A stretch of DNA of 61,558 nt, from assembly GCA_003224525.1 (NCBI GenBank), contig QHZB01000176.1, positions 1-61,558 of the forward strand, read 5' to 3'. A program made the position numbers and the translations under genes. Source of the DNA: Acidobacteriota bacterium. GTDB taxonomy: Bacteria > Acidobacteriota > Terriglobia > Acidiferrales > UBA7541. A model generated the notes under the pieces. It worked only from the letters and a program-made list of their open reading frames with translations. It was not told the origin of the DNA and did no database searches. This document shows positions 1-61,558 of this stretch, one piece after another (the first letter of the stretch is position 1; each line of letters starts with the position of its first letter).

Positions 1-1137
1 CGTCTCGTCTACAACAACGAGGTTTACGAGGTCGAACAACTCGGCACGCTCACACCGAAGCCCATCGCGCTGGAAGAACTCGAGGCCGGCGACGTCGGTT
101 TTGTGGTCGCCAACATCAAGCGCGTGGCCGATGCGCGCATGGGCGATACCGTTACGGACGCGAGCCGCCCGGCACCGGCGCTGCCGGGGTTTGAAGCCAT
201 CAAGCCGATGGTTTTCGCGGGCTTGTTTCCCGTCCTCGCCGATGACTACGAACCGCTGCGCGACGCGCTCGGCAAATTGCAATTGAACGACGCGGCGTTT
301 TTCTACGAGCCGGAAAATTCCGTCGCGCTGGGCTTCGGTTTTCGCTGCGGCTTCCTGGGCTTGCTGCACATGGAAATCGTGCAGGAGCGGCTGGAGCGCG
401 AGTTCGGCCTGAACCTGATCACCACGGCGCCGAGCGTGCGCTACCGCATCACGCGTGTGACGGGCGAGGTGATCGAAGTCGACAGCCCGGCGAAATTTCC
501 GAATCCCAGCGACATCGAAAAAATCGAAGAGCCGATCATCAAGGCCATGATCATCACCAACGAGGATTCCGTGGGTGGAATTCTGCAGCTCTGCCAGGAA
601 AAGCGCGGTGCACAGAAAAACTTCGAATATTTGTCGCCCACACGCGTCATGCTCACCTACGAATTGCCCTTGAACGAAATCGTGCTCGATTTTTACGATC
701 GCCTAAAATCCACTTCACGCGGCTACGCTTCGCTCGATTACCACCTCGCGGGCTACAGCGAGTCCGACCTCATCAAACTGGATGTGCTGGTCGCCGGCGA
801 ACCGGTCGATGCGCTGGCGCTGATCATCCATCGCGAGTTTGCGGCTGAGCGCGGACGCGATCTGGTGACGCGCCTGCGAAAACTGATTCCGCGGCAAATG
901 TTTGAGGTGCCGATCCAGGCCGCGATTGGCAGCCGCGTGATCGCGCGCGAAACCGTCGCGGCCATCCGCAAAAACGTTCTCGCCAAGTGTTACGGCGGAG
1001 ACATTTCTCGCAAACGCAAACTCCTCGAAAAACAAAAAGAAGGCAAGCGCCGCATGAAGCGCGTCGGCCAGGTGGATATTCCGCAAGAAGCCTTCCTCGC
1101 CGTTCTGAAGGTGGCTTCCTCTTCCGACGACCAGTAG
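1..1137 (+). CDS. lepA: Elongation factor 4 (LepA), 5' end outside window
   Basis: LepA is a ribosome-associated GTPase that back-translocates stalled ribosomes in the cytoplasm. The reading frame is open from base 1 and ends in TAG, giving about 378 residues. That is the C-terminal two thirds of a protein of about 600. The G domain is upstream of the window. Visible parts are domain II, the conserved stretch [19 protein letters not shown], and the LepA-specific C-terminal domain with its Lys/Arg-rich segment near [20 protein letters not shown]. That C-terminal pattern separates LepA from EF-G and TypA. A broken TPR gene follows 33 bases later on the same strand. Nothing looks damaged in the part seen. 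Confidence 0.97.
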
Positions 1138-1170
1138 AATTGAGCTCCGCAGGGAAGATCGGAGTCCTCC

Positions 1171-2052
1171 ATGTTGATCACCGATATTCGTGCTCGCCTG
1201 CTTCATTTGCTTCACTGTTTGATCACCGTGTCCCTTCTGGCCGTGCCTGGGGTGACGGCCAGCAGATGCTTTGGACGAGACAATCTCTTGTAAACCGAGG
1301 AGCAGAAACAGGCGCGACAGGCACTGAACGAGGGTGTTCAAGCCTTCAAGAACGCTCGTATGACGAGGCCGAGCGCGACTTTCTCCACGCAAAACAGCTT
1401 GACCCGAAACTCCTGAATGCACGTTTATATCTCGCCACCGCGTACGCCTCGCAGTACATCCCCGGCGCGCCGAGCGATGAAAACATTCGCATGGGGCGCG
1501 CCGCGACTGAAGAATTCCGGGGCGTGCTGAGCCTGGACGCGCAAAACATCTCCGCGATGGACGGCCTGGGCTCGCTGCTGTTCCAGATGGCCGGTTCGCC
1601 TTTCGATGCGGATCTCTTTGGAGGAGTCGAAGTCCTACCACCAGAAACACATTTATCTCCGGCCCAATGATCCCGAGCCGTACTACTGGATAGGCGTCAT
1701 TGATTGGACACTTTCGTTTCGCGCGAACGGCCTGCTGCGGACGAAACACAATCTGTCCGAGCGTAGTAAGCAACTCAGCGACGACGCGCCACTTCCCCCG
1801 GATTTGCGGAATGAATATGTGCGCGGGTATGGGGCAACTATCGATGAAGGCCTAGAATCGCTCAATCATGCCATCTCGATCAAGCCGGATTACGACGATG
1901 CGATGGCGTACTTGAACCTGCTCTACAGGCGCAAAGCCGACACGGTGGCGAGCGAGAGCGCACGGGAACAACTGATCGAAATGGCCGACGACCTGGTCGA
2001 CAAAGTTAAAGAGATCAAGCAGAAAAGGGCGGAAGCGTCCCGCCAACCCTAA
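1171..2052 (+). pseudogene. Exported TPR-repeat protein, interrupted by a stop and two frameshifts
   Basis: The pieces read as one tetratricopeptide protein. An ATG at 1171 opens a hydrophobic, signal-peptide-like start (LLHLLHCLITVSLLAVPGVTA). A TAA at 1291 then interrupts the frame. The same frame continues with EEQKQARQALNEGVQAFKNAR up to about 1358. The sequence then shifts frame and reads YDEAERDFLHAKQLDPKLLN to about 1615. It shifts back for EESKSYHQKHIYLRPNDPEP and runs to the stop at 2052. The two shifts compensate each other, as one lost and one gained base. TPR helices pair as expected across the joins (RYDEAERDFLHAKQLDP, ESLNHAISIKPDYDDAMAYL). Either the gene is decayed or the assembly has small errors. 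The function is unknown. Confidence 0.8.
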
Positions 2053-2072
2053 GTTGGAGCACGGGGAGAAAC

Positions 2073-3437
2073 TCATGGAATTTCCTTCTTTTTCACTTCG
2101 GTGGTGAGGCGGCCACGGTGGAGCTGGATGGCGACGGCGCCGCCGATCTGAACTTGATCCGCAGAGCGGAGGAGGTTGCCGGCGGCGTCGCTGGCGATGG
2201 CGTAGCCGCGCTCTAGAACCTTCAAGGGGCCGCGTTCCTGGAGTTGCAACGCGAGACGCTGCCAGCGCTCGCGCTTGGCGCGGAGGAGACGCTCGATGCG
2301 GATGCCGAGTTCGGCGGTGCGTTTTTCGAGGCGCAGGCGGAAGGCGGCGATCTTCACGCGGAAATCGAACGAGGCGATGCGCAGGTGGGCGGCGGTGAAG
2401 CGCTTGCGCGATTGCTCGAGGCGCGCGCGTAGGCCGAGCGCCAGGCGCGAGGTCATTTCATCGGCACGCTGGCGCTGCTGGCGGAGGAGATCGAGCGGGC
2501 GGCGGAATCCGCGGCGCGCGGAAAGCTCGTGGACGTGGCGGGAAAATTCCAATAGGCGATAACGGATCAGCCCGGCCAGTGTTTCGCGGAGGTCGGCGAT
2601 GTGCTTGTCAAATTCGCGCCGGGTCTGGACGACGAGCTCCGCTGCCGCAGACGGAGTTGAGGCGCGGACATCGGCGACGAAATCGGCGATGCTGAAATCG
2701 GTTTCGTGGCCGACACCGGAGATCACGGGAATTTCTGAAGCGAAGATAGCGCGCGCGACGATTTCTTCGTTGAAGGACCACAAGTCTTCCATGGAGCCGC
2801 CGCCGCGCGCGAGGATCAGCACGTCCACGATTTTCTTGGCATTGAAAAATTTCAACGCTTTGACGATTTCCTCTGCGGAGCCTTCGCCCTGCACGCGCAC
2901 GGGGTAGACGGTCAGATGGACGTTGGGAAAGCGGCGCGTTAGGATGCGCACGACGTCGCGGACGGCGGCGCCCTTTGGCGAAGTAATGATGCCGATACGG
3001 CTGGGGAGAAGCGGCAGCGGTTTCTTGCGCGCGGCATCGAACAAGCCTTCGGCTTCGAGGCGCTTTTTCAATTGCTCGAAGGCGAGCTGCAACGCGCCCT
3101 GACCCAGCAGCTCGATTTTCTCGACGTAAATCTGATATTCGCCGCGCTGCTCGTACACGCTGATGCTGCCGCGGACGGTGATTTGCAAACCGTCTTCGGG
3201 GCGGAACTTGATGCCGCGCTGCTGCTGCTTGAAGTAAACGCAGCGGACCTGTGCGCGGTCGTCTTTCAGGGTGAAGTAGAGGTGGCCGGACTGGGCTTCG
3301 CGGCAATTGGAGATTTCGCCCTGAACGCTGATGTCGGTGAAGTTCTTGGCGAGCAGGTCGCGGATTTTTCCGGTCAACTCGCTGACGGTGAAGGTCTTGC
3401 GGTCGGGCATGAGGTTGAAGGTGAGCTGTTCTGTCAT
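2073..3437 (-). CDS. xseA: Exodeoxyribonuclease VII large subunit
   Basis: This is the large subunit of exonuclease VII, which degrades single-stranded DNA from either end together with XseB. I chose the ATG at 3437 (MTEQLTFNLMPDRKTFTVSE) because a GGAG lies about nine bases upstream; the frame is open further to 3509. The product has 454 residues, close to the family norm. An N-terminal OB-fold domain (to about residue 105) is followed by the catalytic domain, with LARGGGSMEDLWSFNEE and SGVGHETDFSIADFVADVRA clearly visible, and then a long helical C-terminal arm. xseB is not next to it. It reads toward the end of the TPR pseudogene. Confidence 0.96.
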   Translation of the reverse strand: MTEQLTFNLMPDRKTFTVSELTGKIRDLLAKNFTDISVQGEISNCREAQSGHLYFTLKDDRAQVRCVYFKQQQRGIKFRPEDGLQITVRGSISVYEQRGEYQIYVEKIELLGQGALQLAFEQLKKRLEAEGLFDAARKKPLPLLPSRIGIITSPKGAAVRDVVRILTRRFPNVHLTVYPVRVQGEGSAEEIVKALKFFNAKKIVDVLILARGGGSMEDLWSFNEEIVARAIFASEIPVISGVGHETDFSIADFVADVRASTPSAAAELVVQTRREFDKHIADLRETLAGLIRYRLLEFSRHVHELSARRGFRRPLDLLRQQRQRADEMTSRLALGLRARLEQSRKRFTAAHLRIASFDFRVKIAAFRLRLEKRTAELGIRIERLLRAKRERWQRLALQLQERGPLKVLERGYAIASDAAGNLLRSADQVQIGGAVAIQLHRGRLTTEVKKKEIP

Positions 3438-3539
3438 GAGGAGCGTCTCCGAGTGAGGAGCAAAGATGAAGTAAGCAGATAAGAAAGTAAATAGGTAAGG
3501 AAGGGACACTCAGCGGACCAGGAATACGCCCGCCCCACG

Positions 3540-3559
3540 CCCCCTGTTTTTTGTAAGTG
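3540..3559 (-). repeat. Dispersed 20-bp repeat, copy 1
   Basis: Read on the minus strand this is CACTTACAAAAAACAGGGGG. An exact copy lies on the plus strand at 41926-41945. A 20-base match is not expected by chance in a window this size. Here it sits just past the decayed vapC, between it and xseA. Confidence 0.7.
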
Positions 3560-3890
3560 TTGCATCTAAAGGAGTTAGCCATGAGGCATGAGCCGTCACG
3601 AGGGTGTCCATGGCGGCGAGGGGGGGGCCCGCTTCCAGGACGCAGCGCACAGGTCAGCGTAGGCTTTTGCGGCGGCGGAGTCCCAAGGCAGAACGCTGAC
3701 GCCCAAGAGAAATTGATTGACGAGTTCGGCGAATTTTGTGGCTTGGGTTTTCACGGCGAGCCCGAAAGAGCAGTTCGGCTTCGGTGATCGAAGAAAAGCA
3801 GACCTGGACCATGGGAACGCGGCGCAAGTGCTCGCGAACCGATGGCGGATTCCCCCCGAGGGTGTAGCTCACGCCATTAGTATCGAGCAT
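3560..3890 (-). pseudogene. PIN-domain toxin (VapC-like) remnant
   Basis: VapC toxins are PIN-domain ribonucleases. Starting at an ATG at 3890, the minus strand reads MLDTNGVSYTLGG, with the first PIN aspartate, and then SSITEAELLF with the conserved acidic residue. A one-base shift near 3765 moves the reading to FGLAVKTQATKFAELVNQFL and SVLPWDSAAAKAYADLCAAS. A second shift, at a run of eight G (3620-3627), restores LAAMDTLVTAHA, with the third acidic residue. The last 20 or so residues of a normal VapC (the VTND region) are not clear. No partner antitoxin is recognisable upstream. This is a dead or mis-assembled toxin gene. Confidence 0.75.
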
Positions 3891-4018
3891 AAAACGGAGC
3901 GTGGCAGCCCTCCCCGGGGATTTCGAGCGCGTCCGGCACGTGACATTTACCATGGTGTATTACAAAGATTTTGAAAGCAAACGGCGGAGCGACCCATGCG
4001 CATGGGAAAGCACTAGGC

Positions 4019-4429
4019 CTAGCGCCGGAAGTTCTGGGGGAGGCGGAGGTTTTCGCTGAAGCTGAGGCGATTGACGCAGAACTGGAGGGAGGGGCAGTGG
4101 CAGCGGAGCAGGCCCTGGAGGAGGGATTTGAGTTTGAGGGAGCGGACGATGTTTTGTTCGACTTCGGCGAGCTTGCGGGCGGCGAGTTTTTTCCAGCGAG
4201 GGCCGACGGGGGTGTTGTCGCGGAGGCCGCTGAGGAAGAGCTTGATCTCAGCGAGGGTGAAGCCCATGTTGGTGGCGAAGCGGACGAGCAGGACGCGATG
4301 GAGGGCGTCGCTGGGATAGCGACGCTGACCGCCGATCCGCTGGGGCGCGACGAGGACGCCCATTTTTTCGTAGTAGCGGATGGCGGAGGCGTTGAGGCTG
4401 GCGCGGGCGGCGAGTTCACCGATTTTCAT
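4019..4429 (-). CDS. MerR-family transcriptional regulator with a C-terminal Cys motif
   Basis: MerR proteins are dimeric activators that bind promoters with over-long spacers and untwist them when a metal, redox signal or drug binds. The N-terminal winged HTH is clear (MKIGELAARASLNASAIRYY then GQRRYPSDALHRV), followed by the dimerisation helix. Near the end, C110, C112 and C118 form C-x-C-x5-C. This spacing matches three of the four Fe-S cysteines of SoxR, while C110-x7-C118 also matches the metal pair of CueR-type proteins. So the signal could be redox or metal. The gene is divergent from the Cys-rich exported protein at 4523. A MerR-type promoter lies between them and is its likely target. 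Confidence 0.9.
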   Translation of the reverse strand: MKIGELAARASLNASAIRYYEKMGVLVAPQRIGGQRRYPSDALHRVLLVRFATNMGFTLAEIKLFLSGLRDNTPVGPRWKKLAARKLAEVEQNIVRSLKLKSLLQGLLRCHCPSLQFCVNRLSFSENLRLPQNFRR

Positions 4430-4451
4430 GCTGGCGTTCCTGAAATACTCT

Positions 4452-4482
4452 TTGACTTAAAGCTGACTTTAACTTCTAGCAT
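4452..4482 (+). promoter_or_regulatory. MerR-type promoter/operator
   Basis: A -35 box TTGACT (4452-4457) and a -10 box TAGCAT (4477-4482) are separated by 19 bases, the long spacer typical of MerR-activated promoters. The spacer carries a perfect inverted repeat, TTAAAG-CTGA-CTTTAA (4457-4472). It points to the gene at 4523 and lies 22 bases upstream of the divergent MerR gene. The elements are seen directly; their use by this MerR protein is inferred. Confidence 0.7.
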
Positions 4483-4522
4483 CGCAGCATGGGACGTGGC
4501 AAATCCTATTTGGAGGAAAGTC

Positions 4523-4999
4523 ATGAATAGCAAGAAGGAACGGTTTGGAAAAGTGAGCAAGAGAAGGGCTGTGACGGCAGGCGCGGCGTTGGCGCTGCTG
4601 ATTGCGGGCGGCGAAGCGGCAGGGCTGGCAGCGCAAGGCTCAGCGATCGTCGTGGAGGGCGAGAGACAAGTGGCAACGACGCAGAGCAGGTTCTATTGCA
4701 ACATCAAGGCGCTGACGCCAGAGGAGCGAGCGCGCCATAAGCAATTGAGCGAGAAATTGAATGCATCGCGAAAGGAGATCGTGGAAACGGAGAAGGGCTA
4801 CGAATTTCAGTACAGCCCGGCGGACATATCGCTTGCCGAGTTGGCGGAGTGGGTCGGCGCGGAAAGCAAGTGCTGCCCGTTTTTCGATTTTCACATTGAC
4901 GTGGAACGCGCGGGCAAATTGCTGTGCTTGCGATTGACGGGGGAGGAAGGGATCAAGGCGTTTATCCGCGCGGAGTTCGGCGTCGAGAAAATGAGGTAA
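4523..4999 (+). CDS. Cys-rich protein with exported-type N-terminus, MerR-linked, function unknown
   Basis: This 158-residue protein starts at an ATG preceded by a strong GGAGG (4512-4516). Residues 12-37 look like an export signal with a twin arginine (SKRRAV followed by a hydrophobic, Ala-rich run), so Tat or Sec export is possible. The mature part has C59, a CC pair at 117-118 in ESKCCPFFDFHID, H124 and C135 in LLCLRLTG. This is a plausible metal- or thiol-active set. It begins right after a MerR-type promoter and is divergent from a Cys-containing MerR regulator, so a role in metal or oxidant response is likely. I recognise the sequence type but know no assigned function. Confidence 0.75.
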   Translation: MNSKKERFGKVSKRRAVTAGAALALLIAGGEAAGLAAQGSAIVVEGERQVATTQSRFYCNIKALTPEERARHKQLSEKLNASRKEIVETEKGYEFQYSPADISLAELAEWVGAESKCCPFFDFHIDVERAGKLLCLRLTGEEGIKAFIRAEFGVEKMR

Positions 5000-5035
5000 A
5001 GGAGGTTGAGGAATTAAAGGAAGTAAAGGAAAAGG

Positions 5036-5269
5036 TTACTTGCGGAACTTTTCAAAAAGCCAAAAGAGGAGAGCAAGACCGAGGCTGAGAATGAGGCAGG
5101 TGACGATCGGGAAGTAGAAGGTGGTGTGTTCGCCGCGGTAGATGGTGTCGCCGGGGAGGCGGCCGAGGCGCAAGGGGAGTTTTCCGCCGAAGTAAAGCAG
5201 CGCGCCGATAAAGACCAAGAGGGCGCCGAGAACGAGGAGGGTGCGGCCGAGTTCGCGGAGGGGATCCAT
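5036..5269 (-). CDS. DUF2905 small membrane protein
   Basis: This is a small inner-membrane protein of about 77 residues with two transmembrane helices. The helices flank the family core GGKLPLRLGRLPGDTIYRGE, followed by TTFYFPIVTCLILSL. That core is typical of the DUF2905 family, which has no assigned function. I prefer the start MDPLRELG at 5269, as family members begin this way; an upstream ATG at 5293 would add eight residues. No strong ribosome site decides between them. It converges with the Cys-rich exported gene upstream in coordinates, and a purine-rich stretch separates the two stops. Confidence 0.85.
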   Translation of the reverse strand: MDPLRELGRTLLVLGALLVFIGALLYFGGKLPLRLGRLPGDTIYRGEHTTFYFPIVTCLILSLGLALLFWLFEKFRK

Positions 5270-5333
5270 GGGAAAGAGTGTAGAAGAAATCAAGCAAAGA
5301 AGTAACGAGGTTAGGACGCGAAAACAATCGGCA

Positions 5334-5353
5334 TAGGGGGTATCGTGCCCCTA
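5334..5353. repeat. Imperfect palindrome between ndk and the DUF2905 gene
   Basis: TAGGGG (5334-5339) pairs with CCCCTA (5348-5353) around an eight-base loop. It lies just beyond the ndk stop, so it could also act at the RNA level as a weak 3' hairpin. No T-run follows. Confidence 0.4.
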
Positions 5354-5376
5354 CGCGGAACGATTCGCGGGTGGAG

Positions 5377-5796
5377 CTAAATCAGTTCGAGGCCGGAGAA
5401 GAAGTAGCCGATTTCGAAGGCGGCGGTTTCCGGAGCGTCGGAGCCGTGGGTGCAATTGTTGCCGATGCTGGTGCCGAGGTCGCGGCGGATGGTGCCGGGG
5501 GCGGCTTTCTTGGGGTCGGTGGCGCCCATGGTGTCGCGCCATTTGAGGATGGCGCCTTCGGCTTCGAGAACCAGGGCGAAGATTTTTCCGGAGCTCATGA
5601 AGTCGGTGAGTTCGCCAAAGAAGGGGCGCTCGCGATGGACGGCGTAGAAGCCGCCGGCTTCTTCTTTGGTGAGGCGCATGGACTTGATGGCGACAATCTT
5701 GAAGCCGGCTTTGTGAATGCGGGTAAGAATTTCGCCTTGCTGACCGCGACTGATGGCGTCGGGCTTGATGATTGCGAAAGTGCGTTCGAGTGACAA
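5377..5796 (-). CDS. ndk: Nucleoside diphosphate kinase
   Basis: Ndk transfers a phosphate from NTPs to NDPs through a phosphohistidine and balances nucleotide pools. The protein shows [16 protein letters not shown] at the N-terminus and the active-site segment [17 protein letters not shown] with the catalytic His. An ATG in frame exists at 5859. However, a TTG at 5796 is preceded by CAGGAG at the right distance and gives 139 residues, the usual length, so I chose TTG. The gene follows the broken four-helix-bundle gene and sucCD on the same strand. Confidence 0.96.
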
Positions 5797-5813
5797 ATTG
5801 AGCTCCTGTTCGG

Positions 5814-6093
5814 TTATTGGAAGTAAGCGTCTCTGCTCATTTCCAACCACAATTTGCATTCATCGCAAGAACCAATAGCGACTTGCAAATAGCGCTTGAA
5901 TTCTGCCGCAGAAGAACCTCTTGGCCCATCCCTCAACCACGTTCGCAGGGATTGATCCTGCTGCCCGGCAAAGCTGTCGAGCTAGTTCGAACTGTTCGGG
6001 ACCGGGAAAGTTCCGGGCGGACTTCGAAATATTAAGAGCCAGCCGGTAAGAAACCTGGAACACGTCGAGGTCTTTATAAGTTTTGATCGGCAC
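5814..6093 (-). pseudogene. Four-helix-bundle (S23-like) protein, frameshifted and shortened
   Basis: The start MPIKTYKDLDVFQVSYRLAL and the segment AAGSIPANVVEGWAK match the four-helix-bundle family related to 23S rRNA intervening-sequence proteins. Near 5917-5927 the frame shifts by one base. In the new frame the family pattern resumes ([20 protein letters not shown] then [10 protein letters not shown]) and stops at 5814. A normal member would have about 30 more residues forming the last helix, which are missing. The gene is therefore both frameshifted and truncated. No function is firmly known for stand-alone members. Confidence 0.75.
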
Positions 6094-6160
6094 GCGATCA
6101 CCATATTTCGACCTGAGGATTCTTCCTTACCTTAATTCCTTGCTTCCTTACCTCCTTGCC

Positions 6161-7030
6161 TCAGTTTAGGGTGGCGGCGAGCGTAGAGCCGAGGTCCGCG
6201 GGAGATTCGACGGTGCGGATGCCAGCGGCGGCCATCGCGGCGTATTTGTCCTTGGCGGTGCCCTGGCCGCCGCTGATGATGGCGCCAGCGTGCCCCATGC
6301 GGCGTCCCGGCGGAGCGGTTTGGCCGGCGATGAAGCCGACGACGGGCTTCTTCACGTTGGCCTTGATCCATTCCGCGGCGCGCTCTTCGGCGTTGCCGCC
6401 GATTTCGCCGATCATAATGATGGCCTGCGTGTCCGGATCGTTGTTGAAAAACTGGATGGCATCGAGGAACGTCGTGCCGATAATGGGATCGCCGCCGATG
6501 CCGATGCAGGTGGACTGGCCGATGCCGAGTTGCGTCAATTGGTGGACGGCTTCGTAGGTCAGCGTGCCGCTGCGGCTGACGACGCCGACATTTCCCTGCT
6601 TGTGAATGCGGCCGGGCATAATGCCGATCTTGCATTTGCCGGGAGAAATGACGCCGGGGCAGTTTGGACCGATGAGCCGCGTTTTCTTGAAGTCCACGAC
6701 AGAGGCGACGCGCACCATGTCGATGGCAGGGATGCCTTCGGTGATGCAGACGATGAGCGAGAGCTCGGCGTCGGCGGCTTCCAGAATGGCGTCGGCGGCA
6801 TAGGGCGGGGGAACGAAAATCACAGAGGCGTTCGCGCCGGTGGCTTTCGCGGCGTCGGCGACAGTGTTAAAGACAGGGCGCTCGAGATGCTTGGTGCCAC
6901 CTTTGCCCGGCGTTACGCCACCGACAACGTTGGTGCCGTACTCGATCATCTGTTGGGTGTGGAAGGTGCCTTCGCGACCGGTGAAGCCTTGGACGAGCAG
7001 GCGAGTTTTTTCGTTTACTAGGATGCTCAT
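6161..7030 (-). CDS. sucD: Succinyl-CoA synthetase alpha subunit
   Basis: SucD with SucC interconverts succinyl-CoA and succinate with formation of ATP or GTP in the TCA cycle. This 289-residue protein has the CoA-binding start ([20 protein letters not shown]), the central [20 protein letters not shown], and the C-terminal segment [20 protein letters not shown], which carries the phosphorylated His. The start codon overlaps the sucC stop by four bases (ATGA), so translation is coupled and the two subunits should be made together. Length and motifs are normal. Confidence 0.98.
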
Positions 7031-8196
7031 CGCGGACCTCCCGCGAGGGCCACGACTTTTTGCGCGCCGTCCTTCATGTCATCGGCTATAGTGAGGTTCA
7101 AACCGCTGTCGCGGAGAATTTGCTGGCCGACTTCGACGTTGGTTCCTTCCATGCGAACAACGACGGGGACTTTCAATTGCAAATCCTTGGCAGCGGCGAC
7201 GACGCCGGTGGCCAGAACATCGCACCGCAAGATGCCGCCGAAAATATTGATGAACACGGCTTTGACTTCCGGATCGCTCATGAGAATGCGGAAAGCGTTC
7301 TTCACCTGCTCGGCAGAAGCGCCGCCGCCGACATCGAGGAAGTTTGCGGGAGAGCCGCCGGCGTATTTGATGATGTCCATGGTGGCCATGGCGAGGCCCG
7401 CGCCGTTAACCATACAGGCGACGCTGCCATCGAGCTTGATGTAGTTGAGGCCGTGCTTGGAGGCTTCGACTTCGAGCGGATCTTCCTCGTCGAGGTCACG
7501 CAGTTCGCGGAGTTCCTTGTGACGGAAGAGCGCGTTGTCGTCCAAGGTCATCTTGGCGTCGAGCGCGACGAGTTTGCCTTCGCCGGTGAGCACGCAGGGA
7601 TTGATCTCGAGCAGCGAGGCGTCGGTATCGATGAAGGCGCGGTAGAGAGCCTGGAGGAATGGTGTGGCATGGTTGACCACTTCCATCGGTAAGCCGAGGC
7701 CGAAAGCGATCTTGCGAGTCTGATAAGGCTGCAAACCAACCGCAGGATGAATGGCTTCGCGCAAAATGGCGCCGGGATTTTCCTTGGCGACTTCCTCGAT
7801 TTCCATTCCGCCAGCGGCGCTGGCCATGAAGACGACGCGGCCGGTGGCGCGATCGACGAGCAGGCCGAGATAAAGTTCGCGCTTGATGTCCAGGCCTTCT
7901 TCGATGAGCAGGCGCTTGACGATGCGGCCGGTAGGACCGGTTTGCGGAGTGACCAATTTCATGCCGAGAATGTGGCTGGCGAGATCGGCGGCCTCGTCGG
8001 CGGAACGTGCCAGTTTGACGCCGCCTGCCTTGCCACGGCCGCCGGCGTGAATCTGGGCTTTCACGACGGTGATGTGCGACTTCAGGCGTTGCGCCGCTTC
8101 GCGCGCTTCTTCCTTGGTGAAAGCGACTTCGCCGCGGGGAGTGGTTACGCCATACCTCGACAGAATCGCTTTCGCCTGATACTCGTGAATCTTCAT
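7027..8196 (-). CDS. sucC: Succinyl-CoA synthetase beta subunit
   Basis: This is the nucleotide-binding, ATP-grasp subunit of succinyl-CoA synthetase. The start [17 protein letters not shown] at 8196 is the classical SucC N-terminus and has AGGA seven bases upstream. The frame is open further upstream but without homology. At 389 residues it has the family length. [18 protein letters not shown] and the C-terminal [17 protein letters not shown] are clearly visible. It heads the operon sucC-sucD. Its leader contains three tandem 26-base hairpin units (8212-8289). Confidence 0.98.
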
Positions 8197-8211
8197 TGAG
8201 GTCCTAATTCC

Positions 8212-8289
8212 CGTGTGCCGCAGAGCGGCCGGAGTTTCGTGTGACCGCGAAGCGGTCAATTCACGTGCGACCGCACAGCGACCGACCAA
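8212..8289. repeat. Three tandem 26-nt hairpin units upstream of sucC
   Basis: Three adjacent units of 26 bases each (8212-8237, 8238-8263, 8264-8289) start with CGTGTG, CGTGTG and CGTGCG. Each holds a short stem: CCGC-AGA-GCGG in unit 1, GACCGC-GAA-GCGGTC in unit 2, and a weaker one in unit 3. They lie 16 bases before the sucC start and may be in its leader RNA. Confidence 0.6.
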
Positions 8290-8361
8290 TGTTAGAATTT
8301 TGACGGCTTGTGAAACATAGAAGTTTACCCGCAAGGCGAAAACAGAGCAAGGAGACGCGGA

Positions 8362-8739
8362 ATGAATGCTCCGACAATAGCAAAAAAAATAAGCCCCATG
8401 CTGGCGGTCGCCAACATGGAGGAAACTATCGTGTTTTACAAGAGTGTGCTGGGATTCACCCCGACTCGGAACTCGCAGGAGTATTCGATCGTGGAACGCG
8501 ACGGCCAGACCATCCACTTTATGAAAGCTGCATCAGAGCAAGTCATGACATGTGTCCGGGGGCATACCGAGATATATATTGAAGTTTGTGGTATCCGTTC
8601 AATGTGGGAGCACGTTAAAACGTTTAAGGATCGCTACAAAATCAGAGATCTGTTTGAGAGGGAATACGGGATGACTGAGTTCCATATCGAAGATCCCAAC
8701 GAATGCCTGGTATTTGTTGGAGAGCCGACATCCAAATGA
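8362..8739 (+). CDS. VOC-fold (glyoxalase/bleomycin-resistance-like) protein
   Basis: This is a 125-residue protein of the vicinal-oxygen-chelate superfamily. The pattern [20 protein letters not shown] at residues 13-32 is the typical first beta-alpha-beta unit. [19 protein letters not shown] closes the second, as in family members where a late Glu or His binds metal. The start is supported by AAGGAG upstream. The substrate is unknown; members include dioxygenases, glyoxalases and antibiotic-binding proteins. It stands between the divergent sucC and trpD. Confidence 0.85.
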
Positions 8740-8843
8740 GAACACTCCGTCCAGATTGAACTGCTATACGAGATGGCACAGAGAATGAAGAAAAAATGCT
8801 CGCTTCCTCACGGGCAGGATCACCACCTTGCGGCGGCATGCCG

Positions 8844-9869
8844 ATGAAATATCCGCTGATCGATCGAGTCGAGGCCGGGCATGTGCTCACACGCGCGGAA
8901 GCAGAAACGGCGATGGAAGAGCTGCTTTCGGGACGTGTCGAGACGCCGGAAATCGTGAGGCTGCTCGCGGCGCTCAATCGGCGGCCCATTGAGGTGCAGG
9001 AACTCGCGGGATTTGCGCGGATGATGCGAGGCCACGCCACTCGGGTGTTTGCGGAGGGCGAGACACGGCCCGCGAACATGGTGGACACGTGCGGAACCGG
9101 CGGCGATGGTTCGAACACGTTTAATATCTCGACGGCGGCGGCGGTCATTGCGGCGGCGGCGGGGGCGCGAGTTGCAAAGCACGGGAATCGCGCGGCCAGC
9201 TCGCGCAGCGGCTCGGCAGACGTGCTGGAAGCGCTGGGGGTGCGGATCGATCTGCCGTTCGAACAGTATGGGCGGGCGATCCGGGAGATTGGCATCGGAT
9301 TTCTGTTTGCGCAAGCCGCACACACGGCCACACGGCACGCGGCTCCCGCGCGGAAACAGATCGGCGTGCGAACCGTGTTCAATCTTCTGGGGCCGCTCAC
9401 GAATCCAGCGGGCGCGCAATCGCAGGTGCTAGGCGTTTTTTCAGAGGATGTGATTGACCTTGTGGCGGCCACGCTGGCGGAGCTGGATATCGAGCGCGCG
9501 TTTGTGGTGCACGGCGCGGGGGGCCTGGACGAGATTTCGCTTGCGGGGGAGACGATGGTCGCCGAGGTCCGAGATGGAGCGATCCGGCGCTTCACGGTGA
9601 CGCCGGATGAGTTCGGCATGGCGCGCGCACCACTCGAATCGATTCGCGGAGGGACGGCGGCCGAAAATGCGGCTCTCATACGGCGCACCCTGGAAGGCGA
9701 GCCCGGGCCGGCACGCGATATTGTGGTGGTCAATGCTGCGGCTGCGCTTGTCGCTGCGGGTATTGCTGCCAATTTTCGCGAGGCAGCGGGACTCGCAAGC
9801 TTTGTCATCGCCTCAGGGGCCGCAAGCGAGAAACTGGCGAGTCTAGCCGCTTTCACAAACGGGAGGTAG
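8844..9869 (+). CDS. trpD: Anthranilate phosphoribosyltransferase
   Basis: TrpD joins anthranilate to phosphoribosyl pyrophosphate, the second step of tryptophan synthesis. The PRPP loop DTCGTGGDGSNTFNIST, the segment KHGNRAASSRSGSADVLEAL and RTVFNLLGPLTNPA are all present. Starting at MKYPLIDRV (8844) gives 341 residues, the usual length. The frame is open to an ATG at 8796, and neither start has a strong ribosome site. It stands apart from trpE and trpG, which lie 5-7 kb away on the other strand. It converges with the FecR-like gene. Confidence 0.95.
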   Translation: MKYPLIDRVEAGHVLTRAEAETAMEELLSGRVETPEIVRLLAALNRRPIEVQELAGFARMMRGHATRVFAEGETRPANMVDTCGTGGDGSNTFNISTAAAVIAAAAGARVAKHGNRAASSRSGSADVLEALGVRIDLPFEQYGRAIREIGIGFLFAQAAHTATRHAAPARKQIGVRTVFNLLGPLTNPAGAQSQVLGVFSEDVIDLVAATLAELDIERAFVVHGAGGLDEISLAGETMVAEVRDGAIRRFTVTPDEFGMARAPLESIRGGTAAENAALIRRTLEGEPGPARDIVVVNAAAALVAAGIAANFREAAGLASFVIASGAASEKLASLAAFTNGR

Positions 9870-9907
9870 ATTCCCGACCGGGATTCGGCTTCAAGAAGAC
9901 TTCGGAA

Positions 9908-10576
9908 TTACGGGCGGGCGGAACTTTCGAAGATTTCGTGGAAGCCCCATTCGGTCGCCCAGCCGATGGCTACGATTGCGATAATTTTGTATTTTTTGCT
10001 TTCACGTCCGGCCTTCGTTGGGATCCGCTGAGGGAAAGGCGGCGTAGCTTCCGGAGGATCCAGAACGATGCGATAGGACCCGCCTTCGGCTATCTTCTCC
10101 GTTTCGCCCGCATAGGCAAATTGCAAGGCGCCGCGCCGCGCTCTGATCTGCAGTTCCTTCGGGCCGACAATGGTGACTTGGGCAACCGTAGGGCCATCGG
10201 CAAGCGGGCGAATGAAGGCTCCATCCGCCAGGATTTCCATGGCGACAGCCTTGGCTGTGGAGAAGACCACCGTGCCGGTCTGAAGCTGCGCCTGGGTTCC
10301 CATCGGGAGGCCCAACAAGGTAACGCCACTGGAGCCGGGCAGATAAAGCAGTGCGGCCGAACCGCGGAATTGGAGCGCCCCTTCGGCTTCGGTTGACAAG
10401 CCGTCGCCGTCGTAGACGGTGGCGCCTGCGGAAGCCTTGGCAGCCTTGAAGTGCGCGCCGGAGGCCTGCATGAGCACGCCAAGCGGAAGCAAGTTCCGAG
10501 CGTCTGCAGGTCTTGCAGGCAGTGGAATGCCCGCCAGCAGAAACACCAGCATCGTAGCCAGAGTACGGCAAGTCAT
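9908..10576 (-). CDS. Exported FecR-like protein
   Basis: The product is about 222 residues with a signal peptide (MTCRTLATMLVFLLAGIPLP) and a beta-rich middle. The segment GATVYDGDGLSTEAEGALQF resembles the first strand pairs of FecR/PEGA-type domains. Near the end a hydrophobic stretch (YKIIAIVAIGWATEWGF) may anchor it. I chose the ATG at 10576, with GGAGG about twelve bases upstream; a GTG at 10606 is possible. No partner sigma factor or TonB receptor is nearby. The FecR relation is a weak pattern match and the function is unknown. Confidence 0.65.
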   Translation of the reverse strand: MTCRTLATMLVFLLAGIPLPARPADARNLLPLGVLMQASGAHFKAAKASAGATVYDGDGLSTEAEGALQFRGSAALLYLPGSSGVTLLGLPMGTQAQLQTGTVVFSTAKAVAMEILADGAFIRPLADGPTVAQVTIVGPKELQIRARRGALQFAYAGETEKIAEGGSYRIVLDPPEATPPFPQRIPTKAGRESKKYKIIAIVAIGWATEWGFHEIFESSARP

Positions 10577-10758
10577 AGCTATGCGAGTCCTCCGAGGGAA
10601 ACTCACTCTAGTGTAGGGAGAAGAGCGCCAGAGTCGATGGTACTGTGCTCAATCAGCTCTTAGCTGTCTGTTCATCGGAAGCAGGGCTGCCGCGAGGGGG
10701 GCCGAGCTGGTCTCCCGAAACGGGGCAGCTCTACGGCAAGTGAAGCCAACCGAGATGA

Positions 10759-11514
10759 CTACTCCTGTTGCTGCAGGCAGCGCACGGCATAGGCAAAACA
10801 AGCCAGGGAGAAAACCAGGAATGCCGCCCCTTCGAGCAAAATCGAGTGAAAATTCCCGAGTCCGATGGAGGTGTAGCGCAGCCAATCGATCTCCCAGGTA
10901 ATGGGATTCAGGAGCGCGGCGGTGCGAAACCATGCGGGGAGCGGCTCGAGCGGATAGAACATCGAACTGGCAAACATAAAAACGAAATAAAAGACACTGG
11001 TGATGCTGTTGAATAGGTCATTGCGCCGGATGCGCAAGGCGAATATGGCGTAGAAGAAAAACCATCCGGCCGTGCCGATGGCCATGGCGGTCAGGAGCAA
11101 GGGCAGCTTCGTCCACTGGACGCGGATGCCCAGAACGAGACGGCCGACCACAAGGGTGAGAGCGGCCTGACCGATGGAGATGAGGACATTGAAAATGACT
11201 TTTCCGAGCAGGTATTCACTGCGGCTCATGGGATAGGTAAGCATCTCGTAGAAGATGCCGTTGTCGCGATCGAGGAAAAACGACCAGGAGGTATTGGAAG
11301 CGATGGCAAAACTGGCCATGGCCAGAATTCCCGCGAGAAAGAACTCGTTGTAACTCACGTTCCCGATGCCTGTGGGAGCACCCAGAGCGGAATTGACGCC
11401 CACGCCGAAGACCAGCATGTAGAGGAGCGGGAAGAACAGATCCCAGAAGATGAAGGTAAAGTTGGTGGCGCGAATTTTCGCTTCGCGATAGACAACGGCG
11501 GAGATGGCGTTCAT
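10759..11514 (-). CDS. ABC-2 type transporter permease
   Basis: This is a 251-residue integral membrane protein with about six transmembrane helices of the ABC-2 exporter type. Examples are the stretch beginning FIFWDLFFPLLYMLVFGVGV and the one around FFFYAIFALRIRRND. Its start overlaps the stop of the ATPase gene by four bases, so the two form one transporter. Related pairs export drugs, lipids or polysaccharides, and the substrate here cannot be told. The FecR-like gene lies downstream on the same strand after about 180 bases. Confidence 0.9.
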   Translation of the reverse strand: MNAISAVVYREAKIRATNFTFIFWDLFFPLLYMLVFGVGVNSALGAPTGIGNVSYNEFFLAGILAMASFAIASNTSWSFFLDRDNGIFYEMLTYPMSRSEYLLGKVIFNVLISIGQAALTLVVGRLVLGIRVQWTKLPLLLTAMAIGTAGWFFFYAIFALRIRRNDLFNSITSVFYFVFMFASSMFYPLEPLPAWFRTAALLNPITWEIDWLRYTSIGLGNFHSILLEGAAFLVFSLACFAYAVRCLQQQE

Positions 11515-12467
11515 GCCAGCTCCTTCCCTTCCCGGGTCGTCAATTCGACGAAGATGTCTTCCAGACTTGCGCCGCGGACTTCGACCCGCAGAACATGGCG
11601 GTTGCGCGAGAGCGCGCTGACAACGTCCATGACGCGGCTTTCTTCGATTTTGAGCGTGAGCTCAATGGTGTTTCCCTCGACTGTGAAACGGATGGGTGTG
11701 AGCTCAGCAATCTCAGCCTGAATGGTGTCCGGCAAGCGATCGAACGCCAGCGTAATATCGTATACGCCCCGGGAAAGCTGCTTGAGCGCGTTGAGCTCGC
11801 CGCGCGCGCTCTGTTTTCCCCTATTGATGATGAGGATGTCGTCGCAAAGCTCTTCCGCTTCGCTGAGGATTTGCGTCGTGAGGATGATGGTTCTTCCTTT
11901 CTCGACTTCGGCGCGCAAGAGATTCATCACTTGGCGCTTCAGGATGGGGTCCATCCCGGTCGAGAATTCATCCAGGAAAAGCACTGGGGTGTCGACCATG
12001 AACACTTTTGCGACTTGCACGCGGCGCCGGAAACCGCCGCTCAAGTCCTGCACCTTGCGGTCGACTTCCGAGCCGAGTTGAAATTCTTCGATCAAGGCAT
12101 CGGCACGGCGCGCGGCCACCGCTTTGTTCAATCCCTGGAAGCGCGCGTAGGTGAGCAAATTGTCCTTCACGGACAGGAACAGTTCGACCGCCGTCGCCTG
12201 AATCACAGATGAAATGCGCTTTCGGACTTCGATGGGTTTTTTCACGACCTCGTAGCCAAGGATCTTTGCGGTCCCTTCGGTAGGGCGCGTGAGCGTGGAG
12301 AGCATGCGCAACAATGACGACTTGCCCGCGCCGTTCGGTCCAAGCAGACCGAAGATGATCCCGCGGGGGACGCGGAAACTCATGCCGTCGACGGCACGGA
12401 TCGGCGCTTTGCCGCGCGAAGCGTACACTTTGACGAGATTTTCAACTTCCAGCGCAAACTCACTCAT
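11511..12467 (-). CDS. ABC transporter ATP-binding protein (DrrA/NodI type)
   Basis: This is a 318-residue cytoplasmic ATPase for the exporter encoded next to it. It has Walker A (GPNGAGKSSLLRML), signature (LSGGFRRRVQVAKV) and Walker B (VLFLDEFSTGMDP). The C-terminal extension of about 90 residues is typical of DrrA-type subunits. Gene order ATPase-permease with an ATGA overlap implies coupled translation. The substrate is unknown. It is divergent from the exported M20 peptidase, with 160 bases between them for promoters. Confidence 0.93.
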   Translation of the reverse strand: MSEFALEVENLVKVYASRGKAPIRAVDGMSFRVPRGIIFGLLGPNGAGKSSLLRMLSTLTRPTEGTAKILGYEVVKKPIEVRKRISSVIQATAVELFLSVKDNLLTYARFQGLNKAVAARRADALIEEFQLGSEVDRKVQDLSGGFRRRVQVAKVFMVDTPVLFLDEFSTGMDPILKRQVMNLLRAEVEKGRTIILTTQILSEAEELCDDILIINRGKQSARGELNALKQLSRGVYDITLAFDRLPDTIQAEIAELTPIRFTVEGNTIELTLKIEESRVMDVVSALSRNRHVLRVEVRGASLEDIFVELTTREGKELA

Positions 12468-12629
12468 CTACGGCTCCAAAGTGTTGCCGCGGAACCCGCA
12501 AACCGCGGGAAGAAACCGGCAAACGAGCAGGGACCTTACGGGTCGGATAGAATCGCTGGCAGGCCGCGCGGGGCCAGCCGTGTTGCTCTGAGGCAGCAAA
12601 GCCACCGGGAGCGTTAGAGGAGAGGAACT

Positions 12630-14189
12630 TTGAGAAACATAGTGGTCACTCTGTTGATTGCCTTTTTACCGTATCCGGCGTTTGCGCAGAAGTCAACACC
12701 TCCGTCGCCTGCGCAGCTCGCCCAAGAAGTGCGCGAGTACCGCATGGACAATGAGGACCGCATCATCCGTGAGCTGAGTGAATTTCTTTCGATCCCCAAC
12801 ATTGCGAGCGACACGCCGAACATCCAGAAGAATGCGGCGCATCTGGTGGAGATGCTGGAGGCACGCGGGATAGAGACGCACTTGCTCCCCATCAGCGGGC
12901 GCGGCCCTGTGGTTTTCGGCAAGCTGATCGCGCCGGAAGCGAAACGCACGGTGATTTTTTATGCGCACTATGACGGGCAACCGGTCGATCCGTCAGCGTG
13001 GACGGATGGGAAACCATTCGAGCCGGTGCTTCGCGACGCGGCAATCGAAGCCGGGGGAAAGCGCATGCTCTTCCCGGAAAACAGCGCGCAACATCGGGCG
13101 GTTTATAACGACAATTGGCGGATCTACGCGCGCTCTGCTTCCGACGACAAATCGCCGATCGTGGCGCTGCTTGCCGCTATCGACGCCCTGCGCGCTAAGA
13201 AGATTCCCCTGGCCGTCAATCTGAAACTCGTTTTGGAAGGCGAAGAAGAGGCGGGCTCGCCGAATCTGCAGCGCACGCTGTTGCTTCATGAGAATCTGCT
13301 TGGCGGCGATTTGCTGATCACCGGGGACGGGCCCGTGCATCAAAGCGGGCGGCCGCTGGTCTTCTTTGGAAATCGAGGCATTCTCGGATTCGAAATCACG
13401 ACATTTGGGCCAATCCGCGCGTTACACAGCGGTCACTACGGAAACTGGGCACCAAATCCAGGTTTCGAGCTGGCACGGCTGCTCTCTTCGATGAAATCGG
13501 ACGATGGACGCGTCCTGATCGACGGCTTCTACGACGATGTCGTGCCACTTGGAAACACCGAGAAAAAAGCGCTCGAAGAGATGCCGAACAATGACGCCGA
13601 TCTCGAAAAAGAGCTCCAGTTCGCCAAGCCGGAGGGTGGTGGCAAACGGCTTGTCGAACTCCTTCAACTCCCCTCGCTGAATATCCGCGGCCTGCGCAGC
13701 GCCTACGTCGGCGAACAGGCGCAAAACATAGTGCCGGAGAAGGCCGAGGCTGCGCTCGATGTGCGGCTGGTGAAAGGCGAGGACCCCGACAAGAAATTCG
13801 AGCAGGTGCTGGCGCACATTCGGAAACAAGGCTTTTATGTGACTTCGGCACCGCCCACAAGAGAGGAGCGTCTTTCAAATCCGCATGTCGTCCGTGTCGT
13901 CAAGGACGTCTGGAATTATCGCGCTTCACGAACTTCCATGGAGTTGTCTGTTTCAAAAGCGCTCGTTCAGCTCGTGCAAGATACGACGGGCGGAAGTGCC
14001 GTCGTCGCGCCGACGCTGGGCGGCAGCGTGCCGATGTATATTTTCGAAGACCTTGGTTTGCCTTGGATTGGCGTGCCGATTGTAAACTACGACAATCATC
14101 AGCACAGCTCGGATGAAAATTTGCGGCTGGGACATTTTTGGCGCGGGATGGAAATATATGGGGCGATCTTGGCGGACTTAAATTGGTGA
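12630..14189 (+). CDS. Exported M20-family metallopeptidase
   Basis: The protein has 519 residues and begins with a signal peptide (RNIVVTLLIAFLPYPAFAQK). M20/M25/M40 motifs are clear: IFYAHYDGQPVDPSAW with a zinc His, RSASDDKSPIVALLAAIDAL with the bridging Asp, and LEGEEEAGSPNL with the catalytic Glu. The length and these motifs fit the carnosinase-like/dipeptidase group, which cleaves dipeptides or acylated amino acids, here probably in the periplasm. The start codon is TTG at 12630, supported by AGAGGAGAGG just upstream; no ATG fits better. Confidence 0.92.
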   Translation: MRNIVVTLLIAFLPYPAFAQKSTPPSPAQLAQEVREYRMDNEDRIIRELSEFLSIPNIASDTPNIQKNAAHLVEMLEARGIETHLLPISGRGPVVFGKLIAPEAKRTVIFYAHYDGQPVDPSAWTDGKPFEPVLRDAAIEAGGKRMLFPENSAQHRAVYNDNWRIYARSASDDKSPIVALLAAIDALRAKKIPLAVNLKLVLEGEEEAGSPNLQRTLLLHENLLGGDLLITGDGPVHQSGRPLVFFGNRGILGFEITTFGPIRALHSGHYGNWAPNPGFELARLLSSMKSDDGRVLIDGFYDDVVPLGNTEKKALEEMPNNDADLEKELQFAKPEGGGKRLVELLQLPSLNIRGLRSAYVGEQAQNIVPEKAEAALDVRLVKGEDPDKKFEQVLAHIRKQGFYVTSAPPTREERLSNPHVVRVVKDVWNYRASRTSMELSVSKALVQLVQDTTGGSAVVAPTLGGSVPMYIFEDLGLPWIGVPIVNYDNHQHSSDENLRLGHFWRGMEIYGAILADLNW

Positions 14190-14250
14190 AAGAGATAAAG
14201 ATTCAACACCGGGGGCAGGAGAGTCCACAGAGAAGAACTTCGCCGCGAAG

Positions 14251-14814
14251 TCAGAGAGACAAGAAATTCTCTAAGAGTTGCTTGCCGGATTCGGTGAGGA
14301 CGGATTCGGGATGGAACTGCACACCTTCGATTTTGTGGCGGCGGTGGCGGAAGGCCATGATGATGCCGTCGTCGGTCTCGGCGGTGATCATTAATGCGCG
14401 CGGCAGGGATTTTTTCTCGACGATCAGGGAATGATAGCGCGTGGCGGTGAAAGGGTCCGGCAGCTTGCGGAAAATGTTCTTGCCGTCGTGATGGATCTGG
14501 CTCGTTTTGCCATGGAAGAGTTTCGGTGCGCGGATGATTTTGCCGCCGAATGCAGCACCAATGGCCTGATGGCCGAGGCACACACCGAGGATAGGAAATT
14601 TTCCGGCCAGGCGCTCGACCAACTCGACGGAAATGCCCGCCTCCTGCGGCGTGCACGGTCCGGGAGAAATTACGATGCGCTCCGGTTTCCGGCGGATGAT
14701 TTCTTCGACGGAGATTTTGTCGTTTCGGTGCACTTCGACCTGGCAACCGAGTTCGCCGAGATACTGCGCAAGGTTGTAGGTAAAGGAATCGTAGTTGTCG
14801 AGCAGGAGAATCAC
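14251..14814 (-). CDS. trpG: Anthranilate synthase glutamine amidotransferase subunit
   Basis: TrpG supplies ammonia from glutamine to TrpE; related proteins also serve PabB. The 187-residue class I amidotransferase begins ILLLDNYDSFTYNLAQYLGE. It carries the nucleophile Cys in ILGVCLGHQAIGAAFGG and the catalytic His-Pro-Glu in GVQFHPESVLTESGK. The start is GTG at 14814 and overlaps by one base the stop of the small ORF that follows trpE. Together aroDE, trpE, the small ORF and trpG form one minus-strand unit for aromatic amino acid synthesis. Confidence 0.96.
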   Translation of the reverse strand: MILLLDNYDSFTYNLAQYLGELGCQVEVHRNDKISVEEIIRRKPERIVISPGPCTPQEAGISVELVERLAGKFPILGVCLGHQAIGAAFGGKIIRAPKLFHGKTSQIHHDGKNIFRKLPDPFTATRYHSLIVEKKSLPRALMITAETDDGIIMAFRHRRHKIEGVQFHPESVLTESGKQLLENFLSL

Positions 14815-15257
14815 TAGTGCAGTCCCCTCTTAATTATAGGGCCGACTATCCGATGGGAATAAGCCAGCTTTTGGAGAGAGAGGTCTCCACCCCTCGCCTG
14901 CGACTTTGGCCTTGGTCTCATCGAAATTGGATTGAAAGAATTGGCCAAAATCTCGGATGCCGAGGTATTCCTGCGCTTTGCGTTGGTGTAGGGCGGATCG
15001 CGTTCCACCAGTGACGAGATTTGGTGCCAGGCTCCCACCATTCGTTGGGGACAGACATCAACACGAAATTCTCCCCGCCCGCGCACGAATCGCGACAACA
15101 TAGTGTCAAGGGCCACGGTAATAACGGGGTAGTCGAAACCACGCGGGTAATCTTGATCATTCGATACGACCTGGCCGCCACAACCAATGAACAGCCCACC
15201 GAAAACGATCGCGAAGGGCAGGGCGATCGCCATGCCAAGTCTCTTGCGCGGTGTCAT
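14814..15257 (-). CDS. Small lipoprotein-like ORF between trpE and trpG
   Basis: An ORF of 147 residues starts with an ATG that overlaps the trpE stop (ATGA) and ends with a TAG that overlaps the trpG GTG. The N-terminus MTPRKRLGMAIALPFAIVFG is positively charged then hydrophobic, and ends in LFIGCGGQ, a weak lipobox. The rest is polar and matches nothing I know. The exact fit between two genes argues that it is translated, and such an insert in a trp operon is unusual. A competing ORF in another frame (14918-15238) is shorter and lacks a good start. This remains uncertain. Confidence 0.5.
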   Translation of the reverse strand: MTPRKRLGMAIALPFAIVFGGLFIGCGGQVVSNDQDYPRGFDYPVITVALDTMLSRFVRGRGEFRVDVCPQRMVGAWHQISSLVERDPPYTNAKRRNTSASEILANSFNPISMRPRPKSQARGGDLSLQKLAYSHRIVGPIIKRGLH

Positions 15258-16780
15258 GATTTCACTCGATTTGAGTGAGCAGCTTCCAGCGCCGTGAGCA
15301 AGGCCTTCGACTTGTTCACGCTCTCCTGATATTCGCCCTGCGGCGTGGAATCCGCGACGATGCCGCCGCCAGCTTGGACGTGGGCGACGCCGTTTTTCAT
15401 CACCATGGTACGAAGCGCAATGCAGGAGTCTAGGTTGCCCGCGAAATCGAGATACAAAATGCCGCCGGCATAAATCCCGCGGCGGGTGCGCTCCAGTTCT
15501 TCGATGATTTCCATGGCGCGAACTTTGGGCGCGCCGGAGACCGTGCCCGCGGGAAAGCAGGCCATGAGCGCGTCGAAACAATCCACGTCTTCGCGCAAGC
15601 GGCCACGCAGGCTGGAAACCAGATGCATGACGTGCGAGTAGCGCTCGACAGTGAGCAATTTCTCGGGCTTCACCGTGCCGTAGTCGCAGACGCGGCCGAG
15701 ATCGTTGCGTCCCAGATCGACGAGCATGATGTGCTCGGCGCGCTCTTTTTCGCTGGCAAGCATTTCGCGTTCGAGGCGCTGGTCTTCGGCTTCGTCCTTG
15801 CCGCGCCAACGCGTGCCGGCGATGGGCCGATAGAAAACATCACGTCCTTGAATTTTAACGAGCATTTCCGGGGAACTGCCGACGACGGAGACGTCGTTCA
15901 GTTGCAGGTAGAAAAGATAGGGTGAGGGATTCAACGCGCGAAGTTCGCGATAGACCTCAAACGGTTCGGCCTGCGTCTTTGCCGAGAAGCGCTGGCTCAA
16001 CACCACCTGAAAAATATCCCCGGCGCGAATGTACTGCTTTGCTTTCCGCACGGCAGCGAGGTATTCGGGCCGGCGGAAATTGGAAGTCACTTTTAGCGGC
16101 CCGCCTTTCCTTGCTTTCAACGGCTTCTTTGGCCGTTCCGCGGGCACGGGCTCATCGAGCAGCCGGCGCGTCTCCTTGATTTCCCGCACGGCGGCGTTGT
16201 ATTTCCCTCGGAGACTGCCGCGGCCTTCAGTGAAAACATTGCGAACGATCCACAAGCGGTGTTGCACATGATCGAAAGCGACGAGGCCGCGATAGAACAT
16301 CAGCATGGCGTCGTAAAGGCCGATTTCATCGCGGAGGCACCTGGGGATGCGCTCGATCAGCCGCACCATGTCATAGCTGAAATAGCCGATGGCGCCGGCG
16401 ACTAGCGGCGGCAATCCGGGAAGCCGCACGGGGCAAAAACGCTCGATGCGCGCGCGCAAGAAGGAGATGGGATCGCGCTCTTCCCAGACCATCCGGCCAC
16501 GGCTCTCCAGGACGCACGCGCCGTTGGCGTAGCGGAAAACCTCCTCGGGGTGCGCGCCCGCAAATGTATAACGCGCGATTTTTTCCCCGCCTTCGACGCT
16601 TTCGAGAAGGAAGGAGTACCGGGCACCCTGGGCGATTCGCAGATAGGCGCTGACAGGAGTCAGCAAATCCGCGGAAAAGACATCGTAGACGGGGATAAGG
16701 TTGCCCTGTTTCGCGAGGCGCTGAAATTCTCGGAAGTCCGGCTGGATCATGGGAGCGAGTTCACAGTCGACAGTTTTCAT
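15254..16780 (-). CDS. trpE: Anthranilate synthase component I
   Basis: TrpE converts chorismate to anthranilate, using ammonia from TrpG. The protein has up to 508 residues. The N-terminal half carries YSFLLESVEGGEKIARYTF of the feedback (Trp-binding) domain. The C-terminal chorismate-binding half has PSPYLFYLQLNDVSVVGSSP, RPIAGTRWRGKDEAED, HIMLVDLGRNDLGRVCDYG and FPAGTVSGAPKVRAMEIIEE. I kept the upstream ATG (16780); a second ATG at 16747 (MIQPDFREFQRLA) is equally possible because neither has a clear ribosome site. aroDE lies 139 bases upstream. Confidence 0.96.
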   Translation of the reverse strand: MKTVDCELAPMIQPDFREFQRLAKQGNLIPVYDVFSADLLTPVSAYLRIAQGARYSFLLESVEGGEKIARYTFAGAHPEEVFRYANGACVLESRGRMVWEERDPISFLRARIERFCPVRLPGLPPLVAGAIGYFSYDMVRLIERIPRCLRDEIGLYDAMLMFYRGLVAFDHVQHRLWIVRNVFTEGRGSLRGKYNAAVREIKETRRLLDEPVPAERPKKPLKARKGGPLKVTSNFRRPEYLAAVRKAKQYIRAGDIFQVVLSQRFSAKTQAEPFEVYRELRALNPSPYLFYLQLNDVSVVGSSPEMLVKIQGRDVFYRPIAGTRWRGKDEAEDQRLEREMLASEKERAEHIMLVDLGRNDLGRVCDYGTVKPEKLLTVERYSHVMHLVSSLRGRLREDVDCFDALMACFPAGTVSGAPKVRAMEIIEELERTRRGIYAGGILYLDFAGNLDSCIALRTMVMKNGVAHVQAGGGIVADSTPQGEYQESVNKSKALLTALEAAHSNRVKS

Positions 16781-16919
16781 TCACAGAGAAAAGAAACCTA
16801 TTATTACATTACTTCAGGCCGACTCGGATTATTCGTGAGAGGCCGGTGGTATTTTGGAAGCAACAGCACATACCGCAGGACAATGGTTAATTTCGTGGTC
16901 TTGTCCAAGAGCATAAGAA

Positions 16920-18479
16920 TCACGACAAGCAGAAAGAATATGGGACCCGGGACAAATGTCTCCGGCTAGTGCGCGAGGTCTCTTCGGCACGGAGCGCGGC
17001 GAGGACGGCGCGGCGCATGGACGCTTCCGGGGTGCGCTTTTCGGTCCAGATCTCCCACTGCGCAATGCCTTGTGCGAGAAACATTTCCACGCCGGAGACG
17101 GTGGCGATTCCCTTTTGCGCGGCCAGCTTCAAGAGTTGCGTCTTCTGCGGGCGGTAGATCAGATCCATCACGATTCGACAGCGCAACTCGCCGGGGGCGA
17201 GAGGCGAAATTCCATCGCGAGGATGCATGCCGACCGGAGTGGCGTTCAGGACCGCGTCGAAATATTCGGTGCGTAAAGCGCGGCGTGGGACTAGGTCTCC
17301 GCCCACGGCGCGGGCCAGTTCTCTCGCGGCCTTTTCACGCCGGGCACAAATTCCAACCACGGCGCCAGCGCGGGACAGCGCGAAGGCCGCGGCCCGGGCC
17401 GAGCCACCAGCGCCGAAGATCAGGGCGCGGCTTCCCTTGATTTGGAGTTTTTTCTCGAGAGCACGGAGCACGCCGACGTAATCTGTGTTGCAGCCGTAAA
17501 GTGAGCCGTCGCCGCGAACCACGACGGTATTCACGGCGCCGATCTCTGCTGTTAGAGGCTCGCACTCTCTAAGGTGTTTAAGGATGGTCTGCTTGTGCGG
17601 AATTGTGACGCTGAAACCGCGGACGCCGAACTCGGTTATGGCAGCGAGAAAATCGCCGAGCCGGCGCACCAGAAATGGGAGATAGACGGCGTCCATGCGG
17701 CGCGCCGCGAATCCCGTGTTGTGCAGCAACGGAGAAAGAGAGTGGCCGATGGGATCGCCAATCACACCGTAGACCCGCGTGCGGCGCGTGAGAGCGTGGG
17801 CGCGGTAGAGATGAATCATGTCGTCGAGTGAAACCTGGCCGGGGGCGGTGGCCGCAGCAACGGGCGCGTAAGCCAAGGCGCTGCCTTCGCGCAAGGCGAG
17901 GATTCGCGCTGGCAGGCCGGCCTCTCCCATCGGAACGGCGACAAAACTCTTCGAACTGCGCGCCAGGCGCATAAGGCGGATGCTGTCGTGGATGGTCCGC
18001 GCCTCGACCGCGATCTTTACGGCATCGACCCCGCCGTGGGCTGGCGGGTTCATGCTTCGAGGCAAATCCGGAGTGCGCTCAAAGTCGTGTACGGAAAGCA
18101 AGACGCGCGGCGGCACGGGATATTCGCGAACGGACTGGCCGGGAAGCTTGCGCAAGGTTTCCACTTCGAGATCGCACCATTGGCAGCCGGCTTCGCGGGC
18201 CCGAATCAGCCAGTAGAGTTCGCGGTCAACGGCCCCGGGAAATTTGCCTCCGCCTTCGCGGCGGCGGCAGGAGGCGAGAAAAGTGGCATGCCCAGGCTGG
18301 CTGGCTGCAAGCCAGTCGAGGAATCGCGCACGCTCGGCGTCACTACGCAGCCAATCGAGGCGCAACTCGACGGTCCTGGTTTGTCTTAAGGCGGAGCGCA
18401 CCAACTTTGACATTTCCTCCGCCGTGGAGGCCGCTACGACGGCACAAATCCGCCGTAAACCTGTGCCAAAAAGACCCAT
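16920..18479 (-). CDS. aroDE: Fused 3-dehydroquinate dehydratase / shikimate dehydrogenase
   Basis: The 519-residue protein joins two consecutive shikimate-pathway enzymes. Residues 1-230 are a type I dehydroquinase, with LSVHDFERTPDLP (catalytic His) and GVDAVKIAVEA (Schiff-base Lys). From about residue 235 comes shikimate dehydrogenase: VYGVIGDPIGHSLSPLLHNT, VTIPHKQTILKHL (catalytic Lys), GCNTDYVGVLRAL and the nucleotide site ALIFGAGGSARAAAFALS. This fusion is known from plants and some bacterial groups. It leads the operon into trpE. The last 20 or so residues are not conserved-looking. Confidence 0.95.
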   Translation of the reverse strand: MGLFGTGLRRICAVVAASTAEEMSKLVRSALRQTRTVELRLDWLRSDAERARFLDWLAASQPGHATFLASCRRREGGGKFPGAVDRELYWLIRAREAGCQWCDLEVETLRKLPGQSVREYPVPPRVLLSVHDFERTPDLPRSMNPPAHGGVDAVKIAVEARTIHDSIRLMRLARSSKSFVAVPMGEAGLPARILALREGSALAYAPVAAATAPGQVSLDDMIHLYRAHALTRRTRVYGVIGDPIGHSLSPLLHNTGFAARRMDAVYLPFLVRRLGDFLAAITEFGVRGFSVTIPHKQTILKHLRECEPLTAEIGAVNTVVVRGDGSLYGCNTDYVGVLRALEKKLQIKGSRALIFGAGGSARAAAFALSRAGAVVGICARREKAARELARAVGGDLVPRRALRTEYFDAVLNATPVGMHPRDGISPLAPGELRCRIVMDLIYRPQKTQLLKLAAQKGIATVSGVEMFLAQGIAQWEIWTEKRTPEASMRRAVLAALRAEETSRTSRRHLSRVPYSFCLS

Positions 18480-18581
18480 ACCGCGCCCTGCACCGCCAAT
18501 CTGTTGAAAATACAGCTAGTAGTATGCCGTATCCACCGCCTGCGCCCGTATCAAAAGTGTAAAGCGACCTCGGTCATTTTG

Positions 18582-18610
18582 TTGACGCGTGGGGTAGGCC
18601 CTGATACTTT
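18582..18610 (+). promoter_or_regulatory. Putative sigma-70 promoter
   Basis: TTGACG (18582-18587) and TACTTT (18605-18610) are separated by 17 bases and lie about 55 bases before the ATG at 18666. The spacing is ideal and the -35 is near consensus. It faces away from the divergent aroDE gene. Confidence 0.5.
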
Positions 18611-18665
18611 CGCTAGGAAAAGTCCCTGCACGGCCCGTAGGGCGTGTTTTCGAAGGAGTTATGGA

Positions 18666-19541
18666 ATGCGCGCTAGAATAGTTGTTTTGTCTCTATCGGT
18701 ATTCCTGGGTGGGGCGGTAAGTTCGGCGCAGAACGCACCCCAGGATGCTCCGGCAATTCCTCAAATCGACTTTAGCTCGGTGAATTGTTCAGGTTTCGTC
18801 GCGGATCAACACGTGCCGGACGAGATCCGGATCGTCTCAGGGGAGCAGTCAAACTACAAGATCGCCTTTGCGCGCGGCGACTACGTGCACATCAATCGCG
18901 GCCAGGACAAGGGTGTTCGCGTCGGTGACCGGTTCTCGGTTGTGCGGCCGGACAAGGACCCCGCGGACGTGCCATGGTTCAAGTGGCAGGCGAAGCTCAT
19001 GAAAGCCATGGGCACGCCCTATGTGGACGCGGGACAGGTCCGGGTGGTAAACGTTCAGCCAAAGGTTTCTGTCGCTCAGGTCATATTCTCGTGCGATTAC
19101 ATGCAGCGCGGGGATATCCTCCAGCCTTATCAGGATCGTCCGGCACCTCCATACAAAGATCCTGCCGCCTTCGATCATTTTGCGCCGGTGAGCGGCAAGC
19201 CGGTGGCAATGCTGGTGGTAGGAAAAGACTACAGCCAGTCGTACGGTAAACTCAGCCCGGTATACGTAAACCTCGGGAGCAACCAAGGGGTCAAGGTCGG
19301 CGATTACTTCCGAATCTTCCGGTATCAAGGTTCGCTAGCAGAGACCGTGCCACAAGCCAAGGGCTATCAATACGCGGTGTACGGCTTCGGGAGCGCCCCC
19401 ACGCGCTACGAATGGAATGAGCTGCCGCGCGAAGTGCTCGGCGAAGGAATCGTCATCAACGTGAGCCGCAATTCATCGACGATGGTGATCACATTCAGTT
19501 CGGCCGAAGTCTACGCGGGCGACTACGTCGAGGTCGAATAG
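18666..19541 (+). CDS. Exported protein with two GxxxGVxVGD repeats, function unknown
   Basis: This 291-residue protein has a signal peptide (MRARIVVLSLSVFLGGAVSS). It contains two similar modules: YVHINRGQDKGVRVGDRFSV early, and YVNLGSNQGVKVGDYFRIFR later. Each is followed by a segment ending in an isoleucine/valine-rich strand. Such GxxxGVxVGD motifs occur in beta-barrel-like domains of flagellar or cell-envelope proteins such as FlgT, but no flagellar gene is near. The start is set by GAAGGAG eight bases upstream. A promoter precedes it and a clear terminator follows, so it is a single-gene unit. Confidence 0.8.
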   Translation: MRARIVVLSLSVFLGGAVSSAQNAPQDAPAIPQIDFSSVNCSGFVADQHVPDEIRIVSGEQSNYKIAFARGDYVHINRGQDKGVRVGDRFSVVRPDKDPADVPWFKWQAKLMKAMGTPYVDAGQVRVVNVQPKVSVAQVIFSCDYMQRGDILQPYQDRPAPPYKDPAAFDHFAPVSGKPVAMLVVGKDYSQSYGKLSPVYVNLGSNQGVKVGDYFRIFRYQGSLAETVPQAKGYQYAVYGFGSAPTRYEWNELPREVLGEGIVINVSRNSSTMVITFSSAEVYAGDYVEVE

Positions 19542-19565
19542 AACCGGCGTCCCGCTAAACGGTTC

Positions 19566-19604
19566 AGGCCCGCTGCCGTTTCTCCGCGCGGGCCTTTTGT
19601 TTTT
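19566..19604 (+). terminator. Rho-independent terminator
   Basis: AGGCCCGC (19566-19573) pairs perfectly with GCGGGCCT (19588-19595) around a 14-base loop, followed by a T-rich tail (TTTTGTTTTT). It lies 25 bases after the stop at 19541. Confidence 0.85.
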
Positions 19605-19649
19605 GCGTCACTCTTCGATTACGACCTTCCCAGAGAATGGCTGAAGCCT

Positions 19650-20213
19650 TCAGGCCCCTTCGGGTTGTGCACTTTCAGAGAAGACCTCGCATGTAAATCC
19701 AAAGAGGCGAGCCTCGGGATCGCGCCAGGCTTCGCTACGTAATCCTGCCTTCCGGCAGGTCTCCTCGAGGAACTGGTCGCGCGTCAGCCGATGCTCGATG
19801 GCAACCTGGGGAAGAAGAAGCCCGCGCTGCGCGTGTAGACGGACAAATAGCCCATGGTGCCCGATTTCGATTGATTCAGGGGCGATTGGTTCCATGGGTG
19901 AAAGCAATGAGATCTCGATGCTAAGTTCGCCAAGCTGGTCCGTCCTCATGGGGGCGAACCGCGGATCTTCCAGCGCTGCGCTGGCAGCGCACCGAACGAT
20001 GGTTTCTCCGAGCGGCTCGTTCGCTTCAATGACGCCGATACAACCCTGCAGGCGTTTGCCCACGTGAAGGGTCACGAATACGCTGCGGCGCTCCGCGAAG
20101 ATTCCTTCGCGAGGGAACTCGCTTGGGGGTTGGCGGTGAGAGACGGCTTCGACAACGGCCGTCCGGGCTAATTGCAGAGCGGCGCGCTGGTCCGCTTCAG
20201 AGAGGGACGGCAT
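19650..20213 (-). CDS. AMMECR1-domain protein (AmmeMemoRadiSam protein A type)
   Basis: This is a 187-residue protein of the AMMECR1 family, a small alpha/beta fold conserved from bacteria to humans. Family signatures are GIFAERRSVFVTLHVGKRLQ followed by GCIGVIEANEPLGETIV, then ALEDPRFAPMRTDQLGELSIEIS written here in parts (ALEDPRFAP, LSIEISLLSP). In other genomes the family often sits beside MEMO1 and a radical SAM gene; neither is here. Instead its start overlaps the end of pgsA by 17 bases, so they are co-translated. The function is unknown. Confidence 0.92.
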   Translation of the reverse strand: MPSLSEADQRAALQLARTAVVEAVSHRQPPSEFPREGIFAERRSVFVTLHVGKRLQGCIGVIEANEPLGETIVRCAASAALEDPRFAPMRTDQLGELSIEISLLSPMEPIAPESIEIGHHGLFVRLHAQRGLLLPQVAIEHRLTRDQFLEETCRKAGLRSEAWRDPEARLFGFTCEVFSESAQPEGA

Positions 20214-20823
20214 CCTGGGACTTCTTACGGGCTTCGAGCATCCGCAGCCGGCGGCGTTGCTTGATGCTGTCGTCGACGTGGCTCCAGAAGCGCCGGAAAT
20301 ACTGGGCGGCGGAGACGAGCGCGCTGATGACGACTAGCCAAAGCAAGATTCGCGCTAGGGGTTTGAGCCACAGGTACCGGCCTCCAACGATTAGTACCGC
20401 CACGGCGCACACCTGCAAAACCATCTTCGTCTTTCCAAGAGTGGACGCTTCGATCGTGAATCCTTCCGCCGAGGCGATATTCCGCAAACCGAGAACCGTG
20501 AATTCCCTGCCGATAATGATCACCACCATCCACGCGTCAACTAGGTTCATGCTCACCAAAGAAATGAACGCCGCGGAAATCAAGAGCTTGTCGGCAATAG
20601 GGTCGAGAAGAATGCCCAGGGTCGTCACCTGCAGGCGCCGCCGAGCCAGGTAACCATCCGCCCAATCGGTCGCGGCAGCCAGGAGCAGGATAAGCACGCC
20701 CCAGACCTCGAAGTGCATGGAAAAGCCCCAGAACTCGACATTGGGGCTGCGCGTGAGGAGGATGACGATAAGGACGGGAACGAAAAAGATCCGCAACAGC
20801 GTCAGTGAGTTAGGAAGATTCAT
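20197..20823 (-). CDS. pgsA: CDP-diacylglycerol--glycerol-3-phosphate 3-phosphatidyltransferase
   Basis: PgsA makes phosphatidylglycerol phosphate, the committed step to phosphatidylglycerol, in the inner membrane. The 208-residue protein has several membrane helices. Its CDP-alcohol phosphotransferase motif is visible as AATDWADGYLARRRLQVTTL then GILLDPIADKLLISAA (D-G-x2-A-R-x8-G-x3-D-x3-D). The N-terminus MNLPNSLTLLRIFFVPVLIV is typical. The AMMECR1 gene overlaps its 3' end. Upstream lies an unusually long non-coding stretch. Confidence 0.95.
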   Translation of the reverse strand: MNLPNSLTLLRIFFVPVLIVILLTRSPNVEFWGFSMHFEVWGVLILLLAAATDWADGYLARRRLQVTTLGILLDPIADKLLISAAFISLVSMNLVDAWMVVIIIGREFTVLGLRNIASAEGFTIEASTLGKTKMVLQVCAVAVLIVGGRYLWLKPLARILLWLVVISALVSAAQYFRRFWSHVDDSIKQRRRLRMLEARKKSQDAVPL

Positions 20824-21367
20824 GGCGCATGACGGCGGCGGTGCCGCCCCATGGCTTCAGCCACCGCAGTTTCACTATAGGCTTGGCATAAGCATGCGTC
20901 AACACGTCAGAGGCGGTTCAGGCGGTTCCAGGACCGTTCCTAGGAGCTCCACTCCGTTGGCATTTTGGCCTCGGGTAGTTACTTCGAAATTAACCCAGTC
21001 CCAAGAGTGTAAGCAAGGAAAGAGATACTCTTTCGTAATGCGACTGCTGCAAATCTGTGCAAATGTAAAAAGTGCACTGGTGCGACAGAGCAAGCGAGCG
21101 GGGGAGTGCAAACGTCGCAGAAGGTTAGATAACCCATTTTATTTCAATATATTACAAGGATATAGTTTTCTGATTCGCTGGCACGTCCAGCGAAACGCAG
21201 GGGCTGAGCTCCAAGAGCGGGCTGCAGTTTCCACAACGTTTTCCACAGAAGGTAGGGTCTACGCCCGGAGGGGAAACGCGCTACCAGAGGAGCCGCAAGT
21301 GCGTAAAAACAGAGGTTTTCCGCGTTTTTACTTCACAGTTACCACGTCGAGAACAACCTCACATCGC
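20824..21367. other. Non-coding stretch between pgsA and the small membrane protein gene
   Basis: There is no convincing gene in these 544 bases. The middle (about 21125-21172) is AT-rich in an otherwise GC-rich sequence. It is followed by two short boxes resembling DnaA sites (21227-21247). A doubled TGCAAAT motif (TGCAAATCTGTGCAAATG) lies near 21050. I found no tRNA fold and no terminator. Confidence 0.5.
21227..21247 (+). promoter_or_regulatory. Two DnaA-box-like 9-mers
   Basis: GTTTCCACA (21227-21235) and TTTTCCACA (21239-21247) differ by two and one bases from TTATCCACA and are 12 bases apart, downstream of an AT-rich patch. The match is suggestive only; dnaA, dnaN and gyrB are not in the window. 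Confidence 0.25.
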
Positions 21368-21568
21368 TCAGATGGCCCGCGGGCCGCGAAGGAGCCGGAC
21401 AGGGAGCATAAAGATCGCGCTGACGAGTCCGAGAACGCCGTGGACGGCGATTCCCACCAGGCGGAAAGGCAGCGTCAGCAACCAGACGAACGGATAAAGC
21501 ACCAGAGCCAGCAGCGCGAGCGGCCAGCACAGGATGAACAGGATGAGCCAGAGAAAGAAAGCAGCCAT
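21368..21568 (-). CDS. Small hydrophobic membrane protein
   Basis: This is a 66-residue protein that is almost entirely hydrophobic (MAAFFLWLILFILCWPLALL, then ALVLYPFVWLLTLPF), with two or three membrane helices and an Arg-rich end (RLLRGPRAI). I chose the ATG at 21568 because GAGG lies five bases before it; an in-frame ATG at 21592 is possible. It follows hflX on the same strand by 65 bases. I do not recognise a family. Confidence 0.65.
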   Translation of the reverse strand: MAAFFLWLILFILCWPLALLALVLYPFVWLLTLPFRLVGIAVHGVLGLVSAIFMLPVRLLRGPRAI

Positions 21569-21633
21569 GGCAACCTCGTTTGCGGCGGGCACAAAGCGGT
21601 CGGTGCGAATGGTGACCGCACCGCCGCCGGCCT

Positions 21634-23025
21634 CTATTCTATATTACGAGAGAGTGCGCGGAAAGGTTCCTCCACGGCATATTCTTTGAGCCGCAGGCGC
21701 TTGGCGATGGAGGCGGGAACCTCCGCGTCGAGTTGCATGTGCGAATCGTCAATTTCCGTGTGGAGGACGCGCCCCAGCGCATGAATCAGGGCAAGTGTGC
21801 GACCCTCCGCCAGCGGCAGGCGAATAGAAAGCGTTACGACCGGATCGGTGGGCATCTCGGCGTCCATGCGGCGCAGCAACTCTTCGATCCCAGCGCTGGT
21901 AAGAGCGGACACTAGCACCGGCGCGCCGCCTGCGCCAGCGCTTCTCTCGGCACCATTGGTGATGGCTTTTCGATCTTCAGGAGTGAGTCGGTCCATCTTA
22001 TTCAGCACGCGCAGCCTGGGGCGGCCGTCGACGCCAAGTTCCCGCAAAATCTTGTCGACTTCCTCGTCGAGTTCGTCGTGATGCGGATTGGAAACGTCAC
22101 TCACATGCAGAATCAAAGCGGCTTCCTGCACCTCTTCCAGCGTTGCGCGAAACGCCGTCAGCAATCCTTTTGGCAGATCGCGTATAAACCCGACGGTATC
22201 GGAAACCAGCACGCGGCGATTCGAGGGAAGCCGTAGCTCACGGATGGTGGGATCGAGCGTGGCGAACATCCTCGGGGAAACCAGCACCTCGGCGCGGCTC
22301 AGAGCATTGAACAGCGTGGATTTGCCAGCGTTCGTGTAACCCACCAGCGCGATGGTCCCGAGAGGGACGGCATTGCGCGCCTCACGCCGCAGCGCCCGCT
22401 GTTTGCGGACTGCATCCATACTGGTCTGGATCTTGCGGAGGCGATCGCGAATCCGGCGGCGGTCAGTTTCGAGTTTCTTTTCGCCGGGGCCGCGCACGCC
22501 GATGCGTCCCGCTCCGCCGCCCGCGCCACCCGCGCCACTCTTGCCGCCGAGACGCGACATCGCAGTTCCCTTTCCCGTCAGGCGGGGCAGCATGTAATTC
22601 AATTGTGCCAATTCAACCTGCAGCTGGCCTTCGCGGCTCCGCGCATGACGCGCGAAAATATCGAGAATCAGTTGCGTGCGGTCGATCACGCGGCATTCCG
22701 TGGCTTCCTCGATGTTCCGTTGCTGCACGGGAGAGAGGTTGCTATCGAAAATGATCAGCGGCGCTTTGTGTGCCGTGGCTTCGGCGCGAATCTCATCCAG
22801 CTTGCCGCGGCCCACCAGCGTTGCGGGATCAGCGGCGGCACGCATCTGAAAAACGGTTCCGGCGATCTCCGCGCCCGCGCTGCGCGCCAGCTCCACCAAC
22901 TCCAAAAGCGATTCGCGGCCCTGCTCGCCCGCCGGCATGCCGGGAAAGCGAGGAGCACGCTTCCATCCAACGCCTACGAGTAAGGCGCGCTCAGCTGTCG
23001 GGACTTGATGTCGCGTTTTCGTCAC
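21634..23025 (-). CDS. hflX: Ribosome-associated GTPase HflX
   Basis: HflX is a GTPase that splits stalled or stressed 70S ribosomes. The 463-residue protein has the N-terminal HflX domain (IIFDSNLSPVQQRNIEEATE, VIDRTQLILDIFARHARSRE) and the linker QLNYMLPRLTGKGTAMSRLG. It has a Gly-rich insert before GVRGPGEKKLETDRR. The G domain shows VGYTNAGKSTLFNALSRA, DTVGFIRDLPKGLLTAFRAT and NKMD. A C-terminal extension closes it. All motifs are intact and the length is normal. It is divergent from the FKBP isomerase gene. Confidence 0.97.
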   Translation of the reverse strand: MTKTRHQVPTAERALLVGVGWKRAPRFPGMPAGEQGRESLLELVELARSAGAEIAGTVFQMRAAADPATLVGRGKLDEIRAEATAHKAPLIIFDSNLSPVQQRNIEEATECRVIDRTQLILDIFARHARSREGQLQVELAQLNYMLPRLTGKGTAMSRLGGKSGAGGAGGGAGRIGVRGPGEKKLETDRRRIRDRLRKIQTSMDAVRKQRALRREARNAVPLGTIALVGYTNAGKSTLFNALSRAEVLVSPRMFATLDPTIRELRLPSNRRVLVSDTVGFIRDLPKGLLTAFRATLEEVQEAALILHVSDVSNPHHDELDEEVDKILRELGVDGRPRLRVLNKMDRLTPEDRKAITNGAERSAGAGGAPVLVSALTSAGIEELLRRMDAEMPTDPVVTLSIRLPLAEGRTLALIHALGRVLHTEIDDSHMQLDAEVPASIAKRLRLKEYAVEEPFRALSRNIE

Positions 23026-23295
23026 TGCGGTCGGCCGGGAGTCATCCTGCGGGCTTGCGCATTTTTGGAGGGTTTCACCCCTGAATACGATTATACGCTT
23101 CTCTCCCCCGCCCCGCGACCCGTCTCCAATCCGGTAGTTCCAACGCTTTCCATATGCGCGTCGGATTTTCGGAATTGCATTGCGTCTTCAGGGAAACGGC
23201 CTGAAAAATGGAGGCCGGAGGAACATTGACGTTTTCGTGCCTGCGCGGATAAGTGGTGGTTTGCGAAGCCGCTATTCTCGTGGGAAGATAGGTTT

Positions 23296-24147
23296 ATGCA
23301 AAAACCCTTTATCACGGCAGTAAGTTTATTGACGGCTGGGATGATGCTGCTTGGGAATGCCCTGGCGCAGCAGACCCCGGCGGCGAATCCTCAACAACCT
23401 CCGGCGGCGAAGGCCCGAGCGGCTTCCCCTGCTGGTGCTCAAAAGGCCCCTGCGGCTAAGACGGGACCAGCGACGAAGCCCAGAACCCAGAGTGTCCTGA
23501 CGCTCAAAACGCAGAAAGATAAACTCAGTTATGCGCTCGGAATGAACCTTGGGAGCAACCTGCACAAGGAGACCGTCGAGGTGGACCCGGCTATTGTTCT
23601 GCGGGGCCTGAAAGACGGTCTCGCTTCCGGCAAGACGCTCCTGACGGAAGATGAAGCGCGGACCACGCTCACGCAACTGCAGACCGAGGTGCGTAGCAAA
23701 CAGCAAGAGAAAATGAAAGTGGCCGGGGAAATGAACAAGAAGGAAGGCGTCGAGTTTCTGGCGGCGAATAAAACCAAGGAGGGCGTCGTCATTCTGCCCA
23801 GCGGTCTTCAATACAAGATTCTGACGGCAGGTACGGGGCCGAAGCCGACAGCCAGCGACACCGTCGTTTGCAACTATCGAGGAACGCTTATCTCTGGCGC
23901 GGAATTTGACAGCTCTTACAAACGCGGCCAGCCGGCGTCATTTCCGGTAAATGGAGTCATCAAGGGTTGGACGGAAGCTCTCCAACTGATGCCGGTAGGA
24001 TCGAAATGGCAACTTTTTGTTCCAGCGGAGCTGGGTTACGGCGATCGCGGCGCTGGCGCGGACATCGGACCCGGCGCGACTCTTATTTTTGAGGTGGAGC
24101 TGCTCTCCATCCAGGGCAAGGACAAGCCAGAAGGTGCGCCAAAATAG
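23296..24147 (+). CDS. Exported FKBP-type peptidyl-prolyl isomerase
   Basis: This is a 283-residue periplasmic folding helper. It has a signal peptide (MQKPFITAVSLLTAGMMLLG), an Ala/Pro/Lys-rich linker to about residue 65, and an FKBP_N dimerisation domain (KDKLSYALGMNLGSNLHKET). The catalytic FKBP domain runs from about residue 165 (VVCNYRGTLISGAEFDSSYK, then GWTEALQLMPVGSKWQLFVP and AELGYGDRGAG). This is the Mip/FkpA architecture. It ends convergent with miaA. Confidence 0.95.
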   Translation: MQKPFITAVSLLTAGMMLLGNALAQQTPAANPQQPPAAKARAASPAGAQKAPAAKTGPATKPRTQSVLTLKTQKDKLSYALGMNLGSNLHKETVEVDPAIVLRGLKDGLASGKTLLTEDEARTTLTQLQTEVRSKQQEKMKVAGEMNKKEGVEFLAANKTKEGVVILPSGLQYKILTAGTGPKPTASDTVVCNYRGTLISGAEFDSSYKRGQPASFPVNGVIKGWTEALQLMPVGSKWQLFVPAELGYGDRGAGADIGPGATLIFEVELLSIQGKDKPEGAPK

Positions 24148-24208
24148 GCACGCAAAAAGTAAGTTTGCCGCTGGGTTAAGATGAGCCGGCTTACAAGAAA
24201 TTGGCCGG

Positions 24209-25156
24209 CTACCCCAGACCTTGTGCATGAAGCCATTCGAGAATACCGGCCTGTACCGCGGTATCGTCGCCAAACCCTGAAAACCAGCGCACGCCGTGCT
24301 CCCTCTGAAACCAGGTGAGCTGGCGTTTGGCATACCGCCGCGTGGCCTGCTGAATCGCTTCCCGCGCTGCCTCCAACGTAATCTCGCCGCGGAGCACCGC
24401 GCGCAATTCGCGGTAGCCGATGAAATCAAATGGCTTCGAATCCTCGGTCAGGCCGCTATCGAGCAACTCTTGCACTTCGCGCATCCATCGTTGCTCCAGC
24501 ATGATGTCAATTCTGCTGTGGATGCGTTCGTTGAGCTTTTCGCGCGGCGGCATCAATCCGACCTTTAACACGTGCCAGGCTTCAAGCGGTTTCCGGCCCG
24601 CTCGAAGAACCTCGGAGACCGGCTTGCGCGTCAGCACGCAAACTTCGACAGCGCGGATTAGCTTCTGTTCGTCGGCGGGAGCGATTTTCCTGGCCGCTTC
24701 CGGGTCGAGCCGTTTCAGAACTCGATGCAGATGGCCGGGCGGGTGCTCTTCAATGCTCGCGCGCAGCCGCTCGCGCAATTCTTCCGAGCGCTGCGGAACG
24801 TCCGCAAGACCTTCGAGCAGCGCGCGCAAATACAATCCCGTGCCGGCAGTGAATATTGGCAGCCGTTTCCGCTGCCGCAAACCGTCCAACACGGACAACG
24901 CCAATTGGCGGTATCCGCCCGCGGTCGCTTCTTCCTGCGGGCTAAGAACATCCAGCAGGTGATGCGGAATGCCGCTGCGTTCGGAGGGGGTGGGTTTTCC
25001 CGTGCCAATATCAAAGCCGCGATACAGCTGCGTCGAATCGCACGCTACCACTTCCCCGCCGAGCCGCTCCGCGAGCTTCACACCGAGCGCCGACTTTCCC
25101 GATGCCGTCGGCCCCACGATGGCAACCAGAGGTAGAAGCACTTTGTTCTCGGTCAT
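24209..25156 (-). CDS. miaA: tRNA dimethylallyltransferase
   Basis: MiaA adds a dimethylallyl group to A37 of tRNAs that read codons starting with U. The P-loop VAIVGPTASGKSALGVKLAE, then VACDSTQLYRGFDIGTGKPT and DVLSPQEEATAGGYRQLA, are diagnostic. YAKRQLTWFQRE occurs near the end. The start MTENKVLLPL at 25156 overlaps the stop of the 32-residue micro-ORF (ATGA), and gives 315 residues, the usual length. It is the last gene of the fabZ-lpxA-lpxI-Gfo-tonB operon. Confidence 0.97.
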   Translation of the reverse strand: MTENKVLLPLVAIVGPTASGKSALGVKLAERLGGEVVACDSTQLYRGFDIGTGKPTPSERSGIPHHLLDVLSPQEEATAGGYRQLALSVLDGLRQRKRLPIFTAGTGLYLRALLEGLADVPQRSEELRERLRASIEEHPPGHLHRVLKRLDPEAARKIAPADEQKLIRAVEVCVLTRKPVSEVLRAGRKPLEAWHVLKVGLMPPREKLNERIHSRIDIMLEQRWMREVQELLDSGLTEDSKPFDFIGYRELRAVLRGEITLEAAREAIQQATRRYAKRQLTWFQREHGVRWFSGFGDDTAVQAGILEWLHAQGLG

Positions 25157-25251
25157 CGAAAGAGCAGATGGCGGGCACGCACGAAAATAAAGACGAGCAC
25201 AAAGAGTGCGAGGATAAGACTGCCCAAAATTTGCTTGCGCTCGAGTTTCAC
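25153..25251 (-). CDS. 32-residue membrane micro-ORF between tonB-like gene and miaA
   Basis: A GTG at 25251 overlaps the stop of the TonB-like gene (GTGA), and the TGA at 25153 overlaps the miaA start (ATGA). The frame between them encodes KLERKQILGSLILALFVLVF followed by IFVRARHLLFR. This is one transmembrane helix flanked by basic residues on both ends. The exact overlaps on both sides and the membrane pattern argue that it is translated. No family is known to me. It may stabilise the TonB-like protein or only couple translation. Confidence 0.6.
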   Translation of the reverse strand: MKLERKQILGSLILALFVLVFIFVRARHLLFR

Positions 25252-26611
25252 TGATACGCGGCTTCAATCGGCAAATTATAGAGGAAATAAAATCGCAGCT
25301 CGATAAAAGGCCCGCTGAAGGCCGGCGGCAGAGGCTCGAACGGATTCGACGAACGGATGGCGGACACGGCCGCGCGGTCGAGGGGCTCTTTGCCGGAACC
25401 GCTCAACCGCACCGGTTCACCGTTCGGAACAGTTCCATTTTTCATGATTCGGAATTGCAAGACCACGCGCCCGCGGTCGCCGAGCATCGCCGATTCCGGC
25501 ATCACTGCAGACCAATTTCGCCGTACAGCCGCGACGACGCGCGTCATGTAATCGCTGAAATCAACCCCCTCGGTGGGAGTCAGGATATCATAGCCGTTCC
25601 CGTAGCTCCCCGCAGGGCCTTGGGAGCCGCCGGCACCGCCGCCAGGTGTTCCGCTCGAGCGCGGCATCGGTCCAATCACCGCGCCGGAACGCCCGCCCGC
25701 GGACGGGTTCCTCGCCGCGTCGCGAATCGAGTCTTGCATTGAACGGGTGGGCGAATTCTTGGGCAAGATCAACGGATGCGGCGGCTGCGGAGTATCCGGC
25801 GTTTCGAGCGCGGGCTTCGGGGCATCCATTTCGCGACCGGTGCAGCAGGCTGAGGCTCCGGTTGAACATCGTTCGGCTTCGGCACGGGCGCGTTCGGCAA
25901 TTCTTTCACCGGACGTTCAGGTTGAGCGGCTGGCGCCGGCTCGTAAGTCGGCGCAATTTGCCGCAAGACGCGCGGATCTACGTGCATTTTAGGGGAGGGT
26001 TGCGCCGGACGTGGCTGCGCCCTCGGTTGAACGCTATAGCTACTTTCGGGGGGAATCCAGGTCAACATCCGGCGAGCAAGATCAATATCCTGCTGCGTTG
26101 GCTCATGGGGTGGAAAGAGCTTTGACTGCAAAAGAATCGCGGTTAACAGAAGAACGTGAAACGCTACGGAAGAAAAACGGGTGATGACTTGCCACTTGGT
26201 CTTATCTTCTCTCGGTTCGGGAGCGGCCAGATGGACTTCGCCGGTGATGAAGATATCAGGATCCACTAGATCGGTCGGCACGCTCAGCATCGGTACGTTC
26301 ATATCGAGAGGCGCCGCGCCTTGTGGCACGGTAATGCGTTCGTCCATGTCCGTGGGTTGCAGCGGCGTTGCGAGATCTTCCTTCACGCCGTAAGCGTCGC
26401 TGTTTAGATCGCGCGGCACGACCACGCGCGCGGCGACGGACTCGAGCGGCAGGTTGGTGGGGATGCTCGATTGTCCGTTCAATGACACGATGGGCAGCAT
26501 CGCCGGCACCAGCGTGCGCGTATCCATGGTGGTGGGACGGCGGCGCTGTGTTGGCGCATCCACCGCCGCGGGTGGACGAGCATCGATCGGAACCAGAATC
26601 CGTGAAATCAT
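25248..26611 (-). pseudogene. TonB-like energy transducer, split by a single-base frameshift
   Basis: Read as one gene, this is a TonB-like protein of about 450 residues. It has a long cytoplasmic N-terminus, one membrane helix (RFSSVAFHVLLLTAILLQSK), a Pro-rich spacer, and a C-terminal TonB domain (FSDYMTRVVAAVRRNWSAVM, RVVLQFRIMKNGTVPNGEPV, AVSAIRSSNPFEPLPPAF). The start ATG overlaps the stop of the Gfo/Idh gene. At 25829-25832 a short A-run lacks one base, so the first frame runs off to a stop at 25769 while the C-terminal domain continues in another frame. Because everything else is intact and it sits inside an operon, a sequencing error is as likely as real loss. Confidence 0.8.
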
Positions 26612-27657
26612 CTTGTTTTGTCGTATGTGGCGAAAACGTCCAAGCCGGCCGCTTTGCGAGCGCCCATATCGCCGGCCGTCCTACGGCCGGCTAGGAGATT
26701 GACGCGCGCGGCGTGCTCTTGGATGCTTGCCATTACGCGGGCTGCCAATTCGAGCGCCGCGCGCCCCGCTGCTCCGTTCGTGCGCGGCTCCTTGCGCGAG
26801 CCTGCGGCATCAACGAACGCTTCGAGCTCCGCGTGCAACGGCTCGACCGAGGGGGCATTCAGCTTCTCAAACGCAAACTCCGGCTGCGGACCGGGCTTCT
26901 TCACAGCGATGCGGAGAGCATCGCGCCGCGCATAATCCAGCGAAATGTACTCGTGCTGCTGGAAAAAGCGCATCTTGCGCACGCGCTCGGTGGAGACCCG
27001 GCTGGCGGTGATATTGGCAACGGCGCCGCCCGTGAATTCCAGGCGCGCATGCGCGATGTCGACTTTGTCCGTCAGGACGGGAATCCCAACAGCTTTGACT
27101 TCCGCGACCGGTTCGTTGACCAGCGCCAGCAAAATGTCCAGATCGTGAATCATCAAATCGTAGATCACGTCCACGTCGAGGCTGCGTGGCGTAAAAACCC
27201 CCAATCGATGCACTTCGAAAAACAGCGGCCGGTTGAGGATCGGCTCAACCGCAATCACCGCAGGATTGAAGCGTTCAACGTGGCCCACCTGCAGAATCCG
27301 TCCGTTTTTCCTGGCTGCATGGAGCAGCGCATCGGCCTCCGCGAGATTCACGGCCATGGGCTTCTCAACAAGAACGTCGAGTCCCATTTCCAGCAGACGG
27401 CAGCCTACCTCCGCATGCGCGACCGTCGGGACGGCCACACTCGCGGCGTCCGCGCGGCCACGCACTTCATCGAGGCTCTTCAAGACTTGCGTCTGAAATT
27501 CCGCCGCAACGGCGGCGCCACGTTCTTGATTCTGGTCGAAGACGCCAATGAGCTCCGCGCCTTCAAGCTCACGGTACACACGCGCGTGGTTGCGTCCGAA
27601 TTCGCCTGTACCAACCACGGCGACACGAGTCCTCTTCGATTGTCCCGCCGCGCTCAT
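26608..27657 (-). CDS. Gfo/Idh/MocA-family oxidoreductase of the lipid A cluster
   Basis: This is a 349-residue NAD(P)-dependent sugar oxidoreductase. It has the Rossmann motif VAVVGTGEFGRNHARVYREL, LDVLVEKPMAVNLAEADALL (EKP), GHVERFNPAV, and the segment VDVIYDLMIHDLDILLALV. The neighbours are fabZ, lpxA and lpxI, with ATGA overlaps on both sides. Members of this family found beside lpxA include GnnA, which oxidises UDP-GlcNAc at C3 on the way to 2,3-diamino lipid A. That role is possible here, but no GnnB aminotransferase is in the window. Near the C-terminus a palindrome (26671-26691) is read through in frame. Confidence 0.88.
   Translation of the reverse strand: MSAAGQSKRTRVAVVGTGEFGRNHARVYRELEGAELIGVFDQNQERGAAVAAEFQTQVLKSLDEVRGRADAASVAVPTVAHAEVGCRLLEMGLDVLVEKPMAVNLAEADALLHAARKNGRILQVGHVERFNPAVIAVEPILNRPLFFEVHRLGVFTPRSLDVDVIYDLMIHDLDILLALVNEPVAEVKAVGIPVLTDKVDIAHARLEFTGGAVANITASRVSTERVRKMRFFQQHEYISLDYARRDALRIAVKKPGPQPEFAFEKLNAPSVEPLHAELEAFVDAAGSRKEPRTNGAAGRAALELAARVMASIQEHAARVNLLAGRRTAGDMGARKAAGLDVFATYDKTR
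26671..26691. repeat. Palindromic element inside the Gfo/Idh gene
   Basis: GCCGGCCG (26671-26678) and CGGCCGGC (26684-26691) form a perfect eight-base stem around TCCTA. It is read in frame as part of LLAGRRTAGDM near the C-terminus, a region that is variable in the family. Confidence 0.5.
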
Positions 27658-28532
27658 TCTTCGTTCATTCCCTTCGAATCGTTATTTGGTTCCGGCACGG
27701 CAGGCGGAGGGAAAGCCTGAATCGCGATTCCCGCTCCATCCGCCAATTCGATCAATTTTGCGCGGTCAAAAAGAAGAGTCCGCCCGGCATCTACTGCGAG
27801 AGCGGTCGCACCCGCACCCCTCATCTGTTCGATGGTGGGCAAACCGACCACGGGTACATCAAAGCGCATATCCTGGCCTGGCTTGCTGACCTTAACTACA
27901 ACCAGCGGCTTTCCACCCGTGATTCGGGCGGCGCGCGCAATGGTCTCATCGGTGCCTTCCATCGCCTCCACCGCAACGCAAGCGTGATCCGCGATCACTA
28001 CCGTTTGTCCGACATCCATGCTTGCGATTTGCCTGGCCAGGCCCAGCCCATAAGCAATGTCATCCGCTTCGTGCTCATTCGGGGCGCGCCGCGTGAGCAC
28101 ACCAGCTTCGGGCACCAGCGGTTTAAGGAACAGCGTCGAATCCACCAGGCGGATACCTTCCTCTTCCAGCACGCGAGCGACTGCACCTATCAGTGCGTCC
28201 GTATTCTTTCGCGGCAGCGAGAACAGCAGCTTCGCCAGTTTCCAGTCCGGGCGGATGGCGCTGAAAATCTTGTTGTGTTTCACCTGCCCGGCCATGACCG
28301 CCTGCTTCACGCCTTCCTGATGCATCAAGTCGATGGTCTTGCTCAACTCGCCGAGGCTCACCCAGTGCAACCGTTTTGCAAGTTTCTCAAGTTCCGCCGA
28401 GGCTTCTTCTTTAAGCGCAATCACAGTCATGTCGATCCCCAGGCTGCGCGCGCCCTCCAGCACCAGGAACGGAAAGCACCCGTTTCCTGCGATGAGCCCC
28501 CAGCCTGTCGTGTTGGCGTTCGCGTCCGGCAT
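27654..28532 (-). CDS. lpxI: UDP-2,3-diacylglucosamine pyrophosphatase LpxI
   Basis: LpxI cleaves UDP-2,3-diacylglucosamine to lipid X, replacing LpxH in many bacteria. The 292-residue protein begins GWGLIAGNGCFPFLVLEGAR and shows the family features HWVSLGELSKTIDLMHQEGV and QAVMAGQVKHNKIF. The C-terminal half carries GQTVVIADHACVAVEAMEGT and KVSKPGQDMRFDVPVVGLPT. Its place directly after lpxA supports the call. It overlaps the next gene by four bases and lies 16 bases after lpxA. Confidence 0.95.
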   Translation of the reverse strand: MPDANANTTGWGLIAGNGCFPFLVLEGARSLGIDMTVIALKEEASAELEKLAKRLHWVSLGELSKTIDLMHQEGVKQAVMAGQVKHNKIFSAIRPDWKLAKLLFSLPRKNTDALIGAVARVLEEEGIRLVDSTLFLKPLVPEAGVLTRRAPNEHEADDIAYGLGLARQIASMDVGQTVVIADHACVAVEAMEGTDETIARAARITGGKPLVVVKVSKPGQDMRFDVPVVGLPTIEQMRGAGATALAVDAGRTLLFDRAKLIELADGAGIAIQAFPPPAVPEPNNDSKGMNEE

Positions 28533-28548
28533 AAAATCAGTCAGGAGT

Positions 28549-29334
28549 TTACTTCACGATGCCGCGCTCGGCGCTTTCGATAAACCTGATCAATTCCTGC
28601 ACGTCGGCGGAATCGCCCAGCGATTTCCGCATTTCGGCCAGCGCCTGCGAGGTATTCAACTTCGCGCGCAAGAGAAAACGATAGGCCCGCTTCAAGGACT
28701 GCAAACGCTCCGGCGAAAATCCTTTGCGCTCCAGCCCAATGGCATTGATGCCAAAGCTTTTCGTCTCGCGTTCGGTGACGATTTTGGAAAACGGCGGCAC
28801 ATCCTGGGTAATCACCGTCGAAGCGCCGATGTAGGCGTAGCGGCCGATCCGGCAAAACTGATGCACGGGACAAAACGCGCCAATCGTCGCGAAATCCTCC
28901 ACCGTGACGTGTCCCGCGAGGGTTGCGCCGTTGACAAACAGGGTGTTGCTGCCGATCGAGCAATCGTGCCCGATGTGCGAATACGCCAGAAGAAAATTGC
29001 CGTCGCCCAGGGAAGTTTTGCCGCCGCCTTTTTGCGTGCCGCGGCTGACGGTGACGTATTCGCGGAAAATGTTGCCGTCTCCCGCCACCATCTCGGTGCG
29101 CTCGCCTCGAAACGTATAATCCTGCGGGTCGCCGCCGATCGCGCTGAACGAATAGAAAGTATTGTTTCTACCGAACTTCGAAGGTCCCCCCACCATCGCG
29201 TGCGCGTGCATCACGCAGCCGTCGCCCAATTCTACGTCTTCACCAACCACCGCGTACGGGCCGATTTTTACACCCTCACCAAGCTTTGCGCTCGCCGCCA
29301 CCACTGCCTGCGGATGAATTTCGCGCCTCCTCAT
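28549..29334 (-). CDS. lpxA: UDP-N-acetylglucosamine acyltransferase
   Basis: LpxA puts the first acyl chain on UDP-GlcNAc, or on its 3-amino form, to start lipid A synthesis. The protein is a left-handed beta helix of hexapeptide repeats (EIHPQAVVAASAKLGEGVKI, GDGCVMHAHAMVGG). The catalytic His lies in SHIGHDCSIGSNTLFVNGAT, and VHQFCRIGRYAYIGASTVI follows. The helical C-terminal domain ends near RFIESAERGIVK. I chose the ATG at 29334, which overlaps the fabZ stop (ATGA) and gives 261 residues, the normal length. Confidence 0.97.
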   Translation of the reverse strand: MRRREIHPQAVVAASAKLGEGVKIGPYAVVGEDVELGDGCVMHAHAMVGGPSKFGRNNTFYSFSAIGGDPQDYTFRGERTEMVAGDGNIFREYVTVSRGTQKGGGKTSLGDGNFLLAYSHIGHDCSIGSNTLFVNGATLAGHVTVEDFATIGAFCPVHQFCRIGRYAYIGASTVITQDVPPFSKIVTERETKSFGINAIGLERKGFSPERLQSLKRAYRFLLRAKLNTSQALAEMRKSLGDSADVQELIRFIESAERGIVK

Positions 29335-29798
29335 TTCGCGCGTTCTTCGGACTTGCCCGGCGGCTCGCGATCGATCATCTTGCACATCACCGTGCCTTCC
29401 GCCGCCAATTGCCCGTTCACTGTTGCTTTGCCCTCCAATTTGCAAAAGTCGCCGCGCCAGTTAAGGACGTTGACTTCGATGCGCAGTTGATCTCCAGGCA
29501 CCACGGGACGCCGGAATCGCGCCCCATCGACGGCCACAAAATAGAGCAGTTTCTTGTCGCGGTCCGGAATATCCATCAACAGCAGAAGCCCACCGGTCTG
29601 CGCCACCGCCTCAAGAATCAGGACGCCCGGCATCACCGGCTTGCCGGGAAAATGCCCTTGAAAGTAGTACTCGTTGATCGAAACATTCTTGATGCCAACG
29701 ATGCGCTTGAGGCGTTCCACCTCGACGATCGCGTCCACCATGAGGAATGGATAGCGATGCGGCAGCAGTTTCTGAATTTCCACGACGTCCAGTATCAT
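29331..29798 (-). CDS. fabZ: (3R)-hydroxyacyl-ACP dehydratase FabZ
   Basis: FabZ dehydrates 3-hydroxyacyl-ACP in fatty acid elongation and competes with LpxA for the C14-type substrate, hence their common pairing. The 155-residue protein starts MILDVVEIQKLLPHRYPFLM. It has the hot-dog active site EYYFQGHFPGKPVMPGVLIL with the catalytic His, and EAVAQTGG with the catalytic Glu. It is the first visible gene of the lpx operon. The next gene upstream is on the other strand, so the promoter should lie within 29799-29997. Confidence 0.97.
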   Translation of the reverse strand: MILDVVEIQKLLPHRYPFLMVDAIVEVERLKRIVGIKNVSINEYYFQGHFPGKPVMPGVLILEAVAQTGGLLLLMDIPDRDKKLLYFVAVDGARFRRPVVPGDQLRIEVNVLNWRGDFCKLEGKATVNGQLAAEGTVMCKMIDREPPGKSEERAK

Positions 29799-29907
29799 TC
29801 GCGCTCTCCGTCGCCGCAGACCCCTTCAGCGGCGCCTGGCCCTTCCCGGCAAACTTCTAATTATATGCGAACCCCCGCCCTCCGCGATACGCGCTCTTAC
29901 GCTGTAG

Positions 29908-29927
29908 CCGCAGTCTTCAGACCGCGG
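29908..29927. repeat. Imperfect palindrome upstream of fabZ
   Basis: CCGCAGTCT and AGACCGCGG face each other around TC, with one mismatch. It is in the gap between the divergent fabZ and the M20 peptidase and could be a regulator site or a dispersed palindromic element. Confidence 0.35.
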
Positions 29928-29997
29928 GGGGCTCTTTCGCGGCGTTAGATTTTGCTCGATTGCTCTGGTCGCCACGCATTGATAGCATCTCCGCACC

Positions 29998-31155
29998 ATG
30001 CCGGATTCCCCTCTCTCCAGGAAGGTCTTGCGCTTTCTGAAGCCGCGCCTCCCGCAGATGCTCGCGGCGCTGCGCCGGTTCGTGAATGCGGAATCACCCA
30101 GCCTGGAAAAAGCCGCCGCCGATCGTTGCTGTGGCGTCATCGCCGAAGAATGGAACGAGCACGGCGCGCGCGCAGAGCGAATCTCGCAGAGGCATCGTGG
30201 CGATCTTCTCCGCATCGCTCATGCGCCTAGCAAATCTCGTCCTTCGGGCCAACTCCTGGTCTTGGGCCACTACGATACGGTTTACTCGACCGGAACACTC
30301 GCCAGGATGCCTTTCCGGCTGGAAGGTGGCAAAGCCTACGGCCCGGGAACCTTTGACATGAAGGCCGGCATCGTTCAGGCGCTTTTCGCGCTGCAAGCGC
30401 TTCGGCAAGCGGAAATACCGGTTCACAAACGCCTGGTCTTCCTTTGGACTTCTGACGAGGAGATCGGCAGCGAATCCTCGCGCAAATTGTTCGAAACGGA
30501 AGCGCGCCGCAGTGATGCCGTCTTCGTCCTTGAGCCTGCCTTCGGCCCACGCGGCCTGCTCAAGACCGCGCGCAAGGGAGTCGGAGAAGCCGAATTGATC
30601 GTGCATGGCCGCGCCTCGCACGCGGGTCTCGCACCACAAGAAGGTATCAACGCCATCCACGAACTGGCGCGGCAGCTCGCGCGCATCGAAGGATGGAATG
30701 ATTTTCGCCGCGGCGTCACCGTCAATGCCGGCATCATCGAAGGCGGCACGCGCACGAACGTAATTCCGGAACGCGCCCGCGCTGTTCTTGATCTTCGTGC
30801 CATGAGGATTTCCGACATGCGCGGCATGGAACGCCGCCTGCACGCTCTGCGACCATTTCACCGGGGAGCCCGCCTTGAAATCACCGGCGGCTTCCGCCGC
30901 CCTCCGCTCGAACGCAAAATGAGCGTATCGCTCTTCGCCCGCGCCAAATCACTCGCGAAGCAACTGAATCTCTCCTTGGGCGAATGCACCGTCGGCGGTG
31001 GCTCGGATGGAAATTTCACCGCCACGCTCGGCATCCCAACCCTCGACGGCCTCGGAGCCGTCGGCGACGGCGCGCATTCCACGCGCGAGCACATTCTCAT
31101 CCACACGATGCCGGCGCGTGCCGCACTGTTGGCCGCTCTTCTTGCCACTGCCTAG
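29998..31155 (+). CDS. M20-family peptidase (glutamate carboxypeptidase type)
   Basis: This 385-residue zinc peptidase is close in pattern to carboxypeptidase G2. Metal and catalytic segments are LVLGHYDTVYSTGTLARMPF (zinc His), YGPGTFDMKAGIVQALFAL (bridging Asp), FLWTSDEEIGSESSRKLFE (catalytic Glu) and VFVLEPAFG. A dimerisation insert begins near ELIVHGRASHAGLAPQEGIN, and GGGSDGNFTATLGIPTLDGL is near the end. No signal peptide is seen, so it is likely cytoplasmic. The substrate, probably a gamma- or N-acyl-glutamate type, is not certain. Confidence 0.93.
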   Translation: MPDSPLSRKVLRFLKPRLPQMLAALRRFVNAESPSLEKAAADRCCGVIAEEWNEHGARAERISQRHRGDLLRIAHAPSKSRPSGQLLVLGHYDTVYSTGTLARMPFRLEGGKAYGPGTFDMKAGIVQALFALQALRQAEIPVHKRLVFLWTSDEEIGSESSRKLFETEARRSDAVFVLEPAFGPRGLLKTARKGVGEAELIVHGRASHAGLAPQEGINAIHELARQLARIEGWNDFRRGVTVNAGIIEGGTRTNVIPERARAVLDLRAMRISDMRGMERRLHALRPFHRGARLEITGGFRRPPLERKMSVSLFARAKSLAKQLNLSLGECTVGGGSDGNFTATLGIPTLDGLGAVGDGAHSTREHILIHTMPARAALLAALLATA

Positions 31156-31199
31156 CGATATGAACCCGCAGAAAACAAGTAAATGCCGCGTGAGGTGGA

Positions 31200-32654
31200 T
31201 CAGCGTCCGTAGGTCTTCCGCAGATACTCGGCAGTGGATTGCGTCACGTCGTTGTAATCACTGTGCAGCACTTCGCGCAGCGCCGCCTCCGTGGCCATTC
31301 CCGCCCCGATGCGATCGAGAATTCGTTCAACATCGCCCATCCCATCGGCCTGCACGATGTATTCGATGTTGGCCAGCGCCCAGGCATACGCATGGCGCGC
31401 TGTATCCCCGCCCATATTTAGCCACGAGCCTTCCAGCCGGCCAAGAGGAGCCGCGTGACCTTCGCTGTAGATCTGCCCCAGCACCACTGCATTTTCGCCG
31501 CTGCGCTGCCCTTCCATCCACTGCGCCAATCCCTCTTGAATCCACGTGGGCACATGTCCGTGTGTCTTCTGCTGGACAAAGCTGTGCGTCAATTCATGCT
31601 TCAGGACCCGCGACAACTCCTGGTCCACCCCGGTCAATCCCTCGACCGGCACGCGAATGCGGCCGTCATTCAGCGCGCCCGCCCATCCGGGAGCCTTGGT
31701 TATGTCCGCAAACGCTTCTTGGGTGTACAAGATCACGCCGATGGAATCCGGAGGCGAATAGTTCAGTGCGGATTCGATGGCGGAAAAGTGCATCTCCAGC
31801 GTGCGCAAAACATCCCGCGCCAGGGCCGGCGCGGCTGCTCCGCTGTAACGCAAAGTAAAATGGCTGCTCTCGTTTTCCTTGTAACTCTCTTCTTCCTTCT
31901 TGTCGCGTTGTGCCTTGTCCAGCGCCGCTCGCACCTCCGCATCCGGCCGCAAGGCGAGCGCCTTCTTCCATTCCGCGACGGCCTGGTCCAGCTTGTTCAT
32001 GCCGTAGTAAGCCCAGCCCTCGAGTTTTGCGACATCCGGATTGTCCGGAGCCACGCGCCTCGCGCGTTCCAGGTATTCGAGCGACTGTTTGTATTCGCTC
32101 CGGCGAAGATGGACGTAGGCCACGTCCATCAGCAGCGCCGGCTCTTCCGGGGCGTAGATCAGCGCGGTGCGCTCGTCGGCCAGGGCGTGTTCCATATCGC
32201 CGTGTGATATCTCGAATGATGCCGCCGCGTGATGCCCCATGGCGGCATTGAAGTTGGCTTGCTTCGTTCCCAGTCGCGCTTCACCCTTGAGCTTGGCGAT
32301 ATAGGGGCGGTCGATCGCCCCATCGTGTACCGCGGCGTGCTCGACCGCGTCGCTGTCCCCGCTGCCGGGCGGTTGTGCCGCCGGCGGGGCGATGTCCAGG
32401 TTTGCGGCATCGGCTCGCGGCGAACCGGCCATCGGCAGCGCCTCACCTTTCTCAATATGATCGACGATCGATTTCGGCAGGCTCAATTCGCCGGCGGCGG
32501 TCAGATACTTCACCTTGTCGCCTTCTTCGACGGCGCTCAGAGCCATGATGCGCCGGCCGTTCCTCAGGACAATCGTATCCGCCACTGCCCGCCCGCTCAC
32601 GGAAAGGAGCGCGACGCCCAGCAAAACTGTGCGAATTCTGGAAACTGAAATCAT
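31200..32654 (-). CDS. Exported TPR protein with gluzincin (HExxH) peptidase domain
   Basis: This 484-residue protein has a signal peptide (MISVSRIRTVLLGVALLSVS). An SH3-like start (DTIVLRNGRRIMALSAVEEG) resembles domains that bind peptidoglycan or protein. TPR repeats run from about residue 140 to 250 (EYKQSLEYLERARRVAPDNP, KLDQAVAEWKKALALRPDAE). A peptidase-MA-like domain follows, with the zinc motif LKHELTHSFVQ and the downstream Glu in WIQEGLAQWMEG. It is divergent from an M1-type peptidase. The substrate is unknown; a role in envelope protein turnover is an inference. Confidence 0.88.
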   Translation of the reverse strand: MISVSRIRTVLLGVALLSVSGRAVADTIVLRNGRRIMALSAVEEGDKVKYLTAAGELSLPKSIVDHIEKGEALPMAGSPRADAANLDIAPPAAQPPGSGDSDAVEHAAVHDGAIDRPYIAKLKGEARLGTKQANFNAAMGHHAAASFEISHGDMEHALADERTALIYAPEEPALLMDVAYVHLRRSEYKQSLEYLERARRVAPDNPDVAKLEGWAYYGMNKLDQAVAEWKKALALRPDAEVRAALDKAQRDKKEEESYKENESSHFTLRYSGAAAPALARDVLRTLEMHFSAIESALNYSPPDSIGVILYTQEAFADITKAPGWAGALNDGRIRVPVEGLTGVDQELSRVLKHELTHSFVQQKTHGHVPTWIQEGLAQWMEGQRSGENAVVLGQIYSEGHAAPLGRLEGSWLNMGGDTARHAYAWALANIEYIVQADGMGDVERILDRIGAGMATEAALREVLHSDYNDVTQSTAEYLRKTYGR

Positions 32655-32741
32655 ACCCCGCGTCTTTCCATCTTAAACCGCAGCCACGAGTCTCGCTGAT
32701 CCGCCTTGTTCCCTCATGCCGAATGTGACTACACTTCTTGG

Positions 32742-35177
32742 ATGAGGGTCTGGGGAGTCTTTTTCGCGTTGTGGTGTCTCCTGGCGCCAGTGGTCTTTCC
32801 GGCCTCGGAGAAATCACTGCATGAATTGTATGATGCGATCAAGGCGCTGCGCATCGACACCTCAAATGTCTATCGCATCGCTCCCGCCAATCACATCCAG
32901 TTGCGCCGCGGCGACGCCGTTCTCTCCTTTGACGAAGGTACGGTCACCTTTTTCTCCCCGCTCGATGGGCAGATTACCGGCGCTGTCTTTTCCGGGCGCG
33001 GCCACGTTCTGGCGGCCCCACGCGATCCGGTCGAAAAACAGCAGATGGGGCGTTTTCTCGGCGCTCCCGTGCTCGATCAGGAATTCATCAACGGTTATCT
33101 CCGCTTCACGGACGACACCGCCGGCGAACTTCTCCGCCAATTCCGCAGCGCCAATCTTGCCGTTCAGACGGATGCTTCCGTCGGAGCACAATGGGATGCC
33201 GCCCTAACTCAGCTCAATCCCAGCTACACCCTACGTATTCTCTTTGATCGGCTGTCGCCCAACCCTAAGCCCTGCTTTTACGCCGGGCTTGAAGGCGCGG
33301 CCACCGGTCCGTTCGATGTGGTGCTTGACGCACAACGTGACGAGCAATTCCTCCTCGGACAAGCTCACAAAGTCGGCGGCAAAACCTTTTACGATGTCTG
33401 GACCTCGCATCGAATTCCCGACTCTCCCGTTCTTCCAGCGGCTTTTCGCGCTTCGCAGTACTCCATTGAGGCCTCGATTTCTCCCAATAACTCGTTGGAT
33501 GCCAACGCCAGCGTACGTTTGCGCGCGGAAACCGGAACGGAGCGCGTTCTCGCTTTCCAGCTTTCCCGGGCTCTAACGATCGACAGCGTCACCGGCGACG
33601 ACAATGAATCCCTCCCCTTTTTTCAAAATGAGGGACTGAACCTCCAGGAGCGCAGCGCGCGCGGCAACGACTATCTAGATGTTGTCCTTCCGCAAACTCC
33701 GGCGGGCCGTCAGGAATTCACGCTTCATTTTCATTACCGGGGCAACGTCATACAGGACGCTGGAAACGGCGTGTTGTTTGTCGGCGCGAGAGAAAGCTGG
33801 TACCCACATTTGGGGGACAGCGCGGAATTTTCTTCCTATGACATCCTTCTGCGCTGGCCGCGCAAGCTTCGTTTGATCGCCACCGGCTCCAAACTCGAAG
33901 AGCACGAGGAAGGCGAATTCCGCGCCGGCCATTGGAAGACGGAGAAGCCCATGTCTGTGGCAGGGTTTAATCTTGGCGAATACGCCTCGGCCTCCGTCGC
34001 CTCCGGGGCCCATTCCATCGATATCTACGCCAATCGTGAACTCGAGGAAGATCTGCGGAAGCGCCTGGCCGCTCCGGAGGCAGATGCCCTCTACTTCCCT
34101 TCCGCGCGCTTCGGTTCTACGTCGACGGGACATTCGGTCGTGCCGCCTCCTCCCCCTCCCAGCCCGGCCGACGCGCTCAAGCAACTCGGCAAAGAGATCG
34201 ATTCCTCCATACGTTTTTACGAAACATTCAGCGGTGCCTTTCCTTTCCACAATCTGAACGTCTCGCCGATTCCTGGAAACTTCGGGCAGGGCTGGCCCAG
34301 CCTGCTGTACGTTTCCACCTATTCCTTCTTGCCTGCGGAGGCCCAGCAGCGCGCAGGGCTGAGCACCGCCAGCCAGGAGCACTTCACCGAGTTGGTTCCT
34401 TATCACGAAGTCGCGCATCAGTGGTGGGGCAACGTCGTCGCATGGTCGAGCTACCGCGACCAGTGGATTGACGAAGCCATCGCAAATTATCTCGCCGTGC
34501 TCTTCGCCGACACCAAGAAAAACCCTGACCACACCCTGCACGTCTGGCTGGCGCGCTACCGCAAGCAGCTCGTTGAGAAATTGCCGGGCGCCACCGAAAC
34601 AGCGGGAGACATCGGTGCGCTCACGCTCGGCATACGCCTCAATTCCTCGAAGTCTCCCGCCGCCTACGAAGAGATCATCTACAGCAAGGGCTCCTGGATC
34701 ATTCACATGTTGCGGGAAATGCTGCGCCAGCCCGGCGCCAGGAATCCCGATGCACGGTTCACCGCTCTTCTGCAAACGCTCGTGGCAAAGTACGCTTACC
34801 GCGCACTCTCCACCGATGACTTGCAGCACGAAGTGGAAGCCCTCATGACGCCGGGCATGGACCTCGAAGGCGGGCGTTCCATGGAATGGTTCTTCGAAGA
34901 ATGGGTGCGCGGGACGGGAATTCCGCACTATCGAGTGGAATTCACGGCTCACCACACGGAAAAAGGCTACGTGATTCGCGGGAAGCTTTTTCAGACCGGC
35001 GTGCCGCGCTCGTTCGTCGCCAGCGTTCCGCTCTATGCCAGTGGCGCCGGGCACAGCGCACTACTGGGCACGGTCGTAGCCGCTGGAGAGGAAACCTCGT
35101 TCCACTTCGTCGCGCCGAATCTTCCGCGCAAAATTGTCATCGATCCTCAGTTGACGCTGCTGTGCACCTCGGAATAA
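32742..35177 (+). CDS. Exported M1-family aminopeptidase-like protein
   Basis: The protein has about 811 residues. It starts with a signal peptide (MRVWGVFFALWCLLAPVVFP), has a long N-terminal beta-rich region, and a gluzincin core. That core carries the M1 zinc motif LVPYHEVAHQWWGNVVAWSS and the third ligand Glu in QWIDEAIANYLAVLFADTK. A Pro-rich loop (VVPPPPPPSPADAL) precedes the catalytic domain. The classical GAMEN exopeptidase loop is not evident, so it may not be a true aminopeptidase. I chose the ATG at 32742 because the signal peptide begins there; the frame is open to 32706. Confidence 0.9.
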   Translation: MRVWGVFFALWCLLAPVVFPASEKSLHELYDAIKALRIDTSNVYRIAPANHIQLRRGDAVLSFDEGTVTFFSPLDGQITGAVFSGRGHVLAAPRDPVEKQQMGRFLGAPVLDQEFINGYLRFTDDTAGELLRQFRSANLAVQTDASVGAQWDAALTQLNPSYTLRILFDRLSPNPKPCFYAGLEGAATGPFDVVLDAQRDEQFLLGQAHKVGGKTFYDVWTSHRIPDSPVLPAAFRASQYSIEASISPNNSLDANASVRLRAETGTERVLAFQLSRALTIDSVTGDDNESLPFFQNEGLNLQERSARGNDYLDVVLPQTPAGRQEFTLHFHYRGNVIQDAGNGVLFVGARESWYPHLGDSAEFSSYDILLRWPRKLRLIATGSKLEEHEEGEFRAGHWKTEKPMSVAGFNLGEYASASVASGAHSIDIYANRELEEDLRKRLAAPEADALYFPSARFGSTSTGHSVVPPPPPPSPADALKQLGKEIDSSIRFYETFSGAFPFHNLNVSPIPGNFGQGWPSLLYVSTYSFLPAEAQQRAGLSTASQEHFTELVPYHEVAHQWWGNVVAWSSYRDQWIDEAIANYLAVLFADTKKNPDHTLHVWLARYRKQLVEKLPGATETAGDIGALTLGIRLNSSKSPAAYEEIIYSKGSWIIHMLREMLRQPGARNPDARFTALLQTLVAKYAYRALSTDDLQHEVEALMTPGMDLEGGRSMEWFFEEWVRGTGIPHYRVEFTAHHTEKGYVIRGKLFQTGVPRSFVASVPLYASGAGHSALLGTVVAAGEETSFHFVAPNLPRKIVIDPQLTLLCTSE

Positions 35178-35286
35178 TTGAGCCTGCTATCCGCTTGGAA
35201 CGTAAACGGCCGCGCTGCCGCTCTTGCGGCTCTCCGCCATTTTCAATCTTGAGTTTCAATCCGGACTTTTGAGCAAGGGATGGAAT

Positions 35287-36192
35287 CTACGGGCCGAGCT
35301 TGTAACGATCGAGCAGCAACTGCTGTTGAAGGAGCGGACTATCCAGGTTCAGTTCTGCCTTTCCGTCCTGGCCGAAAATGTAAGCGAAACCCAGGGGATC
35401 GCCGGGAATTCGACGGAGCAACCCGGCCTGGACCATCTCGCTCATGCGCGCCGGGCGTTTACCGTACCGCTTCGCGTATTCATCGGCCAGCGCGTCGAGT
35501 TGCTTGCAGTCTTCTTTCACCTTGAGCAACTGCAGATGCTGCAAGGCATTCTTTTTGACCGAGGGATCGGGTGTCGAATCGTAAATATCCTTCCACAAAA
35601 ACATCGAGGTTGCGAATGACTCCCCTTCCGCGGCAACCCTGGCAGCCATCACTTTCATCCACAGCTGCGCGTTTGGTTTCTTGCTGCCTTCCAGAAAAGC
35701 ATCCGAAGCCTTCTGGTAATCCTTCAGATCGAAGTAGTAGACGAATCCGAGGTCTTCATAGAGGCGCCAATAACTCGGATTCGCTTGGATGCCGCGCCGG
35801 ATCAGTTGCACCGCCAGGTCCGGCCTGCCCGCGCCGGACGGGGCTGCCTGGCTGAGAAACATTGCGCCGAAACGGTAGGAGATCAGTAGATTCGGATCGA
35901 GCGTTGTCGTAATGTCCAGAAGCGGCCAGAGCAACTCGAGATTCGCCTGGCCCCGTACGTGTTTGTTTCCGTAGTATTGCACCACGCGCGTCCAGTAAAT
36001 GTCCGCGAGCAGCGGCGCATATTCCAGGCTCATTACTTTCACGAGTTTTCCCGAGCGCAGCAAGAGGTCGTCGCGCTCCTGGCTTAGCGACTCGCGCTGC
36101 GCGTCGATGCCGTGCTGCAGCCGCCAGATGCCTGCAAATCCAAACGGCAGGACCAGTAGCAACACCCACGCGATGGTTTTCTCCGCGTTCAT
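35287..36192 (-). CDS. TPR-like membrane-anchored protein of the ABC exporter operon
   Basis: This is a 301-residue protein with an N-terminal membrane helix (AWVLLLVLPFGFAGIW) and a helical repeat region. The repeats have TPR character (LAVQLIRRGIQANPSYWRLY then EDLGFVYYFDLKDYQKASDA). The start overlaps the stop of the permease (ATGA), so it belongs to the ABC exporter operon. It probably sits in the membrane with its helical domain outside. I know no function. A possible role is as an accessory part of the transporter. Confidence 0.8.
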   Translation of the reverse strand: MNAEKTIAWVLLLVLPFGFAGIWRLQHGIDAQRESLSQERDDLLLRSGKLVKVMSLEYAPLLADIYWTRVVQYYGNKHVRGQANLELLWPLLDITTTLDPNLLISYRFGAMFLSQAAPSGAGRPDLAVQLIRRGIQANPSYWRLYEDLGFVYYFDLKDYQKASDAFLEGSKKPNAQLWMKVMAARVAAEGESFATSMFLWKDIYDSTPDPSVKKNALQHLQLLKVKEDCKQLDALADEYAKRYGKRPARMSEMVQAGLLRRIPGDPLGFAYIFGQDGKAELNLDSPLLQQQLLLDRYKLGP

Positions 36193-36965
36193 TTCAAATT
36201 CCGCCGCGAAAACACCGCGGCCGCCGCCGTCAATACGATCGTGCAGTAAACCACGGTGTACACAGTGTTTTGCAGGATCAAGGCTCCGGGGACCGCTCGC
36301 CCGTGCGCGGCCATGGCCATCACGTTGAAATTCTCAAAATTCGGAAGCAGATAGGAGAGCCCTTTGGTGAAGGCCGTCATCGCCGGACTCATCACCTCCA
36401 CCGGCAAATTCCGCAATTCCTGCACGTACAAACCCACGATATAAAACCCCACGGTGAACAAAATCGCCAGCAGCGGCGTCGTGAAGCAGGAAAACAGCAG
36501 CGCCAGCGCAACGATCAACGCCAGCTTCAGCAGTATGAAATACACCGCCACCAGCACCACCGCGTCGCTTCGCTCTAGCGAATGCTTTACGTAGATCATC
36601 ACCAGCAGCAGCCCCAGCGCCATCGCCGCCGTGTTCACCGCCAGCGTCAGCACTAGCCCCGCGAATTTTCCGAGCAGGAATTCCCATCGCCGCACCGGAT
36701 TGGCCAGCAGCGCGTGGAGCGTGCGCTTGTCCATTTCCTTGGATACCAGCGCGACGCCGATGAAAACGGAAATCAGCAACCCGATCAATGAAATGGCGCT
36801 CAGGCCCAGGCTGACGATGACCGTCTGCTCGATCCCGATCGAAATCTGTCCCACCGCGACTGCCGCCGCCATCATCAGCAGCGCGAAGAACACCAGGTTA
36901 TACAGCACGCGGTCGCGCACTGCCTCGCGAAACGTATTCAACGCCACTACGCCCGCGCGCCTCAT
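36189..36965 (-). CDS. ABC-2 type permease (NosY-like)
   Basis: This 258-residue membrane protein has six predicted helices, such as VLYNLVFFALLMMAAAVAVG and LIGLLISVFIGVALVSKEMD. The cytoplasmic signature KEMDKRTLHALLANPVRRWE is typical of ABC-2/NosY permeases. It overlaps the ATPase gene upstream and the TPR-like gene downstream by four bases each. NosY relatives serve metal-centre maturation or lipid export; the substrate here is unknown. Confidence 0.92.
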   Translation of the reverse strand: MRRAGVVALNTFREAVRDRVLYNLVFFALLMMAAAVAVGQISIGIEQTVIVSLGLSAISLIGLLISVFIGVALVSKEMDKRTLHALLANPVRRWEFLLGKFAGLVLTLAVNTAAMALGLLLVMIYVKHSLERSDAVVLVAVYFILLKLALIVALALLFSCFTTPLLAILFTVGFYIVGLYVQELRNLPVEVMSPAMTAFTKGLSYLLPNFENFNVMAMAAHGRAVPGALILQNTVYTVVYCTIVLTAAAAVFSRRNLK

Positions 36966-37915
36966 TTCCCGCTCACTTCCACCGCCGATGTGTGTGTACC
37001 GTCCGCCTCCACCAGGTTCGTAAAAAATTCTTCCAGCGTCGCTTTCACCTGTGCCACGGAAAGGATGCGCGCCCCGGCTGCTCGCAGTTGGTCGATTGCC
37101 GCGTACAATTCTTCCTCAGCCACCTGCAGCCGGTAACAGTCGCCCGTGCGCGTCGCCTTAGAAAGCAGCGGCGCATTGCTCGTCCCTCTCAACTCAAAAA
37201 GTATCTCCATTCCCTGCGTTTTCATGTCCACGAGTGTGCCCGGCGCGCCCACGCCCCGGAGTTTTCCGCCAACGATCACGCCGACGCGGTCGCACAACAT
37301 CTCTGCGTCCGAGAGAATGTGCGTGGAAAACATCACCGTCTTCCCCTCCCTCTTCAACTCCAGAATAATGTCGCGCACCTCGCGCCTGCCCACCGGGTCC
37401 AGCCCGGACATCGGCTCATCCAGAATCACTATTTTCGGATCGTGCAGTATCGCCTGCGCCAGCCCGACGCGCTGCAGCATCCCCTTCGAGTATTTGCGAA
37501 GCTGTATCTTGCGCGCGGTTTCCAGCCCCACCTTCTTCAGCATGCGTTCCACGCGTTCTTTCCGGTCAGCCGCAGTCAGGTCGTGAAAGCGCGCAAAATA
37601 GTCTAGCAATTCCGCCGCGGTCAAATAGTCGTAGAAGTAGGGCTGCTCGGGCAGGTAACCGATGTCCCGGTGCATTTCCACGTCGCTGATCGGCTTGCCG
37701 AGGATTCGCGCGCTTCCCGCCGTCGGGAAAATCAGCCTCATCAGCAGCTTGATGGTCGTCGATTTACCGGCGCCGTTCGGCCCAATAAAACCAAACACCT
37801 CGCCCGTCTCCACCTGCATGTTCAGCCCTTCAAGGGATGTTTTTTTCTTGAGGTGCAAGAACCCGAAGGGATATTCCTTGGTCAGATTCTCAATCTCAAT
37901 CGCTAGACCTGGCAT
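36962..37915 (-). CDS. ABC transporter ATP-binding protein
   Basis: This is a 317-residue ATPase with Walker A (FIGPNGAGKSTTIKLLMRL), the Q-loop region (IGYLPEQPYFYDYLTAAELL), signature (YSKGMLQRVGLAQAI) and Walker B (KIVILDEPMSGLDPVGRREV). An insert near residue 20 (GFLHLKKKTSLEG) distinguishes it from the exporter at 11511. It pairs with the permease at 36189. The radical SAM gene lies 106 bases upstream on the same strand and could share a transcript. Confidence 0.94.
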   Translation of the reverse strand: MPGLAIEIENLTKEYPFGFLHLKKKTSLEGLNMQVETGEVFGFIGPNGAGKSTTIKLLMRLIFPTAGSARILGKPISDVEMHRDIGYLPEQPYFYDYLTAAELLDYFARFHDLTAADRKERVERMLKKVGLETARKIQLRKYSKGMLQRVGLAQAILHDPKIVILDEPMSGLDPVGRREVRDIILELKREGKTVMFSTHILSDAEMLCDRVGVIVGGKLRGVGAPGTLVDMKTQGMEILFELRGTSNAPLLSKATRTGDCYRLQVAEEELYAAIDQLRAAGARILSVAQVKATLEEFFTNLVEADGTHTSAVEVSGK

Positions 37916-38021
37916 GCCTTCATTGTTAGCAAGCCGGGCTTGACCGTCAATCCCTCAACAGGAGGATGTGTGCGGAGAGAAAATACAAAGAAGGCAACAG
38001 CTCAGATTGGACCTTCCGAAA

Positions 38022-39098
38022 TCAGGAATCGCCGCGGACCTGCCCGATCTGCACCAGTTCCGCTTGCGGGGTTGCCGGCGACGTCATCGGCATCGGCTGG
38101 AGGTTCTGCGGGTCGCGCCAGTTGTCCAGAATGCCCACCTGCTGCACGCACGAAACCGTGCACCGCGGCGCGCAGAATTTCTTGGTGGAGTACTCGCGGT
38201 GGCGCATCTCCTGGGTGTACTCTGCCAGCGGAATCCCCGGATACCCGCGCTGCTGCGAGCACCAGTGCACCAGCCCGTCTTCGCAAATGTACAGGTACCG
38301 CGAGCCCGAGCGGCACCGCCAGCGGTGCTCCCGCCCGCGCGCCACGTTGTGCTGAAACTCGTTGAATCGCGAGAACGACCGCTTCCCCAGCGCCATGACT
38401 TCTTCAAAAATTTCCTGCTCGTGCGGTCCCAGCGGTTTCAACTGCCCGTTGTTGTCATGAATAATCCCCACCGTGCTGGTGAAGCCCAGCTCCACCGCCC
38501 GGTGCGCGATCTTGAGCGCATCCTCCGGATCTTTCACGCCGCTGCCCAGCACGGAGTTTATATTCACCTGAAACGCCGCGTACTGCGACAGCGTCACTAG
38601 CCGGCCGTCGAGCGTCTTCAAGCTTTTCTTGGAAACTTCGTCCGGCGCCACGTTATCAATGCTGATCTGCAGGTGCTCCAACCCCGCCTCGTTCAACCGC
38701 TCAATGCGTTCCCTGTTCAGGTAGAAACCGTTGGTGATCAACCCGGCGATCATGCCCCGCCGCCGCATGTGCCGAATCACTTCATCCAAATCCGGATGCA
38801 TCAGCGGTTCGCCTCCGCTGATCGTGATAATGGACGTGCCCATGTCCGCCAAAATGTCCAGGCGCTTCTTCATTTCCTCTAGCGGCACTGGCTTCGAGAA
38901 ATCGTCGAATTCATTGCAGTACGTGCACGCAAGATTGCACTGCCGCATGGGAATGATGTGCACCAGGATGGGGTGTTTCGTTGACGCGAGCGCTTTCCCA
39001 ATCATCTTCAACTCTCGCGCGCGCGTCCGCATGAACCGCAGCCGCCTCCGCAGCCGTGTTTTCGCACTTGCCCGAACTACGTTTGTTTCTTCAGCCAT
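38022..39098 (-). CDS. Radical SAM protein with SPASM-like C-terminus
   Basis: This is a 358-residue radical SAM enzyme. The cluster motif is [20 protein letters not shown] (C-x3-C-x2-C), followed by the SAM-binding [16 protein letters not shown] and [18 protein letters not shown]. The C-terminal part has [19 protein letters not shown] and [16 protein letters not shown]. This Cys-rich pattern resembles SPASM or twitch domains that bind further Fe-S clusters in peptide- or protein-modifying enzymes. A strong -10 box (TATAAT) lies 27 bases upstream. The next genes on the strand are an ABC exporter. I see no convincing precursor peptide, so the target is unknown. Confidence 0.88.
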
Positions 39099-39124
39099 GA
39101 AAGAAGCAGAATCCCCTGCTGAAA

Positions 39125-39130
39125 ATTATA
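39125..39130 (-). promoter_or_regulatory. -10 box upstream of the radical SAM gene
   Basis: On the minus strand TATAAT matches the sigma-70 -10 consensus exactly, 27 bases before the ATG at 39098. No good -35 is seen at 16-18 bases, so the promoter would need an activator or be weak. Confidence 0.35.
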
Positions 39131-39317
39131 CATGACCGCGTTGAACGCTGCTGCCCTAATGCTCCATTCATACTGCTGCCCACCGCAAGTCAGCCACTCA
39201 TTCCAGATTCCAAAAAAAACACCATCGCTGCCAGCCGTCAACTAACCATCGCTGCTCCTCTGTCGTCAAATCCTCCAAAGGTCGGCGAAGACGAAGAGGT
39301 TGCCATACGAGGTGCTG

Positions 39318-41747
39318 ATGCAATCCCTGGGTTCCGATTTGCGCTTTGCCGCCCGCGAACTGCGTAAGCGGCCGGGCTTTACCCTCACTGCGGTCCTCTC
39401 CCTCGCTCTCGGGATCGGAGCCACAAGCGCCGTTTTCAGCGTCATCTATGCGGTCCTGCTTGACCCGTTCCCGTACCCAGGCTCCGATCGCATCATGGAG
39501 CTTCGCCTGGTGGACAAAGCCGGCAATGACCGGTTCACGGGCTTGAGTGGCCCTCAGATGGAGCGGCTTCGCCAAGCCAAATCCATCGAAAGCGTCGTTG
39601 GCATGGATTTTTGGAATCTGACCACCACTGACGGCGACCTCCCGGAAGACGTTCAATCCATACACATCTCCCCGGGCGCTCCCAACCACTGGGGCATTCC
39701 CGCTCTGAAGGGCCGCTGGTTAATTCCCTCCGACGCACCGCCGGGCGAGGATCCGCAACGCGTTGTGGTTCTCGGTTACCAGTTCTGGCAAAGATATTTC
39801 CTGGGCGATCCCGGCATCATTGGCCGCAAAATGCAGCTCGTTCACAAGACCTATGAGATCGTCGGTGTGATGCCGTCCCGGTTCAAATGGGGCGAAGGAG
39901 AGGTCTACCTTCCGCTGCATGTCACGCAAGACCCGCATATCGACTTCGCCGCTTCGCTGAAGCTCCGCCCGGGAGTTTCTGCCGCCCAAGCCAGTGCCGA
40001 ACTCCAGCCGATACTGGAAGAGTTCGCGAGACAATCGCCGGAGCGTTATCCCGAAAAATTTCGCGTCGGCCTGAAAAGTATTATCGAAGTGTACGCGAAG
40101 CCCCTTGGACCGACGCTCTATCTGCTGCTTGGCGCGGTAGCTTCCTTACTGCTGATCGGCTGTGCGAACGTGTCCATCTTGCTCCTGGCCCGAGGCGCCG
40201 AGCGCCAGCATGAGATGGCCGTGCGCGCCGCCGTGGGAGCCGACCGCCTGCGCATCATCCGGCAGTTAATTACCGAGTCTCTCGCCATCGCTGGCGCCGG
40301 AACCGTGCTCGGCGTTCTTCTGGCATGGAAGTGCCTTTCCCTGATCACCGCATTCCTGCCGCAAGGTTCCTTTCCCGCGGAATCGGTTATTAAGATGAAC
40401 GTGCCGGTGCTGTTCTTCAGTATCGCTCTGGCCGTCTCTACCGCGGTTGTGTTCGGCCTTTGGCCGGCGTTGCAACTCTCGCGGCCGGACATCGCCCGGC
40501 TGATGCAAAGCAGCGTGCGGCGCATGACCGGAAGCGCGCATGCCCGGCGTACCCACAGCGCCATGGTCGGCGCCCAGGTCGCCCTCACGCTTCTCCTTCT
40601 CACCGTGGCAAGCGCCGCGGCTAAGGGTTTTCTCCATCTCGTGAAGGTCGATCTCGGCTACGACCCGGGACACACGATGTCGGTCCCCATTCCCGTACAC
40701 GACAATACCCACGTTTCATGGCAGGACCGCTCCCAATACTTCGAGCAGCTCCGCGCGAAGGTCGCGGCGATGCCGCAAGTTGTCGCCGCCGGCATTTCGA
40801 CCAACGCCACGCCGCCATCGAATGGCAGCGATACCAGAATCGAAATCATGGGGAACAACGGGGAGAAGCCGGAGGCGCGCCTCAACTTCATAAGTCCAGA
40901 ATACTTTCCTGTCCTCCACATTTCCTTGGCGCAGGGCCGAATCTGGGATCAGACCGAAACCATGCGCGGCGCCCCGCTCGCGGTGATAAACCAGACTATG
41001 GCGCGGCAATATTGGCCAAACGGCAACGCCATCGGGCAACAAATCCGTATTCGCAATCTCAAAGGTGAGCCGCCTTACTCGCCGGCTGCTCCGGGAAGCG
41101 AAGGCTGGCTGCAAATCGTCGGCGTCGTCGCGGATGCCCGTAACGACGGCTTGCGAAACCCCATCAAACCTTCCATCTATGTGCCTTACACTCTGAGGCT
41201 GCGGATGTTCACCCAGATTCTGGTGCGCACCCACCTCGCGCCGATGTCGATTCTGCACGACATTCGCGCCCAGCTCGTTCAGGTGGACCCGGAACAGCAA
41301 GTGATGCGCGTTCGCGACCTGCAAGCCTGGATTACCGGTCAGACCGAATACGCGCAGCAGCGTCTTGTCGCTACGCTATTCGGTATCTTCTCGATTCTTG
41401 CGCTGGTCCTCGCCGCCGTCGGGCTTTACAGCGTGGTGTCCTACGGCGTTGCGACCCGCACGAACGAATTCGGCATTCGCATGGCCCTGGGCGCGAAATC
41501 GGCCGACGTATTTCGGATCGTCATGTCTTCTACGGCTGTGAATGTGGGTGGTGGGCTGGCGGTAGGTCTTCTGCTCTGCATCGCTTTCGACAAACTCGCC
41601 ACGAAGTGGGTGATGGAGAGTTCGCGCGACCCGCTCATCCTGGCCGGCGTAACACTGTTGCTCCTCGTGGCCGCGGCCCTGGCCTGCTTCGTTCCTGCGC
41701 GCCGCGCCTCCTTCGTCGATCCCATGGAAGCTCTGCGCTATGAATAG
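39318..41747 (+). CDS. Orphan MacB/FtsX-type permease (acidobacterial duplicated type)
   Basis: This is a protein of about 809 residues with the two-unit architecture of acidobacterial duplicated orphan permeases. The start SDLRFAARELRKRPGFTLTA, then VLSLALGIGATSAVFSVIYA, is typical. The first FtsX domain (LYLLLGAVASLLLIGCANVS) includes the QLITESLAIAGAG region. A periplasmic MacB-type segment follows, and a second FtsX domain (LFGIFSILALVLAAVGLYSV, GIRMALGAKSADVFRIVMSS) closes the protein. No ATPase gene is adjacent, hence orphan. I chose the ATG at 39318; a TTG at 39300 with GAGG upstream is also possible. The role is unknown. Confidence 0.93.
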   Translation: MQSLGSDLRFAARELRKRPGFTLTAVLSLALGIGATSAVFSVIYAVLLDPFPYPGSDRIMELRLVDKAGNDRFTGLSGPQMERLRQAKSIESVVGMDFWNLTTTDGDLPEDVQSIHISPGAPNHWGIPALKGRWLIPSDAPPGEDPQRVVVLGYQFWQRYFLGDPGIIGRKMQLVHKTYEIVGVMPSRFKWGEGEVYLPLHVTQDPHIDFAASLKLRPGVSAAQASAELQPILEEFARQSPERYPEKFRVGLKSIIEVYAKPLGPTLYLLLGAVASLLLIGCANVSILLLARGAERQHEMAVRAAVGADRLRIIRQLITESLAIAGAGTVLGVLLAWKCLSLITAFLPQGSFPAESVIKMNVPVLFFSIALAVSTAVVFGLWPALQLSRPDIARLMQSSVRRMTGSAHARRTHSAMVGAQVALTLLLLTVASAAAKGFLHLVKVDLGYDPGHTMSVPIPVHDNTHVSWQDRSQYFEQLRAKVAAMPQVVAAGISTNATPPSNGSDTRIEIMGNNGEKPEARLNFISPEYFPVLHISLAQGRIWDQTETMRGAPLAVINQTMARQYWPNGNAIGQQIRIRNLKGEPPYSPAAPGSEGWLQIVGVVADARNDGLRNPIKPSIYVPYTLRLRMFTQILVRTHLAPMSILHDIRAQLVQVDPEQQVMRVRDLQAWITGQTEYAQQRLVATLFGIFSILALVLAAVGLYSVVSYGVATRTNEFGIRMALGAKSADVFRIVMSSTAVNVGGGLAVGLLLCIAFDKLATKWVMESSRDPLILAGVTLLLLVAAALACFVPARRASFVDPMEALRYE

Positions 41748-41925
41748 CCCACAGTTTCCCTCAGTCTGGAGCCGACCTCGTAATAAGGAGGATGGCGCGA
41801 CCCCTCGATGTCACCGCGGGCAGCTTCGTCTTCCATGCACAAAACGATAGCTCGCCAACAGGACTTCCTCGTAGGTCCTTTAGCTGAAACACTTATGGAT
41901 CTCCCCGCAAGCGTTGTGAACTAAG

Positions 41926-41945
41926 CACTTACAAAAAACAGGGGG
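41926..41945 (+). repeat. Dispersed 20-bp repeat, copy 2
   Basis: CACTTACAAAAAACAGGGGG is identical to the minus-strand sequence at 3540-3559. Both copies are intergenic and both are preceded by A-rich bases and followed by G/C-rich ones. Confidence 0.7.
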
Positions 41946-42182
41946 GCCCGTTATGGTTAACCAGCTATTTCTTCGGAGCAACTATCGCACCTTGGCAATC
42001 CAATCCAAGGAACGTCTGGTCCATCAGTCACAGGCCTACGCCAACCCGGTCGGGGGCGCTCTCAGTGACCGGTGAGGGCGGCCGGGTCGGGATGTCAATT
42101 CTGATTCATTTTTTCTGCTTTCACCTGTTACCTTCAACCTCCCCGCGCTTGCCCCAGTCACAAGTCACTTGTCACCTGCCTG

Positions 42183-42199
42183 CCCCGACTTTGTCGGGG
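42183..42199. repeat. Perfect hairpin upstream of fumC
   Basis: CCCCGAC-TTT-GTCGGGG forms a seven-base stem with a three-base loop, 45 bases before the fumC ATG. It lacks a T-run, so it is more likely a palindromic element or a leader hairpin than a terminator. Confidence 0.5.
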
Positions 42200-42244
42200 T
42201 CACTTGCTGGTAGAATCGGGGCAGCAGCCATTCAAGGAGTCCCC

Positions 42245-43660
42245 ATGTCTGAAGCCGCAAAGCCAGCAGCCTCCGCTCCGACCCGCACCGAATCCGACTC
42301 TATGGGTAAGATCGACGTCCCCGCCGACCGCTACTACGGCGCGCAGACCGCCCGCTCGCTCATCCACTTCGCCATCGGCAAGGACGTTATGCCGACTGAG
42401 CTGATTCGCGCGTTCGGCATCCTTAAAAAAGCCGCCGCGCTCGTCAATCAGGGCCTCGGCAAACTTCCGCCGGATAAAGCCGCGCTCATCACGCAAGCCG
42501 CCGATGAAGTCATCGCCGGAAAACTCAACGATCACTTCCCTCTTCGCGTCTGGCAAACCGGCAGCGGGACACAAACCAACATGAACGTCAACGAAGTCAT
42601 CTCCAATCGCGCCATCGAGATTGCAGGCGGCGAAATGGGCAGCAAAAAACCCATCCATCCCAACGACGACGTCAACATGTCGCAGTCCTCCAACGACACG
42701 TTTCCCGCCGCCATGCACATCGCCGCCGCTTCGGAAACCGCGCGCCGCCTCCTCCCCGCGATCAAAACTCTCCGCGACGCCCTCGACGCCAAAGCCAAAG
42801 AGTTCGCGGACATCGTAAAAATCGGCCGCACCCATTTGCAGGACGCCACGCCGCTCACCCTCGGCCAGGAATTTTCCGGCTACGTGAATCTGCTCGACCG
42901 CGGTGGCGGCCGCGTCGCCGTCGCTCTCGACGGCCTCTACGATCTGGCCATCGGTGGCACTGCCGTCGGCACGGGCCTCAACGCTCACCCTGAATTTGCC
43001 GAACGCGCCGCCCGCAAAATCGCCGAGCTCACCGGCCTTCCCTTCCGCTCTCATCCCAATAAATTCGCCGCGCTCTCCGCGCACGACGAAATCGTCTTTG
43101 CCTCCGGCGCGTTAAAAACTCTGGCGGCTTCGCTGTTCAAAATAGCTAACGACATTCGCTGGCTCGCCTCCGGCCCGCGCTGCGGTCTCGGCGAACTGAC
43201 TCTTCCCGAAAACGAGCCCGGGTCTTCGATTATGCCGGGCAAGGTAAATCCCACGCAGTCCGAAGCCCTCACCATGGTCGCCGTGCAAGTCATGGGCTAT
43301 GACGCGGCCATCGGCTTCGCCGGCTCCCAAGGCAATTTCGAGCTGAACGTCTTCAAACCGGTGATGATTTATAATTATCTGCACTCCGTGGAACTGCTCG
43401 CCGACGCCTGCAACAGTTTCGTCGAGCACTGCGTCAACGGCATCGAAGCCAATCGCGAGCAGATCGACCACTACGTCCAAAATTCCCTGATGCTGGTCAC
43501 CGCACTCGCCCCGAAAATCGGCTATGACCAAGCCGCCCAGGTCGCCAAAGCCGCCCACAAGGCCCACATCAGCCTCCGCGAAGCCGCCCTCAATCTCGGC
43601 TACGTCACCGCCGAAGAATTCGACGCCCTCGTCAAACCCGAGGACATGACACATCCATGA
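42245..43660 (+). CDS. fumC: Fumarate hydratase class II
   Basis: FumC interconverts fumarate and malate in the TCA cycle. The 471-residue protein has the superfamily signature [20 protein letters not shown]. It also shows [40 protein letters not shown] and [21 protein letters not shown] chose the ATG at 42245, which has AAGGAG five bases upstream; the longer frame to 42065 has no homology. The N-terminal 20 residues are Ala/Pro-rich and probably flexible. Confidence 0.97.
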
Positions 43661-43685
43661 CATACCCGACAGGAGGTGCCGTCTA

Positions 43686-44028
43686 GTGGCGGATCGACTT
43701 GAGGTTCTGCGCGAGTATCGAGTAAGGATTGTTCCTGGGAGTGAGTCCAGCCCGATTGGAGCGGACGACCTCGGTCGTCGCACCAAATTAATTCGGCGGT
43801 GTCCCCGACGAAGTCCAGCCCAGCGGATCTGACAAACTCGTGTGTCCGCAGTGCCACCTCAAAATGTCCTTTGTGGCGCAGATTGACTCGTTCGAGCACA
43901 ATGACGAAAACAATCCAAATCGTAGAGACTACGGAAAACAGCATTTTATGTTCGGCGATGTCGGCATGATCTACGTCTGGTTTTGTTTCGATTGTTTGGT
44001 GCCCTTTGCGACTATGGACTGTTATTGA
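43686..44028 (+). pseudogene. DUF1963-like zinc-ribbon protein, frameshifted
   Basis: A GTG at 43686 with a perfect AGGAGG (43671-43676) opens the frame ADRLEVLREYRVRIVPGSES, then SPIGADDLGRRTKLI. Near 43790-43797 one base is gained, and the sequence continues in another frame as GGVPDEVQPSGSDKLVCPQC, KMSFVAQIDSFEHNDENN and MFGDVGMIYVWFCFDCL, ending MDCY. The end pattern (QIDS, then GDVGMIYVW) resembles the C-terminus of DUF1963/YwqG proteins. The two Cys pairs (CPQC, CFDC) suggest a zinc ribbon. The full product would be about 113 residues. It is either recently broken or a sequence error. Confidence 0.65.
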
Positions 44029-44074
44029 CTGCGGCAGTGCGTGTATGTCGCATTTCTAGTGCTCAGGAGGCTCC

Positions 44075-45118
44075 GTGAAAAGCTGGGCGATCCGATTCTC
44101 TATTCTCACGGTGATCTGCACATTCTGTTTGGGGATGCCTAAGGCGAACGGGCAGACGACGTACACGCTGAAGCCGACGCCGAAGACGGTGGCGTGGGGC
44201 TACTACGATGCAAAGACACCGCCTGTGCTGCGGGTCAAGTCGGGCGACACGGTGGAAATTCAGACGCTTATCACGAATAGTCCGAAACGGCTCGAAGATG
44301 CTGGCCTGCCGCCGGATCAGGTCGAGCAATCGCTTCGCGACATCACCGATCAGGTGAAGGACAAGGGGCCGGGCGGACACATTTTGACGGGACCGATTTA
44401 CATCGAAGGCGCGGAAATTGGCGACGTGCTCGAAGTAAAACTTCTCGCCATAAAACTTGCCATTCCTTACGCCTACAATGCCTTCGGCCCCGGGCGCGGC
44501 TATCTGCCGGACGATTATCCTTACGCGAAGATGAAAATCATTCCGCTGGATGAAAAGCGCATGGTGGCGAAATTCGCGCCGGACATCGAGATTCCGCTGC
44601 ATCCCTTTTTTGGCAGCATGGGCGACGCGCCGCCGGAGAGCGCGGGCCGCTTCAACAGCGCGCCGCCATGGATTATGGCGGGCAATCTAGATAACAAAGA
44701 CCTCGTCGCCGGCACCACGCTCTACATACCCGTGCATACGCCCGGCGCGCTCTTTGAAGTGGGCGACGGCCATGCCGGACAGGGCGACGGCGAGGTGGAC
44801 ATCACCGCACTCGAAACATCGCTCATCGGCACGTTTCAATTCATCGTGCGCAAGGACAAGCACCTGAAGTGGCCGCGCGCCGAAACGCCCACGCACTACA
44901 TCACCATGGGTCTCAACGATGACCTGAATGCCTGTGCCACGCTCGCCGTCCGTGAGATGATCGATTTCCTCGTGACCGAAAAGCACCTCTCCCGCGACGA
45001 TGCCTACATGCTCGCGAGCGTCGCCGCCGACCTCCACATCACCGAACTCGTCGACGGCAACAAAGGCGTCCACATGATGCTCCCCAAATCCATCTTTGTT
45101 TCTGCCTCCCCAAAATGA
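44075..45118 (+). CDS. Exported acetamidase/formamidase-family protein
   Basis: This 347-residue protein is of the FmdA/AmdA family, whose members hydrolyse formamide, acetamide and similar amides. A signal peptide is present (MKSWAIRFSILTVICTFCLG), which is unusual for the classical cytoplasmic enzymes but occurs in many relatives. Family segments are GPGGHILTGPIYIEGAEIGD, HPFFGSMGDAPPESAGRFNS and PPWIMAGNLDNKDLVAGTTL, with GDGHAGQGDGEVDITALET near residue 230. The start is GTG with AGGAGG just upstream. It overlaps the MBL-fold gene by four bases. Confidence 0.92.
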   Translation: MKSWAIRFSILTVICTFCLGMPKANGQTTYTLKPTPKTVAWGYYDAKTPPVLRVKSGDTVEIQTLITNSPKRLEDAGLPPDQVEQSLRDITDQVKDKGPGGHILTGPIYIEGAEIGDVLEVKLLAIKLAIPYAYNAFGPGRGYLPDDYPYAKMKIIPLDEKRMVAKFAPDIEIPLHPFFGSMGDAPPESAGRFNSAPPWIMAGNLDNKDLVAGTTLYIPVHTPGALFEVGDGHAGQGDGEVDITALETSLIGTFQFIVRKDKHLKWPRAETPTHYITMGLNDDLNACATLAVREMIDFLVTEKHLSRDDAYMLASVAADLHITELVDGNKGVHMMLPKSIFVSASPK

Positions 45119-46173
45119 AAACGCCGACTCTCATTTTCCTGGTCTCATTGACGGCGCCGACTGTCACCCCGCCACGGTTTTTCCGTGCCCTCTGCACTCC
45201 CGCCTCTCCGTCCTCGGTGTTAAATCCTTTTCTTCCGGTGGTTTCGGCTTCCCTTGTAGTGGCGCAGCATGCTGCGCCACTGCTGCCGAGCCTACAAACG
45301 AACGTGCAAATCCCCGAATGGTGCCGCCCGCTCCCCCGCCCCGAATATAAATCGCTCCAGCGCGTTCTTCCGGAAGATCCCTGGTTTGAAGTCTACAAGG
45401 TCGCGCCGGGAATCTTTGCCATTTACGAACCGCATCAAGCGGAAGAAGTCATCTCCTACCTGATTGTTGGCAACAAGCAGGCCGTGCTGTTCGACACCGG
45501 CATGGGCATCAGCGACATTCGCAAAGTCACGACAAAATTGACTTCGCGTCCGGTGGTGGTGCTGAACTCGCATACGCACGACGATCACGTTGGCGGCAAC
45601 TGGCAGTTCACTTTCGTTTACGGCATGGACACCGATTTCACGCGGACGAATGCGAAAGGTTCGCGCGAAGATGCACAGGCGGAAATCACTCCCGATCAAC
45701 TCTGCGGAGATTTGCCAAAGGCGTTCAATCCAAAAACCTACGCCACAAAACCCTGGAAAATCTCGCACTTCATTCACGATGGCTTTAAAATAAATCTCGG
45801 CGGCCGCACGCTGGAAGTGATTTCCACGCCGGGCCACACGCCTGACGCGATTTCGCTGCTCGACGGCGAAAACGGATTGCTTTTTACGGGCGACACGTAC
45901 TATCCCGCCCCGATCTGGCTCTTTCGGCCGGAGACCGATCTCGATGCCTACGTTGCTTCCGTAAAGCGTCTCGCGGCGCTGGCCCCGGAGTTGAAACTGG
46001 TTTTGGGAGCGCACAATATCCCCGTCGCGCAGCCGGCGGTGCTCCCGGGACTCGTCGACGCCATCCAAGCGGTGAGATCCAGCCAAGGCGTCGTCAAGCC
46101 GGCGGGGAAAGGCAAAGTCATCCACAGTTTTGGAGGTTTCACTTTTCTTCTTGCCGCTGCCCGCAAGGAGTAA
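45115..46173 (+). CDS. Exported MBL-fold metallohydrolase
   Basis: This 352-residue metallo-beta-lactamase-fold protein has the zinc motif VVLNSHTHDDHVGGNWQF. Further ligands lie in ISTPGHTPDAISLLDGENGL, then LFTGDTYYPAPIW and LGAHNIPVAQP. The N-terminal 65 residues are hydrophobic and Pro/Ser-rich and include a stretch (SLVVAQHAAPLLP) coded by a perfect 24-base palindrome. Its start overlaps the acetamidase-like gene (ATGA), so the two may act in sequence on one substrate. The substrate is unknown. Confidence 0.9.
   Translation: MKTPTLIFLVSLTAPTVTPPRFFRALCTPASPSSVLNPFLPVVSASLVVAQHAAPLLPSLQTNVQIPEWCRPLPRPEYKSLQRVLPEDPWFEVYKVAPGIFAIYEPHQAEEVISYLIVGNKQAVLFDTGMGISDIRKVTTKLTSRPVVVLNSHTHDDHVGGNWQFTFVYGMDTDFTRTNAKGSREDAQAEITPDQLCGDLPKAFNPKTYATKPWKISHFIHDGFKINLGGRTLEVISTPGHTPDAISLLDGENGLLFTGDTYYPAPIWLFRPETDLDAYVASVKRLAALAPELKLVLGAHNIPVAQPAVLPGLVDAIQAVRSSQGVVKPAGKGKVIHSFGGFTFLLAAARKE
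45258..45281. repeat. Perfect 24-bp palindrome inside the MBL-fold gene
   Basis: The left half AGTGGCGCAGCA (45258-45269) is mirrored exactly by TGCTGCGCCACT (45270-45281), with no loop. It lies in the poorly conserved N-terminal part of the coding region and does not break the frame. Confidence 0.75.
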
Positions 46174-46198
46174 AATTTCTTGTGCACGGCCGCCATTC

Positions 46199-46825
46199 AT
46201 GCGTTTCTGGAACTACAAAATCGCCGGCGTCGCATTCCTGATTTTTCTCGGTTGCGCTCCGGGCGCGTCTTTCAGCCAGTCAAAACGCGACAAGTCCGTC
46301 TGGAGATATGACGGCGGCCTTCTTTTTGAAACCGATGGTGCGCTGCCCAACGGCGTCTGCTTCCGCGTCTCCGGCAACGCGACTTCCCCGGAATTCTTCG
46401 AGAATCTTAAACGAATCGACGACGGCCACGGCACGGCCTTCCGCCGCGGCGTGGAAACCGTCACGCAATTCCCCGATCAACTTCTTCTCTCCTTCGTCAT
46501 CCACGACCAGTCCTGCAGCCCCGGGCTCCACCAAGTTGGAACGCGCCCGTATTTGACTCGTGAAATGATGAGCGCTTTGCAGCTTTCTCTTTATTGGAAA
46601 CGCGGTGTGGATCTGCGGCAGGTAAAGAACATCAAGGAAGTTGGCGCGTCCGTCGAGCCGATCGTTCCCTACGCTACGGCTCTAGCAGCGGAACTGCCTC
46701 AGCGCTTCGAGTGGTCCTATCAGTTGCTTGTCCCCAGCGCCGGGGTGCCTCTCACGGACAGTCTTGTATTTGTGTTCCGGACGGCGGAAGGCCGCATCGC
46801 CGCGCGCGTCGCCGCGCGACTCTGA
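46199..46825 (+). CDS. Exported protein of unknown function
   Basis: This is a 208-residue protein with an N-terminal signal (YKIAGVAFLIFLGCAPGASF) whose Cys may be a lipidation site. The rest is mixed alpha/beta with two Cys (GVCFRVSG, HDQSCSPGL) that could form a disulfide. It follows the MBL-fold gene by 25 bases and may belong to the same unit. I do not recognise a family. Confidence 0.7.
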   Translation: MRFWNYKIAGVAFLIFLGCAPGASFSQSKRDKSVWRYDGGLLFETDGALPNGVCFRVSGNATSPEFFENLKRIDDGHGTAFRRGVETVTQFPDQLLLSFVIHDQSCSPGLHQVGTRPYLTREMMSALQLSLYWKRGVDLRQVKNIKEVGASVEPIVPYATALAAELPQRFEWSYQLLVPSAGVPLTDSLVFVFRTAEGRIAARVAARL

Positions 46826-46903
46826 GTTGAAAGTGGTCGGTTTTCGGTGGTCAGTTACAGAATTCAGAATTTGATGTCGGAATCTGAATCAGCCGTGGGT
46901 GTG

Positions 46904-47302
46904 CTAGCCCATGGCGCTGACTTTTTGCGGTTCGATTTTATAGGTCACGCGGACTTCGCCCGGTTTCCGGAAAGGGTAAACTGGATTTCCCAGATATTTT
47001 TTAGAGAGTTTGTTGATATGGTCGTCCGCCCCGTTTTCGGTGATTTCGACGACCTTGCCGCGGATTTCCAGATAGCGGTAGGGATTTGCGGGATCCTGTA
47101 TCGCAACCGAAACGCGGATATCGCGCCGGATGTTCTTGTCTTTCACGCGGCCCTTCGCCGAATTGAAGCGCACGAATTTTCCATCGTAGTCCACCCATAT
47201 GGGCGTGACCTGCGGGCTTCCGTCCTTCATCAGCGTCCCCAGATTTCCGAACGCCGGCTTCTCCAGCAAATCCATATATTTTTCTGGAATCATCTGGCTC
47301 AT
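46904..47302 (-). CDS. PPOX-class F420- or flavin-dependent oxidoreductase
   Basis: This is a 132-residue split-barrel protein of the pyridoxamine-phosphate-oxidase-like superfamily. The sequence FGNLGTLMKDGSPQVTPIWV, then DGKFVRFNSAKGRVKDKNIR and YRYLEIRGKVVEI, fits the group annotated as PPOX-class F420-dependent enzymes. The group reduces or oxidises varied small molecules. It ends the operon cofH-cofC-scoA-scoB, 22 bases after scoB. Since two of those genes make F420, F420 use is likely; FMN cannot be excluded from sequence alone. Confidence 0.88.
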   Translation of the reverse strand: MSQMIPEKYMDLLEKPAFGNLGTLMKDGSPQVTPIWVDYDGKFVRFNSAKGRVKDKNIRRDIRVSVAIQDPANPYRYLEIRGKVVEITENGADDHINKLSKKYLGNPVYPFRKPGEVRVTYKIEPQKVSAMG

Positions 47303-47324
47303 TTAGACCTCCTCATAAATAGAA

Positions 47325-48089
47325 TCAAGCGAAACTCATCTCCGGAATTTGCTGCCGGACGATCAATTGTACGCCGGTCAATACTTGCACTTCCTCCGCC
47401 GTCCAACCGCGCGCCACTTCGCGCAGAATCAATCCTTCCGGCTTTACGTCGATCACCGCCAGATCCGTGATGATGGTATCCACGCATGCCAAACCGGTCA
47501 GCGGATACGTGCACTTCTTCACGATTTTCGGAGCTCCGTCCTTGGTGGTGTGCTCCATGCACACGATCAATGTCTTGGCGCCCGCGGCGATGTCCATGGC
47601 TCCACCGATACCGCCGGAGTCTTTCGCGCCGGGAATTTTCCAGTTCGAAAGATCGCCCTTCTCCGATACTTGAAATCCGCCCAGAACGGCAACATCCAGA
47701 TGTCCGCCACGCGACATCAGATGTGCGTCCGCCTGATGAAAGAAAGAAGCGCCCGGAATCAGCGTCACGGGCACTTTCATCGCGTCCACCTGGTCGAAAT
47801 CTTCCTCGCCCGATTTTGCTCGGCGCCCCATTCCCAGAATTCCGTTTTCGCTGTGGAAATAAACGGTGATTTCCTTGGGCAAATAGTCCGCGATGAGATT
47901 GGGAATTCCCCAGCCGAGATTTACATACGCGCCATCCGGCAACTCGAGCGCGGCGCGCTGCGCGATTTGTTCCCTGGCCAATCGCGGCTTAGCCAGCATG
48001 ACCTTTTGCTGAATGGCGTTACCCGGCATGACCTTTTGCTGAATGGCGTTACCCGGCATGACCTTTTCATGTATGCCGTTACCCGGCAT
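47325..48089 (-). CDS. scoB: 3-oxoacid CoA-transferase subunit B, with repeated N-terminus
   Basis: This is the beta subunit of a CoA-transferase that moves CoA between succinyl-CoA (or acyl-CoA) and a 3-oxoacid. The core has GAYVNLGWGIPNLIADYL and HSENGILGMG, with the catalytic Glu, and later GGHLDVAVLGGFQVSEKGDL. The first 30 residues are three copies of a ten-residue repeat (MPGNGIHEKV, then MPGNAIQQKV twice) coded by a 30-base tandem repeat. The ATG at 48089 overlaps the scoA stop and has AAAGGA seven bases upstream; each repeat and residue 31 also offer an ATG. The true start could be any of four. Confidence 0.94.
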   Translation of the reverse strand: MPGNGIHEKVMPGNAIQQKVMPGNAIQQKVMLAKPRLAREQIAQRAALELPDGAYVNLGWGIPNLIADYLPKEITVYFHSENGILGMGRRAKSGEEDFDQVDAMKVPVTLIPGASFFHQADAHLMSRGGHLDVAVLGGFQVSEKGDLSNWKIPGAKDSGGIGGAMDIAAGAKTLIVCMEHTTKDGAPKIVKKCTYPLTGLACVDTIITDLAVIDVKPEGLILREVARGWTAEEVQVLTGVQLIVRQQIPEMSFA

Positions 48090-48090
48090 A
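48001..48090. repeat. 30-bp tandem repeat, three units, at the scoA/scoB junction
   Basis: Units at 48001-48030 and 48031-48060 are identical. The unit at 48061-48090 differs at a few bases and includes the scoA stop codon. Each unit codes for MPGN-x-I-x2-KV in frame with scoB and carries its own ATG preceded by AAAAGG. It looks like a triplication of the start-stop overlap. Confidence 0.9.
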
Positions 48091-48756
48091 ACGAAGTCCT
48101 TTCGCTTGCACGATGCGATGAACGAAGATCGCCGGGGTCATCACGTGTTCCGGATCGATCGTACCCACCGGCACGATTTCTTCCACCTCGGCGATGGTCG
48201 TCTTCGCGGCCATGGCCATGATGGGATTGAAATTTCTAGCGGCGAGGCGATAAGTTAGATTCCCCAACTCATCGGCTTGCTGCGCTTTGATCAGGGCATA
48301 GTCGGCATGAATCGGCAACTCCAGAATGCAGCGCTCGCCCTCAAGAAGCCGCTCTTCTTTTCCCTCGGCGACTTCGGTGCCCACGCCCACTGTGGTGTAA
48401 AAGCCTTGCAGACCGGCGCCAGCGGCACGCATTCGCTCGCACAAAATTCCCTGCGGCACGAGTTCCAGAGTCACTTCCTTCGCCGCGAACCGTTCCTGAA
48501 AATAGTTGGCATGAGGTCCGGGGAACGAAGCAATCACATGTTTGATCTGATTGTTCTTGAACATCAGCCCAAGCTCGCCTTCGCGCGTCCCGCAATTGTT
48601 GCTGACGGCGGTGATGTTCTTCGTCCCTTTCCGCGCCAGCGCCTGAATCAGGTTATTCGGAAAGCCTGCGCCTCCGAACCCTCCGAACATGATTTGCGCG
48701 CCGTCGGGAATATCCGCCACGGCCTCGTCGAGACTCGCATAAAGTTTCTGCTTCAT
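48079..48756 (-). CDS. scoA: 3-oxoacid CoA-transferase subunit A
   Basis: This is the alpha subunit of the CoA-transferase, 225 residues from the ATG at 48756, which overlaps the cofC stop (ATGA). Family segments are GAQIMFGGFGGAGFPNNLIQ (CoA loop), NITAVSNNCGTREGELGLMF and HANYFQERFAAKEVTLELVP. The end GLRYAG and its TAA lie within the first unit of the 30-base repeat that starts scoB. The CoA acceptor is not certain; acetoacetate-type substrates are most common in this family. Confidence 0.95.
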   Translation of the reverse strand: MKQKLYASLDEAVADIPDGAQIMFGGFGGAGFPNNLIQALARKGTKNITAVSNNCGTREGELGLMFKNNQIKHVIASFPGPHANYFQERFAAKEVTLELVPQGILCERMRAAGAGLQGFYTTVGVGTEVAEGKEERLLEGERCILELPIHADYALIKAQQADELGNLTYRLAARNFNPIMAMAAKTTIAEVEEIVPVGTIDPEHVMTPAIFVHRIVQAKGLRYAG

Positions 48757-49439
48757 CGCGCGCTCATCGCCCCCGCTCGCATGTTTGGCAGGAACCTGGC
48801 TTCGACGCCGCTCGCGCGCAGCCAGCGCCCCGTTTCCGTTCCGCTCAAATGGTGCTCCAGCAGGGCCCGCAAATCCGCTTCGTCGTCCACATCCATTTCC
48901 AGCCGGGCATTGCGGCGCACCATCACCCGCGCATGAGCCCTTTCGGCCTCGGCAAGATGCTTCGCGAAACTTCCGCTCCCAAAATGGGAGGGAAACAATG
49001 TGGGCGGCGTCCGCATCATGGCGTTTGTGCCGGTTCCATCGCGCGAGGGCACAATTACCAAAGCCGGCGCTTGGCATTCCACAGTCAAGAGTTCATCGAT
49101 GTCGCTCGATTGCATCAACGGCAGATCGAGCGGCAGGCGCAGCAGTCCGGTTACGCTCAGTTGTTCGCAGATCTGCGAAGCGGCATCCACGGAATCACTC
49201 TCCGAAATTTGCTGTTCTTCCCTAAGAATCTCCCATTGATTTTCCTCGGCCAATTGCATGACGGGCTCGTAATTCGTGACCACAAAAATTCTCTCAGCGC
49301 AGCGCACGCCTCGCACTGCGCGAATGGTGTCCGCGAGCATAGCGTCGGCCAGCGCAAACCTTTCCTCCGGCGTCAACACACCTATCAACCTCTTCTTCGC
49401 ATTGTTCAGGTCCTTGACCGGTAAGAGGAGTGCCCGCAT
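48753..49439 (-). CDS. cofC: 2-phospho-L-lactate (or PEP) guanylyltransferase CofC
   Basis: CofC (FbiD) activates 2-phospholactate or phosphoenolpyruvate with GTP to start the F420 tail. The 228-residue protein begins MRALLLPVKDLNNAKKRLIG. It shows LRLPLDLPLMQSSDIDELLT and VIVPSRDGTGTNAMMRTPP, the nucleotidyltransferase pattern of the family. The C-terminal extension of about 30 residues past the usual end is not conserved-looking. It sits nine bases after cofH, which supports the assignment. Confidence 0.93.
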   Translation of the reverse strand: MRALLLPVKDLNNAKKRLIGVLTPEERFALADAMLADTIRAVRGVRCAERIFVVTNYEPVMQLAEENQWEILREEQQISESDSVDAASQICEQLSVTGLLRLPLDLPLMQSSDIDELLTVECQAPALVIVPSRDGTGTNAMMRTPPTLFPSHFGSGSFAKHLAEAERAHARVMVRRNARLEMDVDDEADLRALLEHHLSGTETGRWLRASGVEARFLPNMRAGAMSAR

Positions 49440-49448
49440 GGGAATCGC

Positions 49449-50687
49449 TCAGTAGGCGCTTTCGGTGTATGTCACGTGGCTCTCCGTCCGAGCCATTGGG
49501 AGTTGCGCCGCGGCTGTCCGCGGATCATTTTCCGGCTTATCAAATACGCGCCGAATTTTGTAGGTTGTCGTCCGTTCCGCCGGGACTCGTCCAATCGATC
49601 GAATCCTGGCGCGAAATTCTTCGGGCGGGACATATTCCCCGAAAGTTGCGCCGGCGGCCTTGGAAATACTCTCTTCCATGAGCGTACCGCTGAAATCGTT
49701 TGCGCCCGCTTGCAAGCACGCGAGCGACATTTCGAAACCCAGTTTTACCCAGGAGACCTGCAAATTCTTGATCGCCCCGTGCAACAGCATCCGTGCGAGG
49801 GCGTGTACTCGCAGGTGCTCTTCCCGTTTCGCTCCTGGCCTCGCTCCCCCATGGCGGTAGAGCCGCGTGTTCTCATGGATGAATCCCAGCGGCACGAACT
49901 CCGTAAAACCACCGGTGCGTTTTTGGATCGTGCGCAAGAGGAGCATGTGTCGCACCCAATCCGGCGGCTCTTCCACGTGTCCGTACATCATGGTTGAAGT
50001 CGTCGGAATGCCCAGCTCGTGCGCCGCAGTGATGATCTCCACCCACCGCCCCGCCGGCAATTTGTTCGGGCTTAGTTCCTTCCGCACGCGGTCATCCAGA
50101 ATCTCCGCCGCGGTGCCGGGAATGCTGCCAAGCCCCTCGTCCTTCATCATCCGCAGGTAGTCGCGCAGTGCCATTCCAGTTTTCGTCACGCCGTAATCAA
50201 TTTCCATGGGCGAGAAGGCATGCACGTGCATCTCAGGAATCGCATGCTTGATGGCGCGCAGCAGATCGCGGTAGAAAAATCCGTCGAGGTCGCGCGGCAG
50301 TCCGCCCTGAACGCAAACCTCCGTGGCGCCGCGTTCCCAGGCTTCGCGCGCGCGGCGCACCACTTCCTCGAAAGAGAGCGAGTATGCGTCCGCGGCTCCG
50401 GGCCCGCGTCCAAAGCCGCAAAAACTGCATCCCACAAAACACACATTCGTGAAGTTGATGTTGCGATTCACAACGTAAGTGATGGCGTCTCCGACAGTCT
50501 GTTGCCGCAACTGATCCGCAACAGCCACTAGCGCTTCCAGCGCTGCGTCTTGCGCCATGGCCAGGATCACTCCCTGTTCGAACGTGAGCTCTGCGCCGGT
50601 GGTCACGGCGTGGAGAATCTCCTGAACTTCCGCTGGACAGGTTTCCACCGCCGTCAAACCGCTTCCGCTTATCGTGGGGGTCGCCAT
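49449..50687 (-). CDS. cofH: FO synthase subunit CofH
   Basis: CofH is a radical SAM enzyme that joins tyrosine to 5-amino-6-ribitylaminouracil on the way to the deazaflavin FO. The 412-residue protein has YVVNRNINFTNVCFVGCSFC, with the C-x3-C-x2-C cluster motif, then the typical EVCVQGGLPRDLDGFFYRDL and the segment PEMHVHAFSPMEIDYGVTK. CofH rather than CofG is favoured by NRNINFTNVC and the QGGLP block. The partner CofG and the other F420 genes (cofD, cofE) are not in the window. Confidence 0.95.
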   Translation of the reverse strand: MATPTISGSGLTAVETCPAEVQEILHAVTTGAELTFEQGVILAMAQDAALEALVAVADQLRQQTVGDAITYVVNRNINFTNVCFVGCSFCGFGRGPGAADAYSLSFEEVVRRAREAWERGATEVCVQGGLPRDLDGFFYRDLLRAIKHAIPEMHVHAFSPMEIDYGVTKTGMALRDYLRMMKDEGLGSIPGTAAEILDDRVRKELSPNKLPAGRWVEIITAAHELGIPTTSTMMYGHVEEPPDWVRHMLLLRTIQKRTGGFTEFVPLGFIHENTRLYRHGGARPGAKREEHLRVHALARMLLHGAIKNLQVSWVKLGFEMSLACLQAGANDFSGTLMEESISKAAGATFGEYVPPEEFRARIRSIGRVPAERTTTYKIRRVFDKPENDPRTAAAQLPMARTESHVTYTESAY

Positions 50688-50969
50688 TTCATGAGTATCC
50701 TACCAGAGGAAGCCGCCCGCGGGGCTACATCCGGGCGCTCTACCATTAGCCTCGCCGCTCTTCTCCAAAATGCCCGATATTCGCAGGCTTCTTCGCTTTC
50801 AAGAACACGCCTGGGTTGCCAAAATAAGAAAATAGACGTCTTCTCGGCATTCCCTGCTCCTCGCCAGTTAAGCGTGAGCGGGGACAGCCGTGCAGCGCCG
50901 TCTTCGTCAGCGCCGAATGATTCGCCGCTGGCCGCCCCGACGCTCATCCATTAACATACTCGCAGAGCC

Positions 50970-51590
50970 ATGAAACGCAGAACACTCGTGATCATCGTCG
51001 CGGTAGCGCTCCTCGGCTTAGTTGTCGCTACGGCCGCTTCCATCCTGCATGATGGCCTCAGTTCGCGCGCCACACCTAGCCGATTCGAAATCATGATGGC
51101 TCGAAACGTGCGTCATCTGGCGATCCCTTCGAACGCGCGGTTGGCCCAGAATCCCCTGCTCGTCTCGCCGGAGGATCTGCGCGATGCGCGGCTGCATTTC
51201 GCGGATCATTGCGCCGTCTGCCATGCCAACGACGGCGGCGGGCAGACCATGATTGGAAGTGGCCTCTATCCCAAGCCACCGGATCTGCGCCTGCCGGAAA
51301 CGCAAAGTCTTACCGACGGCGAGCTGTTCTGGATCATCGAGAATGGGGTGCGGTTCACGGGAATGCCGGCGTTTTCCAATGGCGGCGAGCACGGAGGCAT
51401 GCAAGACAGTTGGAAGTTGGTTCACTTCATCCGCCACCTTCCTCACCTCAGCGTCGCGGAACGCATCGAAATGGAGCGCTATAATCCCAAAGGCCCGGAC
51501 GACCGGGCGGAAGAACAGCAGGAAAATGATTTTTTGAATGGAGCAACACCGCAACGAAAAGCGGAATCACAAGATCATCACCAGGAATGA
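50970..51590 (+). CDS. Exported c-type cytochrome
   Basis: This is a 206-residue mono-heme protein with an N-terminal membrane anchor (TLVIIVAVALLGLVVATAAS). It has the heme motif CAVCH, in HFADHCAVCHANDGGGQTMI, and a likely axial Met in VRFTGMPAFSNGG. The fold follows cytochrome c class I, like subunits of respiratory or dehydrogenase complexes. The C-terminus is long, polar and Glu/Gln-rich. The small exported gene at 51632 lies just downstream. No oxidase or dehydrogenase genes are adjacent, so its partner is unknown. Confidence 0.9.
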   Translation: MKRRTLVIIVAVALLGLVVATAASILHDGLSSRATPSRFEIMMARNVRHLAIPSNARLAQNPLLVSPEDLRDARLHFADHCAVCHANDGGGQTMIGSGLYPKPPDLRLPETQSLTDGELFWIIENGVRFTGMPAFSNGGEHGGMQDSWKLVHFIRHLPHLSVAERIEMERYNPKGPDDRAEEQQENDFLNGATPQRKAESQDHHQE

Positions 51591-51631
51591 AGCCGTAGCA
51601 TGCCGGACGCTCATTCCAAGGGGAGACTTTC

Positions 51632-51988
51632 ATGAAACTTCGCATATCCTCGCTGGCTTTATTGTTCGCACTCGCCATGGGCACGGCCTTGGCTCACGGC
51701 AATAAAGTTCACGTCAGAGGCACGGTTGAAAAAATCAGCGCCGATTCCGTGGTTGTAAAAACAGCGGACGGGAAGTCCGTGGAAGTGAAATTCGCCGCTT
51801 CGACTGTCTTTCTATGGAGGGCCAACAATGAGGATAAGCCAGCCAAGGCCGGCGACCTCGCCGCCGGCGACCTGGTCGTTATCCACGCCACGCCCAAGGA
51901 CAAGACCCTTGAGGCCGACGAAATCAAATTCTCCGGCCCGGCCGCGGCCAAGACTGCAACGCCCGCTCCGCAAAAGCCGAAGTCTTGA
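51632..51988 (+). CDS. Small exported DUF5666-like protein
   Basis: This is a 118-residue protein with a signal peptide (MKLRISSLALLFALAMGTAL). A small beta-barrel-like core (VHVRGTVEKISADSVVVKTA, then DLAAGDLVVIHATPKDKTLE) follows, and the tail is Ala/Pro/Lys-rich. The core resembles DUF5666-type or OB-like domains found in many exported proteins. It may share a transcript with the cytochrome c gene 40 bases upstream. AGGGGAG precedes the ATG. The function is unknown. Confidence 0.75.
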   Translation: MKLRISSLALLFALAMGTALAHGNKVHVRGTVEKISADSVVVKTADGKSVEVKFAASTVFLWRANNEDKPAKAGDLAAGDLVVIHATPKDKTLEADEIKFSGPAAAKTATPAPQKPKS

Positions 51989-52014
51989 AAAATTCCGGGC
52001 TCTTGAGTTTTCTT

Positions 52015-53130
52015 CTACTCCACCAGATGGCACGAGTGCGTTTTCAAGACCAGCCAAACGCGATGCCCCGCCGTTAGCTCCAGCGCCCGCACCGCCCCGG
52101 GCGTGACGTGTACGACGAAGATCACTCCGCAATCCACACGAGCAATCACCATCGTCCCGCGTTGCTCTAGCGAAATGATGCGCCCGTCCATCACGTTTCG
52201 CGCGCTCAATCCGTGCGGCCGCTCCGTCGCCAGCAAAATATCTCCCGCGCGAACGGCTACCTGCACGCGGTTCCCGGCTGCCGCATAACCGAGCGGCACC
52301 TCGATCTGGCACGCGCTCTCGCCGAGCCTCACGCGCATCACGCCATCCGCCTCGCGCAGATCGAGCACCGTAGCGCTCAACATATTCTCGAATCCCGCCG
52401 CCTGGGCCAGTTTTTTCCGGCGCGGGGCGTCTAGTACATCCATTGGTGCACCGACGCTTACGACGCGCCCATTGTCTAGCGCGATCACGCGCACGCCCAG
52501 CGCATCCACTTCTTCGCGGCTGTGCGTCACGTACAAAATCGGGATTCCCTTTGCCGCGTTCCAGGCGCGCAAATCGTCCACAATGGCCGCTTTCAGCTCC
52601 GCATCCAATCCAGTCAACGGCTCGTCCAGCAACAACACGCGCGGCTCGGTCACCAGCGATCTCGCCAGCGCGATTCTCTGCTTCTCGCCTCCGGAAATCT
52701 CGGCGGGCCTTTGTCTCCGCAATTTCTCGACGCGAAAGGCTTTGAGAATTGCTTCTACTCGCTTCCGTCTTTCTTCCTCCTGCAAATCCATCAAGCCGTA
52801 TGAAACATTTTCTTCCGCGCTCAGATGCGGAAATAGTGCCAGGGTCTGAAAAACGTAGGCGGTTCGCCGCTTCGGCGCGGGAACATCGATTCCGCGCGCG
52901 GAATCGAACAGTACTTCGCCGCCGGCTACAATTCGTCCCTCGTCCGGCCGCGCCAGCCCTGCAACGGAATCCAGCAGCGTGGATTTGCCGGCTCCGGAAG
53001 GTCCAAAGAGAATCGTAATGCCGGAAGAAGCTTCGATAGAAACGTCAAGGATAAAAGAGGAGGCGCCCGCGCCGCGCCGCTCTTTGCGAATTCGCGCGGT
53101 GAGGATCGTCGCGTTTACTTCGCCGGCCAC
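52015..53130 (-). CDS. modC: Molybdate ABC transporter ATP-binding protein
   Basis: This is the ATPase of the molybdate importer. It has Walker A (GITILFGPSGAGKSTLLDSV), signature (ISGGEKQRIALARSLVTEP) and Walker B (RVLLLDEPLTGLD). The C-terminal regulatory region carries a TOBE/Mop domain (NVMDGRIISLEQRGTMVIAR). The upstream part of the long open frame has no homology. The most likely start is a GTG at 53130 (or 53139), overlapping the modB stop at 53115 by 16 bases. The length of 371 residues then fits ModC. Confidence 0.93.
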   Translation of the reverse strand: MAGEVNATILTARIRKERRGAGASSFILDVSIEASSGITILFGPSGAGKSTLLDSVAGLARPDEGRIVAGGEVLFDSARGIDVPAPKRRTAYVFQTLALFPHLSAEENVSYGLMDLQEEERRKRVEAILKAFRVEKLRRQRPAEISGGEKQRIALARSLVTEPRVLLLDEPLTGLDAELKAAIVDDLRAWNAAKGIPILYVTHSREEVDALGVRVIALDNGRVVSVGAPMDVLDAPRRKKLAQAAGFENMLSATVLDLREADGVMRVRLGESACQIEVPLGYAAAGNRVQVAVRAGDILLATERPHGLSARNVMDGRIISLEQRGTMVIARVDCGVIFVVHVTPGAVRALELTAGHRVWLVLKTHSCHLVE

Positions 53131-53783
53131 GGCGTCCACACGCGGCGATTCACGGCATATACAACGCACAATACCGAGAACGAAATCGCCAGAAGAACCA
53201 GCGCCATGCGATTGGCCTCGCCGTATTCCAGTGACTGCACGCGATCGTAAATGTCGATCGAAACCGTTCGCGTGACGCCTGCCAAATTTCCGCCCACCAT
53301 CAACACCACGCCAAATTCTCCCAGGGTATGCGCGAAACTCAGTACCGCCGCGGTGACCACTCCGGGGAGTGACAACGGCAGGATCACCCGGCAAAATGTC
53401 CGCGAGCTTCCCGCGCCGAGGACAGCTGAGGCGTCCAGCAATCTTCGATCGACTCCCTCAAAGGAAGCGACCAGCGGCTGCACCGCAAACGGGAAACTGT
53501 ACAGCAGGGACGCCAGAATCAGTCCGCTGAACGTGAACGCCAGTCCATGGCCGAATAGCGCGATCCACAGTTTTCCCAGCGGCCCGCGCGGGCCCATGGC
53601 CACGAGCGCGTAAAATCCAAGTACCGTCGGCGGCAACACTAGCGGCAGCGCCACCAGCGATTCGAGCAGGAATTTCCCGCGCCAGTTCGCATATGCCAGC
53701 CAGTACGCTACCGGCATCCCGATCACAAGCAATATCGCGGCCACACACGCCGCCAACTTCATCGACAACCACAGCGCTTCCAT
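53115..53783 (-). CDS. modB: Molybdate ABC transporter permease
   Basis: This is a 222-residue inner-membrane permease with about five helices. The EAA-loop region is seen as LDASAVLGAGSSRTFCRVIL followed by PLSLPGVVTAAVLSFAHTLG. FGVVLMVGGNLAGVTRTVSI near the end is typical of ModB. It lies 59 bases after modA and overlaps modC. Length and motifs are normal. Confidence 0.95.
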   Translation of the reverse strand: MEALWLSMKLAACVAAILLVIGMPVAYWLAYANWRGKFLLESLVALPLVLPPTVLGFYALVAMGPRGPLGKLWIALFGHGLAFTFSGLILASLLYSFPFAVQPLVASFEGVDRRLLDASAVLGAGSSRTFCRVILPLSLPGVVTAAVLSFAHTLGEFGVVLMVGGNLAGVTRTVSIDIYDRVQSLEYGEANRMALVLLAISFSVLCVVYAVNRRVWTPWPAK

Positions 53784-53842
53784 TCGCTATCCTTTTTTCT
53801 ACGCTTCTAGTGCGTTTGCGCTGCGCCCTGGGCGCCTGGGCA

Positions 53843-54661
53843 TCATCTTTTTTCTTCCTTTCTCGTCTTTTCCGGAAACGCGAAACCATACTTCGTCAGT
53901 ATCGCGCGCCCCGCCGAATTTTTCACAAATTCCAGAAACGCTCGCGCCGCTTCCTTATTCTTCGCGTCCTTCAGAACAATCGCGCCCTGCTCGATCGCCG
54001 GATGCATTTCCGCCGGAATTTCCCAGCGATTCCCGTCATGCATCGCCGGCGAAACCGCCAGCGACATCGCTACAATCCCGGCCTGCGCATTGCCAGATTG
54101 TACAAACTGCGCCGCTTGCGAAATATTTTCTCCGTATACCAGCTTGCTTTTGACGGATTCGTAGATTCCCGCGTTTTGCAACGCCGCTACCGCCGCGCGT
54201 CCGTAGGGCGCATGCTCGGGATTGGCGATGGCAATCTTCTCGACGCTTGCGTCCAACAGGGTCTTCCATCCCTGTTTGGTAACATCCACTTTCGAATCCG
54301 CAGGCGTCCAAATCACGATTCGCCCTACCGTGTATTCGTATAGCGTCCCGGGCTCCGCGAGTCCCGTGGACTCCAGCCTTCTCGGATACTCAATGTCCGC
54401 GGAAAAGAACAGATCGAAAGGAGCTCCGTTCTGCATTTGCGAGAAAAAGTTCCCGCTCGATCCGTAAGTCACATTCACTTTCGTTCCTGACTGCTTCTCA
54501 AACTTCTCCGCCAACTCGCTCATCGCAAACTTCAGGTCGGCCGCCGCCGCTATGCGGATTTCTTGCCCCTGTGCTGGCAGCTCATACTGCGCAAGGTAAA
54601 CAGAAATGATGAGCGGGAATGTGCGGAACCACTTGCGCCAATTTGTCTTGCCAACAGTCAC
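53843..54661 (-). CDS. modA: Molybdate-binding periplasmic protein
   Basis: This is a 272-residue solute-binding protein with a signal peptide. It shows ModA segments IRIAAAADLKFAMSELAEKF, VTYGSSGNFFSQMQNGAPFD (oxyanion ligands), LFFSADIEYPRRLESTGLAE and IANPEHAPYGRAAVAALQNA. It delivers molybdate or tungstate to ModBC. It follows the HTH-TOBE regulator gene by 15 bases, so all four form one minus-strand operon. Molybdate and tungstate binding cannot be told apart from sequence. Confidence 0.95.
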   Translation of the reverse strand: MTVGKTNWRKWFRTFPLIISVYLAQYELPAQGQEIRIAAAADLKFAMSELAEKFEKQSGTKVNVTYGSSGNFFSQMQNGAPFDLFFSADIEYPRRLESTGLAEPGTLYEYTVGRIVIWTPADSKVDVTKQGWKTLLDASVEKIAIANPEHAPYGRAAVAALQNAGIYESVKSKLVYGENISQAAQFVQSGNAQAGIVAMSLAVSPAMHDGNRWEIPAEMHPAIEQGAIVLKDAKNKEAARAFLEFVKNSAGRAILTKYGFAFPEKTRKEEKR

Positions 54662-54676
54662 GAATCACCGCTCCTA

Positions 54677-55087
54677 TCAGACTCTTAAAATCATTACTTC
54701 GGTCGCTTTGATCAGCGCCGCAGCCCGCTCCCCGGGCTTCAGCCGCAGCTCTGTGGCCGCATCCGCCGTGATGATGGAGGTAATATGCTGCTCTCCGATC
54801 GCCAGCGTGACCTGCGCCAGCAGACCGCTGAACTTGATCGCCACCACACGCCCGATCAACTGGTTTCGCCCGCTGATCTTCCGAAGATTTCCCCGCCGCG
54901 TTTCGACATCTCCGCGCTCCAGTTGCTTCGGAAATAACCGGTCGATCTCGCTCTCCGGCACGCGGTGATGTCCGCCGGGCGTTTTCAGCGATTTGATTTT
55001 TCCGTGGTAGATCCACTGCTTCAAGGTGGGATAGCTGATGCCTAGGATATTCGCTGCTTCTCTCGGCGCCAATAGCTTCTCGACCAT
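54677..55087 (-). CDS. MerR/excisionase-type HTH fused to a molybdate-binding (Mop/TOBE) domain
   Basis: This is a 136-residue regulator heading modABC. Residues 1-55 form an excisionase-like winged HTH (LAPREAANILGISYPTLKQW, then GKIKSLKTPGGHHRVPESEI). Residues 70-136 form a Mop domain (GRNQLIGRVVAIKFSGLLAQ, TSIITADAATELRLKPGERA, IKATEVMIL), which binds oxyanions. This replaces the ModE layout of LysR-type HTH plus two Mop domains. A direct repeat (ATACG twice, ten bases apart) upstream may be its operator. It likely represses or tunes the importer by molybdate level. Confidence 0.9.
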   Translation of the reverse strand: MVEKLLAPREAANILGISYPTLKQWIYHGKIKSLKTPGGHHRVPESEIDRLFPKQLERGDVETRRGNLRKISGRNQLIGRVVAIKFSGLLAQVTLAIGEQHITSIITADAATELRLKPGERAAALIKATEVMILRV

Positions 55088-55135
55088 CCGCCTCCTGCGA
55101 ATCCGCAGAATACTGCACTACAGTTCGTCTTAGCA

Positions 55136-55150
55136 ATACGTTTTTATACG
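55136..55150. promoter_or_regulatory. Direct repeat ATACG-N5-ATACG upstream of the mod operon
   Basis: Two ATACG boxes (55136-55140, 55146-55150) are one helical turn apart, about 50 bases before the HTH-TOBE gene. Direct-repeat binding is known for BldC-type MerR-like HTHs; use as operator here is inferred. Confidence 0.35.
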
Positions 55151-55310
55151 ATTGGATGTTCCTCTTTCTTGTTTTAACCTGTGGAGGAAGTGGCGGTGTG
55201 CCGCGACCGTAACATTCCAAGCACATCCAGCAAATGGCCGCGAGGCAAACGACTACAATACGACAAGCACAGATGGAAACGGCGCGTTTTGCCGTCGGCG
55301 AGGGTTCCTC

Positions 55311-55727
55311 TTGGAAAAGCTGACGAACGAGGAGGTGCGCAAAGCGGTTGAACTGTTCTGGACCACGTTTCTTGCCAAGTCGGAAGACACCTTGAATTCC
55401 TACTATGCGCCGGGAAGTACGATTTTTCAGATCTCCATGGGCCGCGCTGAACCCGGCCGCTTGGGCGCGATGCGCCGCGCTAGAGAATACTTCCGTCCCG
55501 ATACACGGATGGAATTAAAGCTCGGCCTCATTGATGTCGTGCTGATCGGCTCCGATGCGGGCATTGCGAGCTACACGTTTCATTTTCAGGCCACCGGCCG
55601 TGACGTCGGCGGCGGCAAGCGTGTCGAAGAAAAACTCGATCTTGTGCGCGCCACTCATGTCTTTCAAAGAGACAGTCAAGGCAGGCTGCGCATTCTTCAT
55701 GAACACTTTTCCGCCCCCGTCAGTTGA
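55311..55727 (+). CDS. SnoaL/NTF2-like (DUF4440-type) protein
   Basis: This is a 138-residue cone-shaped NTF2-like fold. The pattern VRKAVELFWTTFLAKSEDTL, then NSYYAPGSTIFQISMGRAEP and ATHVFQRDSQGRLRILHEHF, matches DUF4440/SnoaL-like proteins, often found in ketosteroid-isomerase-type or binding roles. I chose TTG at 55311, with CGAGGG upstream; the frame is open back to 55152, but that part has no homology. The substrate is unknown. It is divergent from the mod operon and converges with the fadN-like gene. Confidence 0.75.
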   Translation: MEKLTNEEVRKAVELFWTTFLAKSEDTLNSYYAPGSTIFQISMGRAEPGRLGAMRRAREYFRPDTRMELKLGLIDVVLIGSDAGIASYTFHFQATGRDVGGGKRVEEKLDLVRATHVFQRDSQGRLRILHEHFSAPVS

Positions 55728-55768
55728 GTGCGTACCGTTGATTCCATGGCTCCAGTGAGACCGGCTTC

Positions 55769-58219
55769 CTAGTTACGGAGCGGCTTGCCAGTCTTGAGCG
55801 TGTGCGCGATGCGCTCTTGTGTTTTCTTTTCCCCGCAAAGGGAAACAAAGGCTTCGCGCTCGAGATCCAAGACGTACTGCTCGCTGACCAATTGCGGTGA
55901 CGTCAGCGGCCCTCCGGCGAGGATGTTTGCGAGCTTGCGGCCCACATGCGCGTCGTACTCGGAGGCATAGCCGCCGCGGAGCATCATGTGGATCGCGAGC
56001 TTCGCGCCGGCAAGAAAGTGTTCGCCGAGCACTTTGATCTGCGTGGTTTGCGCGCCTTCCTGCCAGCTTGCCGCGAGAGGCTTGTAGTCGCCACGCACGA
56101 GCGCAAGCGCGGCTTCCTTTGCGTCGGCGACCAGCCGGTCGCGGTTCATGGAGACGCCGTCTTCGCGGCGCAAATATCCCAAGTCGCGGCATTCTTCGGC
56201 GCTCGTGCCAACTCTAGCCATCGCAATCGCTTCAAAGCTGGGCTTCAGGGCGTGGAAAAGATCGAGGTCGGATTCCGGAGAAGAGGACAGGCTGAAGCCT
56301 GTCCCACTGGCGTGTTCATTCGCGCGAATCAGCATTTCCTTCGTGCCGCCGCCGCCGGGAATCAGACCCACACCCGTTTCCACCAAGCCGATGTAGGCTT
56401 CCGCCGCCGCTTGAATCTTTGCCGCGTGCAGGCTCACTTCGCAGCCACCGCCGAGTGCCAGTCCCTGCGGCGCCGCCACCACCGGCTTAGGCGCGTATTT
56501 GATCGCCAGATTGATATTCTGGAATTGCTTTACCGCCATGTGCAATTCGTCCCACTCCTGCTCCTGGGCCCCCACCAGAACCAGCATCAAGTTTGCGCCC
56601 ACGGAAAAATTCACTGCCTGGTTTGCAATGACCATGGCCTCAAAATCCGTTTCCAGCCGCTTCAAGCCCTTTTGCAGCATGGCGATCAAGTCCGCCCCGA
56701 TGGCATTCATCTTGGCGTGAAATTCGCAGCACACTACGCCATCGCCGAGATCGATCAGGCTAGCGCCGGAATTGCGCTCCACTTCGCGGCCCGCATCTTT
56801 CAGCGATTTCAGAATGATGACACCTTTCGGCTCTTCGATCTTTTTCGCTCCGCCGCTGCCAATATCGAGAACCGTCGTCGTGCCTTTCTCCGCTTCGTAA
56901 AATCCTTTCCGCCCGCACGACAGCACTCTCTCGATGACCGGCGGCAGCGTGCGTCCCTCTTTCCGCGCTTGGCCAGCAAACGCCTTCACGCCAATGGCAT
57001 CCATGATTTCGAACGGTCCAAGTTCCCAGGCAAAGCCCCAGCGCATCGCGCGATCAACGTCGACAACGTTGTCGGAAATTTCCGGCACGCGTCGCGCCGC
57101 ATACAAACACATCTCGGAAAGCGCGCCCCACAAAAACTGCTGCGCTTTGTCACCCTTCTGCCCTTCCAGCACGGGCCCCGCCAGCGCGCGCAATCGCTCC
57201 CGTGTGTCCTCAATGGCTTTACCCATTTCGAGTGAAGCGAATTTCCCTTTCTGCCGCGCGCGATAATCCATGGTGTTCACATCGAGCGTCAGGATTTCTC
57301 TTTCGCCTTCGCCCTTGACCTTCTTGTAAAAACCCTGCCCGGTCTTGTCTCCAAGCCAGCCGCGCTTGACCATTTCTTCCACGAGCGCCGGCACTCGGTA
57401 CATTTCCCGAGATTCGTCGTTCGGCGCCGTCTCGTAAATGTTCTTCACGACGTGCACCAGCACATCGAGACCCACGATATCCGCCGTTCGAAACGTCGCC
57501 GACTTCGGCCAGCCCACTGCCGGCCCCGTGCAGGCGTCCACCTCTTCCACCGTCATTCCGAGCGTGCCCATCAGGCGCAGTGCATTCAGCATTGAAAACG
57601 TTCCGATGCGGTTGGCGATGAAGTTTGGCGTATCTTTTGCCAGCACCACGCCTTTTCCCAGCCGCCGGTCGCAAAACTCGCTCAAGGACTCGACCACATC
57701 AGCTGAGGTCTTCGGCCCGGGGATCACTTCCACAAGTTTCAAGTATCGCGGCGGATTGAAGAAATGCGTCCCCGCCCAGTGCTGCTGAAACTCTTCGCTC
57801 ATACCCTCCGCGATTAAGCGCACGGGCAACCCGGAGGTGTTGGTAGTTACGATGGCTCCAGGTTTGCGAAACTGGGCTACGCGCGCCAGCAATTTCCGCT
57901 TGATTTCCAGATTCTCTGCGACCACTTCGATGATCCAATCAGCTTCCGCGCAACGCGCCAGGTCGTCCTCGAAGTTCCCAATGGCAATTTTTTCCGCAAG
58001 CGCCGGGGTGAAAAACGCCGCTGGCTTTGATTTTTTTGCCGCGTCCAATCCAGCACGTACAATTTTGTCGCGCTCTCCGGCCGGCCGATCGGCGGGCAAA
58101 TTCGGGGGGACAATGTCCAGCAAGACGCACGGCAGCCCGGCGTTCGCGAAATGCGCTGCGATCCGCGAGCCCATCGTTCCCGCTCCCAGCACCACTGCCT
58201 TCTCGATGCGACGTTTCAT
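55769..58219 (-). CDS. 3-hydroxyacyl-CoA dehydrogenase / enoyl-CoA hydratase (FadN type)
   Basis: This is a bifunctional beta-oxidation enzyme of 816 residues. The dehydrogenase comes first (AVVLGAGTMGSRIAAHFANA, then AGTHFFNPPRYLKLVEVIPG and KDTPNFIANRIGTFSMLNAL). The crotonase part comes last (PKPVVAAPQGLALGGGCEVS, then ETGVGLIPGGGGTKEMLI). This order is that of Bacillus FadN and is the reverse of FadB/FadJ. Within the crotonase part a palindrome (56285-56304) codes for an extra segment, ASGTGFSLSSSPESD. The start at 58219 has AAGG upstream. No thiolase gene is in the window. Confidence 0.93.
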   Translation of the reverse strand: MKRRIEKAVVLGAGTMGSRIAAHFANAGLPCVLLDIVPPNLPADRPAGERDKIVRAGLDAAKKSKPAAFFTPALAEKIAIGNFEDDLARCAEADWIIEVVAENLEIKRKLLARVAQFRKPGAIVTTNTSGLPVRLIAEGMSEEFQQHWAGTHFFNPPRYLKLVEVIPGPKTSADVVESLSEFCDRRLGKGVVLAKDTPNFIANRIGTFSMLNALRLMGTLGMTVEEVDACTGPAVGWPKSATFRTADIVGLDVLVHVVKNIYETAPNDESREMYRVPALVEEMVKRGWLGDKTGQGFYKKVKGEGEREILTLDVNTMDYRARQKGKFASLEMGKAIEDTRERLRALAGPVLEGQKGDKAQQFLWGALSEMCLYAARRVPEISDNVVDVDRAMRWGFAWELGPFEIMDAIGVKAFAGQARKEGRTLPPVIERVLSCGRKGFYEAEKGTTTVLDIGSGGAKKIEEPKGVIILKSLKDAGREVERNSGASLIDLGDGVVCCEFHAKMNAIGADLIAMLQKGLKRLETDFEAMVIANQAVNFSVGANLMLVLVGAQEQEWDELHMAVKQFQNINLAIKYAPKPVVAAPQGLALGGGCEVSLHAAKIQAAAEAYIGLVETGVGLIPGGGGTKEMLIRANEHASGTGFSLSSSPESDLDLFHALKPSFEAIAMARVGTSAEECRDLGYLRREDGVSMNRDRLVADAKEAALALVRGDYKPLAASWQEGAQTTQIKVLGEHFLAGAKLAIHMMLRGGYASEYDAHVGRKLANILAGGPLTSPQLVSEQYVLDLEREAFVSLCGEKKTQERIAHTLKTGKPLRN
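56285..56304. repeat. Palindromic element inside the FadN-type gene
   Basis: GGACAGGCT and AGCCTGTCC form a perfect nine-base stem around GA (56285-56304). On the coding strand it is read in frame within an apparent insertion between GTKEMLI and the DLFHALKP helix of the crotonase part. Confidence 0.65.
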
Positions 58220-58336
58220 GGCACGCCTTTTTACAGGATTTACACGGCCCACTTAGTTCGATGGGACAGGTTACAAAACCGGCATGCGCGGGTCAAACGG
58301 CCGGCAGATCCCTGGATATAGTACTAAAATGGAGAA

Positions 58337-59221
58337 ATGACGGACGAAGGCAGAGTCTCCAGCACTCTCGGCTGGTTTCGAACGGCAAAGGACAAGTTTC
58401 GCGCCTTCGCCTACGGCGAGCAAAGCGAACCCCGGGAGCGCCCGCGCGTGGGCTTGGCTCTTGCAGGCGGCTTTGCGCGTGGTATAGCGCACCTCGGTGT
58501 CCTCCGCGCTTTGCGCGAAGCTGGAATTCCCATCGATTGCGTGGCCGGCACGAGCGTCGGAGCACTGATCGCCGTGGGCTACTGCGCGGGAGCATCGCTG
58601 GAACAAATGGCCAGGGTTGGCACATCCACAAGCTTCACGGATTTCGGGCGCTGGACGCCGTCCTGGCTCGGACTAGCCACCAACCAGCGCATGGAAAAAT
58701 ATATCGAGCGTTTTACTCACGTAAAAACTTTTGAGGAATTGCAAACGCCGCTGGCTATCGCCACCACGGACATCACCGCAGGAGTTTCTGTCTACTACTC
58801 CCACGGGCCCATCGCGCCGCCGCTGCGCGGTTCCTGCGCTTATCCCGGCCTTTTTGTGCCCATTCAATTTGAGGGGCGGACGCTGGTCGACGGATTCGTC
58901 ACCGCGCCGGTACCAGTCGAGGGCGTTTTGCTTCTTGGCGCGGACGTGGTCATCGCCGTGTACCTGGAAGCGGACAACATCGAACAGCCTCGCACGTTCA
59001 CGGACGTCCTCAGCCGCTCCTTCAACATCATCCAGCGGCATAGCGATCTCTCCTGGCGGACGCAGGCGGACATAGTCATCGAGCCGGACGTGAAACCTTT
59101 TGTGTGGGACGATTTCAGCAAGACCCCGGAGATGATTGCAGCCGGCGAGGCCGCGACGCTGGCGGCTTTGCCGGAAATTCGCGCCGTGCTCCGGGGCGAA
59201 AAGCGGGATTCCGCAGCCTAG
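58337..59221 (+). CDS. Patatin-like phospholipase
   Basis: This is a 294-residue patatin-family lipid acyl hydrolase. It has the Gly-rich oxyanion loop LALAGGFARGIAHLGVLRAL, the nucleophile elbow CVAGTSVGALIAVGY (GxSxG) and the dyad Asp in GRTLVDGFVTAPVPV. No signal peptide is seen. RssA-like bacterial members of this size are usually cytoplasmic or membrane-associated. The substrate is unknown; phospholipid deacylation fits its position near fatty acid genes. It is divergent from the fadN-type gene. Confidence 0.93.
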   Translation: MTDEGRVSSTLGWFRTAKDKFRAFAYGEQSEPRERPRVGLALAGGFARGIAHLGVLRALREAGIPIDCVAGTSVGALIAVGYCAGASLEQMARVGTSTSFTDFGRWTPSWLGLATNQRMEKYIERFTHVKTFEELQTPLAIATTDITAGVSVYYSHGPIAPPLRGSCAYPGLFVPIQFEGRTLVDGFVTAPVPVEGVLLLGADVVIAVYLEADNIEQPRTFTDVLSRSFNIIQRHSDLSWRTQADIVIEPDVKPFVWDDFSKTPEMIAAGEAATLAALPEIRAVLRGEKRDSAA

Positions 59222-59269
59222 AACTGTTTATCTCTGTGGACAGTTCTCTCACGGGGAAGTTCCAAAAGT

Positions 59270-59530
59270 CTATTCGCGAGTGACCTGTACTGCCACGGGC
59301 TGGCCTTCGCCTTTGCCGCGCTGCGTTAGCCAGGCGGCGAGGCCTTCCGAGAAGCGTTCGGGAGAAAGGCGGAAACTGGCTTCGACCTTGCCATCAGCCA
59401 CGGGAAGTGTGTCGTCAAAATCGGCGGAGTTGGTGAAGTTGCGCATGCAGAATTGATCGAGCCAATCGAGCGGGCAAGCGCGGGATTCGCCGCGAATCTC
59501 TACGTTGACGTTGAACTTTTGTGCGTACAT
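59270..59530 (-). CDS. Small protein of unknown function
   Basis: This is an 86-residue protein from the ATG at 59530 (MYAQKFNVNVEIRGESRACP); the frame is open to an ATG at 59539. It is mixed alpha/beta, with Cys at CPLDWLDQFCMR and a helical C-terminus (RLSPERFSEGLAAWLTQ). It lies 72 bases after the desaturase gene on the same strand and may be cotranscribed. I do not recognise the family. Confidence 0.6.
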   Translation of the reverse strand: MYAQKFNVNVEIRGESRACPLDWLDQFCMRNFTNSADFDDTLPVADGKVEASFRLSPERFSEGLAAWLTQRGKGEGQPVAVQVTRE

Positions 59531-59602
59531 GAAGCCCAAGACGCGAGGCTAAGGCCCGCATCTACAGTTTAGGACAAAGCTGGCCGGGTAGCACGCAGCG
59601 GG

Positions 59603-60448
59603 CTACGACGCGCGGGGGCGCTTGACCGAATGGGCCAGTCCGACGGCCTCGAGCATCCAGATGAAATACCAGCCGATGTCGGTCTGATACCAGCGAAGGC
59701 CAAGTCGCGCGGAACCGGCGTGCGTGTGATGGTTTTGATGCCAGTTCTCGCCCCACGCGGTCAATTGGAACGGGCCAAGCCACCAGACGTTCATGCTGGA
59801 ATCGCCTTCTTCGACATGATTGAGATGCGTGAGGCTGTTCACCAGGCACTGCATGTGCAGCGAGTAGACCAGGCGGATAGCACCCATCCAGAAGAAGCCC
59901 ATCCATCCGAAGCCGAGAATCAGACCGATGCAGATCGAGAAGACAATGACGGGCGTTTCGGCCCATCCCCAGATTTTGTACACGCCGCCGGTGAGTTCAG
60001 GCGCCCAGCGCTTCTTGTCGGCGGGCTGAGTTTGATAGAGCCAGCGAAGATGTGCCCACCAGAAGCCGCCCTGCTTGGGACTGGAGATGTCCTCGGGCGT
60101 GTCGGTAACCGAATGGTGTAGGCGATGATACGCGACCCAGCTGGCAGGGTGGCCAGAGCCGTTGAAGACGGCCCAAAAGATCAAAATTTGCTCGACGATC
60201 CGGTTGGTCTTGAGGGTCTTGTGGGCGAGCATGCGGTGATAGCAGACGGTCGTGCCGAGACCGCCAAAAGCGATGCTGAGCAAAGTCATGCCGACAACCT
60301 TGAGGCTTGGCACCGGGAAGAGGATCAGCCCGACGACCGCGAGAACGTGAATGAGGACGATATAAGCGAAGACGGCTTCTTTGCCGCGAACGGGTTTCCA
60401 GAAGGGCCGGTCCCAGGGGCGCTCTTGTTGCGTTACCGTCAATTCCAT
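59603..60448 (-). CDS. Fatty acid (acyl-CoA delta-9 type) desaturase
   Basis: This is a 281-residue membrane di-iron desaturase. The three His boxes are CYHRMLAHKTLKTNRIVEQI (HRMLAH), AYHRLHHSVTDTPEDISSPK (HRLHH) and ENWHQNHHTHAGSARLG (HQNHH). Four helices are visible. It introduces a double bond into a saturated acyl chain, probably at C9, and so adjusts membrane fluidity. It is transcribed away from a 276-base upstream region that should hold its promoter. Electron donors (ferredoxin, reductase) are not adjacent. Confidence 0.95.
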   Translation of the reverse strand: MELTVTQQERPWDRPFWKPVRGKEAVFAYIVLIHVLAVVGLILFPVPSLKVVGMTLLSIAFGGLGTTVCYHRMLAHKTLKTNRIVEQILIFWAVFNGSGHPASWVAYHRLHHSVTDTPEDISSPKQGGFWWAHLRWLYQTQPADKKRWAPELTGGVYKIWGWAETPVIVFSICIGLILGFGWMGFFWMGAIRLVYSLHMQCLVNSLTHLNHVEEGDSSMNVWWLGPFQLTAWGENWHQNHHTHAGSARLGLRWYQTDIGWYFIWMLEAVGLAHSVKRPRAS

Positions 60449-60724
60449 GTGCTCTCCGGCGATCTGCTTTGTTTACTGCGTGAATGCCCGGCGTGCAGAA
60501 CGTGATAGGCAATCATAAGAATACCATCTTCCCGCGCAGCACGGCGGAAAACTGTACCAGAGTGAACACAAACAGTGAACAGGGCATTGATTGCGAGTTT
60601 CGATGGATGAAAAGGTCGACGGTGGGGAGTGGAAAGTCGAAAAGTGATGAGTCTGATGAGGGAAGCAGCAGGAATTCATTAGCTTTCTTTTAGAGTGGAC
60701 AAGACGCCGGGCGAAAAAAAATCC

Positions 60725-61492
60725 TCAGGGCCAGGGAGTTTTGTCCGAAACGAGTTTCCAGAAGATTTGCCGAAGGATGCCGAGAGTGAGTTCGGCATCG
60801 GTGGCGGAGAGGTGGAGGCGGCGGACGAGGCGCCGGATTTTTTCCTCGGTGGGAGCGCCGGAGCGCCTCCTCTGGGAGCCAATTGGACTCGCTTTCAAGT
60901 AGCCACTGGAGCGAAGGGCGTCGAGCAAGAGAGCGGTGAGGCGCTCGAGATCGGCGGCGGTGGCGGCGCTAGGTTTCTCCGGTTTCGGAACGGCTTGGGG
61001 ATTGCGCGCGAGTTCATAGAGGCACACGGCTACGGCCTGGCCGAGGTTCATGGAGCGATGTTCTTCGCGGGTGGGGATACGCAGCAACCAATCGCAGTGG
61101 CTGAGGTCTTCGTTGGAGAGACCGCGCTTCTCTGAACCAAACAGAAGGGCGACGGGGCTGGCCGCAAGGCGTTTGCGGATGAGGGGAGCGGCTCGCTCGA
61201 GGCGCTGGACGGGGTGCTGCAATTGACGGAGGCCGACGGCGGTGGTTCCGACGACGAGAGTGCAGTCCGCGAGGGCTTCGGCGAGGGTCTTGAACTCCTC
61301 GGCGCGGGCGAGCAGCGGCGCGGCGCCGACTGCGGAGCGCGCTTCGCGAAAAGCCAGCTCATAGGGATTCACCACACGAAGATGGAGGAAGCCGAAGTTG
61401 CTCATCGCCCGGGCGGCGGCGCCGATGTTGAGGGGATTGCGGGGACTGACAAGTACGATGCGCAAGCGGTCGAGAGCGGATTGGGGAGACAA
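60725..61492 (-). CDS. trmJ: tRNA (cytidine/uridine-2'-O-) methyltransferase TrmJ-like
   Basis: This is a 255-residue SPOUT methyltransferase that methylates ribose 32 in tRNA anticodon loops. The start LRIVLVSPRNPLNIGAAARA (motif 1) follows a TTG codon. ALLFGSEKRGLSNEDLSHCD (motif 2) and REEHRSMNLGQAVAVCLYEL (motif 3) form the knotted SAM site. The C-terminal extension of about 70 residues is helical, as in TrmJ rather than TrmL. An upstream stop excludes a longer start. It lies about 65 bases from the window's end. Confidence 0.93.
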   Translation of the reverse strand: MSPQSALDRLRIVLVSPRNPLNIGAAARAMSNFGFLHLRVVNPYELAFREARSAVGAAPLLARAEEFKTLAEALADCTLVVGTTAVGLRQLQHPVQRLERAAPLIRKRLAASPVALLFGSEKRGLSNEDLSHCDWLLRIPTREEHRSMNLGQAVAVCLYELARNPQAVPKPEKPSAATAADLERLTALLLDALRSSGYLKASPIGSQRRRSGAPTEEKIRRLVRRLHLSATDAELTLGILRQIFWKLVSDKTPWP

Positions 61493-61558
61493 GGGAGACG
61501 AGTTTACAGCAGGAGAGAAGTAATGAAGTAAAGAGAAAAGGAAGAAAAAGTTGCCGCC

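What the first reader, a model, noticed from the sequence alone, without database searches (positions are those of the whole stretch)
4019..4999. MerR regulator with SoxR/CueR-like cysteines facing a Cys-rich exported protein
The promoter between them has a 19-base spacer with a perfect dyad, the hallmark of MerR activation. The regulator has C-x-C-x5-C near its end. The target has a possible Tat signal, a CC pair and two more Cys. This looks like a compact, undescribed metal or redox response pair.
Basis: partly seen in the sequence, partly recalled or inferred. Interest (0 to 1): 0.55.

Follow-up and report, generated by a model that had tools for sequence, protein, structure and literature searches.

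The report
MerR switch with orphan cysteine protein
A soil bacterium carries a two-gene module, a MerR-type genetic switch facing a small cysteine protein of an undescribed family whose relatives sit in, or are fused to, arsenic and mercury resistance genes, so it is probably a metal or metalloid stress response.

Summary
A MerR regulator (4019-4429, -) with C-x-C-x5-C near its end faces a small Cys protein (ATG 4523-4999, +) across a promoter with a 19-bp spacer and a dyad. The Cys gene matches in 20 of 36 genomes of the genus; the MerR ortholog occurs in 15, all among those 20 (Fisher p 3e-6). Of 117 non-identical homologs, 46 face a MerR, 11 are fused to one, 8 lie beside one in the same direction and 52 have none in reach. 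Of 42 divergent gaps tested, 30 hold a MerR-type operator, with spacers of 19 (26), 20 (3) or 21 bp (1), none of 15-18; shuffles give 0.3. No Pfam or NCBIfam model matched the domain. In 31 diverse members five residues are invariant: C, then E-x2-C-C-x-F. Elsewhere it lies beside ACR3/BASS permeases, YnfA, Ars or Mer genes, and is fused to MerR, ArsC and a two-helix CC membrane protein. Best reading: a MerR-activated thiol response to a soft metal(loid); the ligand is not shown. Tat export is not supported; SoxR membership fails (one cluster Cys missing).

The parts
4019..4429 (-). MerR-family regulator, 136 aa, C-x-C-x5-C (C110, C112, C118)
   Evidence: Pfam and NCBIfam, SoxR as best solved relative, Cys columns conserved in associated MerRs
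4452..4482 (+). MerR-type promoter/operator: -35 TTGACT, 19-bp spacer with dyad TTAAAG-N4-CTTTAA, -10 TAGCAT; reads toward the Cys gene and starts about 22 bp upstream of the MerR start codon
   Evidence: conserved in relatives
4512..4516 (+). GGAGG, likely ribosome-binding site of the Cys protein gene
   Evidence: read in the sequence
4523..4999 (+). small Cys protein, 158 aa, Sec-like signal then a domain of about 100 residues
   Evidence: homologs; no Pfam/NCBIfam match; heuristic signal
4673..4999 (+). conserved domain; C59, E114, C117, C118, F120 are the five residues invariant in 31 diverse members; modelled as a-bb-a-bb-a
   Evidence: alignment A4, AlphaFold2 model of alignment A3, mean pLDDT 89

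Best explanation
The pair is a self-contained stress switch for a thiol-reactive soft metal or metalloid. At rest the MerR dimer sits on the dyad inside the over-long 19-bp spacer and holds the divergent promoter and, by position, its own gene low. Binding of the ligand by the C-x-C-x5-C loop untwists the spacer and turns on the Cys protein gene. The Cys protein, exported in this clade (without a visible signal in most others), binds the same ligand through three conserved thiols (C59, C117, C118) and acts as a scavenger or carrier. As(III)/Sb(III) or Hg(II) are the likeliest ligands. Shown by sequence: pairing, conserved operator and spacing, conserved residues, neighbours and fusions. Inferred: DNA binding, ligand, activation, export, and the function of the Cys protein.
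For: Phylogenetic profile in 36 genus genomes: 15 both, 0 MerR ortholog alone, 5 Cys gene alone, 16 neither, p 3.2e-6. Of the 5, two have a broken neighbouring MerR, one is at a contig end, one has remnants of both genes, one holds a divergent copy. In 49 long genome loci MerR density is 0.167 per kb within 1.5 kb of the Cys domain against 0.007 and 0.004 farther out. 65 of 117 non-identical domains have a MerR beside or fused; parsimony on the best tree needs 17 changes of that label, though well-supported branches alone force only 4. Operator: 30 of 42 gaps tested, spacers 19/20/21 only, shuffles 0.3 of 42; 14 of the 30 lie outside the window's clade. C-x-C-x5-C in 35 of 46 divergent MerRs. 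Metal(loid) neighbours: BASS/ACR3, YnfA, Ars and Mer genes. Fusions to MerR (11 of 117), to ArsC beside ACR3 (L142) and to a two-helix CC membrane segment (L082, L123); the domain matches in L142 and L082 are weak (E 6.5e-6; 1.2e-6). The 19-20 bp spacer mechanism is as in the review PMC9909328 (passages seen).
Against: No ars, mer, YnfA or permease gene was found near the pair in the window's clade with 34 query proteins (L032-L049); there the pair is mostly a fixed chromosomal locus (same flanking genes in 12 of 17 loci). 52 of 117 domains have no MerR within the 1.5 kb searched (some at contig ends), and 12 of 42 gaps gave no operator. Only 24 of 117 show a specific metal partner, without a formal background, and the query proteins came from the plasmid loci themselves. 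No solved structure or clear fold match tells what the domain binds. Six homologs (L158-L163) have ECAP in place of E-x2-C-C and lack two of the three thiols; they were not among the 31 aligned.
Confidence: 0.62

Rival explanations
1. A redox or electrophile response: the MerR is a SoxR- or NmlR/AdhR-like sensor of oxidants or carbonyls, and the Cys protein is a thiol buffer or repair protein.
For: SoxR is the best curated hit (78.3 bits) and the best solved relative; the last three SoxR cluster Cys and a Trp of the dimer helix are kept; CcdA and thioredoxin/redoxin genes neighbour some homologs. The half site CTTAAAG recalls AdhR/NmlR sites (recalled only; the paper is not held).
Against: The first cluster Cys (SoxR C119) is Leu in the alignment, and the score is below the SoxR cut-off of 116.9; neighbours and fusions point to arsenic and mercury.
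Confidence: 0.2
2. The Cys domain is mainly a co-sensor: it presents or withholds the ligand for MerR, as the fused forms may do, and resistance comes from other genes.
For: 11 of 117 domains are fused to MerR; of the seven fused plasmid loci, five have a BASS permease downstream and two have YnfA.
Against: In the window's clade the protein looks exported, so it would not touch the cytosolic MerR directly; the operator drives its gene, as for an effector.
Confidence: 0.12
3. Chance or trivial neighbourhood: an ordinary MerR next to an unrelated exported protein.
For: MerR genes are common, and in the window's clade the flanks are housekeeping genes.
Against: Adjacency, operator and fusions recur across the family.
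Confidence: 0.02

Closest known systems
SoxR
   Same: MerR fold; last three of the four cluster Cys with the same spacing (C-x-C-x5-C); best curated and solved hit
   Different: lacks the first cluster Cys; below the TIGR01950 cut-off; faces a small Cys protein, not soxS or efflux (SoxR targets recalled)
CueR / ZntR / mercury MerR metal sensors
   Same: long-spacer promoter with dyad, Cys loop near the C-terminal end; C110 to C118 has CueR's C-x7-C spacing (CueR spacing recalled)
   Different: an extra Cys inside the loop; Val75 aligned with mercury MerR C82; far below all equivalog cut-offs
ArsD and MerP metallochaperones
   Same: small Cys protein found with metal(loid) resistance genes; ArsD has a Cys trio (recalled)
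   Different: no sequence relation to the one ArsD tested (hhalign probability 0.95%); no HMA-domain match in Pfam
MerT/MerF-type membrane proteins
   Same: the two-helix CALCCALP-like proteins beside or fused to the domain have a CC in the first helix
   Different: only weak, sub-threshold MerC/MerF/MerT matches

Membership tests
MerR family | N-terminal MerR HTH plus dimer helix | tested here: met
   PF13411, PF00376, PF09278 above cut-offs
MerR family | dyad inside a 19-20 bp -35/-10 spacer | tested here: met
   window 4452-4482, 19 bp; conserved in relatives
MerR family | binds the dyad and activates by distortion | not testable with these tools
   needs EMSA and a transcription assay
SoxR | four cluster Cys (C119, C122, C124, C130) | tested here: not met
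   three of four; alignment; residue list from PMC9909328 (passage)
SoxR | NCBIfam TIGR01950 cut-off | tested here: not met
   78.3 against 116.9 bits
mercury MerR | C82, C117 and C126 (as given in PMC9909328) | tested here: not met
   Val75 aligned with C82 and no Cys besides C110, C112, C118; TIGR02051 67.5 against 150.85 bits
CueR | NCBIfam TIGR02044 cut-off | tested here: not met
   61.8 against 147.4 bits
ArsD | sequence homology | tested here: not met
   hhalign of A4 with one ArsD sequence, probability 0.95%
any Pfam family, for the Cys domain | match at E 0.01 or better | tested here: not met
   31 members scanned; a single weak match of one member (DUF4439, E 0.0063)
known fold, for the Cys domain | clear structural match | tested here: inconclusive
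   Foldseek none at E 0.001; VIA best Z 6.8, rmsd 3.1, 81 aligned, AhrC

The most novel reading that the evidence does not exclude
The E-x2-C-C-x-F domain with its upstream Cys is an undescribed soft-metal(loid) thiol carrier, used as a module across at least seven phyla: alone with a divergent MerR, exported or cytosolic, or fused to MerR, to arsenate reductase and to a MerT-like membrane anchor. Its partner MerRs with C-x-C-x5-C are a separate sensor class related to SoxR, and would include the first MerR-type sensors of As(III)/Sb(III) (first as far as I recall).
Probability: 0.35. Interest if true: 0.75.

Novelty: new variant of a known kind. Interest (0 to 1): 0.55.

Why it matters
Arsenic and mercury resistance are among the best-studied bacterial traits, yet a domain that recurs beside and fused to their parts matched no Pfam or NCBIfam family. 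The minimal two-gene pair in Acidobacteria, with an operator kept across phyla, makes both the sensor and the Cys domain directly testable, and could give a new metal(loid) biosensor.

Tried and rejected
Tat export: rejected as unsupported (twin Arg in 6 of the 17 clade rows with a signal-like segment). SoxR, mercury MerR and CueR membership: rejected. Homology to one ArsD and one MerB-like protein: no (hhalign 0.95% and 0.30%). Phage link: no phage record matched, and 22 pattern matches in viral contigs gave no relative. Regulon: a second site with 2 mismatches exists in the genome, but the backwards control pattern also gave 2 matches, so no regulon is claimed. The PADLOC mad1 match of the MerR covers only the HTH and is taken as generic. 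The fold searches gave nothing usable; families not listed by them are not excluded. The first promoter scan cut the regions wrongly where the MerR frame runs on upstream; it was replaced, which left out 4 of 46 gaps (L068, L130, L135, L137) for length or overlap. Literature: ten searches listed no paper that I recognised as dealing with the domain or the pair; the library holds open-licence papers only, and I opened two of them. Of PMC9909328 and PMC5045206 only passages were seen.

Full report
Check of the observation. On the minus strand 4019-4429 encodes a 136-aa MerR (all three Pfam MerR models above cut-off) ending in C110-H-C112-PSLQF-C118. Facing it, ATG 4523 (GGAGG at 4512-4516) to 4999 encodes a 158-aa protein with Cys 59, 117, 118 and 135. 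The gap holds TTGACT, a 19-bp spacer and TAGCAT at 4452-4482, with a perfect 6-bp dyad at 4457-4472. The core operator pattern is unique in the window (shuffle mean 0.02 with 3 mismatches) and has one exact copy in the 6.5-Mb genome.

The pair in the genus. In 101 genomes (own and relatives) the Cys gene matched in 26, of which 20 are among the 36 of the window's genus. A search for the MerR at E 1e-30 gave 15 genomes, all in the genus and all among those 20; Fisher p 3.2e-6. Seventeen of the 20 genus loci have the MerR adjacent and divergent, two of them broken (L014, L015); L027 has remnants of both genes; L022 is at a contig end; L019 carries a divergent copy without a MerR. The locus is mostly fixed in place: flanking LepA/XseA and/or Ndk/SucD genes are found in 12 of 17 loci L032-L048; one of the other five is a 4.4-kb contig.

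The wider family. Relatives were collected from one scan of named genomes (29 loci), from plasmids and from whole-genome samples: 20 of 247 genomes in the window's phylum, and 3 of 348, 19 of 246 and 25 of 201 in the phyla of a Betaproteobacteria MAG, a Solirubrobacterales MAG and an Anaerolineae MAG (centre genomes included). Named members fall in Acidobacteriota, Pseudomonadota, Bacillota, Bacteroidota, Actinomycetota, Chloroflexota and Armatimonadota. The single Betaproteobacteria locus is a MAG contig and could be mis-binned. Of 117 non-identical domains, 46 face a MerR within 1.5 kb, 11 are fused to one, 8 have one in the same direction and 52 have none in reach. In 49 long genome loci MerR density falls from 0.167 per kb within 1.5 kb to 0.007 and 0.004 per kb farther out. 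On a quick tree of 94 domains (few columns, 48 of 91 inner branches open) parsimony needs 17 changes between 'MerR' and 'none'; starred branches alone force 4 for each label, so recurrence is likely but only partly resolved.

Operator. In 42 of the 46 divergent gaps I looked for TTG[AC][CA]N, a spacer of 15-21 and TANNNT with a dyad score of 5 or more. Thirty gaps have it: 26 with 19 bp, 3 with 20, 1 with 21, none with 15-18; twelve have none; shuffles gave 0.3 of 42. Sixteen of the 30 are from the window's own clade; fourteen lie outside it, including Bacillota plasmids (L028-L030) and genomes sampled around the Anaerolineae, Solirubrobacterales and Betaproteobacteria centres. The usual core is ACTTAAAG-N4-CTTTAAGT or a TCAAG/TGAAG variant. 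Spacers of 19-20 bp are typical of MerR-activated promoters (PMC9909328, passages).

The regulator. SoxR is the nearest curated family and solved structure, but the first of its four cluster Cys is Leu and the score is under the cut-off. C-x-C-x5-C is present in 35 of 46 divergent partner MerRs; by column, C110, C112 and C118 are Cys in 38, 38 and 36 of 46. A Trp at residue 79, aligned with a Trp of SoxR's dimer helix, is kept in 37 of 46. Other lineages pair the domain with other MerR types, for example fused ones with CGPDCGC. I take C-x-C-x5-C as a three-thiol sensor site; the ligand is inferred.

The Cys domain. No Pfam or NCBIfam family matched it, no solved chain matches convincingly by sequence (best E 0.023), and the AlphaFold2 model (pLDDT 89, a-bb-a-bb-a) has no clear fold match. 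Five residues are invariant in 31 diverse members: C59, E114, C117, C118, F120 in window numbering. C135 is not among them. Exceptions exist outside those 31: L158-L163 lack two of the three thiols. By a simple hydrophobicity rule 25 of 106 unfused forms start with a signal or membrane segment, 17 of them in the window's clade of 20; 81 do not.

Neighbours and fusions. Peribacillus: MerA, MerR1, a BASS-type permease annotated as arsenic resistance, MerR facing a two-helix CALCCALP protein and the domain. Cytobacillus: arsADCB-arsR, MerR facing the domain and a BASS-type permease. Paenibacillus: YnfA and MerR facing the two-helix protein, the domain and DoxX. Adhaeribacter: inside an ars operon after ACR3 and before YnfA, without an adjacent MerR. 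Rhodococcus, Streptomyces, Mycobacterium gallinarum: MerR-domain fusions, with BASS in five of seven loci and YnfA in two, and ArsC, ArsM, ArsO, CcdA or alkylmercury lyase genes near some. Mycobacterium branderi: MerR-like gene facing the domain, no metal gene annotated near. Rhizobium: MerR-like gene facing domain, thioredoxin, CcdA, YnfA. Genome loci add MerA-ArsR-partial domain-YnfA (L059), MerR facing domain-YnfA (L085), an ArsC-domain fusion beside ACR3 (L142), and domain-two-helix fusions (L082, L123). Overall 24 of 117 have a specific partner within 3 kb or the flank held, 13 of 117 have YnfA; many loci had only 1.5 kb of flank, and the query proteins came from the plasmid loci, so this is a rough count without a formal background.

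Interpretation. The most economical reading is a MerR-controlled thiol protein for soft metal(loid)s. In the Acidobacteria clade it looks exported and stands alone. Why that clade keeps it without a pump or reductase beside it is open. The redox rival stays alive because of the SoxR likeness and the CcdA/thioredoxin neighbours. No paper on the domain was recognised in the ten searches listed under Tried and rejected.

Noticed in passing
window 3654-3953 (-): ORF with a weak PIN-domain match (E 0.019, below cut-off) between xseA and the MerR; may be a broken VapC-type remnant.
   Followed up: no
L028:4735-4971, L030:4720-4971, L061:4288-4599, L109:4372-4671: A family of two-helix proteins with CALCCALP or similar in the first helix and, in some, a Cys-rich tail, next to the Cys domain; only sub-threshold MerC/MerF/MerT matches.
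   Followed up: partly
L142:1453-2331 (-): Arsenate reductase ArsC fused to a (weakly matching) Cys domain, next to an ACR3 permease gene.
   Followed up: partly
L170:1216-2352 (+): One open frame holds the Cys domain followed by what looks by eye like an NADPH-dependent FMN reductase.
   Followed up: no
L027 (G018), L014, L015: In one genus member both genes are decayed side by side; in two others the MerR is broken while the Cys domain still reads in L015 and has one TGA reported in L014.
   Followed up: partly
L158-L163: Homologs with ECAP instead of E-x2-C-C and without the upstream Cys, next to a methyltransferase-like gene: domain kept, two thiols lost.
   Followed up: no
L030, L031, L059, L085, L087, L106, L110, L111, L114, L123: YnfA-family genes recur next to the Cys domain in several phyla, a possible link of YnfA with metal(loid) resistance.
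   Followed up: partly
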